From Candidatus Accumulibacter regalis (lineage in GTDB: Bacteria; Pseudomonadota; Gammaproteobacteria; Burkholderiales; Rhodocyclaceae), in contig JEMY01000020.1 of NCBI GenBank assembly GCA_000585075.1, positions 1 through 57,473 on the forward strand: a stretch of DNA of 57,473 nt, read 5' to 3'. The notes beneath the pieces are model-generated. The model was not told the DNA's origin and did not search any database. It saw nothing but the letters and a program-made list of their open reading frames with translations. A program made the translations under genes and the position numbers. Below, in pieces: positions 1-57,473 of this stretch. The first letter of the stretch is position 1; each line of letters opens with the position of its first letter.

Positions 1-268
1 CCGCCCGCTCGTCGGCGGCGGCCTGGGCGCGGCTGCTGGCGACACCGACGGCGGCGCGCTCGACGTCGCCGCGCAACAGGGCCAGGACCTGCCCCTGGCG
101 CACCCGGTCACCGCGTTCGACGCGAATCTCCTCGATCACGCCGATCACCGGCGAGCCGACCTCGGCCACCCGCTCGGGCTCGATCAGGCAACCCATGGGC
201 TGCGCGGCGGCCAGCGATCCGCTGACGCCGACCAGGAACAACATCCCCCAGTTGCGTGTTCTGCTCAT
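1..268 (-). CDS. Periplasmic adaptor (HlyD/RND membrane-fusion type), C-terminus outside window
   Basis: Only the first 89 codons are visible; the gene runs off the left edge. The protein starts with a signal-like segment (MSRTRNWGMLFLVG), followed by a biotinyl/lipoyl-like half-motif around residues 40-60 (RVERGDRVRQGQVLA) and the start of an Ala-rich helical hairpin. This is the usual opening of a membrane-fusion adaptor that links an inner-membrane pump to an outer-membrane channel. ATG at 268 is preceded by GGGAGAAGA. It lies 23 bp downstream of the secA-like gene and so is probably the last visible gene of the operon starting near 5.9 kb. The transported substrate cannot be read from this fragment. 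Confidence 0.75.
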   Translation of the reverse strand, partial: MSRTRNWGMLFLVGVSGSLAAAQPMGCLIEPERVAEVGSPVIGVIEEIRVERGDRVRQGQVLALLRGDVERAAVGVASSRAQAAADERA

Positions 269-291
269 GACTTCTTCTCCCTTGACGGATT

Positions 292-2277
292 TCATTCGAG
301 CGGGCCGCCGAACGACAGGCGGCGGTCCATGCTCTGGTCGTGTTGCAGCAGGCGCTTGCGTTCGAGCACGTGGCGACGCTCGATACGCCGCTGCACCAGC
401 GCGGCGAGCGCGTGCACCACCCGGCTTGGCAGCGCTGCGGCATGGGCGGCAAGCAGGCGACGCGTGCCGCCTCCCAGTGCGGTCACGAACAGCGACGCAT
501 CGGCCGTCAACCAGGTTTCGACACTTCCCGGATCGCCCTGGCGCGCGCAGCGCCCCGCCAGCTGGCGATCGATGCGCCGGGCGGCGTTGAACTGACAACA
601 GATGACGTGCAGGCCGCCGAGCTCGCTGACCCCTTTGCCGAGGGTGATATCGACCCCGCGACCGGCCATGTTGGTGGCCACGGTGATCGCTCCGCGCTCG
701 CCCGCGCGGGCGACGATTTTGGCTTCGGCGAGGTCGTTGCGCGCGTTGAGAAGGGCGTGTGCGACGCCGCGCTGCTCCAGCAGCTGCGACAGCGCCTCGG
801 AATCGGCGACCGAGTCGGTGCCGATCAACACCGGCCGGCCGCTGTGCTGGAACTCGACGACGCGGCAGGCAATGGCTTCCTGCAGCAGCTGGCGATTCGC
901 AAACAGCCGGCTGGGGAGAACCGTGCGCCGATTCGGGCGGCGCAAAGGCACGCACGACACCGCCAGGTCGTAGTGCGCGCGCAGTTCGCCGGCGGATTCG
1001 CTGAGCGTGCCGCTCAAGCCGGCAAGGCGCAGATAACGCGGGAAGAAGCGCTGATAGGTGATTTGCGCGGCGGTGACCTGAGCAGCGGTGGGCAGGCATT
1101 GTTCCTTGAGTTCGATCAGCTGATGCAAGCCGCGCGACCAGGCGCGGCCAGCCGCGACTCGCCCGGTGGTGTCGTCGATGATCAGCACCTTGCCGTCACG
1201 GACCAGGTAATGGCGGTCGCGACGGTAGATATGCAGCGCTGCCAGCGCGCTGCGAATGCTCTCTTCGCGATGCAGGCGGTTGCGCCAGACCGACGCCAGC
1301 GGCCGTACCAGCGCATCGACCCGCTCTTGCCCCGACAGCGTGAGCCGCGCAGTGCGCGCTGCCGGGTCCAGTCGGAAGTGCGGGCTGTCGACGGCGCTGC
1401 CGAGCTGGCGCGCGATCTCTAGCGACTGCTTGAGGTAGTCGGTCTCCTGTTCGTTGCCGACCGCTTGCGCGAGAATGAACGGCACCCGCGCCTCGTCGAT
1501 CAGGATGCTGTCGGCCTCATCGACGATGGCCATGCACAGGCCGCGCAGCAGCGGTGGCGAGCTTCCTTCGCCGCTCAGCTGGTCGACCCGCCGACGCAGC
1601 GGGTCGCGTGTCCGGCCAAGCCCGTCACGGAGGTAGTCGAATACGAGTTCCCGAGCCGTACAGCAGGTGATGTCGCAGGCGTAGGCCGCGCGGCGTTCGC
1701 CGGCCTGCTGTCCCTGGATCACCGCGCCGACCGCCAGACCGAGCGCGGCGTAGACCGGTCGCAGCAGGTCTGCGTCACGGGCGACCAGGTAATCATTGGC
1801 GGTGACCACGTGCACCGGAATGCCGGCCAGCGCGGCAGTGGCGGCCGCCAGTGCCACGGCATAGGTCTTGCCCTCGCCGGTGGCCATCTCGGCCAGGCGA
1901 TTACCGAGCACGATCCAGGCGGCGATGACCTGGGTGTCGAAAATTCGAATCTGGTGCTCGCGCTCGCAAGCGACACCGACCAGCGCAAAGGCGCTGGCGA
2001 GATGGGTATCGCGCATGCCGTCCGTCTGCAGCTGCAGCCGCAGCGTGCGTACGGCCTCCCTGAACTGCGCCGGGCCGAGTCGGCGGAACGCTTTGCGCTG
2101 GCCGGAAAATGCGCTCAGCAGGAGTGGGGGCGTGTTCGACAGCAGCCCCTGCGCGCGATCGCCAAGCACCTTCAGCGCAGCCGGGAAGCGGCGCGTCTGC
2201 GGTTCGGCGGCAGCAGGCTGGCGTTCCGGGTAGTCGCCCCAGAACAATCCGGGGATCGGCAGGTCGGCGCATCTCAT
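292..2277 (-). CDS. Short SecA-like preprotein translocase ATPase
   Basis: The 661-residue protein carries the SecA motor: Walker A MATGEGKT at 131-138, Walker B VDEADSILIDEAR from 252, LSGTLSES near 421, NMAGRGVDITLG at 536-547 and QLAGRCARQGDPGS near 572-585. These match SecA rather than a generic helicase. Housekeeping SecA is about 900 residues; here the C-terminal wing/scaffold is short and no zinc-binding Cys tail is present, so this is more like an accessory SecA. It is 25 bp downstream of an M50 protease/HlyD fusion and 23 bp upstream of an adaptor, pointing to a dedicated export role at the inner membrane (inference). No SecY or SecE lies nearby. Confidence 0.88.
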   Translation of the reverse strand: MRCADLPIPGLFWGDYPERQPAAAEPQTRRFPAALKVLGDRAQGLLSNTPPLLLSAFSGQRKAFRRLGPAQFREAVRTLRLQLQTDGMRDTHLASAFALVGVACEREHQIRIFDTQVIAAWIVLGNRLAEMATGEGKTYAVALAAATAALAGIPVHVVTANDYLVARDADLLRPVYAALGLAVGAVIQGQQAGERRAAYACDITCCTARELVFDYLRDGLGRTRDPLRRRVDQLSGEGSSPPLLRGLCMAIVDEADSILIDEARVPFILAQAVGNEQETDYLKQSLEIARQLGSAVDSPHFRLDPAARTARLTLSGQERVDALVRPLASVWRNRLHREESIRSALAALHIYRRDRHYLVRDGKVLIIDDTTGRVAAGRAWSRGLHQLIELKEQCLPTAAQVTAAQITYQRFFPRYLRLAGLSGTLSESAGELRAHYDLAVSCVPLRRPNRRTVLPSRLFANRQLLQEAIACRVVEFQHSGRPVLIGTDSVADSEALSQLLEQRGVAHALLNARNDLAEAKIVARAGERGAITVATNMAGRGVDITLGKGVSELGGLHVICCQFNAARRIDRQLAGRCARQGDPGSVETWLTADASLFVTALGGGTRRLLAAHAAALPSRVVHALAALVQRRIERRHVLERKRLLQHDQSMDRRLSFGGPLE

Positions 2278-2302
2278 GGCAGATAGTCAGGGAGCCGAGC
2301 GT

Positions 2303-4447
2303 TCATTCGCCGGGATCGAAATGTTTCAGGAAGAGTTGGCTCGCGCGCCGGAAGACTTGTCCGGCCAGGGGTTCGAAACCGTGATCGAAACGGACCCAGG
2401 CCCGGCCGCCGACACGCTCCAGCGGCGCGCCCTTGAGCGTCAGGTCGATCAGGAAAACCGGCGCGATGCTGCGCCGGCCGTCCGGGTCGCCCGGATCGGT
2501 CGCGTAGGGCCCGCCCGCACGCTCGCCAAGTGCCGGGCTGGGCAAGAGGTGCGAGGCGGCAGGCTCATCCTGGCCGAGACTCGCCGAGAGTGCCCTGCCC
2601 GGCGCCTCGGCGAGGCGCACTTCGGCGTGACGGGTACGATTGCGCACCAGATGCGCGTCCTCGTCGGCGAGCGCGGCGCGGACGCGCAACTCGCTCGCTT
2701 CAAGGACGTAACCGAGGATCGTTCCCTGGCGGCTGAAGGTTCCCGGCAGGTCGTCCTGGTGCGGCATGACCAGGGTGCCGGCAACCTTGGCGCGCACTTC
2801 GAGCTGGCCGATGCGCTGCTCGGCACGCGCGAGTTCGGCCTCGGTACGGGCGATCTGTTCGGCGAGGTTCTGCGCGCCGGTCGGGTCGCGCAGGAGAAGC
2901 TGGTACTGGTCGGCCTGCAGCCCGCCCAGACGACCGGTCAACTGCTCGCGGGCGGCCACGAGGTCGATATTCTCGAGGACCACGAGCAGGTCGCCAGGCT
3001 GTACCGACTGTCCGTCGCGAACCGGCAGCTGGCGGATGAAACCGTCGACCTCGGGGCGCACCTGCGCTTGCTCGGGCAACCACACGACCGCCGGGGCGAC
3101 GGTCGATAAGGGCAACGGCAAAACGAAAAGCAGGACACCCGGAATCGCCAGCAGCAGCGCAATGCCGGTACGCACACGGGTCAGTTCCGACCCTGGTGCG
3201 GCGGCGGCAAGCGCGTGTCTGACCCAGTTCCCGATCGGTCGCACAATCATCGAAGCCGTCAGATAGATCGCCGCGACGACGCCGAGCAGAAACCACTTGG
3301 CGCCGAACCAGAGGATGATCGCCACTGAAATCAGCAGCCGGTAGGCAAACGAGAGCGGCGCGTAGAGCAACAGCCACTTCAATTCACCGGCAACGAACTG
3401 CGGTGCCTCGCCCGGCGCCTGCAGCAGGTGGCGGCGCACCAGATAGCTCCACCAGGCGCTGCTGCGAGTCGCCAGATTGGGCAGGTCGAGCAGGTCGCAG
3501 AGGACATAGTAAGCATCGAAGCGGAGCAGCGGATTGCCGTTGAAGAGCAGCGTCGAGACGCCGCCGATGAACATCACCACCAGCGCGACGTCGCGCACCA
3601 GCCCCGGCTGAACGTTCAACCACAGCAGCAGAGCGAGCGCGGCAAGCGTCGTTTCGACCATGATTCCGGCCGCGGCGACGGCTGCCCGCTGGCTGCGCCG
3701 CGCGAAGCCGGAGGACGCCGATGCGTCGACGTACGGTGCCGGCACCAGCACCAGCAGGGCAACGCCGATCTCGTGCACTTCGCCTCCCCAGCGCCTGATC
3801 GCCAGAGCGTGTCCGAGCTCGTGCAGGGCCTTGACGAGCGGGAAAACGAGCCAGGCGAGCGCCAGATAAGTGGGCGTCAGCATCTGCGTTCGGACTTCGG
3901 CCTGCAGCTCGCTCCAGTTGGCCCCCGCCACCAGCAAGGCGACGGCGACGAGCGCCAGCCAAACCCACAACAGCGCCGGACGAAAGAGCAGCGAGGCCAG
4001 AGGATCGAAGCGCGGCAACCACGACGAAGGGTCGCCCAGGGGCAGGCGGAAGGCAAAGGGATTGACCATCGCCCGGCGCCTGCGGCGACGACGCTCGGTG
4101 CGCCTCTGGAAGAGAACGGCGGTATCCGGCGTGTGCTCGCACTGCAGCAGCTCGTGCTCGTTGAGCTGCGCCAGCAGCGCAATCACCTCGTCCTGGGTCG
4201 GCGCCGCATCGCCGAGCGTCGCCAGTACGCTGTCCCAGACCCCCTGCACGTCGTGGCGTCCATCGCAACGACCAATGAACTGGTAAGCCGGATCGTTGAT
4301 CAGGTGCTGGCGGCCGGTCGCCGTATCGGAAAGCAGGTACCAGGGCTGGCCGCGCCGGTTCTGGCGTTGCGTCCGTACCTGTGGGCGCAGGCGGGGATGA
4401 AGTTGAGCGACTCGATACCACTGCGTGCTGAACAGCGATTGCGTCAT
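2303..4447 (-). CDS. PqqD-like / M50 site-2 protease / HlyD-type fusion membrane protein
   Basis: A 714-residue polytopic protein in three parts. Residues 1-110 resemble a PqqD-like peptide-binding domain (WYLLSDTATGRQHL near 36-49). Residues about 150-440 form the membrane M50 domain with the zinc motif HELGH at 209-213 and the second ligand region NGNPLLRFDAYY at 303-314, so the metal ligands are intact. Residues about 460-600 carry a lipoyl-like half-motif (RPEVDGFIRQLPVRDGQSV) and a coiled hairpin as in HlyD adaptors. Proteins of this build are often named putative peptide zinc metalloproteases. It starts 1 bp after the preceding adaptor gene. A role in processing and handing on a peptide or protein substrate is inferred. 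Confidence 0.87.
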   Translation of the reverse strand: MTQSLFSTQWYRVAQLHPRLRPQVRTQRQNRRGQPWYLLSDTATGRQHLINDPAYQFIGRCDGRHDVQGVWDSVLATLGDAAPTQDEVIALLAQLNEHELLQCEHTPDTAVLFQRRTERRRRRRRAMVNPFAFRLPLGDPSSWLPRFDPLASLLFRPALLWVWLALVAVALLVAGANWSELQAEVRTQMLTPTYLALAWLVFPLVKALHELGHALAIRRWGGEVHEIGVALLVLVPAPYVDASASSGFARRSQRAAVAAAGIMVETTLAALALLLWLNVQPGLVRDVALVVMFIGGVSTLLFNGNPLLRFDAYYVLCDLLDLPNLATRSSAWWSYLVRRHLLQAPGEAPQFVAGELKWLLLYAPLSFAYRLLISVAIILWFGAKWFLLGVVAAIYLTASMIVRPIGNWVRHALAAAAPGSELTRVRTGIALLLAIPGVLLFVLPLPLSTVAPAVVWLPEQAQVRPEVDGFIRQLPVRDGQSVQPGDLLVVLENIDLVAAREQLTGRLGGLQADQYQLLLRDPTGAQNLAEQIARTEAELARAEQRIGQLEVRAKVAGTLVMPHQDDLPGTFSRQGTILGYVLEASELRVRAALADEDAHLVRNRTRHAEVRLAEAPGRALSASLGQDEPAASHLLPSPALGERAGGPYATDPGDPDGRRSIAPVFLIDLTLKGAPLERVGGRAWVRFDHGFEPLAGQVFRRASQLFLKHFDPGE

Positions 4448-4448
4448 T

Positions 4449-5822
4449 TCAAAGCCCCCATGTCCAGGTCGCCATGCGCAGCCAGTCGCCGATGCGATGC
4501 GTCGCCACCCAAGCCAGCGATCGGGTCCCGGCGTCGATCTTGGCGACGCCTCTCAGCCCTGGGCGCAACCCGGCGGGCGGCTGCCCGAAAGCAGCCTCGA
4601 TTTCGAAGGCATTGCGCCCCTCCAGGGTGAGTGCCATCGGGCTGATACGGGTCACCGCGAAGTCGAGCCGCTCACCGGGCAGAGCCGACAGCGCCAACTG
4701 GCCGCGCTGACCGAGAACGACGCCGCCGATGCTGCGCTCGTCGACTTCGATGATCAGCCGGAAAGCGTCTCGCGGGGCGAGAGTGAGCAAGACGTCGCCG
4801 CGCTGTACCGGCGCGCCAAGCGCTTGCGACAGGTCGCCCTGGATGACCAGGCCGTCGATCGGGGCGGTGACCTGGCTGCGCACCAGTTGCGCTTGCGCCA
4901 GCTCGAGTTGCGCACCGGCCTCGGCAGCTCGCGCCTGGGCGATGGCGTACTGGCTGCGGTCGGCGCGCGCCAGGGCCGCTGCAGCGCTGTTCTGGTGCTG
5001 CGTGAGTTCGGCTTCCCATTTGCGGTTCTGCAGCAGCAGGTCCTGCTGCGCGAGTTCGACCAGCACCTGCCCGACCGCGACGACGTCGCCCGGGCGCACG
5101 TGCGCGGCGCGCAAATAGCCATCGCTGGGGGCTGCCAGCACGCGCTGGGTTGCGCCTTCGAGCCGCGCCGGTGCACCGATGCGGTGGCTGACCGGGAACA
5201 TGGCCAAAGCAACGATCGCCACCAGCCCACCTAGCCAGGCCAGCCGTCGCGTGCGCCGCCCGGATCCGCCCCAGTAGCCGCGCAGCGCTTCACTGGCGCG
5301 CGCCGACCAGCCCAGTTCAGCCCGCTGTTTGAGTGCCAGCAACGGCGTAAGCATGCAGACGAGAGGCTCGATAACGCGCAACTCGTCGGCGGTGACGGCA
5401 CGCTGACGCTCGAAGCACAGGCAGCCGATCGTTTGACCGGCGCCGATCAACGGGACGCTGAGCAGCGTGCCCGAACCCTGCGCGGCCAGTCGGGCGTGTG
5501 CCTGGACAACGCGCGGTGCTGCCTCGGAAGGCAGCGGATAGACAATCGAGGCATTCTGGTCGATGGCTTCCTGCATGGCCAGGGTCAGCGCCTGCGAGCG
5601 TTCCTCGCCGTCACCGGACCCGGCGGTAGGCGACGCGGCAACGAGCGTCAAGCCCGCACGCGTAGAGAGCCCGACGCTGACGCGATCGAAAGCGAGAGTG
5701 CAGGCCAGTTCGCTGCACAGCGTGCTGGCAGCCTGCTCGAGCGGTTGCGGCGCAAGGAGTGGCGTCTACAGTTGCAGCAGCCGGCGCTGCGCCGCGTCGG
5801 ATGGCCTTGCGAATTCGCTCAT
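4449..5822 (-). pseudogene. GAF-HlyD membrane-fusion protein interrupted by an in-frame amber codon
   Basis: From ATG 5822 (RBS GGAAGGAAGA) the frame reads 18 codons, then TAG at 5766-5768, then continues open in the same frame to 4449. The open part after the stop encodes the rest of a GAF-like domain, a transmembrane segment (LGGLVAIVALAMF), a lipoyl-like half-motif, a coiled hairpin and a beta-barrel region typical of HlyD. A TTG at 5651 could restart translation but would cut into the GAF fold, whose homologous-looking sequence begins upstream of it. Either the gene is broken, or the stop is an assembly error, or it is read through. CAG to TAG is the simplest single change. The downstream genes look intact. 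Confidence 0.72.
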
Positions 5823-5924
5823 CGTCTTCCTTCCTGCCTCCCCCATCGGGCACGCGGCCGAGCCTTTCCGGTACGCGCACCGATGGCGAACCCGGGTCGC
5901 TGGTTTTTTCCAGGCCACAGGCTT

Positions 5925-5951
5925 CTAACGGCTTAAACAGAAGGGTCTTTA
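5925..5951 (-). promoter_or_regulatory. Candidate sigma-28 (FliA)-type promoter for the SecA/M50/HlyD operon
   Basis: On the minus strand TAAAG (5951-5947) begins an 8-base -35-like element. After it and an 11-base spacer comes GCCGTTAG (5932-5925). The sigma-28 consensus is TAAAGTTT, 11 bases, GCCGATAA, so spacing is exact with 5/8 and 6/8 matches. It sits about 100 bp upstream of the first ATG of the operon (5822). No flagellar genes are visible in the window. Confidence 0.35.
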
Positions 5952-6067
5952 GGGGGAATTCAGGAGAATTTGCGGATAAGGCTTCAGCCGCCTTCGTCAG
6001 CAGGGGACGAACGGCAAGCGCAGTGGGGCGGGCGGCGATAGTGCGCTGCGCTCAGAAACCCCGTCGC

Positions 6068-6262
6068 TTAGCGCTTTTCCGGCCGCTTGCGTGGCTCGTC
6101 GGTTCCCGGCGCGAGAAACATCCCGACGCCGAGAAGGATCAGCAGGACAGGCCACCAGGTACGCAGCAATTGCCCGAGATCGACGTCAAACAGGCCCAGG
6201 TTGCTGGCCAGCGCCAGGCTCCCGACGACGATCAGCGCGCTGGCGCCAAGATTGCCTCTCAT
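6068..6262 (-). CDS. Small LiaI/LiaF-like transmembrane protein (DUF5668-like)
   Basis: A 64-residue protein with two hydrophobic segments (ASALIVVGSLALASNLG and WWPVLLILLGVGMFLAP) around a short FDVDLGQLLRT turn. This is the pattern of the LiaI-LiaF-like transmembrane region. ATG 6262 was chosen over a further-upstream start at 6319 because GGAGGAAGAAGG stands just in front of it. The charged tail EPRKRPEKR probably faces the cytoplasm. It shares strand with the export cluster but about 245 bp and a promoter candidate separate them, so co-function is uncertain. In Firmicutes related domains act in envelope-stress sensing; here the role is unknown. Confidence 0.6.
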   Translation of the reverse strand: MRGNLGASALIVVGSLALASNLGLFDVDLGQLLRTWWPVLLILLGVGMFLAPGTDEPRKRPEKR

Positions 6263-6308
6263 CCTTCTTCCTCCCCGGTGCGCGGCGCTGATCTCCACGG
6301 CGAATGGC

Positions 6309-7751
6309 TCACGGCACAAAGCGATCGACGTAATCGTTCACCGCCAGCGTCCCCAGGCCACGTACGTCGAGCGACGACTTGAGGATGACGGCCTGCTGCG
6401 CGGAGTTGAATTGCCGGGCCAGGTGTTTCCTGAACTTCTCGAGCAGAACCGGGATCCCTTCCGCGCGTCGGCGACTGTGGCCAAGCGGGTATTCGCAGAT
6501 CAACTCGTCTGTCGCACTGCCGTCGGTGAAGAAGACCTGTAGCGCGTTGGCGATCGAACGCTTCTCGGGATTCAGGTAGTCCGCCGAGAAACGTGCTTCC
6601 TCGACCACTTCGATTTTCGCGCGCAAGGCGTCGATGCGCGGATCCGCCGCTGCTTCGTCCTCGTAGGCGTCAGCGCTGAGGGCGCCGTTGATGAGGGCAA
6701 AAGCAACCATGTACTGCAGGCAATGATCGCGATCCGCGGGATTGTGCAGCGGCCCTCGCTTGTCGATGATACGCAGCGCGGATTCGTGCGTACGGATGAC
6801 GACTCTTTCGATGCTCGCCAACCGCTGCCACACCTGCGAATGCAGTTCAACGGCCGACTCGACCGCCGTCTGGGCGTGAAACTCGGCCGGAAAACTGATC
6901 TTGAAGAGGATGTTCTCGATCACGTAGCTGCCGAACGGGCGGGCAACGCGCAAGGCCTGCCCCCTGAACAGCGCGTCCTGGAAGCCCCAGGTGCGGGCAG
7001 TCAGCGCGCTTGGATAACCCATCTCGCCCCTGAGCGAAAACAGGGCCAGCATGACCCCGCGCGCGGTCGCATCGCCGGCGGCCCAGGACTTGCGCGAACC
7101 GGTGTTCGGCGCGTGCCGATAGGTGCGCAGCGGAGTGCCATCGACGAAAGCCTGTGAAACGGCGTTGATGACCTGCTCGCGCTGGCCACCCATCAGCCAG
7201 GTGCACACCGCCGCCGTCGCCACCTTGACCAGCAGGACGTGATCCAGGCCGACGCGATTGAAGCTGTTCTCCAGCGCCAGAACGCCCTGTATCTCGTAGG
7301 CCTTGATCATCGCTTCAAGAACCTGGCGCATCTGCAGCGGCGCCTGGCCACTGGCGACGCGGGTCCGCGACAGCCAGTCGGCGGTGGCCAGAATGCCGCC
7401 CAGGTTGTCCGAGGGGTGACCCCATTCAGCCGCCAACCAGGTGTCGTTGAAGTCCAGCCAGCGGATCAGGGTGCCGATGTTGAAGGCCGCCTGAATCGGG
7501 TCCAGCTGAAAGCGGGTACCGGGAACGCGCGCGCCGTGGGGCACCACGGTACCCGGAACGACCGGCCCGAGCAGCTTGGTACATGCCGGGTAGGCGAGCG
7601 CTTCGAGGCCACAACCGAGGGCGTCGATCAGGCAATAGCGTGCGGTATTGAAGGCCGCACTCGACTCGACCTTGAAATCGAGAACGTAACTGGCGATATC
7701 GACCAGCAACCGATCGGGTTCGGGGCGAGACTTGGCAATTCGCGATGACAT
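6309..7751 (-). CDS. prpD: MmgE/PrpD family 2-methylcitrate dehydratase
   Basis: This 480-residue protein matches PrpD in length and character: HHPADRD-like segments near the C-terminus ([18 protein letters not shown]), [20 protein letters not shown] in the N-terminal half and [12 protein letters not shown] in the middle. PrpD dehydrates 2-methylcitrate to 2-methyl-cis-aconitate in cytoplasmic propionate oxidation. ATG 7751 is preceded by CAGGAGT; the open frame extends upstream to 7964 but that part has no family character. prpC lies 480 bp upstream on the same strand. prpB and acnD/acnB are not in the window. Confidence 0.9.
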
Positions 7752-7990
7752 GGTGTTACTCCTGCTGCCCTGCCGGGCCGCCCGGCGATGGCCAGGCAGC
7801 GACTTGCGCTGCGCTGGCCAGTCCGGAAAATCGGCACGAGACGCAATTCTAGTGTACTGCTGCGTTCTTGATGAGGCTTTCAGCGACCCTGGCAGCAGCG
7901 TGAAAGCGTAGGGTGGATGGGTGGATCGAGTTCGCCCGGCCCATACCGCTGCCCGCGGCGCCAAATCCGGGCAACCATTCCCGGTCCACC

Positions 7991-8117
7991 GTCATTGCGA
8001 GGAGGCGCAGCCGACGCGGCAATCCAGTTCCATTCTCTGAAGAACTGCGCGCCACGTCAGCCAGGCGCAAAACAAAACCTCTGGATGGCCACGTCGGCGA
8101 CGCCTCCTCGCAATGAC
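7991..8117. repeat. 127-bp palindromic repeat with about 37-bp inverted arms
   Basis: The left arm begins GTCATTGCGAGGAGGCG at 7991 and the right arm, read on the other strand, begins with the same 17 bases at 8117. Similarity continues through GCCGACG, GGC and ATCCAG to about 37 bases per arm with a few mismatches. It occupies the otherwise empty prpC-prpD spacer. Repeats starting GTCATTGCGAGGAG are known from many bacterial genomes as non-autonomous, MITE-like palindromes. The rest of the 7752-8230 spacer shows no gene. As RNA it would form a long hairpin that could terminate or protect transcript between prpC and prpD. Confidence 0.8.
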
Positions 8118-8230
8118 CTGCGGGCGGCTGTGGCGCCGCATTTCCGCCGCCACTTCCAGCACGCCGGAGAGGAGAGCCGCTCAAAACCATGTCGTCGCCG
8201 GCATTCCCAGGTTTGATTCCGCGGGCAACG

Positions 8231-9406
8231 CTAGCTTCGTGCGTTCAGCGCGACGAATTCCTGCACCTCCGGCCCGACGTAGTTGGCCGACGGGCGAATC
8301 AGCTTGCCGTCGATGCGTTGCTCGATGATGTGTGCGGCCCAGCCGCTGGTGCGGGCGATCACGAACAGCGGCGTGAACATCGGCGTCGGCACGGCCAGCA
8401 TGTGATAGGCAACGCCCGAGAACCAGTCGACATTGGGGAACATGCGCTTCTGCTCCCACATCACCTGCTCGATTCGACTGGCAATGTCGAACAGCGCCTG
8501 ATTGTCGCCATCGCTGCATAACTGCTGTGCGACGGCGCGGATCACCTTGTTGCGCGGATCGGCGATGGTGTACAAGGGGTGACCGAAACCGATGATGATT
8601 TCCCGCCTGGCCAGGCGATTGCAGATGTCGCTCTCGGCGTGCTGCGCATCGTTGTAGCGGCTCTGGATCTCGAACGCCGCTTCGTTGGCGCCGCCGTGTC
8701 GGGGACCGCTGAGCGCGCCAATGGCGCCGCTGACCGCGGCGTACAGGTCGGCACCGGTTCCGGCGATGGTTCGCGCCGTAAAGGTCGAGGCGTTGAACTC
8801 GTGCTCGGCGTAGAGCACCAGCGATTTGTCCAGGCTGCTGGCGTGCAGCGCCGACGGTGCCTTGCCGCAGAGCAGGTGCAGAAAGTGCGCGGCGATCGAA
8901 TCGTCGTCGGTCTCCGTTTCGATGCGCCGACCATTGTGCGACCAGTGATACCAGTAGAGCAGCATCGACCCGAAACTGGCAATCAGCCGGTCGGCAATCT
9001 CGCGCGCGCCACCGGGGTTGTGATCCTGCGCCTCCGGCAGGATGGTTCCCAGCGCCGAGCAGCCGCTGCGCAGCACATCGGTCGGGTGCGCCGACGCCGG
9101 CAGGTTTTCGAGGACCGGCCGCAGACGCACCGGCAGGCCGCGCAGCGTCTTCAGCTTCTTGCGGTACTGGTTGAGCTGGTTCACGCTCGGCAAGCGCCCA
9201 TAGAGGAGCAAATACGCCACTTCTTCGTAAGTGGCGTGCTCGGCGAGGGCGATGACGTCGTAGCCGCGGTAGTGGAGGTCATTGCCGTTGCGGCCGACCG
9301 CGCAGATGGCCGTGTCGCCGGCCACGACGCCGGAGAGCGCAACCGACTTCTTGCCTTTTGGCGCCTCGCTCGTCGCCACTTCGTTGCCGAGCACCTCGTC
9401 CATCAT
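8231..9406 (-). CDS. prpC: 2-methylcitrate synthase (citrate synthase family)
   Basis: A 391-residue citrate-synthase-fold enzyme condensing propionyl-CoA with oxaloacetate. Diagnostic features are [20 protein letters not shown] near the N-terminus, [14 protein letters not shown] (catalytic His region), [14 protein letters not shown] and the C-terminal [10 protein letters not shown]. This short-form architecture fits PrpC better than housekeeping GltA. Two ATGs at 9406 and 9403 follow AGGGGAGG; the frame is open further upstream to 9472 without family character. It pairs with prpD downstream. A citrate synthase side activity is possible in this family. Confidence 0.88.
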
Positions 9407-9539
9407 CCCTCCCCTGGCCACCAGGCCTGCACGCTGTGGATGAGTATTCCCGAGCTTGCCTAGCGCGGTCAACCGTGGCGGCGTTCAAGCAGCGCAGCGC
9501 CTGCTCGGCAAGCGGCAGCCGCTCGCCACCCCTGCGTCC

Positions 9540-10079
9540 TCAATCGCGCCAATTGTCGGACGCCTGTCCTCCAGCGAGCCGGTCGTCTGCGGCGCGATCG
9601 GACAGCCGTCCTTCGGCGGAGGGCAGCCGGACCGGCGGCATGAAGGCCAGGGTGCAGGCACTTTCGTGCCCGATCAAGGGCTTCGGCAAGGGGACGATTT
9701 CCACGTCGGTGACCCCCACTTCAATCATTCCGAGGAGTTCGGCCGCCGCTCGCGAAAGGTCGATGACGCGACCACCGTGCCCCATGCGGTCGTTGATCCT
9801 GACCACCACGCAATAGGTGGATAACGGGCGGCGCACGGCGACCATCGTCCCGAGTGGGAAGCGATTACTCGCCGCCGAGAGCTTCTCGTGTTGAAAGGAC
9901 TTGCCGGAGGCGGTCTTCCGGCCGCTGAATCGCTTCCCGTAGAAACTCGCCCGACCAGCCAGGATTGGCGGTATTTCGGGCCACTCGCCAGCCCTTTTCA
10001 GGGCGCTTGAAGGTTCGCCCAAGGCAAGTTCGGGCAATGCCGACACGGCCAGGGCGACCAGCGCAAACAGCAGCTTCAC
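9540..10079 (-). CDS. RlpA-like double-psi beta-barrel secreted protein
   Basis: A 179-residue protein with an N-terminal signal peptide (LLFALVALAVSALPELALG) and an RlpA-type barrel: GRASFYGKRFSGRKTASG near residue 42, LPLG-like FPLGTMVAV and VRINDRMGHGGRVIDLS. The conserved Asp of the RlpA active site is in the INDRMG block. It lacks a SPOR domain and a lipobox, unlike the second RlpA at 16.1-17.2 kb. GTG 10079 is the start that keeps the signal peptide. The predicted role is peptidoglycan cleavage or binding in the periplasm. The upstream 294 bp to the next gene show no coding region. Confidence 0.82.
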   Translation of the reverse strand: MKLLFALVALAVSALPELALGEPSSALKRAGEWPEIPPILAGRASFYGKRFSGRKTASGKSFQHEKLSAASNRFPLGTMVAVRRPLSTYCVVVRINDRMGHGGRVIDLSRAAAELLGMIEVGVTDVEIVPLPKPLIGHESACTLAFMPPVRLPSAEGRLSDRAADDRLAGGQASDNWRD

Positions 10080-10373
10080 CGAACTGCGGTCCTGGCCAGC
10101 GGCGACCCGGCCGGCCGTCGTACGGCCACTGCGGGCCCCACCGCTCCCTGCGACCTAGCTGCCACGGGCTGCGAACGCCAAAGTCTGCGCGCGGCTCGGC
10201 AAAGCGCTTACAATTCCCGCCATCTGTACGCAACCGCGCATGCAACGTCCCTCCGTCGTGGCCTTTGGTCACCGGTGGTGGCCCGAGCGCGTAAGAATAG
10301 CCTGCTCGCAGGCGCCCACACAAGCCACTGCCACACGGCGATTTCCCCGGCATTATCCTGAAATGCGGCAAGA

Positions 10374-10892
10374 ATGAAAACTCACCTGCTTCCGGACTGG
10401 TTGCGCGCGCTACTCATGCGCAGCGTCGGCTATCGCCACTATTCGCTGGTCGTCGCGGCCATCGCCTTTGTGACCACCATCACCTTCAGCTTCCCGTTCG
10501 TCGCCGTCCTCATCCCGGCGGTGCTCCTGGCACCACGACGCTGGCGCACGCTCGGCCTGCTCTGCGGCCTGGCGAGCGGCTGTGGAGCAGCCGTGCTGGT
10601 CGAGATATTCCAGTACCTGGGTTGGGAGTTCGTCGTCGCACGCTACCCCGAGCTGGTCAGCATGGAGGTCTGGCAACGGGCCAGCGAATGGCTGCAGGAC
10701 TGGGGGCTGCTGGCCGTACTGATCATCGCCGGCTCACCGATGCCGCAAACCCCGGCGCTGCTCTTCTGCGCCCTGGCCGACGTTTCGTCGCTCGGCATCC
10801 TGGCCGCGGTGGCGATCGGCAAGACCGCCAAGTATCTGTTCATGGCCTGGGCGACGGCCCACTACCCGACGCGCTTCATGCGCTATAACTGA
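10374..10892 (+). CDS. YqaA/DedA-like (VTT domain) membrane protein
   Basis: A 172-residue inner-membrane protein with about four hydrophobic segments (SLVVAAIAFVTTITFSFPFV, LIPAVLLAP, LLAVLIIAGSPMPQTPALLF, ILAAVAIGKTAKYLFMAW). The block SPMPQTPALL followed by GKTAKY and an R near the end is typical of the YqaA/DedA-related VTT family. Relatives act in membrane lipid or undecaprenyl-phosphate handling, but a specific substrate cannot be assigned. It is divergent from the RlpA-like gene and convergent with lipA. Confidence 0.75.
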   Translation: MKTHLLPDWLRALLMRSVGYRHYSLVVAAIAFVTTITFSFPFVAVLIPAVLLAPRRWRTLGLLCGLASGCGAAVLVEIFQYLGWEFVVARYPELVSMEVWQRASEWLQDWGLLAVLIIAGSPMPQTPALLFCALADVSSLGILAAVAIGKTAKYLFMAWATAHYPTRFMRYN

Positions 10893-10954
10893 GAGCCGCC
10901 GAGCCAGCGGCCGACCAGCCAGAGCGCGAGCGGCGAAGGACGAAGCGCCGACGC

Positions 10955-11938
10955 TCAGGCCACGCCAGCGCTTTCCGCCTGGACGTCGGCCCAGTAACTC
11001 GAACGCACCATCGGCCCGCAGGCGGCGCCGGTAAAGCCCATCGCCAGAGCCTGCTCCTCGTACATCTTGAACACGTCCGGATGGACGTAGCGAGCGACCG
11101 GCAGGTGATGGCTGGACGGCGCGAGGTATTGACCGATGGTGAGCATTTCGACTTCGTTGGCGCGCAGGTCGCGCAACACTTCGAGGATCTCGTCGTCGCT
11201 TTCGCCGAGACCGACCATCAGTCCGGATTTGGTCGGAATCTGCGGGTAGCGCGCCTTGAAACCTTTCATGAACGCCAGCGAATGCGCGTAGTCGGCCCCC
11301 GGGCGCGCCTGTCGGTAGAGCCGCGGCACGGTTTCCATGTTGTGATTGAGCACATCGGGCAATGACCTGCCGAGCACCTCGAGCGCAATTTCCATGCGCC
11401 CCCGGAAATCGGGGACCAGCGTTTCGATCGTCGTCGCCGGCGAACTGCGGCGCACCGCGCTGATCACGTCGACGAAATGCTGTGCGCCACCGTCGCGCAG
11501 GTCGTCGCGATCGACACTGGTGATCACCACGTAGCGCAGTTGCAGCCGCGCCACGCTGTCGGCGAGATGTGCAGGCTCGTCAACATCAGGCGGCAGCGGC
11601 TTGCCGTGGCCGACGTCGCAGAATGGACAGCGCCGCGTACAGACGTCGCCCAGGATCATGAAGGTGGCCGTACCGCGGCCGAAGCATTCGCCGATATTCG
11701 GGCACGCCGCCTCTTCGCAGACGGTATGCAGCTTCTGCTCGCGGAGCATCTTCTTGATCTCGCCGAAGCGACCCGAGGCGTTGCCGGCCTTGACGCGAAT
11801 CCAGTCCGGCTTGCGTTGCGGCGCCTGCGGAACGATCTTGATGGGAATGCGCGCCGTCTTCAGCTCGCCCCTCTCCTTGACACCGGCGACCCGGGCCGCT
11901 GGCCTGGCCACGTCGCGATCTTGATCCTGCGTGCTCAT
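10955..11938 (-). CDS. lipA: Lipoyl synthase
   Basis: A 327-residue radical-SAM enzyme that inserts two sulfurs into protein-bound octanoyl groups. The auxiliary cluster motif [12 protein letters not shown] and the radical-SAM motif [19 protein letters not shown] are both intact, followed by [17 protein letters not shown] and [11 protein letters not shown]. The C-terminal RSSY that supplies a cluster ligand is present. ATG 11938 overlaps the lipB stop (ATGA), so the pair is translationally coupled. The frame upstream of this ATG is a shadow of lipB. Confidence 0.97.
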
Positions 11939-12678
11939 CGTTGCCTGCGCTCCAGTTGTACTGCCAAGTGTTCTGCCAGCGCCGTCGCCGCTTGCGACGG
12001 AGTCAGCGAAATGCCGAGGTCCCGGGTCTGGGTGACCGGAAGACCAGGGTAGCCGCAAGGGTTGATCGCCGCAAAAGGCGACAAATCCATGTCCACGTTC
12101 AGGCTGACGCCGTGATAGCTGTAGCTCCTGCGCACGCGCAGACCCAGCGCCGCGACCTTGGCCGGACCCACATAGACCCCCGGCGCGCCAGCATGCCTTT
12201 CGGCCCGCACCGCGTGCGCGGCGAGAAGGTCGATGACCGCCTGCTCGATGGCGGTGACCAGTTCGCGAACTTTCAGCTTGCGCCGGCCCAGGTCGAGCAA
12301 CACGTAAACTACCACCTGGCCAGGACCGTGATAGGTGATCTGGCCGCCACGATCGGTCTTCACCAGCGGCAGGCCAAGATCGGCCAGCAGGTGCTCGGCT
12401 CTGCCCGCCTGACCGAGGGTGAGCACCGGCGGGTGCTCGCAACACCACAGTTCGTCGGCGGTCTCGTCAGTGCGCGCGGCGGTGAAATCGATCATCGCCC
12501 GCCAGGTCTTCTGGTAGTCGCTTTGGCCGAGATTGCGGACCCGCAACGGCAACGGCGCAACGGCGCGCAATGGGGCACCACCGCCCTCCTCCGCCAAGTC
12601 CACCCCCTCCGCGCCCTCCGCCCTCGCTGCCACGACCGCCACAGGCGCCGACTGCGGGCGCCGCACTTCGTCGCTCAT
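11935..12678 (-). CDS. lipB: Octanoyl-[acyl carrier protein]:protein N-octanoyltransferase
   Basis: A 247-residue LipB that moves octanoyl from ACP to lipoyl domains, supplying LipA. Visible are [17 protein letters not shown], the [12 protein letters not shown] signature, the lysine-containing [14 protein letters not shown] and the catalytic cysteine in INPCGYPG. An extra low-complexity stretch of about 35 residues precedes the fold. ATG 12678 overlaps the end of the upstream ybeD-like gene (stop at 12675), and its own stop overlaps lipA. Confidence 0.96.
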
Positions 12679-12953
12679 AGGACGATCTTGACTAGCGGAT
12701 GGCTGCTTAGTTCCCGGTACAGGGTGTCGAGCTGCGCTCGACTGGTCGCGTTGATGGTGCAGGTCAGACTGACGTACTTGCCGCCGCTCGAAGCGCGCAT
12801 GCACATCGTCGCCGCGTCGAAATCCGCTGCGTGCCGCAAGACGACGGCGAGCACCTCCTGCGCCAGGGCGGTGTCGGCCAGGCCCATGATCTTGAGCGGA
12901 AACGCACAGGGGAAGTCGAACAGGCTGTCACGCTCTTCAGACATCGCCGGCAT
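12675..12953 (-). CDS. ybeD: YbeD/DUF493 family small protein
   Basis: A 92-residue protein with the DUF493 profile: FDFPCAFPLKIMG at the start, VLRHAADFDAATMCMRAS in the middle and [15 protein letters not shown] at the C-terminus. These are small ferredoxin-like regulatory folds that commonly sit beside lipB. The start is either ATG 12953 or ATG 12944; both lie inside the end of the transaminase gene (stop 12937). The tight overlaps on both sides fix it as part of the dat-ybeD-lipB-lipA operon. Its molecular role is not established. Confidence 0.9.
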   Translation of the reverse strand: MPAMSEERDSLFDFPCAFPLKIMGLADTALAQEVLAVVLRHAADFDAATMCMRASSGGKYVSLTCTINATSRAQLDTLYRELSSHPLVKIVL

Positions 12954-13803
12954 TGCCCTGGCCCGCCAGCTGCTGACGGAAGGCGGTGTACCAGGCCTGC
13001 ATCTGGCGTACCGCCGGGCCGGGCTTTCCGCTGCCCACAGGCTGCCCGTCGAGACGGGTGATCGGCAGTACTTCGCGCGTCGATGAGGTCAGCCACAACT
13101 CGTCGGCGACGCGCAGTTCGGCGTCGGCAATGTCACGCAATTGGCATGGCATGCCGTGCGCTGCGGCCAGTTCGAGAACGAGATCGCAGGTTACTCCGGA
13201 AAGCATGCGGTGGTCCCGCAGCGGCGCCAGCAGCGCGCCGTCCTTGACCATCAGGATGTTCGATGTCGCCCCCTCGCTGAGAATGCCGTCGCGCAGCAGG
13301 ATCGTTTCTGCACAACCGGCATCGATCGCCTGCTGGCGCAGGAGCACGTTGGGCAGCAGCGAGACCGTTTTCAGGTTGCAGCGCAACCAGCGATTATCCA
13401 CCGCACTGAGCACGGCGACACCGTTCTCGCGTTGCGCGGCCAGCGACGGCAAGGCGGTCGCAAAAATGAAGACCGTCGGCGGCAGCGCTCTCGGAAAGCT
13501 CTGGTCGCGCTTGCTGTCGGCGCCGCGAGTGACCTGCAGGTAGAGCGACTGATCGGCGAATTCGCTTTCGCTGATCACCCGCTGCAGGCGTTCGCACCAT
13601 TCGGCGAGCGTATGCGGATTGGCCAGGGCAATGCCGTCGAGGGTGCGCTGCAGACGGGCCAGGTGTTGTTCGAGCCGAAACGCACGACGAGCATAGACGG
13701 GGATCACTTCGTAGGCGCCGTCACCAAACAGGAAGCCACGATCGAGCGGCGAGATCCTGGCCTCGTCAAGCGGCATGAACTGCCCGTTGAGATAGGCGGT
13801 CAT
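12937..13803 (-). CDS. dat: D-amino-acid transaminase (class IV aminotransferase)
   Basis: A 288-residue PLP fold-type IV enzyme. It shows ISPLDRGFLFGDGAYEVIPVY near residues 17-37, the PLP lysine region CNLKTVSLLPNVL, ETILLRDG followed by EGATSNI, and the C-terminal ELWLTSSTREVLPI. These fit D-alanine-type transaminases better than branched-chain enzymes, though substrates must be tested. It can supply D-Glu or D-Ala for the neighbouring peptidoglycan genes. ATG 13803 has GGGAGG upstream. It follows dacA by 31 bp and overlaps ybeD. Confidence 0.88.
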   Translation of the reverse strand: MTAYLNGQFMPLDEARISPLDRGFLFGDGAYEVIPVYARRAFRLEQHLARLQRTLDGIALANPHTLAEWCERLQRVISESEFADQSLYLQVTRGADSKRDQSFPRALPPTVFIFATALPSLAAQRENGVAVLSAVDNRWLRCNLKTVSLLPNVLLRQQAIDAGCAETILLRDGILSEGATSNILMVKDGALLAPLRDHRMLSGVTCDLVLELAAAHGMPCQLRDIADAELRVADELWLTSSTREVLPITRLDGQPVGSGKPGPAVRQMQAWYTAFRQQLAGQGNAGDV

Positions 13804-13834
13804 CGACAGCCTCCCTTCACCTCGGACGCCGCGC

Positions 13835-14968
13835 CTAGTTGAACCACATCCGGACGGTGTCCATGACCCGGCCAACGATTCCGGCGACCGGCACCGCTTC
13901 AAGCGCCACCACCGGATAGTCGCCGTAGGGCTTGCCATCGACGCTGACCTTCAGCGTCGCCAAGGGCTGCCCCAAGGTCACCGGCGCCAGCAAGGGCTGT
14001 TGGGAAACCAGTTCGGTCTTGATCTTCGGTCCGTAGCCCTTGGGCACGACAATTACCAGATCGTCGGCAAAACCGATATTCACCGTCGCTTCCTTGCCCT
14101 TCCAGACTTTAAGATTGGAGACCGGGGCGTTCTTGGCGTATAACTGCACGCCGTCATAGAACTGGAAGCCGTAGTTGAGCAGCTTGAGCGACTCCTGGAT
14201 GCGCACGCTCGGCGACGACGCGCCGAGGACCACCGACAGCAGGCGACGCGGACCGCGTTTTGCCGACGACACCAGGCAGTAGCCGGCAGCCGCGGTGTAG
14301 CCGGTCTTCAGACCATCGACCGTCGGATCGATCCACAGCAGACGGTTACGATTCGGCTGCGTGATGTCGTTGTAGGTGTATTCCTTCAGCGAGTAGTACT
14401 TGGCGTATTCCTCGGGGAAATCGCGAATCAGCGCGCTGGCCAGAGTCGCCAGGTCGCGCGCCGTGGTGTAGTGCTCGGGGTCAGGCAAGCCGTTCGAGTT
14501 GCGGAAATTCGAGCCCTTCATGCCCAGTCGGTGCGCCTCGCGATTCATCATCTGGGCGAAGTTTTCCTCGTCGCCGGCAATGGCCTCGGACAAGGCCACG
14601 CAGGCGTCATTTCCCGATTGCACGATCATGCCCTTGAGCAAGTCCTCGACCTTGACCTCGGTACCCACCTGGATGAACATCCGGGAACCGCCGGTCTTCC
14701 AGGCCTTGCGCGAAATGAGCACTTCCTGGTCAAGCTTGAGCGTTCCCTGCTTGAGAGCCGAGAACGCCAGATAAGCGGTCATCAGCTTGGTCAACGACGC
14801 CGGCTCGAGGCGCTCGTCGGGCGCCTGGGCGGCCAGCTCCTGGCCTGAAGTCATTTCGATCAGGAGCCATGACTTGGCGGCCAGCGCCGGCGGTATCGGC
14901 AACTGTTGGGCGAGCGCCAGAATGGGAAAACAGAGCAGAACGGAAAGCAGGGATCGTAGCTTGAGCAT
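13835..14968 (-). CDS. dacA: D-alanyl-D-alanine carboxypeptidase (PBP5/6 type)
   Basis: A 377-residue low-molecular-weight penicillin-binding protein with a signal peptide (LLSVLLCFPILALA). The three catalytic boxes are present: SLTK at 58-61, SGN at 118-120 and KTG at 221-223. A C-terminal beta domain and a terminal amphipathic helix (GIVGRVMDTVRMWFN) follow, the helix serving as membrane anchor in this family. It trims the terminal D-Ala of peptidoglycan stem peptides in the periplasm. ATG 14968 starts the signal peptide; upstream codons in frame lack family character. First gene of the dacA-dat-ybeD-lipB-lipA run. Confidence 0.95.
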   Translation of the reverse strand: MLKLRSLLSVLLCFPILALAQQLPIPPALAAKSWLLIEMTSGQELAAQAPDERLEPASLTKLMTAYLAFSALKQGTLKLDQEVLISRKAWKTGGSRMFIQVGTEVKVEDLLKGMIVQSGNDACVALSEAIAGDEENFAQMMNREAHRLGMKGSNFRNSNGLPDPEHYTTARDLATLASALIRDFPEEYAKYYSLKEYTYNDITQPNRNRLLWIDPTVDGLKTGYTAAAGYCLVSSAKRGPRRLLSVVLGASSPSVRIQESLKLLNYGFQFYDGVQLYAKNAPVSNLKVWKGKEATVNIGFADDLVIVVPKGYGPKIKTELVSQQPLLAPVTLGQPLATLKVSVDGKPYGDYPVVALEAVPVAGIVGRVMDTVRMWFN

Positions 14969-15161
14969 GGCGGGATTCACGGCAAAAGGGCGGATTATAG
15001 CAAGCCCTCCGGCTCGGGCCTGTAGCCATTTTGTGACCAGCGCACAACGCAGAATCCCGTCTTCCGTGATATTGCGCACACTCGCCGTGGCCTGGGGGCA
15101 CGTACGATGACGGCAGTTCCCTGCCCGCCTGCCCACTTGAAAGTGGCGTTCCCTGGACTGT

Positions 15162-16088
15162 ATGCTGCCACCCTTTCGACCACTCTCAAGCTCTCTTGAC
15201 CTGCAAGGTGCCTTTGCGCAACTGTCAAGACGCAGCTTCTCCAGCGACAGCCTGGACGACGCCTTGCGCCAACTCACCGCCGCAAGCGGGCGCATGCTGA
15301 ACATCGAGCGGGTCAGCCTGTGGGGCCTGACCGCTCAGCGTGCAAGTCTGGAGTGCATTGATCTCTATGAGCTTTCCCGTAACCGGCACAGCATCGGCCT
15401 GACCCTGCATGCCGCTCGCCACCCCGAGTATTTCCAGGCACTGATCCGCGGCGAGCCGATTGTTGCCGATGACGCGATGACGCATCCCAGTACCCAGGCA
15501 CTCACCGAGGACTACCTGCTGATGAACGGCATCAGCGCCCTGATCAACTCGCCGATTCATGTCAATGGAGAACTCCAGGGGGTGCTGTGTATCGAACGCG
15601 TCGGCCCGCACTCGGCGTGGACTTCGGTACAGCGGCTGTTCGCACACGCGGTGGCCAACCTGGTGAGCCTGGCGCTGGTCCAGCACCAGGTGCTGCAAAT
15701 TGAGGAGGAACTGCGCGACGCAAACAGTCTGCGCCTGGCGCTCTTTACCGGGGCTCGTGACGCCATTCTCATTTCCGACGCCAGGACCGGACACATTCTC
15801 GACGCCAACCCGCAGGCCGAGAAGCTGTTCGGACGGCAACTGCAGCAGCTCCTCGGTCTTCTGCAAAGCGAGCTGCATGCCGGTGGTGGCGGACTGGACA
15901 TATGCCAACTGCTCACCCTGGGCCAGGTCAATGGCGTCGAAGCCGTGCGCAGCACGGTGGTCAACCCTGACGGCACGGTCATTCCGGTCGAGATCATCGG
16001 CCACGAAGTACAGCTCGAACACGGGCGCAAGATCGTGCAGGGCGTTTTCCGTCCCCTATCGACAGGGCAAAGCCACGGCGAGACCTGA
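15162..16088 (+). CDS. GAF-PAS sensor protein without an output domain
   Basis: A 308-residue soluble protein. Residues about 25-180 form a GAF domain (LTAASGRMLNIERVSLWGL, then INSPIHVNGELQGVLCIER), and residues about 190-300 a PAS domain (AILISDARTGHILDANPQAEKLFG). No GGDEF, EAL, histidine kinase or DNA-binding part follows: the stop comes right after the PAS core. It is the only plus-strand gene between dacA and rlpA, so it is not co-transcribed with the wall genes. It may act through a partner, or be a truncated sensor; the ligand is unknown. Confidence 0.8.
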   Translation: MLPPFRPLSSSLDLQGAFAQLSRRSFSSDSLDDALRQLTAASGRMLNIERVSLWGLTAQRASLECIDLYELSRNRHSIGLTLHAARHPEYFQALIRGEPIVADDAMTHPSTQALTEDYLLMNGISALINSPIHVNGELQGVLCIERVGPHSAWTSVQRLFAHAVANLVSLALVQHQVLQIEEELRDANSLRLALFTGARDAILISDARTGHILDANPQAEKLFGRQLQQLLGLLQSELHAGGGGLDICQLLTLGQVNGVEAVRSTVVNPDGTVIPVEIIGHEVQLEHGRKIVQGVFRPLSTGQSHGET

Positions 16089-17195
16089 TCAGCGGCTGAT
16101 GAAGGTCGGCTTGTAACCCAGCGCCAGGCGAATCCGCTCGGCGACCTTTTCGGCGTCGGCGCGGCTCCGATACGGTCCCATGTGCACGCGGTGCATGCCA
16201 CCGCCGGCGTTGATCTGGATTCCCTCGTTCAGCCAATCCAGCTCACGCTGCAAATGCAGGCGCAGACTTTCGGCGTTTTCAGCGCTGGCGAAAGCACCGA
16301 GCTGCAGGAAGACACCCGGCAGCGCCGTCGTCATGGCGGGCATCGCGGCCGGTACGGACGCCGATGGCAGCGGCGACGGGCGCTCGGGAACGACCGCCGG
16401 CGACGACGAGGCCACCGGCGCCGCCGCGAAGCCGAGGTTGGCCGCCAGTAGTGCAATCTGGTCGCGCTCGCCAGGGAGCGGCGCCTGGCGTGGAAGCGGT
16501 GCCGGTACCGGTGCCGGCGCCGGGGCTGCTGCCGGCATCACCTGCGCGTAGGTCATGGTCGTCGCGCCATCCGGCAGAATCGAATCGACCTGCACCATGG
16601 TGCTGCCGCTGTCCACGTAGTCCAGCCGGTAGGCGGCGGCGTAGGAGAGGTCAATGACGCGGTCAGCATGGAAAGGGCCACGATCGATGACCCGAACGAC
16701 CACCGACCTGCCATTGCTGACGTTGGTCACCCGGACATAAGAGGGAATCGCCAGGGTCGGATGGGCAGCAGTCATCGAGAACATGTCGTAGGGCTCGCCA
16801 ATCGACGTCTTCTGGCCATGAAATTTCTTGCCGTACCAGCTGGCAATGCCGCGTTCCTGATACGCTGCAAGGCTGGTTCTTGGCTGGTAGGCCTTGCCGA
16901 GAACGACGTACGGGCGATTGGCAAAACGATGCAGGGGCTCGAGCCTGGGTTGTGCGTCGGGAATGTCGTCGAGATTGTCGGGGATTTCATCGCCCGGCCC
17001 ATCGTCCTTGTAATAGCCACCTCCGCGCTTCTGCACCACGCCCGACTTGCGGGCCAGCTTGCTGCGCTCGGCCGTCGCCTCGGATGAACGCGACGGCGAA
17101 CCGCCGCAGGCGGTGAGCAATACTGGCAGGGCCAGCAGCGCGAGCGCCGCGCAGCAGCGCCGCGCAGTGATCCATTCCGTTGTTTCTCGCCTCAT
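16089..17195 (-). CDS. rlpA: Septal-ring lytic transglycosylase RlpA with SPOR domain
   Basis: A 368-residue lipoprotein: the lipobox LLTACGG lies near residue 30, the RlpA barrel at about 115-210 (GIASWYGKKFHGQKTSIGE, VIDRGPFHADRVIDLSYAAA), a Pro/Ala-rich linker, and a C-terminal SPOR domain (GVFLQLGAFASAENAESL, HRVHMGPYRSRADAEKVAER). SPOR domains bind denuded glycan at septa. ATG 17195 overlaps the rodA stop, so it is the last gene of the mre-mrd-rod operon. It is longer and better equipped than the RlpA-like protein at 9.5 kb. Confidence 0.95.
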   Translation of the reverse strand: MRRETTEWITARRCCAALALLALPVLLTACGGSPSRSSEATAERSKLARKSGVVQKRGGGYYKDDGPGDEIPDNLDDIPDAQPRLEPLHRFANRPYVVLGKAYQPRTSLAAYQERGIASWYGKKFHGQKTSIGEPYDMFSMTAAHPTLAIPSYVRVTNVSNGRSVVVRVIDRGPFHADRVIDLSYAAAYRLDYVDSGSTMVQVDSILPDGATTMTYAQVMPAAAPAPAPVPAPLPRQAPLPGERDQIALLAANLGFAAAPVASSSPAVVPERPSPLPSASVPAAMPAMTTALPGVFLQLGAFASAENAESLRLHLQRELDWLNEGIQINAGGGMHRVHMGPYRSRADAEKVAERIRLALGYKPTFISR

Positions 17196-18295
17196 GACCT
17201 GACCAGCATCCGGTGCGTGTTGATACTCATCAGGATACCAATACCGACCGAAAGCGTCACCAGTGCGGTGCCGCCGTAACTCATGAACGGCAATGGCACG
17301 CCGACCACCGGCAAGATCCCGCTGACCATGCCCATATTGACGAAGACATAGGTAAACAGGCTCAGCGTCACCGAACCCGCCATCACCCGCCCGAAAAGCG
17401 TCGACGCCCTGGCCGCAATCATCAGCCCCCGGCCAATCATCAGCAGGTAGAGCAGGAGCAGAATGCCGTTGCCGAGCAGACCGCGCTCCTCCGAGAACAC
17501 GGCAAGAATGAAGTCCGTGTGGCGCTCGGGAATGAACTCCAGGTGAGTCTGCGTGCCGGCCAGCCAACCCTTGCCGACCTTGCCGCCGGAGCCGATGGCG
17601 ATGGTCGACTGGATGATGTGATAGCCCGACCCAAGCGGATCGGTCGTCGGGTCGACCAGGGTCAGGATGCGTTTTCGCTGGTAGTCATGCAGCATGCCCC
17701 AGGCAAAAGGCGTGGCAGCGCTGGCGATCGCCAACAGGCCGCCGATCACCCGCCAGGGAAGGCCCGCGAAGAAGATCACGTAGAAACCGGCAGCGCCAAC
17801 GAGAATCGCCGTTCCCAGGTCGGGTTGTTTGGCGATCAGCGCGAAGGGCACCAGCAGCAGCAGGCTGGCGACGACGTAGTGGCGAAACTTGAGCACCGCT
17901 TCGTTCTTGTGGAAGTACCAGGCGAGCATCAGTGGCACGGCTATCTTGAGGACTTCGGAGGGCTGTATGCGGGTGAATCCGAGCGACAACCAGCGCCGGG
18001 CACCATTGACCTTGATCCCGAAAAAAAACACCAGAATCAGAAGCACGACGCCAACAAGGTACAGCGGTACGCCGAAACGCATCAGCTTCTGCGGGGGAAC
18101 CTGCGCCACCGTCCACATCGCGCACAATCCGATCGCCATATTGAGCATCTGCGCCAGGAGATGGCTGTTGGCATCATAGGTCGCGCTATAGACGGTCGTC
18201 AGCCCGACCGCCATCAGCGTGAGGGTAATCAGGAGCAGTGGCGCGTCGACATGCGCGACGAGACCGCGCCAGACACGCGCCAGGAATTCGTGCAT
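17192..18295 (-). CDS. rodA: Rod-shape peptidoglycan glycosyltransferase RodA (SEDS family)
   Basis: A 367-residue polytopic SEDS protein that polymerises lipid II in the elongasome with PBP2. Visible hallmarks are KVNGARRWLSLGFTRIQPSE, the KQPDLGTAILV block with the catalytic-type Asp, the QSTIAIGSGGKVGKGWLAG loop and the HTDFILAVFSEERGLLG motif. The C-terminal GVPLPFMSYGGTALV is typical. It starts 3 bp after mrdA ends and overlaps rlpA by the ATGA junction. Confidence 0.97.
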   Translation of the reverse strand: MHEFLARVWRGLVAHVDAPLLLITLTLMAVGLTTVYSATYDANSHLLAQMLNMAIGLCAMWTVAQVPPQKLMRFGVPLYLVGVVLLILVFFFGIKVNGARRWLSLGFTRIQPSEVLKIAVPLMLAWYFHKNEAVLKFRHYVVASLLLLVPFALIAKQPDLGTAILVGAAGFYVIFFAGLPWRVIGGLLAIASAATPFAWGMLHDYQRKRILTLVDPTTDPLGSGYHIIQSTIAIGSGGKVGKGWLAGTQTHLEFIPERHTDFILAVFSEERGLLGNGILLLLYLLMIGRGLMIAARASTLFGRVMAGSVTLSLFTYVFVNMGMVSGILPVVGVPLPFMSYGGTALVTLSVGIGILMSINTHRMLVRS

Positions 18296-18298
18296 CAG

Positions 18299-20194
18299 CT
18301 AGTCCTCCTTGACGTCATCTTCCGCTGCCGCGCCCTTGGGGAGCTTGCCGAGCAGATAATAGTCGATCACCATGCGCGCGATCGGCGCCGCCGACTGGGC
18401 ACCAAAGCCGCCATTCTCGACGATCACGGCCAAGGCGATCTTCGGCTCGTCAGCGGGCGCAAAGGCGATGAACAGAGCATGGTCGCGCAGTTCCTTGCGT
18501 ATGGCCGACTCCTTGTAGGTGCTGCCTTTCAGACTGTACACCTGCGCCGTACCCGTCTTCCCTCCCGACGTGTAGCCGGCACCGGCGAAGGCGCGCGCGC
18601 CCGTGCCCTGGGTGTTCACGCCAATCATCGCGTTCTTGATGGTCTCGACATGCTGCGGCTTCCACGGCAGCCGGCGCAAGGGCTCCGGCTCGATCATCGT
18701 CTTTTCGCCAGTGCGGCTGTCGGTGATGTACTTGACGAGATGGGGGCGGAACATGACGCCCTTGTTGGCAACGGTGGCCGTCGCCTGCGCCAGCTGAATC
18801 GGCGTGTAGGAATTGTAACCCTGGCCGATGCCGATCGAGACCGTCTCGCCGGCATACCATTTCTGCTGCTCGGGCCTGCGGAAGCGGCGCTTCTTCCACT
18901 CGGGAGACGGCAGCACGCCTTCCGATTCACCCTCGATGTCGACGCCGGTGCGCTGACCGAATCCCAGCTGACCCATGAAGCCGGCAATGGCATCGATACC
19001 CATGTCAGTGGCGAGCTGATAGTAATAGGTGTCGCACGACTGAACGATTGACTTGTACATGTCTACGGTTCCGTGCCCACCCACCTTGTCGTCCCGGAAA
19101 TGGTGCCCGCCGAAGTTGAAGAATCCGGGGTCGGAAATGCTCTGGCCCGCCGTGCGCCTGCCCGTTTCGAGTCCGGCCAGGGCCATGAACGGCTTGAACG
19201 TCGAACCCGGCGGATAGGTTCCATTCAGCGCGCGGTTGAGCATCGGCCTGTCACGTGATTTGTTGAGCACATCCCAGTCCTCGTTGCGAATACCATCGAT
19301 GAACAGATTCGGATCGAAAGTGGGACTGGAGACCAGCGCCAGAATGCCACCGGTCGACGGCTCGATGGCAACCAGGGCACCGCGGCGGTCGCCAAAGGCT
19401 TCTTCGGCCACTTCCTGCAACTTGACGTCCAGCGTCAGGGTCAGGTGGCTGCCCTGTACCGGAGGGGTGCGCGACAGACTGCGGATGGCTCGACCGCCGG
19501 CGTCGATCTCGACCTGCTCGTAGCCGGTCTCGCCGTGTAACGCGAACTCGTACTTCTGTTCGAGGCCGGTCTTGCCGATGTGGTCGGTCCCCTTGTAATT
19601 GGCCGCCTCCTCGCTCTCGGCTATCTTCTCGAGATCACGCTTGTTGATGCGATTGATGTAGCCGATGGCGTGCGACGCGGTCGACCCGAGCGGATACTGA
19701 CGGAACAGACGAGCCTTGACTTCGACACCCGGGAAGAGATAGCGGTTGGCCGCAAAGCGTGCCACCTCTTCTTCGGTCAGGCGCGTGCGAATGGGCAGGC
19801 TTTCGAAGGTCTTGCCCTCGTCCAGCAGCTTGCGAAAACGCCGCCGATCCTTGGCCTCGATTTCAATCAGCTTACCCAGACCGTCGATCGTCGCTTCCAG
19901 GTCGTCGACCTTCGACGGTGTGATTTCCAGGGTGAAGGCGGAGTAATTACGCGCCAGGACGATTCCGGCGCGATCGACAATCACCCCCCGGTTGGGAACG
20001 ATCGGAACGACCGATATGCGGTTGTCCTCGGCGCGCGTGCTGTAGTAATCGTGCTGAACGACCTGCAGATAGAAAAAGCGGGCGCCCAACAAGGACAACG
20101 CCGCGAGTACCGCGACCGCCGCCAGAACGACACGAAAATGGAAACGGGCAAGTTCTCTATCCGAGGCATGAAGCGACGACTGACGAGCTAGCAC
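18299..20194 (-). CDS. mrdA: Peptidoglycan transpeptidase PBP2
   Basis: A 631-residue class B penicillin-binding protein for lateral wall synthesis. An N-terminal anchor (VLAAVAVLAALSLLGARFFYL) precedes the dimerisation domain (RGVIVDRAGIVLARN). The transpeptidase follows, with catalytic STFK at 331-334 (YPPGSTFKPFMAL), SCD in QSCDTYYYQLA and KTGTAQV. GTG 20194 follows a GAGGAG ribosome site. The gene is between mreD and rodA, the standard order. Confidence 0.97.
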   Translation of the reverse strand: MLARQSSLHASDRELARFHFRVVLAAVAVLAALSLLGARFFYLQVVQHDYYSTRAEDNRISVVPIVPNRGVIVDRAGIVLARNYSAFTLEITPSKVDDLEATIDGLGKLIEIEAKDRRRFRKLLDEGKTFESLPIRTRLTEEEVARFAANRYLFPGVEVKARLFRQYPLGSTASHAIGYINRINKRDLEKIAESEEAANYKGTDHIGKTGLEQKYEFALHGETGYEQVEIDAGGRAIRSLSRTPPVQGSHLTLTLDVKLQEVAEEAFGDRRGALVAIEPSTGGILALVSSPTFDPNLFIDGIRNEDWDVLNKSRDRPMLNRALNGTYPPGSTFKPFMALAGLETGRRTAGQSISDPGFFNFGGHHFRDDKVGGHGTVDMYKSIVQSCDTYYYQLATDMGIDAIAGFMGQLGFGQRTGVDIEGESEGVLPSPEWKKRRFRRPEQQKWYAGETVSIGIGQGYNSYTPIQLAQATATVANKGVMFRPHLVKYITDSRTGEKTMIEPEPLRRLPWKPQHVETIKNAMIGVNTQGTGARAFAGAGYTSGGKTGTAQVYSLKGSTYKESAIRKELRDHALFIAFAPADEPKIALAVIVENGGFGAQSAAPIARMVIDYYLLGKLPKGAAAEDDVKED

Positions 20195-20289
20195 GGCAGA
20201 CTCCTCAGCATCCGGGAAACGGCTGCGCGCGGCAGCCCGAAGGCCGGAGCGCGCCTAGATAGGCGTGCGTCGAACCGATTCCCAGCCAT

Positions 20290-20811
20290 TCACAGCGGTC
20301 GGTTTTCATCGCGGTCAACCGGCTGATGCTGCGGCAACAGGAGGATGAGCGTCAGCAGCGGCCACAGAAAAGTTGCCAGAAAAGGTCCGAGAAAGTACGC
20401 CATCCCCGGCAGGTCGGCACCCACCATCGCCCACACCGTGAACTGCACCAACTGGACCAGCAGCAACAGCGGAAACACCTGCAGCGCTTGCTGCCCGAGA
20501 GGAAACCACAGAATTCGCCGTGACAGCGCCGCGCCGCCGTAGGCGGCCAGCACGTAGGCCAGGGCATGCTGGCCCAACAAGCTGGCATCGGCAACGTCCA
20601 TCGCCAAACCAAGCAGAAAGGCCAGACCCATTCCGACCAGGCGAGGCTCGCGAACGCTCCAGAAAACGATCACCAGCGCCAGCCAATCCGGCACGCCAGG
20701 CCAGACCGATGTCGGCAGGAAGTTGAGCAGCAAGGCCAGCAACAGGCTGCAGCCAATGAACCACGGGCGAACCGGCAGCAGGATACGCGATGAGGAGTAG
20801 CTGGTCTGCAT
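20290..20811 (-). CDS. mreD: Rod-shape-determining protein MreD
   Basis: A 173-residue protein, mostly hydrophobic, with about five membrane segments (FIGCSLLLALLLNFLPTSVW, GMGLAFLLGLAMDVADASLLG, LQVFPLLLLVQLVQFTVW). The LGLAMDVADASLLGQHAL block is characteristic of MreD. It starts 5 bp after mreC ends and belongs to the elongasome, linking MreC to the membrane enzymes. Confidence 0.93.
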   Translation of the reverse strand: MQTSYSSSRILLPVRPWFIGCSLLLALLLNFLPTSVWPGVPDWLALVIVFWSVREPRLVGMGLAFLLGLAMDVADASLLGQHALAYVLAAYGGAALSRRILWFPLGQQALQVFPLLLLVQLVQFTVWAMVGADLPGMAYFLGPFLATFLWPLLTLILLLPQHQPVDRDENRPL

Positions 20812-20816
20812 CTCGT

Positions 20817-21749
20817 TCAGTCCTTCTTCGGGCGCTTCTTCTTCGCGCGCGTGCCTTTTGGCGAAGTCGCTGCATTCTTGCCGGCGACTTCTTCGGCCAG
20901 TTCCTCGGGCAAAGCCACCGGTGGACGGGGATCGAGGATCATCACTTCGCTGAAGTGCTCGACACCGGCCACGGGAGCGCAGCGGATCTGGGCAAAGGTG
21001 TAGGTGGTATCACTGGCGATGTGCACCACCTTGGCGACCGGGAAACCGGCCGGAAAAATCCCGTCCAGCCCCGAGGTTACCAGCACATCGCCGCTCCGAA
21101 TATCGGCGTTGAGGGGCATGAAACGCAGTTCGAGCTCACCGTTGCCAAGCCCGAAAACCACCGAGCGCATGCCGGTGCGCACGACCTGCACCGGCACCGC
21201 CTGCTCCTTGTCGGTGATCAAGGTGACTTCGGCGACGAAGGGGAAGACGCGCGTGACCTGCCCGACGATGCCAATGTCGTCGACCACCGGTTGCCCGGCG
21301 ATCACCCTGTCCTGCTGGCCCTTATCGACGATCACGCGGCGGGCGTAGGGGTCGCGTGCCGAATAGAGAATACGCGCGACCTGGCCGCTGACCTGCTGCC
21401 GCTCCTTGACACCGAGCAGCTTTCGCAAGCGCTCGTTCTCGGCCTCGACGTGCTGGCTGCGCTGCAGCATCGCCGCGTGCTCCAGTCGCCCGCGCTGCAA
21501 CTCCGCGCTCTCCGTCTGCAAGCGAGCGGCGCTGGCGAAATAGCTTCTTGCGTTGTCCAGGAACTGCGCCGGCAGATGCGCCAGGCTCTGCACCGGATGG
21601 GTGAACATCGACAGCGCCTGGCGCAGCACCTCGAGCGTCTGGAAGCGAGCATCGACGACCAGCAGGGCCAGCGCCAGCGCAACGTAAAACGACAGCAGCG
21701 CGAGCGGGGCCGGCCCGCGCTTGAAAAAAGGCGGCGGCTGTTCGTCCAT
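20817..21749 (-). CDS. mreC: Rod-shape-determining protein MreC
   Basis: A 310-residue bitopic protein: a membrane segment (LALLSFYVALALALLVVDARF), then a coiled coil (about residues 75-105, SAELQRGRLEHAAM, ENERLRKLLG), then the periplasmic double beta-barrel (RRVIVDKGQQDRVIAGQPVV, GIVGQVTRVFPFVAEVTLI). The tail is very basic (TRAKKKRPKKD). ATG 21749 is preferred to the TTG immediately before it at 21752. MreC organises PBP2/RodA along MreB. Confidence 0.95.
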   Translation of the reverse strand: MDEQPPPFFKRGPAPLALLSFYVALALALLVVDARFQTLEVLRQALSMFTHPVQSLAHLPAQFLDNARSYFASAARLQTESAELQRGRLEHAAMLQRSQHVEAENERLRKLLGVKERQQVSGQVARILYSARDPYARRVIVDKGQQDRVIAGQPVVDDIGIVGQVTRVFPFVAEVTLITDKEQAVPVQVVRTGMRSVVFGLGNGELELRFMPLNADIRSGDVLVTSGLDGIFPAGFPVAKVVHIASDTTYTFAQIRCAPVAGVEHFSEVMILDPRPPVALPEELAEEVAGKNAATSPKGTRAKKKRPKKD

Positions 21750-21797
21750 CAATCGATCATCTAGGCGAGCAGGCTACGGCGCTCAGGCCGTAGCACC

Positions 21798-22925
<1,128 letters not shown>

Positions 22926-22942
22926 TTAGTGATTTCCCAGCC

Positions 22943-23239
22943 ATGTCGCTCACCCTAGAACAGGTCCACCGCGTTGCCCACCTTGCCCGAATTGAAATCA
23001 GCGACGGCGAAGCGCAGAGCACTCTCGGCCAGCTCAACGAAATTTTCTCGCTCATCGAAGAGATGCAGGCCGTCGACACCCGTGGCGTCGAGCCCATGGC
23101 CCACGCTCAGGACGTCGCCCAGCGCCTGCGCGCTGACCGCGTCAGCGAGGCGGGCACGATCGACCAACGCGCCGCATTTCAGGAAGTCGCGCCGGAAACC
23201 GAGGCCGGCCTGTACCTGGTCCCGAGAGTCATCGAATGA
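22943..23239 (+). CDS. gatC: Glutamyl/aspartyl-tRNA amidotransferase subunit C
   Basis: A 98-residue GatC with [19 protein letters not shown] at the start and the [21 protein letters not shown] block that wraps around GatA. It stabilises the GatCAB complex that converts misacylated Glu-tRNA(Gln) or Asp-tRNA(Asn). Its TGA overlaps the gatA ATG, so the two are coupled. Confidence 0.96.
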
Positions 23240-24705
23240 TCGCCGCCAGTCTGCAGGTGCTGGCCAGGGCACTGGCCAAGAGAGAAGTGTCGAGCGTCGA
23301 GTTGACCCACCTGTACCTCGATCGCATCGCCCGTCATAACCCACAGCTCAACGCTTTCATCAGCGTCGACGAAGGCTGCAGCCTGGCTCAGGCGCGCGCC
23401 GCCGACGAGCGCCTGGCGAAGGGCGAGGGCGGTCCGCTGACCGGCATCCCGATCGCCCACAAGGACATTTTCTGCGCCCAGGGCTGGCTGACCACCTGCG
23501 GCTCAAGGATGCTGAACAATTTTGTCAGCCCCTACGACGCGGCAGTGATCACCCGTTTCAAGGCCGCGGGTGCGGTCCTGCTCGGCAAGACCAACATGGA
23601 TGAGTTCGCGATGGGTTCGTCGAACGAGACCTCGTTCTACGGCCCGGTGAGGAACCCCTGGAATGCTGACTGCGTTCCCGGCGGATCTTCCGGAGGCTCG
23701 GCCGCGGCCGTCGCCGCGGCCCTCGCTCCGGCAGCCACCGGCACCGACACCGGCGGCTCGATCCGCCAGCCCGCCGCGCTCTGCAACCTGACCGGGATGA
23801 AGCCAACCTATGGCGTCGTCTCGCGCTACGGCATGATCGCTTTCGCCTCCTCGCTCGACCAGGCCGGTCCGCTGGCCCGTTCGGCCGCGGACTGCGCGCT
23901 GCTGCTCAACGCCATGGCCGGCTTCGACGAACGCGACTCGACCAGCGTCGAACGTCCCGGCGAGGACTACTGCCGCGAAATCGACGCCGCCGCTGGCGAC
24001 AGACCCCTGGCCGGATTGAAAATCGGCCTGCCGGTAGAATTCTTCGGCGAAGGCTGTCGCCCGGAAGTGATGCACCTGGTCGAAGCGGCGATTGCCGAGT
24101 ACCGCAAGCTCGGCGCCGAAACGATCTCCGTCAGCCTGCCGAGCATGCAGCTCTCGGTTGCCGCCTACTACGTGATCGCGCCGGCCGAAGCGAGCTCGAA
24201 TCTGGCGCGCTTCGACGGCGTGCGCTACGGCTACCGTGCCCCGGAGTACCAGGACCTCAACGACATGTACAGCAAGAGCCGCGCGCAGGGTTTCGGCGCC
24301 GAGGTCAAACGGCGCATCCTGATCGGCACCTACGTCCTCTCGCACGGCTACTACGACGCCTACTATCTGCAGGCACAGCGTATTCGCCGGCTGATTGCCA
24401 ACGATTTCGCCAAGGCTTTCGGGCAATGCGACGTGATCATCGGGCCGACCAGCCCGAGTACCGCCTTCAAGCTCGGCGAGAAAGCCGCCGACCCGGTGCA
24501 GATGTATCTGTCGGACATCTATACCATCGCCGTCAACCTCGCCGGCCTGCCGGCAATTTCGCTTCCCTGCGGCTTCGCTGGCGGCCTGCCGGCGGGCTTG
24601 CAACTGATCGGCAACTATTTCGCCGAGACGCAGCTGCTGAATGTCGCCCACCGCTACCAACAGGTGAGCGACTGGCATGTGCAGCGGCCAGCCGGCTTTG
24701 ACTGA
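23236..24705 (+). CDS. gatA: Glutamyl/aspartyl-tRNA amidotransferase subunit A
   Basis: A 489-residue amidase-signature enzyme that releases ammonia from Gln or Asn for tRNA amidation. The Ser-cisSer-Lys triad is visible: Lys76 in IPIAHKDIF, Ser151 in [10 protein letters not shown] and nucleophile Ser175 in [11 protein letters not shown]. Length is normal. Ninety bases without a gene separate it from gatB. Confidence 0.97.
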
Positions 24706-24795
24706 TGCGCGCGCCCGCGCTCGCAGCAGGCTCTCCCCCCAGCGCCGGTTGGCAGTTTGCCGCGGGCGTCGTTCTTGACGAGTGAGTAAGCAGTG

Positions 24796-26247
24796 ATGAA
24801 AGCATGGGAAGTGGTCATCGGCATCGAGACGCACGCGCAGCTGTCGACGCGAGCGAAGATCTTCTCGGGCAGCTCGACGGCCTTCGGCGCCGAGCCCAAC
24901 GTCCAGGCCAATGCCGTCGACATCGCCCTGCCCGGCGTGCTGCCGGTGCTCAACAGGGGCGCCGTCGAATGCGCGATCCGCTTCGGTCTGGCGGTTGGTG
25001 CAAAAATCGCTCCGCGATCGGTTTTCGCACGCAAGAACTATTTCTACCCCGACCTCCCCAAGGGTTACCAGATCAGTCAGTACGAATTGCCGGTCGTTGT
25101 TGGTGGCCAGCTGGCGATCGTGGTGGGCGAGAGCGAGCGAGTGGTCAAGCTGACCCGTGCCCACCTCGAGGAAGATGCGGGCAAATCCCTGCATGAATGC
25201 GCGGGGGCGAATTTCCACGGGCGCACGGGAATCGATCTCAACCGCGCCGGAACGCCACTGCTGGAGATCGTCACCGAACCCGACATGCGCTCGTCGACCG
25301 AGGCCGTCGCCTACGCCCGGGCGCTGCACGCGCTGGTGCGCTGGATCGGCATCTGCGACGGCAACATGCAGGAGGGCTCGTTCCGCTGCGACGCCAACGT
25401 TTCCGTTCGCCCGGTCGGCCAGACGGAATTCGGAACGCGGCGCGAAATCAAGAACCTGAACTCCTTTCGCTTCATGCAGCAGGCGATCGACTACGAAGTG
25501 CAATGGCAGATCGCCACCCTCGAGGATGGCGGTACGGTCGAACAGGCAACGGTCCTCTTCGACCCGCAAAGCGGCGAAACCCGCGCCATGCGCTCCAAGG
25601 AAGACGCGCACGACTATCGCTACTTTCCCGACCCCGATCTGCTGCCGCTGGTCATCGATCGCCAGTGGGTCGACGAGATTGCCCGGCAGATGCCCGAATT
25701 GCCGGCGGCGCGGCGCGATCGCCTGGCCACTGACTACGGGCTCTCGGCCTACGACGCAAAACTCCTGACCGCCTCACTCGAACTTGCCACGTACTACGAA
25801 ACGGCCGTTGCCGCCGCCGGCAACTCGGGCGCCAAGGCTTGCGCCAACTGGGTAATGGTCGACCTGACCGCCCGTCTGAACAAGGAGGAACGCGACATCG
25901 GCCAGTCGCCAATCAGCGCGGAACAGCTCGGCGGCATGGTCGCGCGCATCGTCGATGGCACGATCTCGACCAATATTGCCCGCAAAGTGTTCGACGCCCT
26001 GTGCAACGGCGAAGGCCGTTCTGCCGACGAGATCATCGCCAGCCAGGGACTGCAGCAGATCACCGATGGCGATGCGCTGGAAACGCTGATTGACGAACTG
26101 CTGGCGACCAACGCGGCGATGGTCGCGGAATACAGGTCGGGCAAGGAGAAAGCCTTCAATGCGCTGGTCGGCCAGGCGATGAAGGCGACACGAGGCAAGG
26201 CCAACCCACAACAGGTCAACGCGCTGCTGCGCAAGAAGCTCGGCTGA
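24796..26247 (+). CDS. gatB: Glutamyl/aspartyl-tRNA amidotransferase subunit B
   Basis: A 483-residue GatB, the kinase/transamidase subunit. Visible are [13 protein letters not shown], the [16 protein letters not shown] block, EDAGKSLH, and [13 protein letters not shown], followed by the C-terminal YqeY-like tail ([17 protein letters not shown]). ATG 24796 is preferred over the GTG directly before it. Its end converges on the small secreted-protein gene at 26306. Confidence 0.97.
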
Positions 26248-26305
26248 CCGCTTCGCTGCACTCGGCCGCCGGCAGCACCTGCGGTGTGTTCCTTGCGCCG
26301 CGCGC

Positions 26306-26941
26306 TCAGCGCCGTTGAGCGGCCCGCTTGGAGATATCGCGAAAACGGCGCAAGTCCTCGTCGTACTTGAGACGAACGGCTTCCTGATCTTTTCTCTTGG
26401 AGTCGATCACCGACTCCTGCGCCCGGATCTCGTAGTCCGCATCGCGCAAGCCCTTGGCAACCTCCGCCGGCAGACGCCGATTCCTGTAGAACTCCGCCTC
26501 GTTTTCGAACGTCTTGCGACGCTTGCGTATTTCGACGATCCGCTCCTCGGCCGCCTTGATCGCCGTATCGAGATCACCCAGCGTGCGGCTGCGCATGACT
26601 TCGATATCTTTCTCGCTACCGTAGGTATTGAGCAGCGCCTGATCCTTGCGCCTCTGCTCATTCTCGAGACGCTCGCGCTCCTGCTGCTGCCGTTCTTCGG
26701 CCGCTTTCGCCGCACGCTCCTCGGCGGTCAGCGGTGCATCGACGAGTCTCGATGTCCTGCCGGATTGGCCAAGTTCGCGATAGGCGCGCCCGTAGCACGC
26801 CGACGGAAGAATGTCGCCGCAGACCTGCTTGCCCGTTTCGTCGTGGCAACAGAAAATCCGCGCTGCGGCGATACTGGAACCAGTACCCCCCACCGCCAGC
26901 GACATCAGCAAGGCGACGCTAGCTGCTGCGCGCAACGCCAT
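26306..26941 (-). CDS. Secreted coiled-coil protein with a DUF4124-like N-terminus
   Basis: A 211-residue protein with a signal peptide ([20 protein letters not shown]). A Cys-containing motif follows ([14 protein letters not shown]) resembling the DUF4124 core (x-C-x-D-x-x-G-K), then a long charged coiled coil from about residue 70 ([20 protein letters not shown]) to the end. Probably periplasmic. ATG 26941 lies inside the end of pyrE (stop 26919), so the two are coupled. No enzymatic motif is seen; function unknown. Confidence 0.72.
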
Positions 26942-27566
26942 ATTCCTGTCGATAGCGCTCGACGGCCACCTCGCTCTGCGTGAAATCCGGACGGCCATGA
27001 AGAAAACCCAGCAAATCGTCCAGACTGGCAACAGCGATGACTGGAATATCGTAGTCCCGCTTCACTTCCTGCACCGCAGACAAGGCGCCACGACCACGTT
27101 CCATACGATCAAGGGCAATCACCACCCCGCAGGGCGTAGCGCCTGCGGCAGTGATCAGGTCGACCGATTCGCGAACCGAGGTGCCGGCCGAAATGACGTC
27201 ATCGACGATCAGCACTCGCCCGGCCAACGGCGCGCCGACAATATTGCCGCCTTCGCCATGATCCTTGGCTTCCTTGCGGTTGAACGAGAAAGGCAGGTTG
27301 CGCCCGGCGCGCGCCAAGGCGACGGCAATCACGGCAACCAGCGGAATGCCCTTGTAGGCCGGCCCGAACAAGCCATCGAAGCGGATACCGCTGACGCCGA
27401 TCGCCTTGGCGTAGAATTCCGCCAGCCGGCCCAGCGCCGCACCGTCGTTGAACAGACCAGCGTTGAAGAAATACGGAGAAAGCCGCCCCGCCTTGGTCTC
27501 GAACTCACCAAAGCGCAACACGTCTTGCCCGACAGCAAACTCGATGAATTCCTGACGAAAGTCCAT
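26919..27566 (-). CDS. pyrE: Orotate phosphoribosyltransferase
   Basis: A 215-residue enzyme that makes OMP from orotate and PRPP in pyrimidine synthesis. The PRPP loop [17 protein letters not shown] and the flexible catalytic loop [16 protein letters not shown] are intact, with [13 protein letters not shown] near the start. ATG 27566 is preceded by AAGGCGG. It is divergent from exonuclease III across only 43 bp, so their promoters must overlap. Confidence 0.97.
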
Positions 27567-27609
27567 ACCGCCTTTTTCTGAAACAGGGCCGTTCCCGGCC
27601 CGGTGCCCT

Positions 27610-28398
27610 ATGTTACGCATCATTACCCTGAATCTCAACGGCATTCGCTCGGCCTGGCGCAAGGGAGTACTTCCCTGGGCCAGCGCGCAGAATGCTGACA
27701 TCATTTGCCTGCAGGAACTCAAGGCTCAACACGCAGACCTCAGCGAAGAAATGCAGGCCCCTGACGGTTTCCATGCCTACTACCGCTGCGCGGAAAAGAA
27801 AGGCTACAGCGGCGTCGGCCTGTGGTGCCGCAAGAAGCCCGAACGGGTAAGCGACATGCTCGGCAGCAGCGAGTTCGACGCCGAGGGACGCTATCTGCGC
27901 GCCGATTTTGGCAAGTTGTCGATTGTCTCGCTGTATCAACCCTCCGGCTCCAGTTCCGAGTCGCGACAGGAAGCAAAATACCGCTTCATGGCCTTCATCG
28001 ACCCGCATCTGCGCGCACTCGCCCGGAGCGGACAGGAGGTCATCGTTTGCGCGGACTGGAACATCGCCCACCAGGAAATCGACCTGCGGAACTGGCGCAG
28101 CAACCGCAAGAACTCAGGATTTCTGCCCGCCGAGCGCGCCTGGGTAAGCCGCTTGCTGGATGACGGAGGCTGGTGCGACGTGTACCGGCAATTGCACCCG
28201 ACCATTGGCGAGGAAGGGTACACCTGGTGGTCGAACCGCGGCCAGGCATGGGCCAACAACGTCGGCTGGCGACTCGACTACCAGCTCGCCACCGCGGCCA
28301 TCGCCGCAACGGCCACGAACGCCGCGGTCTATAAGCAGCAGCGCTTCAGTGATCATGCGCCGCTGACCATCGACTACAATTTCGACCTGCACGGGTAA
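27610..28398 (+). CDS. xth: Exodeoxyribonuclease III / AP endonuclease
   Basis: A 262-residue EEP-fold nuclease of the ExoA/XthA type for abasic-site repair. Metal and catalytic motifs are in order: [11 protein letters not shown] (Asn), CLQELKAQ (Glu), the Tyr in [20 protein letters not shown], and the C-terminal [12 protein letters not shown] perfect 8-bp hairpin (GCTCCTGC/GCAGGAGC, 28400-28420) straddles the space just after the stop but has no T-run. Confidence 0.95.
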
Positions 28399-28477
28399 GG
28401 CTCCTGCAGACCGCAGGAGCGCCGGGCGCATGCCCCTGACGTTGAGGACAGGAGACGATGTCTTTTGCGAGCGTGCA

Positions 28478-28504
28478 TTGATCTTGCGTGCCTAGTTCTA
28501 TAAT
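28478..28504 (+). promoter_or_regulatory. Candidate promoter for the yqjDEK-like operon
   Basis: A perfect -10 TATAAT (28499-28504) is preceded by TTGATC (28478-28483) with a short 15-base spacer. It lies about 125 bp upstream of the yqjD-like ATG in a 231-bp space with no gene. The -10 is convincing, the -35 less so. Confidence 0.5.
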
Positions 28505-28629
28505 CTGAAACATCCATGACGAATCGTTTGCTGGGCCACGATTCCTCTTCGCTCTTCGCACTTTCTTCTTCCTGCATCGTGATTGCCCTGCTCCTCTTTT
28601 CCTGATCACTTTCTACTGCGAGGTCTACC

Positions 28630-28953
28630 ATGCCCGACGTCAACAGCGAATTTTCCACCGCCAGCAAACAGAAGCTGGTCTCCGACATGAAGATCGTGGT
28701 TTCCGATGCAGAGGAGATTCTGCGCGCAACCGCCGGCGTTGCCGGCGAGAAGATGGGCGACCTGCGCGAACGTATTGGCGAGAGCCTGCGCGACGCCAAG
28801 CTTCGCCTGGCCGACGCTGAAGTGGCGGTGGTCGATAGAACCAAGGCAGCGGCACGTGCCACCGACGACTTCGTGCACGAGAATCCGTGGCGGGCCGTCG
28901 GCGTCGCGGCCTTCGTCGGCCTGCTGCTCGGTGCGCTCATCAGTCGCCGCTAG
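28630..28953 (+). CDS. yqjD: YqjD/ElaB-like (DUF883) membrane-anchored ribosome-associated protein
   Basis: A 107-residue protein: an amphipathic helical body (KQKLVSDMKIVVSDAEEILR, GEKMGDLRERIGESLRDAK) and a C-terminal anchor with the DUF883 signature VHENPWRAVGVAAFVGLLLGALISRR (shortened here to its key part ENPWRAVGVAA). E. coli YqjD binds stationary-phase ribosomes at the membrane. It begins a three-gene run matching yqjDEK order. Confidence 0.85.
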   Translation: MPDVNSEFSTASKQKLVSDMKIVVSDAEEILRATAGVAGEKMGDLRERIGESLRDAKLRLADAEVAVVDRTKAAARATDDFVHENPWRAVGVAAFVGLLLGALISRR

Positions 28954-28968
28954 GCATAGCCCGGCGCC

Positions 28969-29388
28969 ATGAGCGACACCGGGTTCAGCGCTGGGAACGG
29001 CCGCAGCGGCCTGCTTACCGGCGCCAGGAATTCTGCGCTGGCGCTACTCGGCAGCGGGCGGACGCGGCTCGAACTCCTGGGCAATGAGCTCAAGGAGGAA
29101 AAGCTGCGCGCCGTCCGTCTGCTCCTCCTCTCGCAGATGCTGGCCTTCTGCCTGGCACTGGGCACGATTCTGCTGGTGGGTTTGCTGGTCATCGTGTACT
29201 GGGACCAGCGCGTCGTCATCCTGGCCTCTGGCAGCGTGCTGTTCATTGCGGGCAGTGGTCTTGCCTACCTGGCTCTGCAACGAGCCATGCGCCGGCCGGA
29301 TCATCTATTCGCAGCCAGCCTGGCCCAACTCGAAGAGGATCTCCGCCAACTGAAACGCGCGGCCGGCGATGAATCAAGAGCTGATTGA
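28969..29388 (+). CDS. yqjE: YqjE-like phage-holin-family membrane protein
   Basis: A 139-residue protein with two adjacent membrane segments (LAFCLALGTILLVGLLVIVYW and VVILASGSVLFIAGSGLAYLAL) flanked by charged helices, as in YqjE/holin superfamily III proteins. The N-terminal helix contains RLELLGNELKEEKLRA. It overlaps the next gene by 20 bp. Function in the family is poorly known. Confidence 0.8.
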   Translation: MSDTGFSAGNGRSGLLTGARNSALALLGSGRTRLELLGNELKEEKLRAVRLLLLSQMLAFCLALGTILLVGLLVIVYWDQRVVILASGSVLFIAGSGLAYLALQRAMRRPDHLFAASLAQLEEDLRQLKRAAGDESRAD

Positions 29389-29695
29389 CATCGCCGTCGA
29401 GCGCGGCCGACTGATCGAGCGCATCAGCAACCAGCGGCAAATTCTGGCTCGCGACCTGCAGCCCGTCGCTGAAAGCCTGCACACCGCCGATCGCGCAATC
29501 ATAAGCGTTCGCCAGGGCGCCGCTTACCTCAAGCAACACCCCGAAATCGTCGCCGTCGGCGTCGCTGTGCTGATCGTCGTCAAACCCGGCCGCGTCTGGC
29601 GCTGGAGCAAACGTGGCTACTTCGCGTGGCGCGCCCTGAGCGCGCTGCGCCGACAGTTGACCGATCTTGGCGTACTCGCTCGCCAGCGGCCATAG
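29369..29695 (+). CDS. yqjK: YqjK-like protein
   Basis: A 108-residue protein with an N-terminal RGRLIERISNQRQILARDL helix like YqjK, and a hydrophobic stretch (EIVAVGVAVLIVVKPGRVWRW). It starts within the end of the yqjE-like gene, so the three genes form one translation-coupled set. No catalytic motif is seen. Confidence 0.72.
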   Translation: MNQELIDIAVERGRLIERISNQRQILARDLQPVAESLHTADRAIISVRQGAAYLKQHPEIVAVGVAVLIVVKPGRVWRWSKRGYFAWRALSALRRQLTDLGVLARQRP

Positions 29696-29771
29696 CGAGC
29701 GGCACCCAGTGCGACCGGGGGGCCGTCAGCGTGCTCGTCAGCCCGGAAGGCAGCGCGACGCCGCGCTGCCT

Positions 29772-30503
29772 TCACGGCCAAACACCAAGCGCAACAAGCT
29801 GCCGGGTGGCGGCTTCCGCCCAGCCACGGTTGGCCGCCGGGCTGGCCGGACTCGGATGCAGCACTCGCCCGATCTTGACGCCTGTCCCGGCCAGTGCCGC
29901 CAGCGCCCGCGCCTCGGCAAAAGCGCCGACGCCAATCACCCATTCCGGCTGCAGAACGGCGACCAAGGTCTGCAGGTGGCTATCGCAGGCGGCACGCAAG
30001 GCCACTCCCTCTTCGCCGGGCATCTTGTCCGGGGTGAGATTGCGAGCACGCGCAAAGAAAGCCAGGGGACAATAATTGGCGACAAAATGATCGGCAAAGA
30101 AGCGCTCGGCGCAGCCAAAGCGGTCGCGGAACAATCCCCACAGGCGCCGCCCGCTGACCTCTGAACGCGTGCAGGCGAATCCTTCGATTGGCCGCCAGGG
30201 ATTCTCCAGCGCCGGCTTCTCAACGGTCGCCACGATTCCCAGCCAGTCGCGCACCAGCGCAATCTCGCCGAAAGGCACACCGCACTGGACCATCCCGAAA
30301 GGGCCGGGATTCATGCCGAGAAACACCACCCGGCGGAGGCCGACAGCGTAGCGCCGCAGGTACATCTCATGCGCCGCCCAGGCGTAGGTCAGCGGGTCGT
30401 AGGTATGGCTGACCGGCGGAGCGAAGCGCAACCCGGCGAGTCCTGCCGACAGCTCTCGGGCGGCAGCGATCAGTCTTTCGGCGACGCCGGTGTCTCGTTC
30501 CAT
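29772..30503 (-). CDS. SMUG1-like single-strand-selective uracil-DNA glycosylase
   Basis: A 243-residue glycosylase. It carries the SMUG1 motif GMNPGPFGMVQCGVPFGE near residues 64-81 (Asn in GMNPGPFGM activates water in this family) and the intercalating-loop region HPSPASPAANRGW near the C-terminus (His conserved). SMUG1 removes uracil and oxidised pyrimidines from DNA. ATG 30503 lies inside the end of ampG (stop 30470). SMUG1 enzymes are known from vertebrates but also from a set of bacteria, including Rhodocyclales relatives. Confidence 0.88.
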   Translation of the reverse strand: MERDTGVAERLIAAARELSAGLAGLRFAPPVSHTYDPLTYAWAAHEMYLRRYAVGLRRVVFLGMNPGPFGMVQCGVPFGEIALVRDWLGIVATVEKPALENPWRPIEGFACTRSEVSGRRLWGLFRDRFGCAERFFADHFVANYCPLAFFARARNLTPDKMPGEEGVALRAACDSHLQTLVAVLQPEWVIGVGAFAEARALAALAGTGVKIGRVLHPSPASPAANRGWAEAATRQLVALGVWP

Positions 30504-31732
30504 GGAGCGACTTTCAAGAGCAGCAGCATGCCCGGGAGCGCGAGCCCGAAACACAGAAAAAAGAAGCTCACCCAGCCCAGCGACTCGACCAGTGCGCCAG
30601 CCGTGGCGTTGATGAAGGTTCGCGGAACGGCCGCCAGGCTGGTGAACAAGGCGAACTGGGTGGCCGTAAACGCCGGGTTCGTGGCCCGCGCGATGAACGC
30701 CGTAAACGCCGCCGTGCCAAGCCCGACACCCAGGTACTCGGCGGCGATGACGCTCGCCAGCGCCACTCGATCAATGCCCTCGATGCTCGGCTGCACGCCG
30801 CGCCAGGCCAACCAGGCGAAACCGAGAATGGTCGCCATCTGCACCACGCCGAACAGCCAAAGCGCGCGGTTGATACCCAGGCGCACCATCCACAGGCCGC
30901 CAAGCAGGCCGCCAAATACCGCCGGCCACAGGCCGGCGTGTTTGGCGATCACGCCGATGTCGGTCATGCTGTAGCCGAGGTCGAGGTAGAACGGCGTAGA
31001 CAGGCTGGTGGCCAGCGAATCGCCAAGCTTGTAGAGAAAGATGAAGCCGAGAACCAGCGCGGCTCCCAGCCAGCCTTTGCGGCCGATGAATTCGTGAAAG
31101 GGCTCGATGACCGCTGCGCGCAGGGTCTTGGGGGCCGCTGCCGCGAGCGGTTCGTCGACCAGCAGCACCATCACCATCCCGGGAACCATGAAGGCGGCGG
31201 TAATCCAGAAGACCTGCGCCCAGGGAATCAGGTCGGCCAGAATCAGCGACAGCGATCCCGGTACCAGTCCGGCGATCCGGTAGGCGTTGACATGCACGGC
31301 ATTGCCAAGCCCGAGCTCTTCGTCATGCAGGATTTCGCGGCGAAAGGCATCCAGGGCGACATCCTGCGTCGCCGAAAGGAAGGCCAGCGCGACCGAGAGC
31401 CAGATCACCGGCGTCAGATTGGTCGCCGGCGAGAAGCCGCCAAGCAGACCGATCGACAAGAGCAGGCCAATCTGCGAAACCAGCGTCCAGCCCCGTCGGC
31501 GACCGAGCGGCAGGCGATAGCGATCGAGCAGCGGCGCCCAGAGAAATTTCCAGGTATAGGGGAACTGGATCAGGGCGAAGAAACCGATGATCTTGAGGTC
31601 GACGCCGTCGCTGCGCAGCCAGGCCGGAAGCAGGTTCAGCAAGAGGTAGAGTGGCAGTCCTGAACTGAACCCGGTGAACACACAGATGAGCATCCGCCGC
31701 GTCAGCAGCAGGCGCAACCAGTCAGGCGTCAA
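30470..31732 (-). CDS. ampG: AmpG-family muropeptide permease (MFS)
   Basis: A 420-residue MFS protein with about 12 membrane segments. Typical AmpG features are GFSSGLPLYLLLNLLPAWLR at the N-terminus, FSFL-type KFLWAPLLDRYRLPLGRRRGW and SATQDVALDAFRREIL in the middle. It imports anhydro-muropeptides for wall recycling. The TTG start at 31732 overlaps the metW stop (TTGA), so translation is coupled although the functions are unrelated. Confidence 0.9.
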   Translation of the reverse strand: MTPDWLRLLLTRRMLICVFTGFSSGLPLYLLLNLLPAWLRSDGVDLKIIGFFALIQFPYTWKFLWAPLLDRYRLPLGRRRGWTLVSQIGLLLSIGLLGGFSPATNLTPVIWLSVALAFLSATQDVALDAFRREILHDEELGLGNAVHVNAYRIAGLVPGSLSLILADLIPWAQVFWITAAFMVPGMVMVLLVDEPLAAAAPKTLRAAVIEPFHEFIGRKGWLGAALVLGFIFLYKLGDSLATSLSTPFYLDLGYSMTDIGVIAKHAGLWPAVFGGLLGGLWMVRLGINRALWLFGVVQMATILGFAWLAWRGVQPSIEGIDRVALASVIAAEYLGVGLGTAAFTAFIARATNPAFTATQFALFTSLAAVPRTFINATAGALVESLGWVSFFFLCFGLALPGMLLLLKVAPWNETPASPKD

Positions 31733-32352
31733 GATTTGCGTCCGAGCCGATAGAAAGCCAGGCTGCCGTTGAGGTTCGGGTCGTCGGCCACCTCCCGGCC
31801 AGCCTCGTCGAAGGCCAGGCGCTCACGAATCTCGATACCGAGCCGGGCACACAGATCTTCGAAATCGACGATGGTGAAAAAGCGCACGTTCGGAGTGTCG
31901 AACCAGTCGTAGGGCAGATCCTCGGACACCGGCATGTGCCCGGCGGCAATCGCCGCGCGGTTGCTGCGGTAAGCGAAGTTCGGGAAGCTGACCACCGCTT
32001 CGTGAGCGACGCGCAACATCTCGCTGAGAATGCGTTCGGTGGTATGCATGGTCTGCAAGGCCTGCGAAATGATCGCGCGATCGAAAGAGTGGTCCTCGAA
32101 GCCCTGCAGGCCCGATTCGATGTTCATCTGGATCACGTCGACGCCGTTGCGAATACAGCCGAGAACGCTTTCCTGGTCGATTTCGACGCCATAGCCGGTC
32201 ACATCGCGCGTCTCGTCGAGGTAACGCAACAACCTGCCGTCGCCACAACCAAGGTCGAGAACGCGCTCGCCGGGTTGCAGCCAGTTCGCGATCACCGCGA
32301 AATCGAAGCGCTCGCGCTGCTCGGCCTTGACTCTCCTCTCGTGCTCGGTCAT
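31729..32352 (-). CDS. metW: Methionine biosynthesis protein MetW
   Basis: A 207-residue methyltransferase-fold protein with the SAM-binding [20 protein letters not shown] and [15 protein letters not shown] blocks and the family-typical [10 protein letters not shown]. MetW accompanies MetX in proteobacteria and is needed for, or stimulates, its activity. ATG 32352 overlaps the metX stop (ATGA), so the pair is controlled together by the upstream SAM riboswitch. Confidence 0.95.
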
Positions 32353-33476
32353 ACGGCGATGTTCTCCAGATAGGCGCGCAGCAGGGCGTGATAATGCTGA
32401 TCGTCGAGGAGGAAGGAATCGTGGCCGGCGTCGCAGTCGATCTCCGCATACACGACGCGCAGGCCGTTCTGCAGCAGCGCGAAGACGATTTCCCGTGAAC
32501 GCGCCGGTGCAAAACGCCAGTCGGTCGAAAAGCTGGCGACGAAGAACCTCGCCTTGGCACGTGCCAGGGCGCTCGGCAGGTGCCCGGCGTAGGCGTAGGC
32601 GGGGTCGAAGTAGTCGAGCGCCTTGGTCATCATCAAATAGGTATTGGCGTCGAAGAAAGCGGCGAACTTGTTGCCCTGATAGCGCAGGTAGGACTCGATT
32701 TCGAAGTCCACGTCGTAACTGAACTTGTGCTCGCCATGGCGCAGCTGCCGCCCAAACTTCTCGGCCATCTGACTATCCGAGAGATAGGTGATATGGCCAA
32801 CCATTCGCGCCAGCCGCAAGCCACGCGTCGGCAACACCCCGTGTTCGGCGTAGTGCCCGCCATGGAAATCCGGATCGGAGATGATCGCCTGCCGCGCCAC
32901 CTCGTTGAAGGCGATGTTCTGCGCCGAAAGCTTGGGTGCCGAAGCGATGACCATCGCGTGCCGGATGCGGTCGGGGAACTGCAACGACCATTCGAGCGCC
33001 TGCATGCCACCGAGGCTGCCGCCAAGCACTGCCGCCCAGGTGTCGATGCCCAGATGGTCGGCCAGCCTGGCTTGCGCCGCGACCCAGTCCTCGACGGTGA
33101 CCAGGGGAAAATCAGCGCCGTAGCGCTTGCCGGTCTCCGGCTTGATCGAGAGCGGGCCGGTCGAACCGTAGCAGCCGCCCAGATTGTTGACCCCGATGAC
33201 GAAGAACCTGTGGGTATCGAGTGGCTTGCCGGGTCCGACCAGGTTGTCCCACCAGCCGATGTTCTCGCGATCGTCGGCATAGAAGCCGGCGACGTGGTGA
33301 CTGCCGGCCAGCGCATGGCAGACCAGCACGGCGTTGGAACGGTCCGCGTTGAGCGTGCCATAGCTTTCGTAGGCGAGCTCGAAACCGGGCAGCACGGCAC
33401 CGCTCTTCAGTGTCAGCGGCGTGTCGAAGCGCACGCGCTGCGGCGTAACGAGTCCGACAGAGTTCTCTGGTGACAT
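32349..33476 (-). CDS. metX: Homoserine O-acyltransferase (MetX type)
   Basis: A 375-residue alpha/beta-hydrolase acyltransferase that activates homoserine for methionine synthesis. The nucleophile motif [23 protein letters not shown] and the late Asp and His segments ([20 protein letters not shown]) are present. Betaproteobacterial MetX proteins paired with MetW often use succinyl-CoA rather than acetyl-CoA; the sequence alone does not settle it for me. It follows the riboswitch and terminator directly. Confidence 0.95.
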
Positions 33477-33505
33477 CGCGATCGTTTGAGTAACCGAGGC
33501 AGGAG

Positions 33506-33540
33506 AAAAAAAACCCAGTCAGCTGGCAAGGCGGACTGGG
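33506..33540 (-). terminator. Intrinsic terminator in the metX leader
   Basis: On the minus strand CCCAGTC (33540-33534) pairs with GACTGGG (33520-33514), followed by eight T (33513-33506). It stands between the SAM-II-like aptamer and the metX start, about 30 bases before ATG 33476. It is the expected expression platform of an OFF riboswitch: SAM binding should favour termination. Confidence 0.85.
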
Positions 33541-33545
33541 CATGC

Positions 33546-33604
33546 CGCGCTTTAGCCGTATTTATAGGGCGCCCGCAAGCTGATCGTTCAAATCGGCGCC
33601 AAGG
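33546..33604 (-). promoter_or_regulatory. SAM-II (SAM-alpha) riboswitch aptamer upstream of metX
   Basis: Read on the minus strand, GGCGCC (33600-33595) pairs with a second GGCGCC downstream. The loop starts GATTTGAACG and ends GCTTGC, and the 3' tail is ATAAATACGGCTAAAGC. These match the SAM-II consensus: short P1, GAUUU-type loop, CUUGC, and the AUAAA...GCUAAA pseudoknot strand. Location before metXW fits: SAM-II controls metA/metX genes in alpha- and some betaproteobacteria. A terminator follows at once. Confidence 0.85.
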
Positions 33605-33610
33605 CCGCGA

Positions 33611-33639
33611 AAGTTACCCGCAGCCTGCGAAAAAGTCAA
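33611..33639 (-). promoter_or_regulatory. Sigma-70-type promoter of the metXW transcript
   Basis: On the minus strand TTGACT (33639-33634), a 17-base spacer and TAACTT (33616-33611) put the transcript start near 33604, directly at the 5' edge of the riboswitch. The -35 begins right after the ptsI stop (33641), so metX has its own promoter. Confidence 0.65.
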
Positions 33640-33640
33640 T

Positions 33641-35395
33641 TCAGGCGTTGAGCTTGTCGAGCTGCTCGCGAATCTTCCCGGGCTCCTCGTAACGCAGCAA
33701 ACGGCGAACGATCGGCGCCAGCTCCGCGCAGTTGCTCTGCATGATGCGCTGCTTGACCGACAGGATCTGCGCCGGATGCATCGAGAACTGGCGTAAGCCC
33801 ATTCCCAGCAGCAGGCGCGTCAGCTGGGGGTCGCCGGCCAGCTCGCCACAGATCGAAACCGGTATGTGCACCTTTTCGGCACTGGCGATGGTGTGCGCCA
33901 GGAGCATCAGGACGGCCGGATGCAGCGGATCGTAGAGGTGCGCCACCTGCTCGTCGCTGCGATCGATGGCCAGCGTGTACTGAATCAGGTCGTTGGTACC
34001 GATCGACAGGAAGTGAAGGCGGCGCAGAAAGAGTCCAACCGCCAGCGCTGCGGCCGGGATCTCGATCATCGCTCCGACTTCGATCGCCTCGTCGAACGGA
34101 CAGTTCTCGCCGCGCAGGGTCGCCTTCGCGCGCTCGATGGCCGCCAGCGTCTGGTCGATCTCGTGCGCCTGCGAAAGCATCGGAATCAGCAACTTGATCT
34201 TGCCGAACTGCGACGCGCGCAGGATGGCGCGCAACTGCGTCTGGAACATCTTCGATTCGGCGAGCGACAGCCGGATCGCGCGCAGGCCGAGCGCCGGATT
34301 GCTTTGCATGCGCTCCCCGGCGACCTTCTCCGGATGCAGGTCCTTGTCATAACCGAGATCGAAGGTACGGATGGTGACCGGGCGACCGATCATGCCCTTG
34401 ACCACCGTTCGGTAGGCCTCGAACTGTTCGTCTTCGGTCGGCATGTCGCCGCGGTCGAGAAACAGGAACTCGCTGCGAAACAGGCCGACTCCTTCGGCGC
34501 CGCCGTCGAGCGCATTGGCAACGTCTCCAGGCAGCTCGATATTGGCATGCAGCGCGATATCGACACCGTCGAGCGTCGACGACTTTGCCGTCTTGAGACG
34601 CCTGAGCTTCGTGCGTTCGAGCTCGATCTGACTTTTTCTGAGGCGATATTCGTCCAGGATGCGCGGATCGGGGTTGACGATCAGCACGCCGCGAGTGCCA
34701 TCGACAATCAGGTTTTCCTTGTCGCGGATCAGTTGCCGGGCATTGTGCAGGCCAAGCACCGCCGGGATGCGCAGGCTGCGTGCAAGAATCGCCGTGTGCG
34801 AGGTCGAGCCGCCAACGTCGGTGACGAAGGCCGCGAAATGGTGCTCCTTGTAGGCGATGACGTCCGCGGGCGAGAGATCGTGCGCAACGACGATCAGATC
34901 CTCTTCCTTGACCCCCTTGCCGGTGCGCATCGCCATTCGCCCCGGCTGTCCGATGAGTTCCTTGATCACCCGTTCGACGACCTGGCGCACGTCGTAGCTG
35001 CGCTCGCGCAGATACTGGTCTTCAAAGCTCTCGAATTGCCCAACCAGCACTTCCATCTGCTGCACCAGTGCCCATTCGGCGTTGCAGCGGCGTTCGCGAA
35101 TCAGCTGCTTGGGCGTCTCGGCAAGCTCCGGGTCGGCGAGAATCATCGTATGCAGGTCGATGAACGCGCCGAACTCGCCGGGCGCATGCTGCATGCGCTC
35201 CTTCAGGCTGGCAAACTCCTCGCGGACGCGCTCCAGCGCGTCCTCGAAGCGCGCCACCTCCCTGTCTACCAGGCGTGGCGCGATGACCAGGTGCGAGACC
35301 TCGAGTGTCGCGTGCGACATCAGATGCGCCTGACCGATCGCTATGCCGCCGGACACCGGCAGGCCATGCAGCGTAAAACTCATGTTGGAACTCAT
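33641..35395 (-). CDS. ptsI: PTS phosphoenolpyruvate-protein phosphotransferase (enzyme I)
   Basis: A 584-residue enzyme I that passes phosphate from PEP to HPr. Phosphohistidine motif GGSTSHTAILARSL, PEP-site segments GVGLFRSEFLFLDR, and LSIGTNDLIQYTLAIDR are all present; SICGELAGDP carries the catalytic Cys region. ATG 35395 overlaps the ptsH stop (ATGA). Together with HPr and a single EIIA, and with no sugar-specific EIIB/C nearby, it belongs to a regulatory PTS. Confidence 0.97.
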   Translation of the reverse strand: MSSNMSFTLHGLPVSGGIAIGQAHLMSHATLEVSHLVIAPRLVDREVARFEDALERVREEFASLKERMQHAPGEFGAFIDLHTMILADPELAETPKQLIRERRCNAEWALVQQMEVLVGQFESFEDQYLRERSYDVRQVVERVIKELIGQPGRMAMRTGKGVKEEDLIVVAHDLSPADVIAYKEHHFAAFVTDVGGSTSHTAILARSLRIPAVLGLHNARQLIRDKENLIVDGTRGVLIVNPDPRILDEYRLRKSQIELERTKLRRLKTAKSSTLDGVDIALHANIELPGDVANALDGGAEGVGLFRSEFLFLDRGDMPTEDEQFEAYRTVVKGMIGRPVTIRTFDLGYDKDLHPEKVAGERMQSNPALGLRAIRLSLAESKMFQTQLRAILRASQFGKIKLLIPMLSQAHEIDQTLAAIERAKATLRGENCPFDEAIEVGAMIEIPAAALAVGLFLRRLHFLSIGTNDLIQYTLAIDRSDEQVAHLYDPLHPAVLMLLAHTIASAEKVHIPVSICGELAGDPQLTRLLLGMGLRQFSMHPAQILSVKQRIMQSNCAELAPIVRRLLRYEEPGKIREQLDKLNA

Positions 35396-35661
35396 TCGGC
35401 CTCGCCAAATCTTTCGGCAATCAGAGCCAGAATGGCCTCGCTGGCCGCCTGCTCGTCGTTGCCCGTCGTCTCGACAATGACCGTCGATCCCTTGCCCGCA
35501 GCGAGCATCATCACCCCCATGATGCTCTTGGCGTTGATGCGACGGGCGCCCTTCTCCATCCACACGTCGCTGTCAAAGCTGCTGGCCAGCTGGGTCAGCT
35601 TCGCCGAGGCACGCGCGTGCAGGCCCAGCTTGTTGAGAATGACTGTTTCAGCACGTACCAT
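35392..35661 (-). CDS. ptsH: Phosphocarrier protein HPr
   Basis: An 89-residue HPr with His15 in KLGLHARAS and the regulatory serine in NAKSIMGVMML. It accepts phosphate from EI and gives it to EIIA. The SIMGVMMLAAGKG block also contains the Ser46-type site used by HPr kinase, though no hprK is in the window. The gene sits between EIIA and ptsI. Confidence 0.97.
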   Translation of the reverse strand: MVRAETVILNKLGLHARASAKLTQLASSFDSDVWMEKGARRINAKSIMGVMMLAAGKGSTVIVETTGNDEQAASEAILALIAERFGEAE

Positions 35662-35686
35662 TCGCGGCTCCGATCGTCGTCAGCGG

Positions 35687-36076
35687 CTAGGGTGTGGGCA
35701 GCTTCATCACGCCATCGTGAGCACCACTGACGGCCTTCTGAAGAATGGTTTCCATGCCCTTGTCGCGATAGGTCAGCGCGCGCAGCAGCATCGGCAGGTT
35801 CACGCCGGAAACACCTTCGACGCGGCCGGGCTGAAGCAGTTTGAGCGCCAGATTGGCCGGCGTCGCGCCAAAGATGTCGGTCATCACCACCACCCCTTCG
35901 CCGCCGTCGACTTCCTTGAGCAGCAGGCGCGCCCGCGGCAGGATATCGAGCGGGTCGTCCTGCGGTGCGACGCCAAATTGTGCGATGAGTGGCGGACGTT
36001 TGTTGAGCACATGACAAACGTTCTGGATCAGGCTTTCGCCAAAGCAGCCGTGCGTTATCAGAAGAATGCCGATCAT
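35687..36076 (-). CDS. Mannose-family PTS EIIA component
   Basis: A 129-residue EIIA of the mannose type. The phosphohistidine is in GILLITHGCFGE (His9), followed by VVVMTDIFGATPANLAL and GVNLPMLLRAL. Start ATG 36076 is preferred over a GTG at 36085. In many betaproteobacteria the gshB-EIIA-HPr-EI set forms a regulatory PTS; here gshB lies about 1.1 kb away with apbE between. Confidence 0.93.
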   Translation of the reverse strand: MIGILLITHGCFGESLIQNVCHVLNKRPPLIAQFGVAPQDDPLDILPRARLLLKEVDGGEGVVVMTDIFGATPANLALKLLQPGRVEGVSGVNLPMLLRALTYRDKGMETILQKAVSGAHDGVMKLPTP

Positions 36077-36156
36077 TGCGCCCACCCGTCAAAACAGGCC
36101 GCCATTCTAAGCGATTCCGCGCCCCCGGGGCACTCTCCACACGATCGCTGAACCGC

Positions 36157-37194
36157 TCATGGAAGGATTTCGAGCGCCGACGGCTCGCCGCCGACGTAAT
36201 CGAGGCGAGCGTGCAGAGCGCGACTGACCTGTACCCGGCCTTCAGCATCGACCCTGAGAACCTGCTGCAGCTGCAATCGCCGCGCCAGACGCGGCCAGTC
36301 GGCGCCGGCAATGAACAGCGGCTTGGAGGCGACGTCGGAGAGCGTTCCCGCGTCGGAACGTCGGCTGACCAGTACCGTCAGCGCCTGCGTGTGCCTCACC
36401 GGCTCGGCGCTGCGCGGATCGAGCAGGTGGCAGTAGCGCCGGCCATCGACCTCGAAGTAGCGTTGGTAGTCACCGGAGGTGCCAATCGCCTCGCCATCGT
36501 CGAGTTCGACCGTCGCCAGCGGACCCGGCTGGCGCGGATGCTGGATGCCCACCCGCCAGCGCTCGCCGTTCTTGCTCCCGAGGGCCAGGACGTTGCCACC
36601 GATGTTGATCAGCGCGTTGTGCACACCCCGCGCCTTGAGAATACCCGCCGCGCGGTCGAGCGCGACGCCCTTCAGGTAGCCGCCGAAATCGAGTGCCAGC
36701 CGCGTGTTCCGGCTGCTGACCTGCAATTCGTCGAGTTGCAGATCGGCGATGCCCGCCGGTGCCGCCCGCCAGGCGGCGAGCGCGCTTGCCGCGGGCAGGG
36801 TCGCCGGCATTTCGTCCGACTGAAAACCCCAGAGGGCGATCAGGGCGCCGATCCCGGGGTCGAAAAGCCCGTCGCCGAGCAGCGAAAAACGCTGCGCGTC
36901 GGCCAGCAGGTCGGCCATTTCCGACGTCACCGTCGACGACCGGCCAGCGGCCAGCGCCTGATTAAGACGGCTCAGCTCGGAAGGCTGCCAGGCGTGATAA
37001 CTGCGGTGCAGGCGGTCGAACTCGCGCAGCACGGCCGCCGCGGCCGGACGCGCCGCGGCCTCGGAGAGGCCGGCGATGAGGACCTCGACACGGGTACCGA
37101 AAACGAAGGCCTGCTGCTGGTGCAGCGGCGCACGGCCGCAGGCAGCAAGAAAACAGGCCAGCGCACAAAGGAAAACTAGGCGGCCGGCGCGCAC
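36157..37194 (-). CDS. apbE: FAD:protein FMN transferase (ApbE)
   Basis: A 345-residue lipoprotein (lipobox FLAACG at 16-21) that attaches FMN to Thr of flavoproteins such as Rnf/NQR subunits. ApbE signatures seen are DFGGYLKGVALDRAA, NIGGNVLALG, HPRQPGPLATVEL, GTSGDYQRYFEVDG and HLLDPRSAEP, with SDVASKPLFIAG late. GTG 37194 starts inside the end of gshB (stop 37176), so they are coupled. No Rnf/NQR genes are in the window. Confidence 0.92.
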   Translation of the reverse strand: MRAGRLVFLCALACFLAACGRAPLHQQQAFVFGTRVEVLIAGLSEAAARPAAAAVLREFDRLHRSYHAWQPSELSRLNQALAAGRSSTVTSEMADLLADAQRFSLLGDGLFDPGIGALIALWGFQSDEMPATLPAASALAAWRAAPAGIADLQLDELQVSSRNTRLALDFGGYLKGVALDRAAGILKARGVHNALINIGGNVLALGSKNGERWRVGIQHPRQPGPLATVELDDGEAIGTSGDYQRYFEVDGRRYCHLLDPRSAEPVRHTQALTVLVSRRSDAGTLSDVASKPLFIAGADWPRLARRLQLQQVLRVDAEGRVQVSRALHARLDYVGGEPSALEILP

Positions 37195-38129
37195 TCACGT
37201 TCCAGCGCCGTAACGAACAGCTCGGCAGCGTCGAAGCCGGTCTGCTCGGCAATCTCGACGATGCACGTCGGGCTGGTGATGTTGATCTCGGTCAGCCAGT
37301 CGCCGATCACGTCGAGGCCGATGAAGAACAGGCCACGCGCCGCGAGCACGGGCGCCAGCGTCGTCGCGATCTGGCGATCGCGCGCGCTCAGTTCGCGCGC
37401 CACGCCCCGCCCGCCGACCGCCAGGTTGCCACGCGTCTCGCCGGGTTTCGGAATGCGCGCCAGGCAATAGGGAACGACTTCGCCGCCGACGATCAGGATC
37501 CGCTTGTCGCCGTCGTCAATCTCCGGAATGTAGCGCTGGGCAATCACCGTGCGTGCGCCATTGTGCGTCAGGGTCTCGACGATCACATTGCGGTTCGGGT
37601 CATCGCGACGAACACGGAAGACGCCCGTCCCGCCCATGCCGTCGAGCGGCTTGACGATGGTATCCCGCTCGAGATCGATGAAAGCGTGGATCAGCGCCGG
37701 AACGCGCGCGACCACGCCGGGGACCGCAAACTGTGGAAATTCAGCCACCGCCAGCTTCTCGGAATGATCACGCAGCGCACGCGGCCGATTGAGAACGCGC
37801 GCGCCCTCTGCCTCGGCGCGCTCGAGCAACCAGGTACTGGTCACGTATTCCGTGTCGAACGGGGGATCCTTGCGCATCAGCACGGCGGCAAAATCGCGCA
37901 GCGCGACGACGTGACGGTCAACCTCGACAAACCATTCGTCATCGTCGGCGAGCATTTCCAGGTGCACCGCTTCGGCACAGACGCCATGCAGCGCCGACCA
38001 GTGTATCGCCGACTGCTGCACCACCCACACCGCATGCCCGGCGGCCTGCGCGGCGCGCATCAAGGCGATACTGGTGTCCTTGTACGCCTTCAGCGACGGC
38101 AGGGGATCGACCACGAATGCTATACGCAT
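37176..38129 (-). CDS. gshB: Glutathione synthetase
   Basis: A 317-residue ATP-grasp enzyme joining gamma-Glu-Cys and Gly. It shows RKDPPFDTEYVTSTWLLERA, ALRDHSEKLAVAEFP, the ATP-grasp loop KPLDGMGGTGVFRV, RYIPEIDDGDKRILIVGGE and the C-terminal INITSPTCIVEI. Length is standard. Genes for gamma-glutamylcysteine synthesis are outside the window. Confidence 0.97.
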   Translation of the reverse strand: MRIAFVVDPLPSLKAYKDTSIALMRAAQAAGHAVWVVQQSAIHWSALHGVCAEAVHLEMLADDDEWFVEVDRHVVALRDFAAVLMRKDPPFDTEYVTSTWLLERAEAEGARVLNRPRALRDHSEKLAVAEFPQFAVPGVVARVPALIHAFIDLERDTIVKPLDGMGGTGVFRVRRDDPNRNVIVETLTHNGARTVIAQRYIPEIDDGDKRILIVGGEVVPYCLARIPKPGETRGNLAVGGRGVARELSARDRQIATTLAPVLAARGLFFIGLDVIGDWLTEINITSPTCIVEIAEQTGFDAAELFVTALERECAPAA

Positions 38130-38204
38130 GAAAACTGCTCCTCCGCGGGGGCCGTGCGCTCGAGTTCGAGCGCCGCGGCGGGTTGGGCCAGTCGGGCCAC
38201 GACG

Positions 38205-39476
38205 CTAGGCTTCGATGCGCGATCTTACACCGCAGCTGCCCAGGAAAGTGCGGAAGGATTCGGGAAGCGGCGTCTGTTCGAGACTGCGCTGGGTAAATAG
38301 AAAGCGGCCGTCGCAAACGAAGCCAAGGTCGGCCCAATCGACGCTGTTCAAAGCCGCCGCCAGCGCCGCCACGTCGACGCCGGGATCGCGCGGAAAGATC
38401 GCCAGCACGGCGCCGTCGTAATTCTTGCAGCGATGGACGAAGAAAGGTTGCGGGCGGCGCGTCTTGTTATTCACATAGACCCGTGGCTGCTGCGACTGGT
38501 GGTAGCCACGCCCCCAATGCCACCAGTTGGACTCGTCGAACGGCCTGATTCGGCGTGCGATCAGGCGTTCCTTGTGCGCCAGCAGTGCCGTGGGCGGCGA
38601 CGCACCCGGCTCGCACCACAGCATCCGCCGGGTGGCACCTGTGGCGACCGTCGCCGAGCAGACGAAGCTGCGATTGCCGTAGGCCTCGCTGGCATACACG
38701 TCGTCGGCACCGGACACCGCGCCGACCTTGACGAAGGCGATATCGGCCAGGTGCAGGGCGTAGTCGCCGCGCGTAAACAACAGGTGCCCGCCACTTTCGA
38801 CGAAGTGGCGCTCCTCCCACGGCAATCGTCCGAGACCGGCCAGCCCGTCGGCGAAGCCCTGCGCGGCGTAACGCGTGCGGCGCGAGAAATTGTCGCGTTC
38901 GAAACGCCAGACCGCGCAGTTCGGTGTCGCGTCGGCAAAGATGCGCGAGTCGCCGAGATCGACGAAGTCGGTGATCGTTCCGGCGGCGTGGAGCAGGCGG
39001 TTGAGGGGTACCGCCGAGGTCGCCTTGAGAAAATCGCGCGGGGTGATGAACACCAACTCGCCACCCGGCGCCAGATGGCGCAGACACTTTTCGATGAAGA
39101 ACAGATAAAGATTGGCGCGCCCGTCGAGAACGCTGTGCCGGGTCAAGGCGCGCGTCGCGACGGCGATATCCTGATAGCGCACGTACGGTGGATTGCCGAT
39201 GATCGTCGCAAAAGTCTCGTTCTCCGGCAGGGCAAAAAAGTCCATCACCCGTGCCCCGGGTGGCGCGTGCCGGGCATCGATCTCTATTCCCACGGCAAAG
39301 GGAAAATGCTGCAGGAAAGCACCGTTGCCACACGCCGGCTCGAGCACCCGCCCGTGCCTTCGGACCAGGGAAAGCATCGTCTCGACGATCGCCGGCGGGG
39401 TAAACACCTGCCCCAGGCCGGCGACATCGAAATCGCCCGGCGCTGGCCGCACTTCGGCGATTGCCAGCCCGGCCAC
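38205..39476 (-). CDS. Orphan N6-adenine-type DNA methyltransferase (Eco57I-like)
   Basis: A 423-residue class I methyltransferase. SAM motif LEPACGNGAFLQHF is at about 45-58, catalytic NPPYVRY at 95-101, and QVFTPPAIVETML near the start; the C-terminal part (about 250-400) resembles a target-recognition domain. GTG 39476 comes 2 bp after the creA stop; a longer frame upstream is a shadow of creA. No restriction endonuclease gene adjoins it. It could be regulatory, protective, or act on another substrate. Confidence 0.82.
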   Translation of the reverse strand: MAGLAIAEVRPAPGDFDVAGLGQVFTPPAIVETMLSLVRRHGRVLEPACGNGAFLQHFPFAVGIEIDARHAPPGARVMDFFALPENETFATIIGNPPYVRYQDIAVATRALTRHSVLDGRANLYLFFIEKCLRHLAPGGELVFITPRDFLKATSAVPLNRLLHAAGTITDFVDLGDSRIFADATPNCAVWRFERDNFSRRTRYAAQGFADGLAGLGRLPWEERHFVESGGHLLFTRGDYALHLADIAFVKVGAVSGADDVYASEAYGNRSFVCSATVATGATRRMLWCEPGASPPTALLAHKERLIARRIRPFDESNWWHWGRGYHQSQQPRVYVNNKTRRPQPFFVHRCKNYDGAVLAIFPRDPGVDVAALAAALNSVDWADLGFVCDGRFLFTQRSLEQTPLPESFRTFLGSCGVRSRIEA

Positions 39477-39478
39477 CC

Positions 39479-39958
39479 TCAACGCCCGCCCCAGGGCATG
39501 ACCGGAACCGTCGAGATGCTGTTCGCCGGCGCGCCGTCGATCAGCTTGCGGCTGATCGCCAGGTACACCAGGGTGTGGTTGGCGGCGTCCCACATGCGGA
39601 TGACGCGCGTCTCCTTGAACATGATCGACGTATCTTCGGCGAAGACCACCTCCTGTTTCGGCAGCTTGGCCGGCAAGGTGATCGGGCCAGTCTGCCGACA
39701 GGCCAGCGAGAACTGCGAAGGATCCTGCGCCAGCCCGAAGCTGCCGCTGACGCCACCGGTCCTCGCCTGACTGACGTGGCAGGTCACTCCCGGCACCTGT
39801 CGATCGGAAAAGCTGTCGACGCAAATCTTGTGATTCGCGCCGATCAGCTTCCACTCGGTGGTCACGCAGCCGACCTCTTCGGCAAGCCCCCCTGCACTCG
39901 ACAAGGCCAGCGCGCAAACTACGCTCGCCCTGGCCAAGACGGCAGTTCGCTCAATCAT
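39479..39958 (-). CDS. creA: CreA family periplasmic protein
   Basis: A 159-residue protein with a signal peptide (VVCALALSSAGGLA) and CreA-type features: EVGCVTTEWKLIGANHKICV, SQARTGGVSGSFGLAQDPS, IMFKETRVIRMWDAANHTLVYLAIS, with KLIDGAPANSISTVPV at the end. The four cysteines suggest disulfides. CreA is widespread in proteobacteria but has no defined activity. Confidence 0.9.
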   Translation of the reverse strand: MIERTAVLARASVVCALALSSAGGLAEEVGCVTTEWKLIGANHKICVDSFSDRQVPGVTCHVSQARTGGVSGSFGLAQDPSQFSLACRQTGPITLPAKLPKQEVVFAEDTSIMFKETRVIRMWDAANHTLVYLAISRKLIDGAPANSISTVPVMPWGGR

Positions 39959-39982
39959 CGTCGTCTACTCCTTCGCTCATCG

Positions 39983-42343
39983 TCACTCCGGATACGCTTC
40001 CAGCGTCACGTTGCTCATCTGCCCGACCGGTGAGCCGCGGCGGGCGCGCTGCCCAAGGTGGCGATCCTCGGAAACGAGAGTCTTGGTGCGGCTGCGCGCC
40101 GTCCCCCGGATGGTCACCCGCACGCCCTGCGTGAGCACCACCGTGCGCAGGGTTTCACGGCCCTGCAGGGCGATGATCTGCACCCCCTTGCCGCCGGCCA
40201 GGCGCTTCATCTGTGCGAGCGGGAAAATCAACAGGCGACCGTCGTCCGCGAGTGCCGCCAGATGATCCTGGCTGCCGATCCGGAGCAGCGGCAGGATGCT
40301 CGCACCGTCTTCGACGGTGAGGAAAGCCTTGCCCGCCCTCTGCCGCGAAAGCAGATCGCCATACTTGCAGATGAAGCCGTAGCCCGAGGTCTTGGCGACC
40401 AGCAGTTGATCGTCAGCGCGGCCGGTGATGACGTGCGCGATCCTGCCGCTGCCGAGTTCGACGAACGACGACAGGGGCGCGCCCATGCCGCGGCCATCGG
40501 GCAGGCTGGCCACGGCGACGGTGAACGCCCGCCCCTCGGTCGAGACGATCACCAGCGAGTCGACCGAACGGCATTCCTGCGCCGAACCGGCGCGGTCGCC
40601 GTCCTTGAAAACGACTCCCGAGAGGTCCAGGCCATGCCCCTGGCGAACGCGGGCCCAACCCTTCTCGGAAATGACCACCGTCACCGGCTCGTCGGCGACG
40701 GCGGCCGCTTCCGCGCGCGAAGCGGTCACCGCAGTCTCGATGACCGTCCGCCGCGCGTCGCCATGTTTCTCGGCGTCGGCCTTGATTTCGCGGATCGCCT
40801 GCCGGCGCAGCAGTGCGTCGCTGCCGAGCAGCTTGAGCAGGCCCTCGCGTTCGCCGCGCAGCTTGGCGAGTTCCTGCTCGATACGGATTCCCTCGAGCCG
40901 TGCCAGTTGGCGCAGGCGGATTTCGAGGATGTCCTCGGCCTGTCGATCGGAGAGAATGAAGCGCGCGATCAGCGCCGCTTTCGGGTCGTCGGATTCGCGG
41001 ATGATGCGGATCACTTCGTCGATGTTCAGGAAGACGATGTGCCGACCTTCAAGAATGTGGATGCGCTCGTCGGCCCTGTGCAGGCGGTACTCGGTGCGCC
41101 GGTACACTGTCCGCAAGCGGAAGGTACACCACTCGCCGACCAGGTCGGCCAGCGACTTCTGGCACGGCCGGCCGTCGATGCCGACCGCCACCAGGTTGAT
41201 CGGCGCCGAGGTTTCGAGGCTGGTATGGGCGAGCAGCAGGGCGACGAATTCGTGGCGATCGATGCGCGAGCTGCTCGGTTCGAAGACCAGCCGGACATCG
41301 TCGTCCTTGCCCGACTCGTCGCGAGCGCGGTCGAGCTGCGAGGCCATCAGCGTCTTCAGCTGCGCCGCCGATTGCTCGATCGCCTTCTTTCCCGGTCGCG
41401 GCTGCGGGTTGAGCAGGGCGCCGATTTCGGACAGCACCTTGGCCGATGAAACACCCGGCGGCAACTCGGTGAACACCAGTTGCCAGGCGCCACGTGCCAT
41501 CTCTTCGAACTCGTAGCGCGCCCGCACGCGCAGGCTGCCGCGACCAGTGCGATAGGCGGCGGCGATGTCGGCGGACGGAGAAATGATCTGGCCGCCGCCC
41601 GGATAATCGGGTCCCGGCACCAGTTCCAGAAGTTCTTCGACGCCGGCGGCGGGATGCTCGATCTTGTGCATCGCCGCCGCAGCGACCTCGCGCAGGTTAT
41701 GCGCCGGAATTTCGGTGGCCATGCCGACGGCGATTCCCGAAGCGCCGTTGAGTAGCAGGAAAGGCAGGCGCGCCGGCAGGAACGCCGGTTCTTCGAAGGA
41801 TCCGTCGTAGTTGGGCAGGAAGTCGACCGTGCCTTCGCCGAGTTCGCCGAGCAGCAGTTCGGCGATCGGTGTCAGGCGCGCTTCGGTGTAGCGCATCGCC
41901 GCGGCGTTGTCGCCATCACGCGAACCGAAGTTGCCCTGCCCGTCGACCAGCGGATAGCGCAGCATGAACGGCTGCGCGACGCGCACCATCGCGTCGTAGG
42001 CCGAGGTATCGCCGTGCGGATGGTACTTGCCGATCACGTCGCCGACGACGCGCGCCGACTTGACCGGCTTGGCCGTCGCCGACAGCCCGAGTTCGCGCAT
42101 CGCGAAGAGCACCCGGCGCTGCACCGGCTTCAAGCCGTCCTTGACGTCAGGCAGCGCGCGCCCCTTGACGACGGCGATCGCGTACTCGAGGTAGTCGCGC
42201 GCCGCCGAGTCGTGCAGCAGGATGCTGTCGTCGTCCCCGTCGCCGGCGACGAGCGGCAATCCACCGTCGCCCGGCGGCACGGGCGGCGCCTCCGCCGGCA
42301 GCGTTTCGGCAAACAGGTCTGGCGTCGAGTCGTCCTTGCTCAC
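39983..42343 (-). CDS. parC: DNA topoisomerase IV subunit A
   Basis: A 786-residue type IIA topoisomerase subunit. The breakage-reunion domain has [15 protein letters not shown] at about 106-120 and catalytic Tyr152 in [11 protein letters not shown]. The C-terminal domain is shorter than in gyrase and lacks a clear GyrA box, favouring ParC. A 45-residue acidic/Gly-rich extension precedes the fold. GTG 42343 follows GAGGATGAGC. It follows parE by 13 bp, as expected for a parEC operon. Confidence 0.93.
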
Positions 42344-42356
42344 GTTGCGCTCATCC

Positions 42357-44306
42357 TCAAATGTCGGCGCCGATCAGCGCGCCGTTGTCTTCCATCCACG
42401 CCCGCCGACCCGCGGACTCGCTCTTGCCCATCAGCATCTGCATCACCGGCTTCGCCTCCTCGCTACCCGGCATGCGGATGCGCATCAGGCGCCGCGTATC
42501 GGGCGACATGGTCGTTTCCCAGAGCTGTTCGGGATTCATCTCGCCGAGTCCCTTGAAACGCGAAATGGCGATTGCTTCGGGCTTGATCCCCTCGAGGCGC
42601 AGACGGTCGAGCGTCGCCAGGCGCTCGTCGCCGTCGAGCGCGTACAGCTTGCGCGGCGGGCGATTCTTGCCCTGGCCGGGAACGTCGAGGCGAAACAGCG
42701 GTGGTTGCGCAAAGTACAGATGGCCGCTGGCGATCAGTTTCGGGAAATGGCGATAGAAAAGGGTGCACAGCAGGACGCGGATGTGCGAGCCATCGACGTC
42801 GGCGTCGGTCATGATCACCACCTTGCCGTAGCGCAGGTTGTTCAGCACCGTGTCGGGCGCGCTCGCCGGATGCGGATCGATTCCCAGCGCGACGGCGATG
42901 TCGTGCACCTCGCGATTGGCGAACAGGCTGCCGGCGTCGACCTCCCAGGTATTCAATACCTTGCCGCGTAGCGGCAGGATCGCCTGCAGTTCCTTGTCGC
43001 GCCCCGATTTCGCCGAACCGCCGGCCGAGTCGCCTTCGACGAGGAAGATCTCGTTGCGGCGTGTATCCTCGCTCTGGCAATCGGAGAGTTTGCCGGGCAG
43101 GATCGCCACCCCCGACTGCTTGCGCTTCTCGACTTTCTGGCCGGCGCGCGTACGCGCCTGCGCGGCACGGATGGCGAGGTCGGTGATCTTCTTGGCCGCG
43201 TCCGGATGTTCGTTCAGCCACAGCTCCAGCGGGTCGCGCAGCATGCGCGCGACCAGTGCCACCGCGTCGCGCGAGTTCAGGCGCTCCTTTGTCTGGCCCT
43301 GGAACGACGGATCGAGCATGCGCACCGCGAGGACGAAGCTGGCGCGCGAAAAAACGTCTTCGGCGGCCAGCTTGACGCCCTTGGGGAGCAGCGCGTGGTG
43401 ATCGGCGAAACTCTTCACCGCGTCCAGCGTCGCCTGGCGCAGACCGGCCTCGTGCGTGCCGCCGGACGGCGTTGGAATCAGGTTGACGTAGGATTCTCGC
43501 GCCAGGCTGCCGTCGGCCGTCCAGCAGATGGCCCAGGCGGCACCCGAACCGACCGGAAAATTCTCGTCGCCCCTGGGCGCGTACTTCTCGCCGCTGAACA
43601 CCGGAGCGACCATTTCGCCGTCGATCTGCTCGCTCAGGTACTGCAGCATGCCATCGGCAAAACACCATTCGCTGGTCGCGCCACCCTCGACATTGAGCAC
43701 GACCTGCAGACCCGGCAGCAGCAACGCCTTGCTGCGCAACAGACGTTCGAGCTGTGGCAGAGGAATCAACGGCGAGTCGAAGAAGCTCGCATCCGGCCAG
43801 GCGCGCACGCGCGTGCCGCTGGCTCTCTTCGGCGCATCGCCGAGCCGTTGCAGCGGCTCGAGCACGTTACCGCCGGCAAAAGCCATGCGATGCCGCCCGC
43901 CGTCGCGGACCACCTCGACTTCGAGCCGCGTCGACAGCGCGTTGGTCACCGATACGCCAACGCCGTGCAAGCCCCCCGAGAAGCGATACGCCGACTCGCG
44001 CTCGTCCTTGTTGAACTTGCCACCGGCGTGCAGCCGGGTGAACACCACTTCCACCGTCGGCACCTGTTCGAGCGGGTGAATCTCGACTGGAATACCCCGT
44101 CCGTCGTCCTCGACGCTGACCGACTGGTCGGCGTGCAGGGTCACCGTGATGCGTTTGCAGAAGCCGCCCAGCGCCTCGTCGGCGGCGTTGTCGATCGCCT
44201 CCTGGATGATGTGCAGCGGGCAATCGATGCGCGTGTACATCCCGGGACGATGGCGCACCGGCTCCAGCCCCTTGAGAACGGCGATCGATTCTGCGGTGTA
44301 GCTCAT
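42357..44306 (-). CDS. parE: DNA topoisomerase IV subunit B
   Basis: A 649-residue GHKL/TOPRIM ATPase. N-terminal ATP motifs are [23 protein letters not shown] and [15 protein letters not shown]; the TOPRIM part has [20 protein letters not shown] and [15 protein letters not shown]. The size, about 650, and [19 protein letters not shown] near the end fit ParE. First gene of the parE-parC pair. Confidence 0.95.
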
Positions 44307-45201
44307 GACTCTGATTTCTCCAGCAGGCCGCGCTGGCGAAGTGCGCGGGCGGTCGGGGACGCTTGTCCGGGGTTGCTAGCAGCCGGATTAGAAGCCGGCT
44401 CCGTGGCCGGCGCTGGCAGCAGCCCGCCACCTCACCCGGCCGGGGCGAACACTAGAACGCCAGAACGGAGCCTGGCGCCGTGGTGTTTCGAGCTGCGGAG
44501 TGTACTACCGAATGCGCGCGAAGCAATCGATATGGACGACGGCCGCTTGCGCGGGGGGAGCAGCGACCGGTCGTACTCCGACCAGTTCGTCACCCCGTAG
44601 CGCTCCTTCGACGTCGCCTCGCCAGTGTCCGGCCTTACCCTCGCGGCCCTCCGAGTTCTCCTCTCTCGCCGCTCAGGCCCGACTCTGGGAAGCATGCCAT
44701 CATACTGCGCCGAAGCCGTCCAGATGACACGCCTTTCGCCGCCAAGAACGTGGGCTCCCACGCATCCGGAACTTTGCCGCTGCTTTCGACGACATGCAGG
44801 CGGCCCCGGCGCTCTGACCACGGCTTTTCGCTTGAGTTATCCCGACCAGCATGAAAGCGGGGCCGATGCGGCCGGGCTGGCTCTCAATGGGCGGGTGGCC
44901 AAGGGCTGCTTTCGGAGCACCCCCCCTGACAGGAGGTGACATTTTCGCTTCTATCGTCACCGGTGTGGCGTTTACCCGCTCGCTCGACCATGTAAAACCA
45001 TGGACATTCGGACGAATGCTCAACAGCGCGAACGGGGTTTGGTTCGATGTAACGCGGACAGGGGGAGGTCACTGTCCCTCTGGATCAGACACGAACGGAA
45101 GCGACTTTCCCAGAGCGTACCGGAACGTCCATGAGTTCGATTGACGTTATTGCAGGTAACGCTGCCCCAGTACTTTCATTTTCACTTCCGCCGGGTGCCC
45201 G
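44307..45201. other. Gene-free region between parE and denD with a possible IS5 remnant
   Basis: About 0.9 kb without a believable gene. Short frames on both strands have no continuous family match. On the minus strand, 44605-44558 encodes YGVTNWSEYDRSL, which resembles the N-terminus of IS5-type transposases; similarity is lost right after it. A GGTGACATTTTCGCTT segment near 44936-44951 recalls transposon-end sequence but I cannot name an element. It looks like a decayed insertion scar. Confidence 0.4.
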
Positions 45202-46203
45202 CTACGACTGTTGACCGGACGACTTCGCTGCCAGCGGCAGGTCGTCCTCGACATAGGCGCGGACGATGCTTTCGAAGTCGGCGTCACCGGCAAGACCGAG
45301 CACGTCCGCCCGACCGGTGTCCCAGGCGGCTGGCCAGCCACCGACGATGCGCTGGACCACCGGATCAGCTTGCCAGCGTATGCGCTCGACGGCGCTGGCG
45401 CCCGCCACGCGGCCCAGGGCATCGACCATCTCCTGCACGCTGACCGAGATGCCAGGCAGATTGACGCAGCGACGCTGCCCCAGCGCCTCGTCGGACAACT
45501 CGTGTCCGGCAATCAGAGAAGCAATCGCCTGGCGGGGTGAAAGCAGCCACAGACGACTCTCGGGTGACACGGGACAGACGGTCTCGACGTCATTCAGCGG
45601 CTCGCGGATGATGCCGCTGGCAAAGCTCGATGCCGCCTTGTTGGGCTTGCCCGGCCGCACACTGATTGTCGGGAGACGTAACACGCGGCCGTCGATGAAG
45701 CCCCGTCGGTGGTAATCGCAAAGCAGCAGCTCGCCGATGGCTTTCTGAACCCCGTAGGAGGACTGGGGTTCGCGCGCGGTCTCGTCGTCGACCATCGCCG
45801 GCAAGCGACCGCCATAGACGGCAACCGAGCTCGTAAACACCACCCGCGGACGATGCCCAAGCTGCCGGCAGACGTCGAGCAGCTGGCGCGAGGCGTCGAG
45901 GTTGATGCGCATGCCCAGGTCGAAATCGGCTTCCGCCTGACCGCTGACGACCGCCGCGAGGTGAAAGATCGAGGCGGTATTGCCGTCGACCACCTGCCGC
46001 ATCAGATCCGGGTCGGCAATGTCGCCGGTCACCTCGCGGAGCCGCGAATCGCTGAAACCACCCGCGGCCACGACATCGAGCAGAACGATCTCGCTGATCC
46101 GGCGTCGCTCGCCGGCCGCATCGGTCAGGCTGCCTTGCTCCAGCAGTCGGCGTGCCAGGCGCTGGCCAAGAAAACCGGCACCGCCGGTAATCACGATTTT
46201 CAT
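45202..46203 (-). CDS. denD: D-erythronate dehydrogenase (NAD-dependent epimerase family)
   Basis: A 333-residue extended short-chain dehydrogenase with the Rossmann GGAGFLGQRLARRL, the catalytic SSYGVQKAIGE (Tyr-x-x-x-Lys as YGVQK), and VFTSSVAVYGG. This sequence type is DenD, which oxidises D-erythronate at C2. It is last in a run with otnI, otnC, otnK and ltnD. ATG 46203 follows GAGGAAAG. Substrate is inferred from gene context and similarity to DenD. Confidence 0.85.
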   Translation of the reverse strand: MKIVITGGAGFLGQRLARRLLEQGSLTDAAGERRRISEIVLLDVVAAGGFSDSRLREVTGDIADPDLMRQVVDGNTASIFHLAAVVSGQAEADFDLGMRINLDASRQLLDVCRQLGHRPRVVFTSSVAVYGGRLPAMVDDETAREPQSSYGVQKAIGELLLCDYHRRGFIDGRVLRLPTISVRPGKPNKAASSFASGIIREPLNDVETVCPVSPESRLWLLSPRQAIASLIAGHELSDEALGQRRCVNLPGISVSVQEMVDALGRVAGASAVERIRWQADPVVQRIVGGWPAAWDTGRADVLGLAGDADFESIVRAYVEDDLPLAAKSSGQQS

Positions 46204-46220
46204 GTGCTTTCCTCGTACAG

Positions 46221-47012
46221 TTAGTGAAGCAAGGCCTGCAACCATTGCAGGCCATCTTCGGTCCGGCCCCGCGGCCGGTACTCGCAACCGACCCAGCCGT
46301 CGTAGCCCAGCTCGTCGAGCAGTCTGAACAGGTAGGGGAAATTGACTTCGCCGTCGTCGGGTTCGTTGCGGGCGGGGACGCTGGCGATCTGCACGTGGCC
46401 GATGCCATCGAAGTGCTTTCTGAAGGTGGTGGCCAGATCTCCTTCGACGATCTGCGCGTGATAGAAGTCCATCTGAACCTTGAGGTTGGCCTCGCCGACC
46501 GCCTCGCGGATGGCGTGCCCATCCGCCTGGCTGTTGAGGAAGTAACCGGGCATGTCGCGACCGTTGATCGGCTCGATCAGCAGCGTCCGCTCATGCTTCG
46601 CCAGTTCTCTCGCCGCATAAGCGAGGTTTTCGAGATAGGTTTCGCGGCAGAGGGCCCGATAAGCCTGGTCGGCGTCGACCGGCAGCAGACCGGCCATCGC
46701 GTGCACGCGGGGGGTACCCATGGCCAGCGCGTATTCCAGCGCACGGGCGACGCTGGCGCGAAAATCCGCTTCACGCCCGGGCAAGGCGGCCAGCCCGCGC
46801 TCGCCGCCGGCCCAGTCTCCCGGCGGCAGATTGAAAAGAGCACTTTCGAGACTGTTTTCCCGCAACCACCCCGCCACCTCGGCGGGACTGTGGTCGTAAG
46901 GGAAGAGGAACTCGACGGCACGAAAGCCTGCCTTGGCCGCGGCGGCGAAGCGCTGCGGGAAGGGGACTTCGTTGAACATCATGGTCAGGTTGGCAGCAAA
47001 TTTGGGCATCAT
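46221..47012 (-). CDS. otnI: 2-oxo-tetronate isomerase (hydroxypyruvate isomerase family)
   Basis: A 263-residue TIM-barrel enzyme: [20 protein letters not shown] at the start, [49 protein letters not shown] and GCEYRPRG at the end, all typical of Hyi/OtnI. In the otn pathway it isomerises 2-oxo-tetronate to 3-oxo-tetronate. The neighbouring genes favour OtnI over Hyi. Two ATGs at 47012 and 47009 follow GAAGGAAAA. Confidence 0.88.
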
Positions 47013-47024
47013 TTTTCCTTCGCT

Positions 47025-47687
47025 TCAAAAGTCGAGCCGGAAGGCCGACTTGAGCTCGGCGATCTGGACTTCATTCAATGGACGGGTGGGTACAGCACGC
47101 AACAAGAGGAAGATCTTGGCGGTTTCTTCCAGTTCTTCGGTGGCATAGACCGCGGCCTCGAGGGTGCTGCCCGAGACCACCGGTCCGTGGTTGGCAAGCA
47201 GGACCGCCGAGTGCTTGCCGGCCAGCCCGCGAATGGCCTCGGCCAGTGCCGGGTCTCCCGGACGGTGGTAGGGGACGAGCGGCAGGCGCCCGATCTTCAT
47301 CACGTAGTAGGCGGTCAGCGGCGGCAGGCAGTCATGATCGTCGAGGCCGTGCATGCACGAGACGGCCGCCGAGTGGCTGGCGTGCAGATGAACGATGGCG
47401 CCGGCGCCTTGCCGCTCGCTGTACATGGCACGGTGCAGGAAGGCCTCCTTGGACGGCTGATCGCCGCTGACCAGGCGTCCTTCCCAGTCCAGCTTGGCCA
47501 CCCGTGCCGGGTCCAGGCGCCCGAGGCAGGCATTGGTTGGCGTCAACAGCCAGCCATCGTCGAGACGGACGCTGATGTTGCCGCTACTGCCAGCGCTCAG
47601 TCCGCGCTCGAAGAGGGAACGTCCAAAGGAGACGATCTCCTCGCGCCGACGGTTTTCCTCGCCGTGTGCAATGATCGCGGCACTCAT
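47025..47687 (-). CDS. otnC: 3-oxo-tetronate 4-phosphate decarboxylase (class II aldolase)
   Basis: A 220-residue class II aldolase/adducin protein. Metal and substrate motifs are SAGSSGNISVRL near the start, IVHLHASHSAAVSCM (zinc histidines) and LLANHGPVVSG with a further His. OtnC decarboxylates 3-oxo-tetronate 4-phosphate to dihydroxyacetone phosphate. Its start overlaps the otnK stop (ATGA). Confidence 0.9.
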   Translation of the reverse strand: MSAAIIAHGEENRRREEIVSFGRSLFERGLSAGSSGNISVRLDDGWLLTPTNACLGRLDPARVAKLDWEGRLVSGDQPSKEAFLHRAMYSERQGAGAIVHLHASHSAAVSCMHGLDDHDCLPPLTAYYVMKIGRLPLVPYHRPGDPALAEAIRGLAGKHSAVLLANHGPVVSGSTLEAAVYATEELEETAKIFLLLRAVPTRPLNEVQIAELKSAFRLDF

Positions 47688-48970
47688 GCCAGATGGTCCC
47701 AGGCCTTGAGGAAGAAGTCCTCACTGCCGAAGTTGCCCGACTTGAGCGCCAGCGCCAGCGTACGCGCGGCCGGATCGTTCTGGATGGCAGCCGTCCACGG
47801 CACGCCGGGGTCGATCTCCGGGCCGATGCGCAAACCGTCGATGCCCAGGGCCTTGACCACTGCACCCGATGTCTCGCCGCCGGCAACGATCAGCTGCCCA
47901 ACGCCGAGTTCCACCAGTCCAAGCGCTATCGACGCCAACGCCTCCTCGACCAGGCTGCCGGCTCGCTCCACGCCAATCCGGGCCTGGATTTCCCTGACCA
48001 GCTCGGGTGCGGCGGTTGCGTAGATCAGCACGGGCTCCTGCGTGACGCGCGACTTGGCCCAGTCAAGAGCGGCCGCCACGACATCGTCGCCTTCGGCGAG
48101 ACGCAAGGGGTCGACGTTGAAGGCCGGATGCCGTGCGCGCATTGCCTCGACCTGTGCCTGGGTGGCGATAGAACAGCTGCCAGACACCACCGCCCGCAGG
48201 CCACCGGTCGGCGGCAGGCTGGCGGCCGATCTTGCTTGCGCGTCGTCGCCCAGCAGGCCCTGGCGGCGGAAGTTCTGCGGCAGCCCCAGGGCGATCCCGG
48301 ACCCTCCGGTGACCAGCGGCAGGTCCGCACAGGCGGCGCCGATGGCCATCAGATCATCGTCCGAGATGGCATCGACGATGGCAAAGCCTTTCCCGTTCTT
48401 GCGCAGTTCGGCGAAGCGGCGCGCAATCGCCTGCTCACCCTGCATCACCGCCGATTCGGCGACGAGACCAACGCCGCGCTGTACCTGCTGTTGCAGCACG
48501 CGCACCAGGCTGGGATCGGTCATCGGGGTCAGCGGATGGTTGCGCATTCCCGACTCGCTCAGGAGGGTGTCACCGACGAACAGGTAGCCCTGATAGACAC
48601 TGCGGCCATTGGCCGGGAAGGCTGGGCAGGCAATGGTGAAGTCGGTACCGAGGGCGTCCATCAGCGCCTCGGCGACCGGGCCGATATTGCCTTGCGGCGT
48701 CGAATCGAAGGTCGAGCAATACTTGAAATAGAACTGTCGGCAGCCGGTGGCCTGCAGCCAGCGCAGTGCCGCCAGAGACTCTTCGATCGCCTCGGTCACT
48801 GGCGAGGTGCGCGACTTCAGCGCAATCACCACCGCATCGACATCGTCGGGTATGGGCCCCTGCGGTATGCCGATCATCTGCACAGTACGCATGCCGGCCT
48901 TGACCAGCATTCCCGCCAGATCCGTACCGCCGGTAAAGTCGTCTGCAATACAACCAAGAAGCGCGCTCAT
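47684..48970 (-). CDS. otnK: 3-oxo-tetronate kinase (four-carbon acid sugar kinase)
   Basis: A 428-residue two-domain kinase of the DUF1537 family. N-terminal GCIADDFTGGTDLAGML and KYCSTFDSTPQGNIGPVA are signature blocks; the C-terminal domain has VAGGETSGAVVKALG for nucleotide binding. It phosphorylates 3-oxo-tetronate. ATG overlaps the ltnD stop, and its own stop overlaps otnC. Confidence 0.93.
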   Translation of the reverse strand: MSALLGCIADDFTGGTDLAGMLVKAGMRTVQMIGIPQGPIPDDVDAVVIALKSRTSPVTEAIEESLAALRWLQATGCRQFYFKYCSTFDSTPQGNIGPVAEALMDALGTDFTIACPAFPANGRSVYQGYLFVGDTLLSESGMRNHPLTPMTDPSLVRVLQQQVQRGVGLVAESAVMQGEQAIARRFAELRKNGKGFAIVDAISDDDLMAIGAACADLPLVTGGSGIALGLPQNFRRQGLLGDDAQARSAASLPPTGGLRAVVSGSCSIATQAQVEAMRARHPAFNVDPLRLAEGDDVVAAALDWAKSRVTQEPVLIYATAAPELVREIQARIGVERAGSLVEEALASIALGLVELGVGQLIVAGGETSGAVVKALGIDGLRIGPEIDPGVPWTAAIQNDPAARTLALALKSGNFGSEDFFLKAWDHLA

Positions 48971-49881
48971 GATCCGCCCTTTGCCGAGGCGGCGGGAAGG
49001 ACGATGCCGGGGAAGATCTTGACCACTGCTGAATCATCCTCGCCGCCATGACCGGCCGCCGAGGCTTGCAGGAACATCTGGTGCGCAGTTGCCGATAACG
49101 GCAGGGGAAAGAAGCTCTTCTTCGCATAATCGAGCACGATGCCCAGGTCCTTGACGAAGATGTTCACCGCCGACAGGGGCGTGTAATCCCCCTCCAGGAT
49201 ATGCGGCACCCGGTTACCGAACATCCACGAGTTGCCGGCACTATTGCTGATCACTTCATACAGTGCCCGCGCGTCGCAGCCTGCCTTGAGACCGAGGGCC
49301 ATCGCCTCGGCGGCGGCAGCGATGTGCACGCCGGCCAGCAGCTGGTTGATCATCTTGACCTTGGACCCCTGGCCCGGTCGTTCACCGAGACGATAAAGCC
49401 TGGCGCAGATCGCCTCGAACAAGGCTTCGCAGCGGGCAAACGCCGCCGGCGAACCGGATGCCATCACCGACATCTCGCCGGCAGCGGCCTTGGCGGCACC
49501 GCCGGAAACCGGGGCGTCGATGAATTGCAGCTGCAGCGCTTCAAGGCGCTGACCGAGGGCTTCGGCAAACTCGGGCGACACCGTTGCGCTGGCAATCACG
49601 ACCGACCCCGGCAGCAGCTGCGCTGCTGCGCCCTGCTCGCCGAATAACACTTCCTCGGTTTGCTGGGCGTTCACCACCAGGATCAGGAGCGCATCGACGG
49701 TGGCTCCGAGGGCGGCTGGTGAGGGCGCGCCGATGGCCCCCTGTTCGACAACTTTCGCCACCACCTCGGGGCGCAGGTCGAACACATGCACAGTGAAGCC
49801 GGCACGCAACAGAGACTGGGCGACACCCATGCCCATGGCACCCAGGCCAATGACACCTACGCGACGTATGTTAGTACTCAT
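48967..49881 (-). CDS. ltnD: L-threonate dehydrogenase (beta-hydroxyacid dehydrogenase family)
   Basis: A 304-residue NAD-dependent 3-hydroxyisobutyrate-dehydrogenase-type enzyme with VGVIGLGAMGMGVAQSLL at the N-terminus, DAPVSGGAAKAAAGEMSVM, GQGSKVKMINQLLAGVH carrying the catalytic Lys, and NIFVKDLGIVLDYAK. LtnD oxidises L-threonate to 2-oxo-tetronate. It opens the enzyme part of the operon, 85 bp after dctM. Confidence 0.88.
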   Translation of the reverse strand: MSTNIRRVGVIGLGAMGMGVAQSLLRAGFTVHVFDLRPEVVAKVVEQGAIGAPSPAALGATVDALLILVVNAQQTEEVLFGEQGAAAQLLPGSVVIASATVSPEFAEALGQRLEALQLQFIDAPVSGGAAKAAAGEMSVMASGSPAAFARCEALFEAICARLYRLGERPGQGSKVKMINQLLAGVHIAAAAEAMALGLKAGCDARALYEVISNSAGNSWMFGNRVPHILEGDYTPLSAVNIFVKDLGIVLDYAKKSFFPLPLSATAHQMFLQASAAGHGGEDDSAVVKIFPGIVLPAASAKGGS

Positions 49882-49912
49882 TTTCTATACTCCTGACATT
49901 TTTAGAGGCGGA

Positions 49913-49933
49913 GGTGGCGGCTGGGCCGCCACC
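49913..49933 (-). promoter_or_regulatory. Intercistronic hairpin between dctM and ltnD
   Basis: GGTGGCGGC and GCCGCCACC form a perfect 9-bp stem with a 3-base loop in the 85-bp gap between the transporter genes and ltnD. There is no T-run after it, so it is more likely an mRNA stability or processing element than a terminator. Confidence 0.55.
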
Positions 49934-49966
49934 CGAGACAACGGGTTCCTGAGGACTGCGCAAGGC

Positions 49967-51244
49967 TCAGCGATAGACCAGATCGCGCAGGAACAGGCTC
50001 AGCGGCGGGAAGTAGGTGATCACCATCAGACAGCCGATGATCACCAGGACGAACGGAATCAGCGAAGTGATGATCTTGTCCAGCGACGTCTTGGCGACGG
50101 CGCAGGCGGCGAAGAGATTGACGCCGAACGGCGGTGTAATCATGCCGAGCGCCAGGTTCACCACCATGATGGTGCCGAAGTGGACCGGATCGACGCCGAA
50201 CAGGACGGCTACCGGTACGAGAATCGGTGCCAGCACGATGATCGACGCAGAAGTCTCGATGAACATGCCGATTACGAACAGCGACGCATTGACGCCGAGC
50301 AGGAACATCCACGGGCTGGTCAGGTGCTCTTTGAGGAATTCGCCGATCGCCTCCGGCACCCCGGCACGGGTGATCAGGTAGCTGAACAGGCCAGCGTTGG
50401 CGATGATGAACATGATCACCGCCGACGAGATCACCGACTTCTTGAAGATTGGAAAGAGATGCTCGAAGCGGATTTCGCGGTAGACCAGCATGCCGACCGC
50501 GAGGGCATAGAAGACCGCTACCACGGCCGCCTCGGTCGGCGTAAAGATCCCGCCGTAGATGCCGCCGAGGATGATCACCGGCATCATCAGCGCCAGAGCC
50601 GCCTGCCGGAAAGCCGTTCCGAACGGCAGGCGCCCGATATGGTCGTCTTTGCCAAATCCCTTGATCTTGGACCAGATCCAGACGAAGAGAATCAGCCCGG
50701 CAACGATCAGCAGACCGGGGCCAAAACCGGCGACGAACAGCTCGCCAATGGAGACCTCGGCCGACACGCCATACAGAATCATCGGGATCGACGGCGGGAT
50801 GATGACGCCAAGCTCGGCACTGGTGGCCTGCAGTGAGGTGGCGAAGCCTGTCGGGTAACCATGCTTGATCATCGCCGGGATGAGGATCGCGCCGATGGCG
50901 AAAGTGGTCGCGACGCTTGAGCCCGAGACAGCGGCGAAGATCAAGCAGGTCAGCACGCAGGTCATCGCCAGACCGCCCTGCAGTCCGCCAACGATGGCTT
51001 TGGCGAACTCGACCAGACGCCGGGAGATGCCACCGACTTCCATCAGGTTTCCCGCCAGGATGAAGAAGGGAATGGCGGCCAGCGCGAACTTGTCGATGGC
51101 ACCGAAGATCTCTTTCGGTACCACCAGCAGCGGAACGCTGCCGAACAACTGGATACCGGCGATGCTTGCGAAACCGATGGATACGGCAATAGGGATGCTG
51201 AAAGCGAAGCAGAGCATCATGACGATGAACATGGCAGCGGACAT
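49967..51244 (-). CDS. dctM: TRAP transporter large permease (DctM type)
   Basis: A 425-residue, 12-13-helix protein of the DctM family: FAAVSGSSVATTFAIGAILIP, ELGVIIPPSIPMILYGV, and GGIYGGIFTPTEAAVVAVFYA are family hallmarks, as is the C-terminal GMITPPFGVNLFAACAVAK. ATG 51244 follows AAGGAGA. It carries the sodium-coupled transport step for the acid bound by DctP. Confidence 0.95.
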   Translation of the reverse strand: MSAAMFIVMMLCFAFSIPIAVSIGFASIAGIQLFGSVPLLVVPKEIFGAIDKFALAAIPFFILAGNLMEVGGISRRLVEFAKAIVGGLQGGLAMTCVLTCLIFAAVSGSSVATTFAIGAILIPAMIKHGYPTGFATSLQATSAELGVIIPPSIPMILYGVSAEVSIGELFVAGFGPGLLIVAGLILFVWIWSKIKGFGKDDHIGRLPFGTAFRQAALALMMPVIILGGIYGGIFTPTEAAVVAVFYALAVGMLVYREIRFEHLFPIFKKSVISSAVIMFIIANAGLFSYLITRAGVPEAIGEFLKEHLTSPWMFLLGVNASLFVIGMFIETSASIIVLAPILVPVAVLFGVDPVHFGTIMVVNLALGMITPPFGVNLFAACAVAKTSLDKIITSLIPFVLVIIGCLMVITYFPPLSLFLRDLVYR

Positions 51245-51275
51245 GGGGTCTCCTTTGTCTTGGGTGTGGCCGGTT

Positions 51276-51770
51276 CTACAGAGCGGTGTCGAGCTCCATG
51301 TGGCGCGGGTCGAAGTGGTTGGCGAGGACGGCGACGATGCTGAAGAAGGCGCCGACCGGTAGCGCCAGATAGCCCCAGGCGATGGAGATCATTTCCAGTC
51401 CTGCCAGCTCCTGGTGACGCACCCTCCAGGTGATCTCCGCACCGAACCACACGATGACCGCGAGGAATGCGATGATGACGGTGGTGATCAAGATGTGCAG
51501 AATGCGCCGCCAGCTACCTTGGCTGAGACGGAACATGAGATCCACCGAGACCAGAGCGCCCTGGCGAAAAGCGGCGACCGTGCCGAGCATCACCATCCAG
51601 ATCAGGGTCATGCGCACACCGACTTCACTCCAGGTGGAGGGCTCGGAGAACACGAAACGGGTGATCACCTGGTAGAAGCCAAGAGTCGCGGCCAGGGCCA
51701 TCAGCAAACAGGCGAGCACCATCATCGCCGAGCTGACGCGACGCTCGGCTGCGAGGAATAACTTGATCAT
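51276..51770 (-). CDS. dctQ: TRAP transporter small permease (DctQ type)
   Basis: A 164-residue protein with four membrane segments (MMVLACLLMALAATLGFYQV, GVRMTLIWMVMLGTVAAF, ITTVIIAFLAVIVWFGAE, AWGYLALPVGAFFSIVAVLA). The pattern EVGVRMTLIWMVMLGTV is typical of DctQ. It bridges DctP delivery to DctM and lies between them in order. Confidence 0.92.
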   Translation of the reverse strand: MIKLFLAAERRVSSAMMVLACLLMALAATLGFYQVITRFVFSEPSTWSEVGVRMTLIWMVMLGTVAAFRQGALVSVDLMFRLSQGSWRRILHILITTVIIAFLAVIVWFGAEITWRVRHQELAGLEMISIAWGYLALPVGAFFSIVAVLANHFDPRHMELDTAL

Positions 51771-51779
51771 GGGCGTTTC

Positions 51780-51810
51780 GGGGTCGGTCCACCGACGCGG
51801 CGTCGACCCC
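51780..51810 (-). promoter_or_regulatory. Intercistronic hairpin between dctP and dctQ
   Basis: GGGGTCG (51780-51786) can pair with CGACCCC (51804-51810) in the 57-bp gap between dctP and dctQ. Stem-loops here often protect the abundant binding-protein message. No T-run follows. Confidence 0.4.
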
Positions 51811-51827
51811 GTCCTTTCAGAGGTGGG

Positions 51828-52805
51828 TTATTGGACGTCCTGAATCTTCTTGATGGCGTCGGCGCCAAACTCCTTGGCGTAGACCGTATAAGCGGGCTTC
51901 ACGGCTTCCCGGAAAGGCTTGATGTCGACCTTCTCGACCACCTTCACACCGGCCCCTTTGATCACCGCGATGCCTTTGTCCTCGTCCTCGTTAACCCGCT
52001 TGCGATTGGCAACAGCCGCCAGCTTGCCGGCTTCGAGGAAGGCCTTTCTGTCGGCTTCGGACAGTTTGTTCCAGGCGTCGCTAGACATCAGCAGAAGCGC
52101 GGGAGAATAGACGTGCCCGGTCAGGGAGACGTTGTCTTGAACGGTGTACAGCTTGTTCGAGAGAATCACCGGCACCGGGTTTTCCTGACCATCGACTGTG
52201 CCTTGCTGCAGCGCGGTGAAGAGCTCGTTCATCGCCATCGGCGTCGGCAGCGCGCCCATGGTCTTGAAGGCTTCCATATGGACCTTGTTTTCCATGGTCC
52301 GAATCTTCAGACCCTTGACATCCGCTGGAACGTTGATCGGGTGCCGACTGTTGGTCATATGGCGGAAACCGTTCTCCAGCCATACGACGCCCACGAAACC
52401 CTTGGCCGGGAATTTCTTGAGTACCTCCTGCCCGATCTGACCATCGAGCACCTTGCGTGCGTGCGTATAGTCACGGAACAGGAACGGAATATCGAAGATG
52501 CGCGTCGCGGGGATGAAATTGCCCACCGGACCGGTGGAAGTGATCACCATGTCCTGGGTTCCCAGCTGCACCGCTTCGATCATCTCGCGCTCGCCGCCCA
52601 AGGCCGATGAGGGAAACTGCTGGACTTTGTAACGACCATTGGTCCGTTTCGCCAGCTCTTCTCCGAAAACGTTTGCCGCGACGCCGTAGTGGGAATCATT
52701 GGTGGCCGTGTAGCCGAGCTTAAGAACGGTTTCCGCCTGCACTGCACCGGCGGTGCTGAAGCAAAGTGCCAAGAGCAACGAGCTAAGTAAGGGGCTGTGT
52801 TTCAT
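51828..52805 (-). CDS. dctP: TRAP transporter substrate-binding protein (DctP type)
   Basis: A 325-residue periplasmic receptor with signal peptide (LLSSLLLALCFSTAGAVQA). DctP-family segments are LKLGYTATNDSHYG, AVQLGTQDMVITSTGPVGNF, DIPFLFRDYTHARKVLDG, VWLENGFRHMTNSRHPI with the acid-binding Arg, and NELFTALQQGTVDGQENP. Likely ligand is a four-carbon sugar acid, from the enzymes behind it. ATG 52805 follows GGAGGAGAT-type RBS in the leader. Confidence 0.93.
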   Translation of the reverse strand: MKHSPLLSSLLLALCFSTAGAVQAETVLKLGYTATNDSHYGVAANVFGEELAKRTNGRYKVQQFPSSALGGEREMIEAVQLGTQDMVITSTGPVGNFIPATRIFDIPFLFRDYTHARKVLDGQIGQEVLKKFPAKGFVGVVWLENGFRHMTNSRHPINVPADVKGLKIRTMENKVHMEAFKTMGALPTPMAMNELFTALQQGTVDGQENPVPVILSNKLYTVQDNVSLTGHVYSPALLLMSSDAWNKLSEADRKAFLEAGKLAAVANRKRVNEDEDKGIAVIKGAGVKVVEKVDIKPFREAVKPAYTVYAKEFGADAIKKIQDVQ

Positions 52806-52869
52806 TCGTATCTCCTCCAGGGGTTGAGTGACGACCCAACTTTGGGCAACAGTTCAATGAGCTGCCCTT

Positions 52870-52904
52870 TCTAGATGTCTAGAAGTTGTCTAGTTGTGGT
52901 CTAG
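52870..52904. promoter_or_regulatory. Phased operator-like repeats in the dctP leader
   Basis: GTCTAG occurs at 52877-52882, 52888-52893 and 52899-52904, exactly 11 bases apart, with a fourth TCTAG at 52870-52874. The array covers the expected transcript start of dctP. A second near-copy, AGTTGTCTTGTTGT at 52959-52972, matches AGTTGTCTAGTTGT at 52884-52897 in 13 of 14 bases. The one-turn phasing suggests sites for the divergent GntR-type regulator. Confidence 0.6.
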
Positions 52905-52908
52905 GCGA

Positions 52909-52937
52909 AATGTACAAATACCTAAACAAATAGTCAA
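52909..52937 (-). promoter_or_regulatory. Sigma-70-type promoter of the dctPQM-otn operon
   Basis: On the minus strand TTGACT (52937-52932), a 17-base spacer and TACATT (52914-52909) put the start near 52902. The operator-like repeats begin just downstream, so repression by blocking early transcription is plausible. Confidence 0.6.
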
Positions 52938-53023
52938 CTACTTTTTCATAGCCACGTTAGTTGTCTTGTTGTATAGTTTGGCTACATCAACAACACGCTG
53001 CCTTGAAGCAGGAAGATCAAGCC

Positions 53024-53851
53024 TTGAATACCGCCCGCCTGTTCCCTTTTCCCCCATCCAACCAGGAAACCCCTGGATTTGTCGCCGGCAACCTGGCCTC
53101 CCGGGTGGCCGAACAACTTCTCGACAAGATGCGCGGCGACAGTCTCGTACCCGGCACCCGGTTGCCGTCGGAAATCGCCATGGCCAAGCATTTCGGCGTC
53201 AGCCGCACGGTCATGCGTGAGGCGATCGCACGGCTCAAGGCGGACGGCCTTTTGGAGACACGGAGGGGTAGCGGTGCTTTTGTGCTGGCCACCGATCGAC
53301 AGCAAACCCTCGTCGACGGCGACCGAATGACCGAGGAATCAGTCGGAGCGCTCTTGAACCTGATCGAGGTACGCCGTGGCGTTGAGTCGGAAGTGGCGGC
53401 ATTGGCCGCAGTTCGTCGCACGCCTGGGCAACTGGCGGAAATCGAGCATGCCTTGCGCCGCATAGACGAGGCCGTCGCCGCCGGCAGCGATGGCGTTGAG
53501 GAAGACGCCCGCCTGCACCAGTGCATCGCCGCAGTGACCGGAAACCCCTATTGGGTTCGGATCATCGAAATGTTCGCGCAGCACGTTCGCTCGGCAGTCA
53601 GGGTGACGCGAGCCAATGAAGCCCGTCGTGAGGATTTCGCGCGGCAGGTGAGGGCCGAGCATGAGCAGATCGTCAGTGCCATCGCCGCCCGGGACCCGGA
53701 TCTCGCACGCGCCGCCGCGACGCAGCACATGGAAGGCGCCGCTCAGCGGGTACGTGCCGCGGACCGGGACTTCTGGCGTGGTGAGGGGGGAGAGCTGGCC
53801 CGCCAGATCAGCCCCGCGGAAAGCGACGCCGAGGAGTCGTGCGCAAGATAA
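53024..53851 (+). CDS. FCD-type GntR family regulator of the sugar acid operon
   Basis: A 275-residue regulator. The N-terminal winged helix has LASRVAEQLLDKM, LPSEIAMAKHFGVSRTVMREAIARL and GLLETRRGSGAFVL. The C-terminal FCD domain has VRRGVESEVAALAAVRR, HQCIAAVTGNPYWVRIIE and a final EHEQIVSAIAARDPDLARAAATQHM with the metal/ligand His residues. TTG 53024 is chosen because AGGAAGA stands just upstream and the fold starts about 20 residues later; no usable ATG precedes the helix-turn-helix. It is divergent from dctP, so it probably responds to the sugar acid or an intermediate. Confidence 0.88.
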   Translation: MNTARLFPFPPSNQETPGFVAGNLASRVAEQLLDKMRGDSLVPGTRLPSEIAMAKHFGVSRTVMREAIARLKADGLLETRRGSGAFVLATDRQQTLVDGDRMTEESVGALLNLIEVRRGVESEVAALAAVRRTPGQLAEIEHALRRIDEAVAAGSDGVEEDARLHQCIAAVTGNPYWVRIIEMFAQHVRSAVRVTRANEARREDFARQVRAEHEQIVSAIAARDPDLARAAATQHMEGAAQRVRAADRDFWRGEGGELARQISPAESDAEESCAR

Positions 53852-54396
53852 GCGCGGCCTCAGCCAGGGTCTGTCGAGCGCGTGACCACGGGTGAATCCA
53901 CCACCGTGGCCGGCAACTCGAAACCGCCTGCGTCGTGCTCGGCGAGTTCGATGACTTGTTTGGCGCAACTGCCCGTCAGCCCTAGTGTAGTGTTGCACGC
54001 AGAGTGGAACATAGACATCCCAGCCACCGCGGGGGTTGCGCGCGGCTGTCGGGCTTGCTGAGAGCCTCGTCGGGAAGGCGGCAACACGCCAGCCCGCTCG
54101 TCAGTGCCGTGGGTGGCGACGAGGGCCGCCCCGGCATGGACCCTGCAAATTTCAGCCACCACCGGGTTTTCGCCCTGCTTTCAGCAGTCGCCAAGAGTCG
54201 CATCAAGAATGAAGCCCTACACTAGCCCAGGCAGATTCCGCCGGCTTCGCCGATCCAAAGGCTACTCTACGTCTGCTCGAAAACGGCGCCCGGAAGGCTG
54301 ACCGTGGCTATGCATAGCTGACGCTCCCGCCAAACGCGACCGCGTCCCGGCCTGGGTGGGTGGACGCCTTACCTTCCACACCGAGCAAAGCGGCTC
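53852..54396. other. Gene-free decayed region downstream of the GntR regulator
   Basis: No frame here is convincing. It contains a 9-base perfect inverted repeat CTAGTGTAG (53982-53990) and CTACACTAG (54217-54225) that bounds a 244-bp segment; similarity extends weakly inwards. It lies next to the IS1634-type remnant and could be another eroded element or a MITE. Confidence 0.35.
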
Positions 54397-54790
54397 TTGC
54401 GCGCGACACCTGAAGTGGAGCGTGAGCGAGTCGAGAAGAAGCTCGCCAAGCACTGCGAACTGGTGATTGACGAGACGAGCTTCTCCTTCGCACCCAAGGC
54501 GGTCAGTATCGCTGCGAAAGCGGTGCTGGATGGCCTGTACATCATTCGCGAGGCCTGGCGCGAACTGGTGTTCGCCGATACCGATCAGGAGGCCAAGGCA
54601 ACCCGCGACCCGGTGGCGCCGGCCACGCGCTGCGAAACCGCCCTGGCCAAGGTCTCCCAGCACACCCTTGACAACGGTACGCCGGCGCACAGCTCCTCGA
54701 CCTTGATGGCCGACCTGGCGACCCTGGTGCGCAATACCTGCCGCTCTCCTTTGGTCGCGGCAGACGCCCCGACCTTCGACATCCTGATCT
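54397..54790 (+). pseudogene. IS1634-type transposase remnant with an internal deletion
   Basis: The frame encodes KKLAKHCELVIDETSFSF and AVLDGLYIIRE, then directly EAWRELVFADTDQEAKATRD, HTLDNGTPAHSSSTLMADLA and PTFDIL. Both halves recall the C-terminal third of IS1634-family transposases, but in intact members about 60-70 residues separate DGxYxxR from the EAWRxLxFAD block; that part, which carries the catalytic Glu block, is missing. N-terminus, true end and inverted repeats are absent. No start codon context exists (TTG by chance). Confidence 0.65.
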
Positions 54791-54925
54791 GGATCGATGC
54801 TATAGAGAGCCAGGTAAGCGCTACGTCCACGCGATATCACCAACTCACGCAAGCCAACCTCTACCGGACGTCCAAGCAGCGGATGGTTGGTCGTTCAAGG
54901 TCGGCCAACGCTTGTTCCGAATAGC

Positions 54926-55195
54926 TCAGTCTCGCCAAGATGTGGTTTTCGGCCGCGCATGGCTACGGTCGGCAATGCGTGCCTTCAGGTAGGTGTGGAC
55001 CTCGCTGGCATCGTAGCCCTTGCCAGTCCTCAGCATCTGTTGCCGTGCCGCTTGCGCTTCGCTCACGAAGCTGCTGCGCGGCTCTGCCAAGGTGGCCGCC
55101 TGCTCTATCGCGTGCGCCATGAACGCACGGGGCGATACCCCCTGCTTCTCGGCAGCGGCAACAGCCCGTCGCCTGAGTTGGTCAGAAGGCTTCAA
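54926..55195 (-). CDS. Antitoxin-like protein without an adjacent toxin
   Basis: An 89-residue protein: LKPSDQLRRRAVAAAEKQGVS, AFMAHAIEQAATLAEPRSSF and MLRTGKGYDASEVHTYLKAR. Its shape is that of ribbon-helix-helix antitoxins paired with RelE/ParE toxins, in which the GYDAxEVHxYL tail binds the toxin. The start is uncertain: TTG 55195 or a GTG at 55288. The expected toxin gene just downstream is absent; instead the IS remnant follows. It is probably an orphan left after insertion or deletion. Confidence 0.6.
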   Translation of the reverse strand: MKPSDQLRRRAVAAAEKQGVSPRAFMAHAIEQAATLAEPRSSFVSEAQAARQQMLRTGKGYDASEVHTYLKARIADRSHARPKTTSWRD

Positions 55196-55259
55196 TGATG
55201 CGCTGGACTTGGTCGGGCTCCTTCTGTGCGCCGGTAACACTGGACCAGGAAGTAACGCC

Positions 55260-55817
55260 TTACGCCGACTCCGCCAGCCAGGCATCACGCGGCAGATCGC
55301 CGGCTCCCGGAGCGATCAGGAAGCGCGTAATGGTCGCCGGATTCATCAGCCCGACGCCGCCATGGGCCAATCGGTAGTTCATCACCGGACGATCGAGGAA
55401 GCTGGTCAGGTTCATCAGACGCTCGGCGAGCGCTGCCTTGCGAACGCCTTCGGCAAGGGTATGCAGGACGTGGCCGCCGCTGAAAAAGAAATCGATGCGC
55501 ACCTTGAAATGCTCACCTTCGAACACGCCGATGACCGGCGCCGCGAGCTGCTCGGGGGTCATCACCGTCAGCTCGAGGTTGAGCGGGCTGGCCACGTAAG
55601 GGCTCAGGTCTTTCGCTGCCTCGAACTCGACGCAGACGATCGACGCCCGCGCAAAGACCTCGGTCTGCGTTGCCGAGCCAATGATCAGAGGCTTGCCGGT
55701 AAACATCTGGCTGCTCCGTCTGAGGCTGTCAATGGTGTGCTCGGTGGCGGCCTCGCCGGTCTGCAGGAAGCGCCGCGCACGGTTGGCAGTAGTAATGACC
55801 GTAATGCCGATCGCCAT
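55260..55817 (-). CDS. Unrecognised conserved-looking protein next to cobO
   Basis: A 185-residue soluble protein (start MAIGITVITTANRARRFLQ, later HTLAEGVRKAALAERLMNL, VMNYRLAHGGVGLMNPATI). No signal peptide, membrane segment or known catalytic motif. Codon use and the ATG 55817 with GAGGGGG upstream look genuine. It follows the cobalamin adenosyltransferase gene by 34 bp and overlaps the possible long start of the antitoxin gene. I do not recognise the family. Confidence 0.65.
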   Translation of the reverse strand: MAIGITVITTANRARRFLQTGEAATEHTIDSLRRSSQMFTGKPLIIGSATQTEVFARASIVCVEFEAAKDLSPYVASPLNLELTVMTPEQLAAPVIGVFEGEHFKVRIDFFFSGGHVLHTLAEGVRKAALAERLMNLTSFLDRPVMNYRLAHGGVGLMNPATITRFLIAPGAGDLPRDAWLAESA

Positions 55818-55851
55818 CTCGAACCCCCTCGAAGTAAGTGATTTCCTGGTT

Positions 55852-56412
55852 TCAGTCGCCGCCGCGATCCTTGCCTTGCACCCACAGCACGTCGCTCGTG
55901 CCAGCCGCCTTGTTCAGCGCACGACCGAGGACGAACATCAGGTCCGAGAGGCGATTCAGATACTTGCGCGCAAAGTCGGAAACCTGCTCGGTCGCCGCCA
56001 GATGGACGATCTGACGCTCGGCGCGTCGACAGACGGTGCGCGCCAGATGCGCAAAGGCAGCGGCCCGTGTGCCGCCGGGCAGGATGAAGTCCTTGAGCGG
56101 CGAGAGATGGTCGTTGAACTGCTCGACCAGCGCCTCGAGTCGAGTGATCTGCGCCTCGCCGATCATGCTCGTTCCCGGAATGCACAGCTCGCCGCCGAGA
56201 TCGAAGAGATCGTGCTGGATGCGGGTCAAGGCCTGCCGGATGGCGTCCGGCATGTCTTCGGTCAGCAACAGACCGAGCACCGAGTTGAGCTCGTCGACCT
56301 GCCCCATGGTCTCGACTCGCAGGCAGTCCTTGGCCACCCGGCTTCCGTCGCCAAGGCCGGTGGTGCCGGCGTCGCCGGTACGGGTAACGATTTTCGAGAG
56401 GCGATTGCCCAT
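55852..56412 (-). CDS. PduO-type cob(I)alamin adenosyltransferase
   Basis: A 186-residue ATP:cob(I)alamin adenosyltransferase with the N-terminal ATP loop TRTGDAGTTGLGDGSRV, RVETMGQVDELNSVLG, and the C-terminal ARTVCRRAERQIVHLA and YLNRLSDLMFVLGRALN. It makes coenzyme B12, needed for instance by methylmalonyl-CoA mutase. ATG 56412 follows AGGAAAG. It is divergent from the isomerase gene at 56462. Confidence 0.95.
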   Translation of the reverse strand: MGNRLSKIVTRTGDAGTTGLGDGSRVAKDCLRVETMGQVDELNSVLGLLLTEDMPDAIRQALTRIQHDLFDLGGELCIPGTSMIGEAQITRLEALVEQFNDHLSPLKDFILPGGTRAAAFAHLARTVCRRAERQIVHLAATEQVSDFARKYLNRLSDLMFVLGRALNKAAGTSDVLWVQGKDRGGD

Positions 56413-56461
56413 GCTGGCTTTCCTGATCAAAATAAGCGCGATTATAGCCGAAGGAGATTTC

Positions 56462-57264
56462 GTGACCGCCCGATCGCTGCAGCTCAGCGCCAACCTCAGT
56501 TTCCTGTTCACCGACAGCCCTTTCGACGAGCGCTTTGCGCGCGCGGCGGGCGCCGGTTTTCGCGGCGTCGAGTACATGTTCCCCTACGCTTTCGACGCGC
56601 AGGAGCTGTCGCGACTGCTGCGCGAGTACCGGCTGCAGCAGGTCCTGCACAACCTGCCCGCGGGCGACTGGGACGCTGGCGAACGCGGCATCGCCTGCCT
56701 GCCCGGACGCGAGGACGAGTTCCGTGCCGGCGTCGAGCAGGGAATCGCCTACGCGCGCGAGCTCGGCTGCCCGCACAGGTCAACTGCCTGGCCGGCGTAC
56801 CGCCGGACGATGCGCCGCAGGCGGCAATCCGGGCAACTTTCATGAGCAACCTGCGGCACGCCGCTCGGCGCCTTGCCGGCAACGGCATCCGCCTGCTGGT
56901 CGAGCCGATCAGCAGCCGCGTCGACATCCCCGCGTTCTGGCTCGATACACCGACCAAAGCGCTGGCGCTGATCGCCGGGCCGGGCGAAGAAAACCTCTGG
57001 CTTCAATACGCCATCTACCACGCGCCGGTCATGGAAGGCGACCTGGCGCGGACCATTGAAGCCAACATCGGGCGCATTGCCCATTTCCAGCTGGCCGACA
57101 ATCCCGGCCGCCACGAGCCGGGAAGCGGCGAAATAAACTACCCTTTCCTGTGCGCGCTGCTGCGCCGCCTCGGCTATCGCGGCTGGCTCGGCTGCGAGTA
57201 CAAGCCCTCGCTGGCGGATACCGACCGCGGCCTGGCGTGGGCAAGGGAATGGCTGGCCGCCTAG
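56462..57264 (+). pseudogene. hyi: Hydroxypyruvate isomerase gene with a 2-base frameshift
   Basis: From GTG 56462 (RBS AAGGAGA) the frame encodes LQLSANLSFLFTDSPFDERF, GVEYMFPYAFDAQEL and NLPAGDWDAGERGIACLPGR up to ELGCP. At 56774-56777 (CACA) the frame is lost; the continuation QVNCLAGVPPDDAPQAAIRA, RLLVEPISSRVDIPAFWLD and GCEYKPSLADTDRGLAWARE is open in another frame to 57264. Removing one CA restores a single protein of about 267 residues. It is paralogous to otnI. A true frameshift or an assembly error are both possible. glycerate kinase follows. Confidence 0.82.
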
Positions 57265-57338
57265 CGGGACGCGGGCTTGCGTCGCCTCACAGGCGGGACG
57301 AGCGCGGGATCAATGCTTCATAGCGCAAGGAGACGTCG

Positions 57339-57473
57339 GTGAACCCCCGCCCCGAGTTCGACTTTCTCGAGTCGCTGTTCGCCGCGGCGACCGCGGCCGC
57401 CGCGCCGGCGCGCTGCGTGCCGGCGCAGCTGCCCGACGATCGCCACGAGCGCCTGCTCGTCGTCGGCGCGGGC
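57339..57473 (+). CDS. Glycerate 2-kinase (MOFRL family), N-terminus only
   Basis: Only 45 codons are visible before the right edge. The GTG 57339 has AAGGAG upstream. The visible part is an Ala-rich helix followed by HERLLVVGAG, which fits the opening of MOFRL glycerate kinases such as TtuD/GckA. Position after a hydroxypyruvate isomerase gene supports a glycerate/hydroxypyruvate pathway. The identification rests on this fragment and its context. Confidence 0.6.
   Translation, partial: MNPRPEFDFLESLFAAATAAAAPARCVPAQLPDDRHERLLVVGAG

Follow-up and report, generated by a model that had tools for sequence, protein, structure and literature searches.

Several described systems lie close to the locus presented here. 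Type I secretion combines ABC, HlyD and TolC components and is associated with giant RTX adhesins. In SecA, the wing, the two-helix finger and the C-tail have recognised roles, the finger being the part that contacts SecY, and GAF domains are commonly involved in ligand sensing. Among proteases, MpaP is an RRE-dependent intramembrane peptidase that takes off a leader, according to the accessible part of its description (PMC10036551). For giant proteins carrying an N-terminal LEPR-XLL tag, the accessible parts of the literature, covered mostly without subscription papers and preprints, give no export route; LEPR-XLL is mentioned there in passing with no exporter named, and the parts seen of texts on DUF4347 likewise do not name the export of such giants. 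The same literature yielded no paper combining a SecA-like protein, HlyD and peptidase M50, or giant proteins, SecA, HlyD and secretion, in agreement with a preliminary description of the locus, which knew of no system with this exact gene set. The genes look like an undescribed bacterial secretion machine and, judged from sequence comparison, quite probably supply the envelope components of an export route dedicated to giant surface proteins with the LEPR tag.

The window, i.e., the whole stretch of DNA analysed, is the entire contig C20 (57,473 bases) of Candidatus Accumulibacter regalis (genome G000), and therefore no sequence exists to the left of base 1. The operon runs on the minus strand in the order GAF-HlyD, PqqD-M50-HlyD, SecA-like and HlyD (Table 1), and three of its genes carry HlyD-type domains. 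The order and the intergenic gaps of 1, 25 and 23 bp were found as the preliminary description had given them; of its four genes, the SecA-like and PqqD-M50-HlyD genes are open, but the first, at 4449-5822, is not one open frame. Either the in-frame TAG breaks this gene, or translation starts downstream of it from a weak start codon. Its GAF-HlyD part (4449-5762) matches GAF (3e-8) and HlyD_3 (3.6e-16) in Pfam, and the fourth gene matches Biotin_lipoyl_2 at 1.4e-6, scoring 28.4 bits where the cut-off is 29.8.

Table 1. Features of the operon in the window (positions on contig C20)
Feature	Position	Strand	Basis or remark
Fourth gene, HlyD/RND-type adaptor with N-terminal signal-like stretch	2..268	-	First 89 residues only; the contig end cuts the gene
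SecA-like shortened motor, 661 aa	292..2277	-	DEAD motor and preprotein cross-linking domains
PqqD-like (RRE), M50 zinc protease and HlyD-type domain, 714 aa	2303..4447	-	Pfam, NCBIfam, AlphaFold2, Foldseek
HELGH zinc site, residues 209-213 of the M50 protein	3809..3823	-	Alignment conservation
Open remainder of the first gene, with GAF and HlyD domains and a single probable membrane helix	4449..5765	-	Pfam
In-frame TAG in the first gene	5766..5768	-	18 codons past the ATG at 5822; sequence and translation

Related copies elsewhere in the genome bear on the state of the first gene. The GAF-HlyD copy on contig C41 is 590-596 aa long, and its 73% DNA match to the window begins only about 150 codons in; the window GAF-HlyD is therefore without an N-terminal stretch, which exists in the copies on C41 and C56. 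Because its first gene appears broken, the window operon may not be fully working. Contig C41 carries this GAF-HlyD gene together with a longer HlyD gene, which is 86% identical in DNA to the fourth gene of the window over 216 bases and has a C-terminal end judged divergent by eye; tblastn found no M50 or SecA-like pieces on C41. The operon on C56 has no adjoining giant gene within the 20 kb read.

The second gene product was described earlier as an intact site-2-type M50 protease fused to PqqD-like and lipoyl-like domains, and both its zinc-site residues and its domains bear this out. Its M50 domain, with several predicted membrane helices, matches Peptidase_M50 at 2.2e-6 (27.6 bits, cut-off 27.2) and its HlyD part matches HlyD_D23 at 1.8e-8, while the PqqD match of the window copy (0.0014, 19.3 bits) lies under the cut-off of 23.4, with 28.3 bits for the C56 copy. 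The window copy has the HExxH and NxxPxxxxD residues, as do 22/22 aligned rows; H209, E210, H213, N303, P306 and D311 are invariant, and the combination that marks site-2-type M50 proteases (HExxH plus the second-motif aspartate) occurs in all 22. The closest named model, NF041824 for the daptide intramembrane metalloprotease, matches residues 18-402 at 1.9e-46. The AlphaFold2 model (mean pLDDT 85.8) has Foldseek matches to MexA/AcrA-type adaptors.

The SecA-like protein matches SecA_DEAD (2.4e-78), P-loop_SecA (7.5e-43) and SecA_PP_bind (6.5e-23) in Pfam, and the motor residues are kept in 19/19 rows checked, except for one GAGKT and one M-to-I change. Its alignment to B. subtilis SecA chains of solved structures stops at about residue 603, inside the first long scaffold helix, so that the wing, two-helix finger and C-tail are missing; the shortened motor reported earlier is thus upheld. 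A tree built by a quick search, with some long branches and uneven composition, placed 34 short SecA-like proteins and 64 full-length SecA proteins on the two sides of one split (SH-aLRT 100). The preliminary description had called for such a tree, and a housekeeping position as the sole SecA of the genome would have spoken against it; a separate full-length SecA on contig C24 (a 954-aa frame, called as 904 aa) falls on the full-length side. Against the housekeeping model TIGR00963 the SecA-like protein scored 489.1 bits (cut-off 800), and against the SecA2 models of NCBIfam 418, 389.4, 354.3 and 311.4 bits, with none of the cut-offs of 1085, 725, 930 and 1100, respectively, reached. Tree, length and NCBIfam cut-offs reject an identity as housekeeping or accessory SecA.

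The gene set recurs in relatives. In a sample of 200 genomes of the order, the SecA-like gene was found in 24, GAF-HlyD in 25 and a close M50 in 25, with an overlap of 24 (Fisher 4e-30; this and the following Fisher values overstate independence because the genomes are related). The co-occurrence proposed earlier as a check therefore holds in 24/24 SecA-like genomes, and the gene order of the window recurs in 24/200. In a phylum sample of 299 genomes, which overlaps the order sample in a few genomes, the SecA-like gene and M50 occur together in 34, a count reached after 6/40 genomes had been removed because their match was a full-length SecA (821-915 aa frames, match ending near query residue 550-571). 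Given this shared order and this co-occurrence, the operon is not a product of chance. M50 lies within 1 kb at 30/33 SecA-like places; each of the other three starts close to the first base of its contig, at distances of 7, 365 and 600 bases. Full operons were also found in Planctomycetota and Verrucomicrobiota. Departures include genome G379, which has a tagged giant and an operon of the close type yet lacks the SecA-like gene; C2 of G016, where the SecA-like gene is absent at the locus; and a planctomycete short SecA (L115), for which the 12 kb examined, starting 329 bases before the gene, showed no recognised partner.

Gene neighbourhoods point to the likely substrates. Twenty order loci were chosen by judgement for longer contigs from 38 M50 places at E<1e-80, and a further 20 stretches were picked by hand, some out of the phylum sample and some out of genomes that have LEPR but lack M50. 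A repeat-rich, giant-like gene of 1,000 aa or longer was present at 16/20 order loci (three Pfam-scanned), and long genes, taken without a Pfam scan, at 8 of the 10 SecA-positive phylum loci at which the gene caller recovered the operon. At L219 the caller gave no operon gene, though searches place M50 and the SecA-like gene there, and at L178 it gave the giant only, the M50 place coming from a separate search. Giant neighbours of the operon are repeat-rich and bear cadherin, Ig and RTX domains; some frames beside the operon exceed 15,000 aa, and LEPR-tagged open frames reach 19,427 aa. The tag consists of a basic stretch followed by approximately Phi-E-x-L-E-P-R-Phi-L-x-S-A-D, and the LEPR-XLL model NF012209 (cut-off 17 bits) gave 19.7, 29.0 and 22.5 bits in three of four giants scanned and 16.7 in the fourth. 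The giant frames that adjoin the operon and carry this N-terminal tag are likely its substrates. In a change from the peptide processing suggested earlier, the likely cargo is giant adhesin-like proteins rather than small peptides.

The tag tracks the operon at genome scale. At E<=1e-4, LEPR-XLL was found in 20/200 order genomes, all 20 with the SecA-like gene (Fisher 7e-24); at looser thresholds the share with SecA-like was 21/23 (E<=1e-3), 21/27 (0.01) and 22/45 (0.1). As a control, the model matched 1/14 well-known genomes at E<=0.1 and 0/14 at 0.01. All 34 SecA-like genomes of the phylum sample have M50 and 31 have LEPR, and of its 50 LEPR genomes (E<=0.01) 48 have M50 and 31 SecA-like; with the 20 same-order genomes removed, the link to M50 stands at 45/47. 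The 19 of the 50 LEPR genomes outside these 31, among them G209 with a strong LEPR match (1.9e-7), lack a SecA-like match at E<=1e-92, and 17 of them have M50. M50 thus accompanies the LEPR tag more constantly than the SecA-like protein does; either some genomes can do without the motor, or divergent copies escaped the search. SecA-like genes without LEPR occur in G052, G114 and G181 (E<=1e-3) and in G232, G279 and G359 (0.01), and LEPR without M50 in G402 and G464, the latter match being a 64-aa frame. In G032 and G058, the stretches read for giants with LEPR-FDA tags contained no gene recognised as part of the operon.

In addition, the tag differs with operon type. Tags at SecA-less sister operons end in FDGA or FDAA in 8/8 cases, and at SecA-positive operons in 0/16 (p 1.4e-6); the SecA-positive locus L048, outside the 16 for want of a pattern match, has the tag LAPRILFSAD, which is not FD-type, and L045 and L223, SecA-less loci with close-type operons that both carry S-A tags, were set aside. 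In the genome of the window itself, a SecA-less operon on C44 is preceded by an FDGA giant. A further giant of this genome, on C12, does not adjoin an operon and was not counted; its tag, LEARVLLDGD, is of an in-between form. Coupled with the bypass of SecYEG considered below, the pattern tentatively suggests two flavours of the system, with and without the SecA-like motor, each with its own tag.

In 24 clustered loci (families built from BLAST matches spanning half the length of the longer protein, with a Pfam scan on some neighbours), every family other than the four operon genes is limited to five loci at most, and ABC exporters do not form a recurring family. TolC-like genes were recognised in 3/24 clustered loci and, in addition, in L111 and weakly in L140; L041, L052 and L055 likewise have one inside the locus. 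For genes called at 60 aa or more, RiPP maturation of small peptides was considered and rejected, as no small gene recurs in more than 3/24 clustered loci; shorter precursors may exist. Separately, a DUF3467-like small gene was seen at 10/41 SecA-positive loci and 0/20 others.

A working model can be drawn from these features. The PqqD domain of the M50 protein may recognise the N-terminal tag in the cytosol, after which the SecA-like ATPase would bind and pump the unfolded chain. The M50 protein and GAF-HlyD could form or gate an inner-membrane passage, and the three HlyD-type parts with a TolC-type outer-membrane channel, which some loci encode themselves and others would draw from elsewhere, would lead the giant out. 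By analogy with the related MpaP and its daptides, the M50 site may cut the leader. The dedicated exporter proposed in the preliminary description remains the best reading, now with likely substrates adjoining the operon in relatives, while export, its direction and the protease step are what we infer. A bolder version, to which we give somewhat less than an even chance, is a new Gram-negative secretion type in which a finger-less SecA motor and an M50/HlyD and TolC-type route bypass SecYEG and ABC exporters, with a built-in leader peptidase. An exporter of the kind modelled here, with or without the bypass, would give very large proteins a new way out of the cell, would unite in a SecA-type motor and HlyD/TolC conduit two export principles that are usually separate, and would make the LEPR tag predictive for giant-protein secretion.

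Whether SecYEG takes part is the point on which the main alternative turns. An accessory SecA could feed SecYEG, the giants using the ordinary inner-membrane channel and HlyD/TolC and M50 acting only afterwards. Intact motor motifs fit this, as does a predicted shape like that of SecY-bound, substrate-engaged SecA (model mean pLDDT 84.8; among 50 listed Foldseek matches, 6itc_A has the highest TMq, 0.79). All 12 SecA-like genomes examined have SecY; G338 and G353 show an additional, weaker match, and the other ten show none. However, the SecY-contacting finger is among the parts lost, no NCBIfam SecA/SecA2 cut-off is reached among the models matched, and the tagged N-termini have no strong hydrophobic core: median hydrophobicity is 0.97 in the tag region versus 1.78 in the N-termini of fourth-gene products, for a SecA-positive list of 33 rows that holds at least two chance pattern matches (second rows of L053 and L089), LEPR loci not adjoining an operon, and L045. 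We regard an accessory SecA that feeds SecYEG as rather unlikely.

Still less probable is a maturation or retention machine, in which the giants leave by another route, M50 and GAF-HlyD sense or trim their N-termini, and the SecA-like protein serves as unfoldase or chaperone. The frequent ligand sensing by GAF domains would suit it, as would the many LEPR genomes with M50 and no SecA-like match. Leader removal by MpaP, the closest named protease relative, points the same way (accessible part of PMC10036551), but three HlyD-type domains per operon, TolC-like genes inside some loci and the lack of a recurring ABC exporter family in the 24 clustered loci speak against it. That the neighbourhoods reflect mainly co-inheritance in large-genome, surface-rich bacteria, rather than functional coupling, seems very improbable. 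Genomes with the system are often 4-7 Mb in size, with some at about 2 Mb, and the samples are phylogenetically related; against this stand the immediate adjacency at many loci, the tag flavour that follows operon type, and a LEPR-M50 link that holds outside the order.

Dedicated export of the giants, the reading preferred here, can be set against known systems. The operon resembles type I secretion in its HlyD-type adaptors, occasional TolC-type gene and giant neighbours, but its loci pair a SecA-like motor with M50 in place of a recurring ABC exporter family, and the common tag sits at the N-terminus. With the LEPR-XLL family, itself a sequence model, the giants share that N-terminal domain. 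Like MpaP, the M50 protein places a PqqD-like domain before an intramembrane HExxH protease, yet it reaches only 158.9 of the 300 bits required by NF041824, carries an HlyD fusion and adjoins giant-protein genes. The HlyD parts are weakly similar to those of NHLM-type peptide exporters (TIGR03794), though far under the cut-off, and no peptidase-ABC gene recurs in the loci. With SecA and SecA2 the SecA-like protein shares a homologous motor with DEAD, preprotein-binding and P-loop domains; in contrast to them, it stops short of the wing and forms its own clade, and, unlike SecA2/SecY2, it mostly comes with a single SecY and is linked to HlyD and M50 genes.

The window spans the entire contig C20 (genome G000, 4.6 Mb). 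In it, GAF-HlyD, PqqD-M50-HlyD (hereafter M50), SecA-like and HlyD genes follow one another with gaps of 1, 25 and 23 bp, and this order and spacing stand as first described; the integrity of the outer two genes does not. Gene 1, taken as open from an ATG at 5822, meets an in-frame TAG (5766-5768) 18 codons downstream and lacks the N-terminal stretch of the GAF-HlyD copy on contig C41, and gene 4 is truncated by the contig end. For these reasons, the window copy may be decaying, or gene 1 may use a poor start codon within the GAF domain. Upstream of the operon, PrpD-like and citrate or methylcitrate synthase-like genes were recognised by eye (6309-7964 and 8231-9472).

Operon genes in the window
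Feature	Position	Strand	Remark
GAF-HlyD gene, open part	4449-5765	minus	operon gene 1
PqqD-M50-HlyD	2303-4447	minus	operon gene 2
SecA-like gene	292-2277	minus	operon gene 3
HlyD gene, start only	2-268	minus	operon gene 4, cut by contig end

Three other contigs of G000 carry related genes. On C56, a second operon has the same gene order with all four genes open; its SecA-like protein measures 671 aa, its M50 is 43% identical to that of the window, and no giant lies alongside in the stretch read. C41 carries only a GAF-HlyD gene and an HlyD gene whose C-terminal end diverges (locus L008, 10037-12881), without M50 and SecA-like. A C41 stretch is 86% identical to the window end over 216 bases, and the pair could be what remains of an operon, or a form produced by deletion. 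C44 holds a SecA-less sister operon of cadherin/Ig giant, outer-membrane efflux protein, HlyD, GAF-HlyD relative and M50-HlyD (L185 11379 to L022 10245), a putative second exporter type within this genome.

The expectation that these genes co-occur elsewhere was borne out. In the order sample (n = 200), SecA-like (E ≤ 1e-100) was found in 24 genomes, GAF-HlyD (E ≤ 1e-20) in 25 and M50 (E ≤ 1e-40) in 36, 25 of these with a close M50 (E < 1e-80); both GAF-HlyD and M50 were present in all 24 SecA-like genomes. M50 lies within 1 kb at 30 of 33 SecA-like places, the remaining three beginning no more than 600 bases from the contig's first base. Conversely, SecA-like lies within 1 kb at 30 of 38 close M50 places; four of the other eight are contig edges on the expected SecA-like side (G137 C141, G140 C2, G100 C43, G153 C509), and at the close M50 on C2 of G016 no SecA-like gene was found within the 20 kb read. 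In the phylum sample (n = 299; SecA-like cut-off E ≤ 1e-92, six full-length SecAs removed), all 34 SecA-like genomes carry M50. Furthermore, a scan of genome contigs identified the complete four-gene set in ten named records, from Burkholderiaceae, Zoogloea, a gammaproteobacterium, a deltaproteobacterium, Rhodoferax, Rubrivivax, Roseomonas, Ramlibacter, Azonexus and Phycisphaerae (Planctomycetota). In an Opitutaceae genome (Verrucomicrobiota), a weakly TolC-like gene, HlyD, GAF-HlyD, M50 and SecA-like stand consecutively. Among the 24 clustered loci, three have a gene recognised as TolC-like. A DUF3467-like small gene, often directly upstream of GAF-HlyD, occurs in 10/41 SecA+ loci vs 0/20 others (for instance L044 12939-13265 and L097 1492-1872, plus eight other SecA+ loci) and is a possible fifth component. 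Members of one sequence cluster lie near the operon in 5/24 loci (L008, L038, L050, L053, L054); its L008 member is a GGDEF-EAL regulator, possibly reflecting a c-di-GMP link, or chance.

The LEPR-XLL tag (NCBIfam NF012209) was matched at E ≤ 1e-4 in 20 of 200 order genomes, all 20 with SecA-like, and at E ≤ 1e-3 in 23, of which 21 have it; the two SecA-less genomes are G093, which has a SecA-less M50, and G094, represented by a 23-aa frame. Laxer cut-offs dilute the link (21/27, then 22/45 order genomes); in a control set, the model matched 1/14 genomes at E ≤ 0.1 and 0/14 at 0.01. LEPR matches were absent from SecA-like genomes G052, G114 and G181 (order sample, E ≤ 1e-3) and G232, G279 and G359 (phylum sample, E ≤ 0.01). 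Across the phylum sample, M50 (E ≤ 1e-25) occurs in 84 genomes, LEPR (E ≤ 0.01) in 50 and both in 48, M50 being absent from LEPR genomes G402 and G464; with the 20 same-order genomes set aside, M50 is present in 45/47 LEPR genomes. SecA-like occurs in 31 of the 50, and 17 of the other 19 have M50. M50 is therefore the constant partner of the tag, and SecA-like marks one large branch; the very small Fisher values come from genomes that are not independent of one another. Seven phylum genomes (G209, G235, G250, G262, G267, G285, G369) combine strong LEPR matches and M50 with no SecA-like match at E ≤ 1e-92, which could reflect divergent motors or motor-less tag use.

A repeat-rich-looking giant gene (≥1,000 aa) lies within 16/20 fetched order loci, often adjoining the operon, and a 17th locus (L057) contains the terminal part of a 4,601-aa frame. 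Three giants scanned with Pfam contain cadherin or cadherin-like domains and DUF4347, some with Ig-like, laminin-G-like or RTX repeats, and three of four giant N-termini reach the NCBIfam LEPR-XLL cut-off, the fourth falling just under. The longest LEPR-tagged open frame listed measures 19,427 aa (G259:C115); tagged frames of 15,251 aa (G205:C1) and 15,434 aa (G213:C1) start beside the SecA-like gene.

The tag itself comes in two flavours. At SecA+ operons, 16/16 matched loci carry tags whose last residues are S/A-A/G-D or a close variant (SAE, SSM); SecA+ locus L048 is outside this count, its tag missing the pattern and not being FD-type. Tags adjoining SecA-less sister operons end in FDGA or FDAA in 8/8 (flavour split, Fisher 1.4e-6). 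This SecA-less flavour accommodates the looser tie between SecA-like and LEPR in the phylum sample. In G000, the giant ahead of the SecA-less C44 operon (~4,150 aa by coordinates) bears LEPRHLFDGA, and giants away from any operon bear LEPRLMLSAD (C14) and LEARVLLDGD (C12), an in-between form. An exception is G379, with a close-type operon and tag FSAT, where SecA-like was not found. No operon gene was recognised near the LEPR-FDA giants of G032 and G058 in the stretches read (L210, L211; tags LEPRIMFDAA or LEPRMMFDAS), and other exporters may also make use of the FD tag.

The preliminary description had called the SecA-like protein a shortened motor. In the tree, from a quick search with some long branches and composition uneven between rows, SecA-like proteins split off from 64 full-length SecAs (SH-aLRT 100), and G000 encodes a full-length SecA separately, on C24. 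Because of these features of the tree, the root is unsure, as is the place of L115, a short planctomycete SecA with no operon partner recognised in the stretch around it. All 19 aligned rows share the motor residues that were checked, barring one GAGKT and one M-to-I. The match to solved structures ends at about residue 603 of B. subtilis SecA, and the predicted model terminates in a single long helix. The SecA portion beyond that point, made up of the remaining scaffold, wing, two-helix finger and C-tail, contacts SecY and substrate. Among the 50 Foldseek matches listed, the top query TM-score (0.79) belongs to 6itc_A, SecA in a substrate-engaged SecY complex. A dedicated SecY2 is not generally present, since 10 of 12 SecA-like genomes carry just one SecY.

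The M50 protein is built of a PqqD-like domain, a segment predicted to contain several membrane helices and an HlyD-type region, and its catalytic residues are invariant in 22/22 aligned rows. Its best NCBIfam match, under the family cut-off, is the daptide intramembrane metalloprotease (residues 18-402). MpaP is described as an RRE-dependent intramembrane peptidase that takes off the daptide leader (PMC10036551), and from this likeness it is natural to infer that the M50 protein would recognise and cut a leader.

The analysis itself shows the order and conservation of the genes, their co-occurrence, the SecA parts that are missing and the flavours of the tag; the most likely export path, set out next, is a proposal. 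The N-terminus of a giant would include a basic stretch plus the LEPR tag; this tag region is the less hydrophobic one, with a median best 15-residue value of 0.97 vs 1.78 for fourth-gene N-termini, in a tag list that includes at least two chance matches and some LEPR loci away from the operon. The tag would be bound by the PqqD domain and the chain moved by the SecA-like ATPase, with M50 and GAF-HlyD gating the inner membrane; exit would proceed via the HlyD parts and a TolC-type channel, and M50 would cut the leader. Passage bypassing SecYEG is the boldest part of this proposal. Counting against the proposal are the C56 operon with no giant alongside, the six SecA-like genomes without a LEPR match, the two LEPR genomes lacking M50, the LEPR-FDA giants of G032 and G058, the partnerless L115 and the small number of loci with a TolC-like gene.

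No description of this gene set was found in open-licence PubMed Central literature. Each component comes from a known family. By the tests made, three features, namely how the components are combined, the absence of the SecY finger and the tie to LEPR giants, do not match type I secretion, accessory Sec or RiPP export, and the operon is a candidate new system of putative function.
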